The notes under the pieces are model-generated. The model made no database searches and was not told the origin of the DNA. It saw only the letters and a list, made by a program, of their open reading frames with translations. A stretch of DNA of 11,836 nt from Candidatus Altarchaeota archaeon. GTDB taxonomy: Archaea > SpSt-1190. The translations under genes and the position numbers were made by a program. The stretch lies in NCBI GenBank assembly GCA_030590165.1, contig JAUUZA010000020.1:1-11836 (forward strand), given 5' to 3'. Position 1 is the stretch's first letter. Each line of letters opens with the position of its first letter. Positions 1 through 11,836 of the stretch are shown piece after piece.

Positions 1-1225
1 AAAAAAGGAATTCTACAAAAGTATTAAAAAAGATATTAAATGGGCAGGAATAAAGTGGGATGAGGAATTTATCTTATCAGAACACTTTGATGAAATGCGC
101 GATGCAGCAGAAAAATTAATTCAATTAGAAAAAGTCTACATTTGTTCGTGTCCAAGTGAAAAAATTAGTGAGGGAAGACGCAATCAAAAAGCAGACCCAT
201 GTAGAAATCGAAGTATTGAGGAAAATTTTAAGTTATGGGAAGACATGCAAAAGGGTGAAAAATTAATTATGATATGGAAAGGAGATTATGCTTCTAAAAA
301 CTCAGTAATGAGAGATCCAACTATCTATCGTGTAATTGATGCAATTCATCCTTGGACTGGTAAAAATCATATGGTATATCCAAATTATGATTTTGCAAGT
401 TCATTCACTGACGGTATTCTTGGGATTACCCATGTCTTAAGAAGTGAAGAATTTTTACAACGTGCAGAACTTCATAAAGCAATTATAACTTCTCTTGAAA
501 TGAAACCTCCAATTTATATTCATTTTGGACGTTTTGAAATGGAAGGAACACCAACAGGAAAAAGACTTATTCGTCCACTTGTTGAAGAAGGTAAAGTAGA
601 AGGATGGAATGACCCTCGTTTATCTACTTTACAAGGCCTGAAACGCAGAGGAATACTCCCAAAAACTTTTGAGGATTTAGCAAAAAACAGCGGTCCATAT
701 TTAGGAAAAAGTATTCTTTCTTGGAAATTGATTAATGGATTCAATAAAAAACATTTGAATAAAATAGCTGGAAGATTTTTTGTAATAAAAGACCCCATTA
801 AATTATTGCTTGAAGGTGAAAAAGTCAAAGCTGAAATTCCTATTCACCCGGAAAATCCTAAAATGGGAAAACGAAAATTAATTCTAAATAAAAAAGTGTT
901 TATTGATAAAAGTGATTTAGAAGAAGGAAGAAGAATACGTCTCAAAGGGGCATATAATGTACGTATAAAAAATGGAAAAGCCGTTTATGTTGGTGACGAA
1001 CTTATTCGACCAATTATTCACTGGTTAAGTGATTATGTTGAAGGTAAATTAATTATTCCAGGGAAATTATTTGAAGGTGAAACCATTCAACCACTACAAA
1101 AAATAAAAATTTTAGCAGAAAAAGCCATCCTTGATTTTGAAGGAGATTTCATTCAAATGGAAAGAGTTGGGTTTGCCAGAATTGATAGGCGTAAACCCCT
1201 AAAATTAATACAAATATGTAAATAA
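1..1225 (+). CDS. gltX: Glutamyl-tRNA synthetase, archaeal type, 5'-truncated by window edge
   Basis: This is the C-terminal part of a class I glutamyl-tRNA synthetase, the cytosolic enzyme that charges tRNA with glutamate. In most archaea it is non-discriminating and also makes Glu-tRNA(Gln) for GatDE. The frame is open from base 2, so the ATG at 95 is internal. About 407 residues are visible of the roughly 550 usual for the archaeal family; the HIGH motif lies outside the window. Family segments seen are LGITHVLRSEEF in the catalytic core, then GWNDPRLSTLQGLKRRGI and the C-terminal beta-barrel anticodon-binding part. The KMSKS-equivalent position reads PTGKR (551-565) where many relatives have a VLSKR-like motif: the second lysine is kept but the serine is glycine. 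It ends in TAA, followed by a 93-base gap before the next ORF. Confidence 0.95.
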   Translation, partial: KKEFYKSIKKDIKWAGIKWDEEFILSEHFDEMRDAAEKLIQLEKVYICSCPSEKISEGRRNQKADPCRNRSIEENFKLWEDMQKGEKLIMIWKGDYASKNSVMRDPTIYRVIDAIHPWTGKNHMVYPNYDFASSFTDGILGITHVLRSEEFLQRAELHKAIITSLEMKPPIYIHFGRFEMEGTPTGKRLIRPLVEEGKVEGWNDPRLSTLQGLKRRGILPKTFEDLAKNSGPYLGKSILSWKLINGFNKKHLNKIAGRFFVIKDPIKLLLEGEKVKAEIPIHPENPKMGKRKLILNKKVFIDKSDLEEGRRIRLKGAYNVRIKNGKAVYVGDELIRPIIHWLSDYVEGKLIIPGKLFEGETIQPLQKIKILAEKAILDFEGDFIQMERVGFARIDRRKPLKLIQICK

Positions 1226-1276
1226 ACATAATTTAATGAATTAAAGCCTGTTTATTGCAGTTAAACATCGAAAGAG

Positions 1277-1284
1277 TTATAAAA
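1277..1284 (+). promoter_or_regulatory. Box A (TATA) promoter of the 1319 gene
   Basis: TTATAAAA with purine-rich CGAAAGAG just upstream, as expected for a BRE plus box A. A start site about 25 bases downstream would give a short leader of roughly 13 nt that includes the Shine-Dalgarno sequence at 1307-1313. Position and sequence are seen; promoter function is inferred. Confidence 0.55.
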
Positions 1285-1306
1285 GGAATTTGTAATATTT
1301 ACTCTT

Positions 1307-1313
1307 AGGTGGT
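1307..1313 (+). promoter_or_regulatory. Shine-Dalgarno sequence, AGGTGGT
   Basis: AGGTGGT lies five bases before the ATG at 1319 and matches the archaeal anti-SD (GGTGA-type). It is the only convincing ribosome binding site in the window; the other starts look leaderless. It fixes the start of the 1319 gene and argues that this was a real translated gene. Confidence 0.6.
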
Positions 1314-1318
1314 AACAA

Positions 1319-1588
1319 ATGAAACTCATAGCAAAAATCAGAAATAAATTTAGAAATTACCGATTAGAAACTTTTACTAAATCTAATAAAAAATCTTACC
1401 TCGTAACAATTCCTTCTTTTATGAAAAAGAAAGTAATAATGTCTAAGGTTGGAGAAAAAGAAGAAACCCAACACATAAATTTTGAAGAAATAGAAAAAAA
1501 CTATGGATTTAAGCGTGAATATCATACCCCTGAAAGTTGGTTAACTTTTCAAGAAGCCGAACTTTCACGTAGTGTTGACCCATTATAA
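1319..1588 (+). CDS. Unrecognised lysine-rich protein, probable N-terminal part of an interrupted gene
   Basis: The 89-residue product is not recognised. It is basic and lysine-rich, with no membrane segment or signal peptide; its end (ESWLTFQEAELSRSVDPL) has no known motif. The start is well supported by an SD sequence and a box A. The important point is its stop: TAA at 1586-1588 is followed in the same frame by 66 sense codons that lead directly into the next ORF at 1787, which carries repeats that begin before its ATG. I infer that this is the N-terminal quarter of a protein of about 374 residues ending at 2443, broken by a nonsense mutation, by recoding, or by an assembly or sequencing error. 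A stand-alone short gene is the alternative. Confidence 0.6.
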   Translation: MKLIAKIRNKFRNYRLETFTKSNKKSYLVTIPSFMKKKVIMSKVGEKEETQHINFEEIEKNYGFKREYHTPESWLTFQEAELSRSVDPL

Positions 1589-1675
1589 AACACAAAATCA
1601 AAAAATTCATACATACCAAAAAAACAGAGGGAAATTGAAACAAAGAGAAAACTAAATAAGAAAATCAATATTCAT

Positions 1676-1960
1676 GATTTTAATCTCGCCGTAACACTCA
1701 ATGAAAAAATTTCAAAAGAGTTTAATTTACCTAAAGGTGATTTTATTAAACGTCATTGTCCTTATTCTTTTCCTGAAGTACTTAATATGGACTTCTCTAA
1801 ATTACAAGAAGAACTTAAAACCACAATATCTAAATCTGAACTTCTTGAAAAATTGTGTCCGTATACTATTTTTGAAATTCTTGAAAGTGATTTCTCAAAA
1901 CTAAAAAAAGAACTTAACATAAAAATTTCACAATCTGAACTTCTTGACAAACTTACACCA
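1676..1960 (+). repeat. Three tandem protein repeats of 24-38 codons (CPY repeats)
   Basis: Repeat 1 (1676-1789) has DFNLAVTL...GDFIKRHCPYSFPEVL. Repeat 2 (1790-1888) has DFSKLQEEL...SELLEKLCPYTIFEIL. Repeat 3 (1889-1960) has DFSKLKKEL...SELLDKLTP and then diverges. Copies 2 and 3 are also close at the DNA level (both contain TCTGAACTTCTTGA). Copy 1 is more divergent, with about five extra residues. The pattern suggests short helical units, with a Cys-Pro-Tyr turn in the first two. No named repeat family is recognised. Confidence 0.75.
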
Positions 1961-2443
1961 AAAGGGTGTGTTCTTCTTAATGAAAATGGACTTGGCGTAT
2001 CAAGTAATTTCAAAGATGAAATTCCATTCAATAATTCAACTATGTTTGGATATGTAATGCTTCGTCCATTATCAAAAAATTACGAAAAAGTTCAAATTAC
2101 ATTCAAAAATAAAATCCTAAATTCAAAAAATGAAATTGAAAAAGAAAATCCCTCACAAATATACTGGTGTGAAAAAATACCCACAAAAAATAAAGATATT
2201 TATTTTTATTCGGCAGGAATATCAGAAAAACCAAAACTTGCAATAAAAGCTTCAAACTCAAAACTTAAAGCTTATATTCCTAATTTAGTTAGAAGTATAA
2301 ACAGTGATTTTAATTCTTGTAATTATGAAATAAGCGACATAACTGTTTTTAATAAAAAAGGTGACGCTTATCATCTTTTACGTGACATCCCAAGGGGTAA
2401 TACTCAAACAAACTTAGAAGTTAAAATTCATAAAACCTCTTAA
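1787..2443 (+). CDS. Unrecognised repeat-containing protein, C-terminal part of interrupted gene
   Basis: From the first ATG the product is 218 residues. Residues 2-58 are two helical repeats beginning DFSKL. The rest is a lysine- and asparagine-rich domain with probable beta strands (for example MFGYVMLRPL, DIYFYSAGI, YEISDITVFNKKGDAYHLL). No catalytic motif, membrane segment or signal peptide is visible, and I do not recognise a family. The ATG at 1787 is probably not the true start: the frame is open back to 1589, a third repeat copy precedes it, and neither an SD sequence nor a box A is present. It ends with TAA, followed at once by a T6 run. Confidence 0.6.
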   Translation: MDFSKLQEELKTTISKSELLEKLCPYTIFEILESDFSKLKKELNIKISQSELLDKLTPKGCVLLNENGLGVSSNFKDEIPFNNSTMFGYVMLRPLSKNYEKVQITFKNKILNSKNEIEKENPSQIYWCEKIPTKNKDIYFYSAGISEKPKLAIKASNSKLKAYIPNLVRSINSDFNSCNYEISDITVFNKKGDAYHLLRDIPRGNTQTNLEVKIHKTS

Positions 2444-2449
2444 TTTTTT
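2444..2449 (+). terminator. T-run terminator after the interrupted gene
   Basis: Six consecutive T residues immediately follow the TAA at 2441-2443, then CTTAAATAATAAC. Archaeal RNA polymerase can terminate at such U-tracts without a hairpin. Short and therefore weak. Confidence 0.35.
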
Positions 2450-2493
2450 CTTAAATAATAACTTCCTTAAAGTTCATTGTAATTGTTTTTTAG

Positions 2494-3483
2494 ATGAAAA
2501 CTGCCATGTTTCAGAAAAAAATTGACGGAAAAATAATGTGTGAACTTTGTCCTCATATGTGTCTTTTAGATGAAGGTGAAATTGGAAAATGTAATGTTCG
2601 TCAAAATCGTAAAGGAATCTTAAGAAGTCTAAATTATGGACATATTATTTCCAGAGCAATAGACCCAATTGAAAAAAAACCTTTATTTCATTTCTTCCCC
2701 GGTTCTTCAATATATAGTATTGCCGCATCAGGTTGTAATTTACATTGTAAATTTTGTCAAAATCATGAAATTAGTCAAAAATTTATTGAAAGTGATAAAT
2801 TAATTACACCTCTTGAAATAGTGAATGATGCACTAAAACATGGGTGTAAATCAATTGCATACACATATACAGAACCGACGATTTTTTTTGAATTTGCATT
2901 TGAAACTATGAAACTTGCTAAAGAAAAAGGACTGAAGAATATTTGGGTTAGTAATGGCTACATTAATCCTCGCCCACTCAAAAAAATATTACCTCTTCTT
3001 GATGCCGCAAATATTGATTTAAAAGGGGATTCAAAATTTTATGAAGAAATTAGTGAAGGAAAAATTAAACCTGTAATAAACACCATCAAAACTTTATTTA
3101 AAAAACAAGTATGGGTTGAAGTAACTAATTTACTCATTACTGATTTGAATGATTCAGAAGAACAAATTAAATTTATAGTAAATACTATTAGTAATATTTC
3201 AAATGAAATTCCATTACATTTCTCAAAATATCATTCATCCTATAAACTCAATAAAGAACAAACCTCATTAGAAACATTAAAACGAGCTATAATAATTGCA
3301 AAAGAAAAATTAACTTTTGTTTATGGAGGAAATATTAGGGGACAAGGTCTTGAAAATACTCGTTGTCCAAATTGTGGTTTTGTCATTATAATTAGGGATA
3401 GAGACCAAGTTTCAAGTTTTCTAGGAAAAGATAAAACCTGTCCAAAATGTCATGAAACTATTAAAATTGTCGGAAATTTGTAG
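2494..3483 (+). CDS. amrS: AmmeMemoRadiSam system radical SAM enzyme
   Basis: A 329-residue radical SAM protein of the PflA-like (COG1180) type that occurs with MEMO and AMMECR1 proteins. The cluster motif CNLHCKFC at residues 81-88 (C81, C85, C88) would bind a [4Fe-4S] cluster with SAM. An N-terminal cysteine group (C16, C19, C23, C33: CELCPHMC, GKCNVR) and a C-terminal zinc ribbon (C291, C294, C316, C319: CPNC...CPKC) are typical of AmrS. Other family segments are YTYTEPTIFFE, WVSNGYI, NIDLKG and HFSKYHSSYKL. The reaction is not firmly established. It is full length with all cysteines present, but neither MEMO nor AMMECR1 is in the window. The ATG at 2494 has no SD; a weak TTAAAG at 2467-2472 could be box A of a leaderless mRNA. 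Confidence 0.93.
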   Translation: MKTAMFQKKIDGKIMCELCPHMCLLDEGEIGKCNVRQNRKGILRSLNYGHIISRAIDPIEKKPLFHFFPGSSIYSIAASGCNLHCKFCQNHEISQKFIESDKLITPLEIVNDALKHGCKSIAYTYTEPTIFFEFAFETMKLAKEKGLKNIWVSNGYINPRPLKKILPLLDAANIDLKGDSKFYEEISEGKIKPVINTIKTLFKKQVWVEVTNLLITDLNDSEEQIKFIVNTISNISNEIPLHFSKYHSSYKLNKEQTSLETLKRAIIIAKEKLTFVYGGNIRGQGLENTRCPNCGFVIIIRDRDQVSSFLGKDKTCPKCHETIKIVGNL

Positions 3484-3488
3484 GAAAC

Positions 3489-3497
3489 TTAATTAAA
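3489..3497 (+). promoter_or_regulatory. Box A of the 3518 gene (leaderless)
   Basis: TTAATTAAA centred 25 bases before the ATG at 3518, with no SD between. The spacing predicts that transcription starts at or next to the start codon. Confidence 0.45.
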
Positions 3498-3504
3498 GCC
3501 TTGC

Positions 3505-3512
3505 TTTTTTTT
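3505..3512 (+). terminator. T8 run after amrS
   Basis: Eight T residues 22 bases after the amrS stop, preceded by a weak AAAGC/GCTTT stem. They could end the amrS transcript, although they also lie inside the promoter interval of the next gene. Confidence 0.4.
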
Positions 3513-3517
3513 GTAAT

Positions 3518-3907
3518 ATGATACAAGCGAGATTTATAGTGGAGTCTCAAGGTAAACCTAAGAGTTTTGTTGAAAACTCTCTAAAAAAACATATTGAAAA
3601 ATTAAAAACCTTGAAAGGTGCAAATTTATATGATATTAAATTTGAACCAACTGAAGAGATAGATGGAATTTTTTCCTCTCTTGCAGATGTCGGAGTAAAA
3701 GCTGAAAATTTTGAAATATTCTTCACACTCTTAATGGGACTTGCTCCAACTGCAGTAATTGTTGAAAAACCAGCTAAAATTGAAGTAGAATTGCGTGAAA
3801 TTCAAAATATTACAAATGATACTATCCAAATGTTTCATGCTTTTGCACAAGCAAATCATTCACTAAGAATGAAACTTCAAACAATACCAAAACATAAGCA
3901 CCCTTGA
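3518..3907 (+). CDS. Small conserved-looking archaeal protein of unknown function
   Basis: A 129-residue soluble protein with no catalytic motif. The pattern is an N-terminal beta strand (IQARFIVESQG), a helix (FVENSLKKHIEKLKTLKG), a further strand, then a segment ending in APTAVIVEKPAKIEVE, and a C-terminal helix (IQNITNDTIQMFHAFAQANHSLRM). This gives a ferredoxin-like or ACT-like impression. It resembles, from memory, small hypothetical proteins common in DPANN archaea, but I cannot name a family. It has no C-terminal Gly-Gly, so it is not an obvious ubiquitin-like partner for the E1-like enzyme downstream. The ATG is supported by a box A at 3489-3497. It ends in tandem stops, TGATGA. Confidence 0.75.
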   Translation: MIQARFIVESQGKPKSFVENSLKKHIEKLKTLKGANLYDIKFEPTEEIDGIFSSLADVGVKAENFEIFFTLLMGLAPTAVIVEKPAKIEVELREIQNITNDTIQMFHAFAQANHSLRMKLQTIPKHKHP

Positions 3908-3975
3908 TGATGGTAAGTGTGGGGATAAACACGAACATAGTGAGGGTAACCATAAATAATGATTAGATAACACGT
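3908..3975 (+). other. GC-richer purine-rich block, possible structured RNA or 3' UTR element
   Basis: This block follows the stop of the 3518 gene and is visibly richer in G than the AT-rich spacer after it. Possible pairings are ATGGT (3910-3914) with ACCAT (3949-3953), enclosing GTGT (3917-3920) with ACAC (3929-3932) around a GGGGATAA loop. GATAAACACG (3924-3933) is almost repeated as GATAACACG (3966-3974). The same bases hold an 18-codon ORF (3910-3966). No known RNA family is recognised and the helices are short. Confidence 0.25.
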
Positions 3976-4056
3976 AGTTTATACGAGAACAGTACTCTTT
4001 CTCCTTATTTCAATATTACTCACATCTTACTTTCATTTTAAATTTTATTTCACTAA

Positions 4057-4062
4057 TTTTTT
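4057..4062 (+). terminator. T-rich tract ending in T6 upstream of the E1-like gene
   Basis: The stretch 4031-4062 is T-rich and ends in six T residues. It lies between the spacer block and the promoter at 4084, a reasonable place for termination of the 3518 transcript. Weak evidence. Confidence 0.3.
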
Positions 4063-4083
4063 AAAAACCAACGTAAAGAACAA

Positions 4084-4092
4084 TTTAATAAA
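4084..4092 (+). promoter_or_regulatory. Box A of the E1-like gene (leaderless)
   Basis: TTTAATAAA centred 25 bases before the ATG at 4113, with no SD sequence. It indicates that the E1-like gene has its own promoter and is not simply read through from upstream. Confidence 0.5.
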
Positions 4093-4112
4093 TCTACACT
4101 ACTTATTAAAAT

Positions 4113-5222
4113 ATGGATAAAAACATAAATTTTGATAAAAAATATTATGTAAGAAAAGGTATTGAAATATACGAGGAAACCAATAAAAAAATTCATTTTT
4201 CTTCGCCTTATACTTGTGATAAATACTATGTTTATGACATGGAAAAAAATATAAATATAATTCTTAATCTTTCAAAAAGTAAAAGTTTAAGAGAAGTTAT
4301 TCGCGAACTAAATTATTCTGATTCAGACCTAAATCTCCCTAAATTAGAAAAAACTTTTATTTTTCTTATAGAAAATGAAATAATTTCAGATACCTCTTTT
4401 AATTCTTCTTTAAGTGAGGAAGAAATTGAATATTATTCAAGAAATATTTTTCATTTAAAATATTTATTCAACCAAAATGGTTTTGAATTACAAGAAAAAC
4501 TTAAGAGCAAAATAATATGTGTCGTCGGGCTGGGTGGTTCAGGTACTGCCTTATTGACGTCTCTTATTGGTTTAGGTATTGGAGAAATAAGATTGATTGA
4601 TTTTGATAATATTGCTTCACATAATTTACCTAGACAATTTTTTTATGAATATAAAGATATAGGAAAATTTAAAACCGAAGTAATGAAAGAACGTATAAAA
4701 AATCTCAATCCTTTCATAAATGTAAAAACCCTTAATTTAAAAATTACAAAAAAAGATAATTCAAAATTAACAGAATTCACTAAAGGTTGTGATTTAATAA
4801 TAAATGCCGCAGACGAACCAAGTTATACGGAGGTACTACATTATTTACAAAATATTTGTTTCAAAAATAAAGTACCTTTTATGGGGTCTCCTTCAACTGA
4901 AGGATTTATTCCACCACTCGTTGTCCCTGGAAAAACTTCGTGTATTAAATGTATGACAAAAGAAAATCCCTTGTTTCTTGATGAAAGTTATGGGGACACT
5001 ACATCAAAACTAAATAGATTTTTATGGAATCCTTTAAGAGCAGTTCCTTATTCTTTTGGAGAAGGGATTGCCATAGTTACTAAAGAAATTTTAGAATTTT
5101 TACTCTTCAAAAAATCTATTTTTCTAAATCATTTTAGGTCAACTAAGGGTGAAATGTTTTTTGTCCCAAAAAGAAAAGATTGCGAATGTAATTTGATTAC
5201 AAAGAGTGAACTCTCAGATTAA
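4113..5222 (+). CDS. MccB-like E1 (ThiF/MoeB-fold) adenylating enzyme with N-terminal RRE-like domain
   Basis: A 369-residue E1-family enzyme. Residues 1-95 look like a small winged or PqqD-like peptide-binding (RRE) domain. YSRN (108-111) and LQEKLKSK lead into the ATP site GLGGSG (139-144), IRLIDFDNI (159-167; D163, D165), NLPRQ (171-175), DIGKFKTEV (182-190) and NAADEP (D234). VPGKTSCIKC (C277, C280) with CEC (C357, C359) would bind structural zinc. This order, the YSRN, GIGEI and VPGKT segments, and the length recall microcin C7 MccB (about 350 residues), which adenylates the C-terminal Asn of a heptapeptide. By family it should adenylate a peptide or protein C-terminus. UbaA/MoeB-type sulfur carriers are the alternative, but they lack the N-terminal domain. 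No precursor, exporter or modification gene is evident nearby. Its stop shares TTAA with topA. Confidence 0.85.
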   Translation: MDKNINFDKKYYVRKGIEIYEETNKKIHFSSPYTCDKYYVYDMEKNINIILNLSKSKSLREVIRELNYSDSDLNLPKLEKTFIFLIENEIISDTSFNSSLSEEEIEYYSRNIFHLKYLFNQNGFELQEKLKSKIICVVGLGGSGTALLTSLIGLGIGEIRLIDFDNIASHNLPRQFFYEYKDIGKFKTEVMKERIKNLNPFINVKTLNLKITKKDNSKLTEFTKGCDLIINAADEPSYTEVLHYLQNICFKNKVPFMGSPSTEGFIPPLVVPGKTSCIKCMTKENPLFLDESYGDTTSKLNRFLWNPLRAVPYSFGEGIAIVTKEILEFLLFKKSIFLNHFRSTKGEMFFVPKRKDCECNLITKSELSD

Positions 5223-7156
5223 GCAAATCCATGTTCCATACACAAACTAAAGTGTGCGTCTTTTCTTTTGATGTCTATCATTTTTCTTTTACATTTTGAA
5301 CAAGTTTTGTCAAGAATTTTCATTGTTCCTCTTTGAGGCAAACCCCAACTCTTACCACATTTGAAGCATTTTGCATATCTTTTATTATTCATAGATTTAA
5401 GTGCGTAAATTGTCCCACCACATTCACATTCCCCTGCATTCTTTGCACCCTTTGGTGGTTTTTGTTCAACCCTTTTTACTGAAACATCTTTAAACCCACT
5501 TAAAAGCTTAGTTAATCTTACTTTTGATTCTTCAATTATTTTTTCTTTTTTGATTTTTCCCTTACTAACATCATCCATCTTTTTCTCAAATTCATGGGTT
5601 AATTCAATTGAAACAACTTCAGGTGCGGCATCCTCAAGTAAGGAAATAACACTTTCCCCTAATTCAGTCACTTGAATACTTTTTTCTTCAATATACTTTC
5701 TGTCATAGAGCCGTTGAATAATATCTGCTCTTGTTGCCTTAGTTCCTAAATTAATTTTTTCCATTAATTTCAAAAGACCAGCAGCAGAATATCTCTTTGG
5801 TGGTCTTTTTTGAACTCGTTTAAGTTCAAAATAATCAACAATAATTTTATCACCTTTTTTCACCTTTGGTGTTTCAGTTTCTTCTAATCCAGCAGGATAA
5901 TTTTTAGTGTATCCTTTAACTAAAGTTTTTCTTCCTTCAATAGTGAATGAATATTTTGAAATATTAAATATAATTTTTGTACTTTCTCTAATTGCATCTT
6001 CACCAAAGGTTGCCATAAATCTTCGTGCAATTAAATCATACAACTTCATTTCTTTTGGTTCTCTGTCTCTTGGAATTGTTCCAGTAGGATAAATTGCTGG
6101 ATGTGCAGGGTCTGTTTTTTTACCTTCATGTGCCTTCTTCCCAATTAGCTCTTTAGCAAAGGAATAAACCTTTGTAAGGCTCTGTAAAATTGCTTTAATG
6201 TCTAATTCTTTTGGTAATTGCTGACTCGAGGTTCTTGGATAACTGATAATCCCGTCCTCATATAATTTTTGGGCCAATTGTAGTGTCACCTTTGGAGTAT
6301 ACTTCAATACTCTACTTGCTTCAGTTTGTAAATCAGTAAGATTGAAAGGTGGTGGCGGACTCAATATTTTCTTATTTTTCTTAACTTCTTCAACAATTGC
6401 AGGAGAGACTAGTGAATTAAAAATCTCAAAAGCTTTTTTCATATCTTCAGTTTCAGGGCCCTTTGCCAGAAATCCTTTTATCTTCGCTAAAATCTTAAAA
6501 AGATAAAAACTTTTGAATTTTGTAATTTCTCTTTCACGGTCAGTTAATATTTTCAAAGTTGGGCCTTGTACTCTTCCAGTACTAAGAACCATAAAGTTTC
6601 CGCTTTTTTTATAAGTATGAATGAGTGCTCGACTCAAATTTATTCCCCAAAACCAATCAAGATAATGTCGAAGAAGCCCTGCTTCAATCATCCCACTTTC
6701 ATATTGATTATGAAAATGTGCTTCATCAAATGATTTGCGCAATTCATTAGGAGTGAGTGTTGAAAATTTCATTTTCTTTGCATTCTTTAATTTCTCATTC
6801 ATTGCAAATTTTAAAATATTAAATCCAATAACCCCGCCTTCAATATCATAATCTGTTGCAATAATAATTTCACTTGCTGATTTTGAAAGTTCAGTTAAAT
6901 TATTGACATAAGACCGAGAATATTCAAACCCTTTTTTTAAATAAGACGGCTTCCACACTACATCAAAAATTGGAAAATCATATCCTTCTCTCCCAGGAAC
7001 AAGGCCATAAACATGTCCTACTGCCGAAGCAACTACAATAGACCCACCATCAACTTCATAATAATAGGATGTTCCCCCTTTCTTTGTTCTAACATCGCCC
7101 AAGGCTTCTGCAATCTTTTTAGCAGCCTTTGGTTTTTCTGCGATGATGAGTATCAT
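5219..7156 (-). CDS. topA: DNA topoisomerase I, archaeal type IA
   Basis: A 645-residue type IA topoisomerase that relaxes negatively supercoiled DNA by single-strand passage. The TOPRIM domain starts at the N-terminus (ILIIAEKPKAAKKIAEAL, E7), with the metal-binding acidic triad in TDYDIEGG (D102, D104, E106). The active-site tyrosine is Y306 in GIISYPRTSS, followed by HPAIYPTG (352-359) and GTKATRADII (471-480). Two zinc-finger-like clusters close the protein: C577, C579, C597, C600 and C619, C622, C639 with H642. Every domain is present. The ATG at 7156 has no SD; ATTAATAT (7177-7184 on the plus strand) is placed as box A. It lies 37 bases after the GyrI-like gene on the same strand. Its stop overlaps that of the convergent E1-like gene by four bases. 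Confidence 0.96.
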   Translation of the reverse strand: MILIIAEKPKAAKKIAEALGDVRTKKGGTSYYYEVDGGSIVVASAVGHVYGLVPGREGYDFPIFDVVWKPSYLKKGFEYSRSYVNNLTELSKSASEIIIATDYDIEGGVIGFNILKFAMNEKLKNAKKMKFSTLTPNELRKSFDEAHFHNQYESGMIEAGLLRHYLDWFWGINLSRALIHTYKKSGNFMVLSTGRVQGPTLKILTDREREITKFKSFYLFKILAKIKGFLAKGPETEDMKKAFEIFNSLVSPAIVEEVKKNKKILSPPPPFNLTDLQTEASRVLKYTPKVTLQLAQKLYEDGIISYPRTSSQQLPKELDIKAILQSLTKVYSFAKELIGKKAHEGKKTDPAHPAIYPTGTIPRDREPKEMKLYDLIARRFMATFGEDAIRESTKIIFNISKYSFTIEGRKTLVKGYTKNYPAGLEETETPKVKKGDKIIVDYFELKRVQKRPPKRYSAAGLLKLMEKINLGTKATRADIIQRLYDRKYIEEKSIQVTELGESVISLLEDAAPEVVSIELTHEFEKKMDDVSKGKIKKEKIIEESKVRLTKLLSGFKDVSVKRVEQKPPKGAKNAGECECGGTIYALKSMNNKRYAKCFKCGKSWGLPQRGTMKILDKTCSKCKRKMIDIKRKDAHFSLCMEHGFA

Positions 7157-7176
7157 AAAAGAAACTAAATTTTTTG

Positions 7177-7184
7177 ATATTAAT
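7177..7184 (-). promoter_or_regulatory. Possible box A of topA
   Basis: Read on the minus strand this is ATTAATAT, centred about 24 bases before the topA ATG and inside the 37-base gap after the upstream gene. It would give topA its own leaderless transcript. Confidence 0.35.
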
Positions 7185-7193
7185 CCCTTCGCG

Positions 7194-7739
7194 TCACTTG
7201 GCCACTTCAGTTAAATATGTAATTTTTCCATTTGGAAGGTCATAAATTTCCATTATTGGGGTACTAATATATTCATTTTTCCGTATATATTCTTCAAGCG
7301 CCGGATAAACTTTCATTATACCAAATAAAATTGACATTTCGTTTTTGTAGGGAAATTCGGTGAGTATATTTAATTTTCTATCAATAATCTGAACTTGATA
7401 ATTTTCACTTGAATTTGAAAGTTTTGTAATATCTTCTTCAATAATGCAACCAACTATACTCCTCAATTCACTTCCCCTAACTTCACGTGGATTATCATAG
7501 AACACTCCAAATCCTTTTGTTGTTATAATTCCTTCATCTAATAATTGATAATAAATTTTATCTATAATTTGTCCTGTTTCTTGATAAGGGCCAATATATT
7601 CTTCATATGCAATAGTAAAAGGCCCAACTTCCTTCTCAATAAAATTTATAGACGCAAAAAAACTGAAATATCCCAAGAAACTTAATAATAAAATTAAAAG
7701 AATAAACACCCCAGTCAAACGAATCGAAATGCGTCTCAC
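7194..7739 (-). CDS. Membrane-anchored GyrI-like (AraC effector-binding type) domain protein
   Basis: A 181-residue protein. Residues 1-8 are basic (MRRISIRL), followed by one long hydrophobic helix at about 9-32. Residues 35-181 resemble the GyrI-like/SOUL effector-binding fold: the GPFTIAYEEYIGPYQETGQI start, LLDEGIITTKGFGVFYDNPREV in the middle, and EFPYKNEMSILFGIMKVYPALEEYI, comparable to the family's EFPY/Y.alp region. The positive-inside rule predicts that the domain faces outside the cytoplasm. Domains of this fold bind small hydrophobic ligands; E. coli GyrI (SbmC) inhibits gyrase, but the predicted location here argues against direct contact with the adjacent topoisomerase. Translation starts at GTG (7739), supported by a box A 26 bases upstream and by the short basic N-terminus before the helix. 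Confidence 0.75.
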   Translation of the reverse strand: MRRISIRLTGVFILLILLLSFLGYFSFFASINFIEKEVGPFTIAYEEYIGPYQETGQIIDKIYYQLLDEGIITTKGFGVFYDNPREVRGSELRSIVGCIIEEDITKLSNSSENYQVQIIDRKLNILTEFPYKNEMSILFGIMKVYPALEEYIRKNEYISTPIMEIYDLPNGKITYLTEVAK

Positions 7740-7815
7740 TATAACAACAAAACTGTGTCTTTAATTTAATATCTCTTTCATTAAAATATTATAAACCAAT
7801 GAAGTTGTGTAAATA
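7740..7815. promoter_or_regulatory. Divergent promoter region between the GyrI-like gene and aglB
   Basis: This 76-base intergenic region has two box A elements. On the minus strand TTAAATTAA (plus coordinates 7761-7769) is centred 26 bases from the GTG at 7739. On the plus strand TTATAAAC (7789-7796) is centred about 24 bases from the GTG at 7816. Neither gene has an SD, so both mRNAs are probably leaderless with GTG starts. Confidence 0.5.
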
Positions 7816-10242
7816 GTGGAATTCTCAAGTCATTTGAATAAACTTAAAAAAAGTAAGTTTTGGAATTCCAGTATACTCGTCGGTATTGCAATTGCAATTA
7901 TGATTTACACTCGTTTTTATGGATTAGGAGAGCCATATATCAAAGCATTTGACCCTTATTTATTTTGGAGAGTTTCTGAAGGTATTTGGGAAACTGGTTC
8001 GTGGGAAGGTACTGATAATCTGCGTTATTATCCTTATGGTTGGGAATCTCCTGAATTGGCACCAGCAGTTCCATACACCTTAGTTTATCTTGGAAAACTT
8101 GCTGGTAATTTGAAGGCCGCAGTTAAATTTTATCCTGCTTTCTTTGGACTGCTGAGTATAATTTCTATGGCTCTATTAGGAAGAAAATTTGGAGTTTCTG
8201 GAATAAGTGCACTTTTTTTATCAATCATTCCCGCATATATGTATAGGACTAGTCAAGGTTTTGCAGATAAAGAGCCTCTTGCTTTTTTCTTAGGATTACT
8301 TGGTTGGTACTTCATTGCTGAAGCTTTAGACAAAAAAACATGGCTTCCTGCTGTATATAGTGGAATTAGTATGGGTATGATATCTGCAGTATGGGGAGGA
8401 AAACTTCTCTTTGCGATGTCACTTGCACCACTCTTAGTTGTTTTAGCATTAAAGGAGGAAACAAAAAAAGTCGCTCAAATTTCTGTTTCATTAATAATAT
8501 ATGTTTTGATGCACGCCTTCGTTCCTCGTTATTCTTTATTTTACAAGGACCCAATTTCACTTGGAATTTTAGGAATGTCTATATTCGGTCTTGGTTTGCA
8601 TTCACTCTATAAAATAAAATTTCTTGAAAAGTTTGGAAAAAAACGCTTCTTAATTGCAGTTGGAATTGGTGCTGTATTTGCAATGATTGCGTCATTACTT
8701 ATTTTCGGTGACGCTCTCTTCATAGTAAATAGATTCGTCTCAACATATCAGAGTCCATTCACTACAGGTAAAGTTACACACAGTCAAACAGTAGCAGAAA
8801 ACCAAAAAACTTCATGGAGTTGGAATTTACTTGGTAATTCATTTTGGACTCAATTAGGTAGTTTTTTCTTCTTAGCTCTTGGTGTATTAATTTTCCCTAT
8901 TTTACAAAAAGCCTATGAATTAGCTACGAAAAAAGGAGCTGAAGCTCCAGATTATGTCTATGCTGGCGCACTCGTAATAACTATAATTTATCTTATAATT
9001 AATTTTCAACCACAAACACCTATCCTTCTTTTCTTGCTTTCCATGCCTAAATTAATAGATACAAAGAAACCGGTTGAAGGTGGATGGAAAACTATAATGA
9101 TAATCTCTTTAGTAGTATTCTCAATTTACTCTGGATTTTCAAGTGTTAGATTATTTGTATTCACTTCTGTTGGTGTGGCTCTTGGTGCTGCCTATTTTGC
9201 AAAAATGATTATAAAAAATAGATATAAATTATTTGAAACTGCGTCATTTTGGGGAACAATACTCATAGCACTTTTGTGGATGTCATATTCAAAGTATGTT
9301 ATCCCTCTTAGTACTTTAAATTTCTTAATTTTGACAGCACTCTGTGGAGGGGTCATATATATCTCAATGAAGAACCGTAAGTTCAGTTCACTAATCACCG
9401 GAACATTATTAATTATATTCACTTTGTGGCAAATATATCCTTACTCCGTATCACACGCTAAAAGTTTGGGTGGTGCAAGTCTTACAACTACTTGGTTTGA
9501 AAATGCCAAATGGATGCAGTTTAATGTTCCTGCAGGGGAACCAGTTGTTACATGGTGGGATTATGGATACTGGATTCAGACTCTCGGCAATACAACTAGT
9601 CTTGGAGATGGAGGGAATGTTGGTCCAGGTGGTAAATTAAATTGGTACACTGGACACTTCTTTGCAAATGATGATGTAACAAATACTACTGCATGGGTTG
9701 AGGATTGGAATCTAACATACTTCACTATTGATTATGCCATGCTACCAAAATATTGGGCATATTCTACTCTCGGTGGAATGAGTAATGTATTAAACCAAAT
9801 GAGCCCGGCTCAAAATCAAGAAGGAGGTTATGTTCACGCAACTGAATTTGGTTTAATTGAAATTTACACTGGATATTCTGATGATTATGGTCCAGTCGCA
9901 ATTGGTGAAGTTATGCTTGAAACGGGGCCTGTTTATATTGTTGGAAATTTAATTAATAATCAAATTTCAAGATGGTTCGGTTTTGTTGATGAATTTGCAC
10001 ATTTTGCATCAAATATGATGGTTTGTGAACCAATCGGATACTGTAAGTCTCAAATATTTGGGAACTTAGAAAGATTAAATCAATCTATCATAGTTTATCC
10101 AAGACAAATAGCTATTCTTGGTGATCAGGTATCAATGCACTCTACTTTTACTAGATTATGGTTCTTTAATGGTCTTAATACTGATTACAGAATGTTGTTG
10201 AATAATGGAGAAACTAAAACCTTCATATATGACCCACAATAA
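7816..10242 (+). CDS. aglB: Dolichyl-phosphooligosaccharide-protein glycotransferase (STT3/AglB)
   Basis: An 808-residue polytopic membrane enzyme that transfers a lipid-linked oligosaccharide to Asn in N-X-S/T sequons of secreted and surface proteins. Residues 1-17 are cytoplasmic, then about 13-15 hydrophobic helices run to about residue 550, followed by an extracytoplasmic C-terminal domain. Catalytic elements: FDPYLFWR with D46 (first acidic motif), ADKE with D150 and E152 (second motif), SQTVAEN with E328 (TIxE-type motif), and WWDYGYW at 580-586, the sequon-binding signature. DYAMLPKYW may be the DK-like motif. The start is GTG at 7816, supported by box A; the upstream ATG at 7799 hits a stop after five codons. 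cmk follows after 8 bases. The lipid donor and glycan genes are not in the window. Confidence 0.96.
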   Translation: MEFSSHLNKLKKSKFWNSSILVGIAIAIMIYTRFYGLGEPYIKAFDPYLFWRVSEGIWETGSWEGTDNLRYYPYGWESPELAPAVPYTLVYLGKLAGNLKAAVKFYPAFFGLLSIISMALLGRKFGVSGISALFLSIIPAYMYRTSQGFADKEPLAFFLGLLGWYFIAEALDKKTWLPAVYSGISMGMISAVWGGKLLFAMSLAPLLVVLALKEETKKVAQISVSLIIYVLMHAFVPRYSLFYKDPISLGILGMSIFGLGLHSLYKIKFLEKFGKKRFLIAVGIGAVFAMIASLLIFGDALFIVNRFVSTYQSPFTTGKVTHSQTVAENQKTSWSWNLLGNSFWTQLGSFFFLALGVLIFPILQKAYELATKKGAEAPDYVYAGALVITIIYLIINFQPQTPILLFLLSMPKLIDTKKPVEGGWKTIMIISLVVFSIYSGFSSVRLFVFTSVGVALGAAYFAKMIIKNRYKLFETASFWGTILIALLWMSYSKYVIPLSTLNFLILTALCGGVIYISMKNRKFSSLITGTLLIIFTLWQIYPYSVSHAKSLGGASLTTTWFENAKWMQFNVPAGEPVVTWWDYGYWIQTLGNTTSLGDGGNVGPGGKLNWYTGHFFANDDVTNTTAWVEDWNLTYFTIDYAMLPKYWAYSTLGGMSNVLNQMSPAQNQEGGYVHATEFGLIEIYTGYSDDYGPVAIGEVMLETGPVYIVGNLINNQISRWFGFVDEFAHFASNMMVCEPIGYCKSQIFGNLERLNQSIIVYPRQIAILGDQVSMHSTFTRLWFFNGLNTDYRMLLNNGETKTFIYDPQ
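10225..10230 (+). promoter_or_regulatory. Possible box A of cmk inside the 3' end of aglB
   Basis: ATATAT centred about 23 bases before the ATG at 10251, within the last codons of aglB. It fits the leaderless spacing seen elsewhere, but an AT-rich coding sequence makes chance likely. Confidence 0.3.
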
Positions 10243-10250
10243 AAATTAAT

Positions 10251-10778
10251 ATGGTTACAATTACAGTTAGTGGTCCCGCAGGGAGTGGAAAAAGCACTGT
10301 TGCAAAACTTATTGCAAAAGAATTTGGACTGACGTATTATTCTGTTGGGAGTTTCTTTAGACAAAAAGCCAGTGAAGCTGGATTACCTATTGGTGAATTC
10401 ATGAAAACAGTAAGTGCTTCACTTCATAATGAAGCAGATAACTTTGTGAAAAACCTTGCAAAAAAAGGTGGAGTTGTAATTGACGCTCGCCTCTCTGGAT
10501 ACATGGCTGGAGATAATGCTGACTTCAAAATTTTTGTAACTGCACCAGTTGAAGTACGTGGAAAAAGAATTTCACTCAGAGAAAATATAGATGAAAATAC
10601 TGCAATAAAAAAAATGATTTCTCGTGATAAAGAAGACCAAATTGCATACAAAGAAGTTTATGAAATTAATTTGAATGATTTGAGTGTTTATGATTTAGTT
10701 CTCAATACAGAAAAATTTAATATTGAGGAAGTTCAAAAACTACTTGAAACTGCCATAAAATTAGCATTGAAAATATAA
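10251..10778 (+). CDS. cmk: Cytidylate kinase, archaeal type
   Basis: A 175-residue P-loop kinase that phosphorylates CMP (and probably dCMP) with ATP in the cytosol. The Walker A motif GPAGSGKS lies at residues 8-15 after a short strand. YYSVGSFFR and VVIDARLSGYMAG form the nucleotide-monophosphate site. The lid region contains RENIDENTAIKKMISRDK with its arginine, and YEINLNDLSVYDLVLNTEKF is the C-terminal signature of archaeal CMP kinases. Length matches the archaeal family, which is shorter than bacterial Cmk. It starts eight bases after aglB without an SD, so it is either in one transcript with aglB or started from the box A inside aglB. In many euryarchaea cmk sits with ribosomal protein genes, which is not the case here. 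Confidence 0.94.
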   Translation: MVTITVSGPAGSGKSTVAKLIAKEFGLTYYSVGSFFRQKASEAGLPIGEFMKTVSASLHNEADNFVKNLAKKGGVVIDARLSGYMAGDNADFKIFVTAPVEVRGKRISLRENIDENTAIKKMISRDKEDQIAYKEVYEINLNDLSVYDLVLNTEKFNIEEVQKLLETAIKLALKI

Positions 10779-10779
10779 A
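10773..10779 (+). promoter_or_regulatory. Box A of the RHH fusion gene, overlapping the cmk stop
   Basis: ATATAAA centred 24 bases before the ATG at 10800. It contains the cmk stop codon (TAA, 10776-10778), so the promoter is built into the end of the upstream gene. Confidence 0.45.
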
Positions 10780-10799
10780 CTAGTGGAGTATTACTAAGT

Positions 10800-11555
10800 A
10801 TGAAGAAAAGAATCAGCTTAACCCTGGATGAGGGGTTATTGAAAAAGGCTGATAGACTCATTGGAAAACTAGCTGAGAGTCGTTCTTCTGTTTTTGATAA
10901 ATTAATTGAAAAAGCTTTACTTACTGTTAATCCAAAAACTGCAGTAATACTCGTTGGTTCTCAAAAAGAAAATATTATTTTAGAAAATTATAAGGATAAA
11001 AAAATTCTTGATTATCATTTAGAAAATCTTTCTTCAGCAGGAGTTACTCGATTTATTTTTGTGGGTGAAGATTTAACTTTAATTCGTGATTATGTAAAAA
11101 ATAAAGAAGGTGAATTCTTATATGTTAATGATAAAGAATCTGGGACTGGGGGTGCATTAAAACAAACTCGCCATTTAATCACTGATACTTTTTTCTTAGT
11201 ATATGGAGACACAATTTCTTCCCTCGATTATTCTGATATGTATAGATTTCATGTCGATCAAAATGTTTTTGTTACTGTTGGACTCACTACTTCAAATGAA
11301 CCAAAAAAATATGGTATTCCTGAAATAAAGGGGACTCATGTTGTTGGTTTTAAGGAAAAGCCGGCTAAATCTGAAAATCACCTTGTTTCTTCGGGTTCCT
11401 TTGTAGTTGAGCCAGATATGATTGAATTGATTGCTAAGGACAAGGTTAGTCTTGAGAAACGGATATTGCCAAAATTAGCTTCAATGAATCAACTTGCTGG
11501 GTATGTTTTTAGTGGGATTTGGAAGGATTTAGGGGACGAAATAAAATCAGATTAA
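10800..11555 (+). CDS. Ribbon-helix-helix domain fused to a degenerate sugar-nucleotidyltransferase-like domain
   Basis: A 251-residue two-domain protein. Residues 1-42 read as a ribbon-helix-helix DNA-binding unit: beta strand KRISLTLDEGLL, helix, then SRSSVFDKLIEKAL. Residues 47-251 follow the GT-A fold of sugar-phosphate nucleotidyltransferases: GTGGALKQT (115-123), FFLVYGDTISSLDYSDM (131-147; D137), GFKEKP (183-188), VSSGSFVVEP and GIWKDLGD (239-246). The catalytic loop is not normal: where the family has AVIL.GG.GTRL...KP, this protein has AVILVGSQKEN, without the GTR arginine or following lysine signature. Catalysis is therefore doubtful and a ligand-sensing DNA-binding role is inferred. 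It follows cmk and aglB, so glycan-precursor regulation is possible but unproven. It has its own box A and no SD. Its stop shares TTAA with the convergent gene. Confidence 0.82.
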   Translation: MKKRISLTLDEGLLKKADRLIGKLAESRSSVFDKLIEKALLTVNPKTAVILVGSQKENIILENYKDKKILDYHLENLSSAGVTRFIFVGEDLTLIRDYVKNKEGEFLYVNDKESGTGGALKQTRHLITDTFFLVYGDTISSLDYSDMYRFHVDQNVFVTVGLTTSNEPKKYGIPEIKGTHVVGFKEKPAKSENHLVSSGSFVVEPDMIELIAKDKVSLEKRILPKLASMNQLAGYVFSGIWKDLGDEIKSD

Positions 11556-11836
11556 TTATGTTTTAAAAAAAGATAATCTTGCTCAGGAAACAAAACATTG
11601 TGTTTTTTGTAAGTAAGTTTCCAAAAATTTAAAAAATCATTGAAATTTTGTGAATTTTCCACAGGCACTAAAACTGCTGATTTTAATTTTATAATATTTT
11701 TTTCATTCACTTTTTGTCGCAAGGCGTGATGAAATCTTGCCCTCGTATTATAATTCATACCCACTAAAGTATATTTGAACAAATGAAACGACTTATACCC
11801 AAACGCTTCTGAAATTGATTTCTTTAATTTCAAACT
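11552..11836 (-). CDS. Unrecognised protein, truncated by the right edge
   Basis: The frame is open from the window edge; a TTG at 11833 could be a start but has no visible promoter, so this is most likely the C-terminal part of a longer gene. About 94 residues are visible. The segment FHLFKYTLVGMNYNTRAR, then RFHHALRQKVNEK and LKSAVLVPVEN, suggests a strand-helix-strand unit that distantly recalls the Cas2/PaaX-type ferredoxin fold. This is an impression only, and no function is assigned. It is basic and soluble, with no zinc or membrane motif. Its TAA overlaps the convergent RHH fusion gene by four bases. Confidence 0.55.
   Translation of the reverse strand, partial: SLKLKKSISEAFGYKSFHLFKYTLVGMNYNTRARFHHALRQKVNEKNIIKLKSAVLVPVENSQNFNDFLNFWKLTYKKHNVLFPEQDYLFLKHN

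Follow-up and report, generated by a model that had tools for sequence, protein, structure and literature searches.

An archaeal RRE-ThiF adenylyltransferase of the MccB/PaaA kind in a lineage-specific insertion, and a candidate peptide operon around related enzymes in other archaea

The product of MccB proper is a peptidyl-nucleotide whose N-P bond is on Asn, and that of PaaA a bicyclic Glu-derived core. Fusions of an RRE to a ThiF domain, the kind to which both belong, are known from bacteria, where about 27,400 candidates have been counted (PMC12150305), and the characterised RRE-ThiFs hold a leader by the RRE, adenylate a carboxylate and let a nucleophile close the product (PMC12250964, PMC12150305). 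The 2025 review of RRE-ThiFs contains no word beginning with "archae" (PMC12250964), and "ThiF" is absent from the 2025 survey of archaeal RiPPs, which names the YcaO, radical-SAM, lanthipeptide and lasso classes (PMC12144867). No report of archaeal RRE-ThiF members was found in the open-licence literature. The enzyme kind is known from bacteria and its occurrence in archaea was apparently unexpected; the most novel outcome of the present analysis appears to be the peptide operon described below. The window, that is, the whole stretch of 11,836 bases that was analysed, opens contig C36 in an archaeal genome of 724 kb (64 contigs, 87.6% complete).

Domain make-up and kinship of the window protein

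The following features of the gene were recognised.

4113..5222, + strand: RRE-ThiF E1-like adenylyltransferase of the MccB/PaaA kind, 369 aa (ORF, PF00899, PDB relatives, trees)
4113..4397, + strand: RRE-like N-terminal domain, residues 1-95, expected to be a leader-peptide-binding winged helix (hhalign to the bacterial RRE-ThiF profile)
4401..5219, + strand: ThiF/E1 adenylation domain, residues 97-369 (key residues identical in all or nearly all rows of alignments A1 and A2)

The frame at 4113-5222 starts with ATG and comprises 369 codons, and its product belongs to the RRE-ThiF proteins of the MccB/PaaA kind. In the Pfam search, ThiF (PF00899) was the sole match above the cut-off (E 7e-41, residues 119-285). 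A phmmer search against the PDB ranked MccB first (2.3e-25, residues 74-314) and PaaA second (2.2e-20), followed by ubiquitin E1s (best 4e-18), E. coli MoeB (1.5e-16) and ThiF (2.5e-14), and the NCBIfam equivalog cut-offs for ThiF (102 of 275 bits), MoeB (87.5 of 377) and UbaA (68 of 450) were missed by far. With the RRE-ThiF profile A2, of whose 12 rows the window protein is one, the match was full-length (positions 4-367). The MccB motifs quoted in the original prediction were all located, namely Y108-S-R110-N, GIGEIRLID (155-163), N171-L-P-R174-Q175, DIGKFK187TEV and VPGKTSCIKC (with C277 and C280). Scans of viral contigs with the window, Niallia, Lactiplantibacillus and MccB proteins and with a three-sequence alignment returned no relatives, and a scan of genome contigs gave TcdA-type matches only.

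The ThiF domain carries the finger residue R110, the loop G139-x-GG-x-G144, D163/D165, N171, R174, Q175, K187 and D234, together with the zinc cysteines C277, C280, C357 and C359 in a CxxC/CxC arrangement, in which C359 completes the set. In the RRE-ThiF alignment G139-G144, D165, N171, R174, Q175, K187, D234, C277, C280 and C357 were invariant. The corresponding Arg and Lys are required for the activity of PaaA, as is the Lys in IndF, and equivalents of the K, R and Q are required or involved in these two enzymes (PMC12250964, PMC12150305). Because the catalytic residues are invariant and needed in PaaA and IndF, the intact ATP-site and zinc residues suggest that the window E1 is an active enzyme. 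With regard to the TOMM cyclodehydratase partners (SagC/ocin-ThiF), degenerate ThiFs that act with YcaO, the ATP site of the window protein is intact, and no YcaO was found among the ten window proteins scanned with Pfam.

For the N-terminus, a profile (A5) was made of ten bacterial RRE-ThiF N-termini of ~100 residues each, with the window protein left out; against the PDB it matched the RRE of PaaA (4.8e-9) and, more weakly, MusD (0.004) and LynD (0.08). The first 103 residues of the window protein aligned to A5 in hhalign with a score of 31.1, a probability of 74% and P 2.7e-5, a score reached by 0 of 300 shuffles (best 27.9). In a control of 250 ORF N-termini the window ranked first after the training sequences, the next being another RRE-ThiF, and in a plain hmmsearch with A5 against 40,002 sequences, almost exclusively shuffles, it took second place. 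These modest profile matches supported the RRE-like N-terminus claimed in the original prediction. The PqqD Pfam model did not match this N-terminus, which likewise gave no direct match to the RREs of the archaeal operon described below. Single-sequence AlphaFold2 models were unusable (pLDDT 31 for the whole protein, 48 for residues 1-103).

Only the ThiF part entered the trees, so that the RRE cannot drive the placement. One of 61 rows comprised RRE-ThiFs, archaeal MoeB-like proteins, E. coli MoeB, ThiF and TcdA, archaeal ubiquitin-type E1s and a ThiF-ThiI fusion from the same genome as the window. In both this and a 67-row tree the window protein fell into the RRE-ThiF clade with support 100/98, along with 15 or 21 other RRE-ThiFs, respectively, apart from the MoeB/ThiF/UbaA-type enzymes and the ThiF-ThiI fusion. 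Together with the PDB ranking, the trees bore out the greater closeness to MccB/PaaA than to MoeB/ThiF/UbaA, and a position inside archaeal UbaA/MoeB, against which the prediction was to be checked, was not seen; AU tests that grouped the window with MoeB/ThiF sets gave p values of 0.065 to 0.165, and 0.114, and thus did not formally reject such a grouping. Because of these non-significant tests and of the long branches of most RRE-ThiF rows, the window included, the placement is well supported rather than proven.

The insertion and the search for partners

The surroundings of the gene are made up as follows.

2494..3483, + strand: radical SAM protein, at the left of the syntenic block (PF04055; syntenic in five family relatives)
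3518..3907, + strand: conserved 129-aa protein, directly adjoining the insertion on its left (syntenic in 5 relatives, directly before the topoisomerase)
3904..3966, + strand: sole short + strand ORF upstream, MMVSVGINTNIVRVTINND, 18-20 codons, overlapping the stop of the 129-aa gene (putative peptide)
3908..4112, no strand: 205-bp spacer, part of the insertion (comparison with relatives)
5219..7156, - strand: type IA topoisomerase, adjoining the insertion on its right in convergent orientation (PF01131, 9.5e-112; syntenic)

The order GltX, radical SAM protein, 129-aa protein, topoisomerase I was uninterrupted in all five family relatives, one of which has its topoisomerase gene cut by the end of a contig; in these relatives the 129-aa gene and the convergent topoisomerase gene are 0 to ~60 bp apart. 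When compared with these five, the window alone carries the 1.3-kb insert, consisting of the E1 gene and the 205-bp spacer, and no second full-length homolog of the E1 was detected in ten genomes of the phylum. The E1 gene is hence a lineage-specific gain, most simply by horizontal transfer. No clear mobile-element repeats were found around the insertion, and Rfam gave no match on the window. The GC3 of the gene (0.163) is like that of its neighbours, and its kinship and neighbours agreed with the archaeal origin that had been predicted for the genome. A second stretch unique to the window, 1226-2493, separates GltX from the radical SAM gene; in 3 of the 5 relatives these two genes are side by side. 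The stretch holds two AT-rich ORFs of unknown function (89 and 218 aa), the latter of which contains DFSKLxxEL...S-ELLxKL as an internal repeat and matches PHROG 38821 weakly (0.001).

As for the predicted promoter of its own, the TATA-like TTTAATAAAT at 4084-4093, centred ~25 nt upstream of the ATG (by eye only), is present, although in DNA this A+T-rich it does not count as evidence. The absence of a known partner among the housekeeping genes was correctly anticipated within the window, as judged by Pfam: no precursor, peptidase, transporter or immunity gene adjoins the E1. A short ORF ending in Asn, of the kind that the original prediction suggested looking for, did not turn up in the 205-bp upstream spacer, where the only + strand ORF (3904..3966) ends in NND and showed no homology or conservation. 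No homolog of the precursor type of the archaeal operon (T[SN]I[KM]YWM) was found in the window. A RiPP precursor thus cannot be assigned to the window E1; its gene may lie elsewhere in the genome or have been lost. Such a gene usually accompanies RRE-ThiFs of RiPP pathways, although it does not belong to what defines the enzyme. As a candidate peptide for ATP-pyrophosphate exchange with the window E1, MVSVGINTNIVRVTINND was named.

The source genome (87.6% complete) gave no match to the ThiS/MoaD family (PF02597), a model that matched in 11 of 14 control genomes. The PqqD Pfam model, a strict one with matches in only 3 of 14 controls, found nothing there, and a TraB-like search found nothing in the ten genomes of the phylum, a set lacking a positive control. 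The genome does encode a separate 647-aa ThiF-ThiI fusion (L026:4008-5951, contig C11) of a MoeB/ThiF-type E1 and the tRNA 4-thiouridine synthase ThiI, which serves ordinary sulfur transfer. Related ThiF parts occur in the same family, in G006 and G002 with open frames of ~640-650 aa; the frame in G005 has 293 aa.

A peptide-Tiki-E1 gene order in other archaea

Profile A2 run over 394 archaea returned one other full-length RRE-ThiF (G212), and over 371 genomes of the phylum of G212, at a strict limit, two more (G706 and G635); a profile of these three, run over 200 genomes of one order, added six further homologs. The upstream DNA could be read at eight loci, and at seven of these (G212, G706, G635, G833, G829, G808 and G792) the RRE-ThiF gene is preceded by those of a short peptide (44-55 aa) and of a Tiki/TraB-like protein of ~195 aa, in this order. 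G857 has both enzymes without the T[SN]I[KM]YWM peptide, and the fragment in G683 was too short to be judged and was left out of the count. The operon lies at the following positions.

L115:3796-5537, - strand: archaeal operon
L116:3817-5562, - strand: archaeal operon
L080:2443-4230, - strand: archaeal operon
L119-L122: archaeal operon, further loci

All seven short ORFs end in T[SN]I[KM]YWM and have a conserved Y-x-G-hydrophobic segment ahead of this ending; in the three first found the codon comparison revealed synonymous changes. The ending YWM* occurred 13 times among 61,683 stop codons of the collected DNA, every time in these seven genes or in duplicate copies of their loci. The ~195-aa protein gave weak but recurrent matches to the Tiki superfamily (TraB/PrgY/GumN or ChaN), the best with E 0.0006 and none reaching its Pfam cut-off. 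The N-termini of the operon E1s matched the bacterial RRE profile with 84% probability (P 7.5e-6), and the zinc cysteines are absent from the G706 and G635 enzymes and kept in those of G212 and the window. A sister relationship between the window E1 and the operon E1s was neither supported nor rejected (AU p 0.36).

From its gene content, this arrangement looks like a RiPP operon, with a precursor, a putative peptidase and a leader-binding E1. The invariant C-terminal Met would be the acyl donor, and Thr or Tyr would be likelier nucleophiles than Lys, since Lys is not invariant (Met in G808). The idea of an archaeal RiPP thus gained support in the relatives, whose RRE-ThiFs adjoin a conserved short peptide, although no precursor could be assigned at the window locus itself. 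We tentatively propose, at somewhat less than even odds, that archaea have at least two apparently undescribed RRE-ThiF RiPP-like kinds, one a laterally acquired orphan as in the window, the other an operon with the T[SN]I[KM]YWM precursor, in which the Met carboxylate might be activated to yield a ring, for example with the invariant Thr or Tyr, or a peptidyl-nucleotide. If true, the intact archaeal member and, chiefly, the peptide-Tiki-E1 operon would bring a further class of modified peptides to small-genome archaea, about whose chemical interactions hardly anything is known. The operon peptides are short, synthesizable test substrates, and the modification of peptides by RRE-ThiF enzymes in archaea can now be put to the test.

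Several further loci were noted in the course of the searches. Archaeal proteins of family f6 (~444 aa), considered as full-length RRE-ThiFs, were rejected on account of an N-terminus that is ubiquitin-like rather than RRE (by eye); L029:1237-2571 and its f6 relatives appear to be carrier and activator in one, an E1 fused to a MoaD/ThiS-type fold ending in ...VAGGSEL (by eye). L081:3176-5182 and L082:3819-6313 look like archaeal ubiquitin-type cassettes with an E1 (~335 aa) beside an E2-like protein and, in L081, also a small zinc-binding RING-like protein (by eye). Among bacteria, L027:2411-8679 (Niallia taxi pMEGANia) is an unannotated, likely peptide cassette comprising a LytTR-type regulator pair, an RRE-ThiF, a membrane protein with an HExxH-like motif and an ABC transporter (by eye), and L041:215-4723 (Thermus thermophilus pTHTHE1601) is a candidate peptide-modification cluster of a thermophile, in which an RRE-ThiF comes directly behind two SagB/ThcOx dehydrogenases and ahead of a MATE exporter.

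Proposed function, alternatives and known systems

We consider it probable, at roughly 0.7, that the window gene, acquired horizontally between the 129-aa gene and topoisomerase I, encodes a functional RRE-ThiF that activates peptides. The N-terminal RRE of this enzyme would hold a short ribosomal peptide by its leader, and the C-terminus of the peptide would thread into the ATP site of an E1 dimer, where the terminal (or a side-chain) carboxylate would be adenylated; a nucleophile of the peptide or the nucleotide would then yield a macrocycle or a peptidyl-nucleotide. The specifically MccB-like peptidyl-nucleotide chemistry of the original prediction found no support, for RRE-ThiFs also make other products, among them thiolactones, indolylamides and pantocin-type rings. 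Bacterial relatives of the enzyme often adjoin transporters or peptidases.

The kept E1 core and zinc cysteines would also suit an E1 that activates a sulfur carrier or ubiquitin-like protein, as MoeB, ThiF or UbaA do, and whose N-terminus was extended independently, and the AU tests stop short of formally rejecting it. We nevertheless regard this function as unlikely: the best matches and the tree point to RRE-ThiFs, the N-terminus matches an RRE, the scores fall far short of the equivalog cut-offs for MoeB, ThiF and UbaA, and the genome, where no ThiS/MoaD was found, has another E1, fused to ThiI. Slightly less probable still is a decaying orphan, a former RiPP enzyme that lost its cassette partners on transfer and is now devoid of function, as might be read from an insert lacking a partner, from its presence in 1 of the 10 phylum genomes examined and from its long branch; against such decay stand the open frame, the full set of intact active-site residues and a GC3 like that of the neighbours.

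An E1 of a defence-type conjugation system (CD-NTase-associated E1-E2 or similar) is very improbable. PADLOC E1-E2 models do match the E1 core (best 5e-19), but mostly within the shared ThiF core, and no E2, JAB or CD-NTase gene neighbours the E1 in the window. A better fit is PHROG 19840 (3e-28, residues 54-287), a family whose 367 positions correspond to the length of the window protein.

Among known systems, the SAMP-activating UbaA/MoeB/ThiF enzymes have the E1 adenylation core in common with the window protein, but lack the RRE and fall into separate tree clades. The ring-forming bacterial RRE-ThiFs IndF, GrcB and EnfB (PMC12150305, PMC12250964) resemble it by architecture, and have an adjacent precursor gene and usually a peptidase or transporter, none of which adjoins the window E1. 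PaaA of pantocin A (PDB 5ff5), the second-best PDB match, shares the RRE and ThiF domains and the R and K of the ATP site, whereas the PaaP-like precursor and the PaaB dioxygenase are missing at the window. MccB of microcin C7 (PDB 6om4, 3h5n) likewise has partners not found in the window, namely an MccA-like heptapeptide ending in Asn, the MccC exporter and MccE/F immunity, and differs from the window protein, whose host is archaeal, in that the two are only ~25-30% identical. It is nonetheless the best PDB match, with the same RRE and ThiF plan, the zinc cysteines and the shared motifs YSRN, GIGEI-LID, NL-RQ, DIGK-KTEV and VPGKT-C-x2-C.
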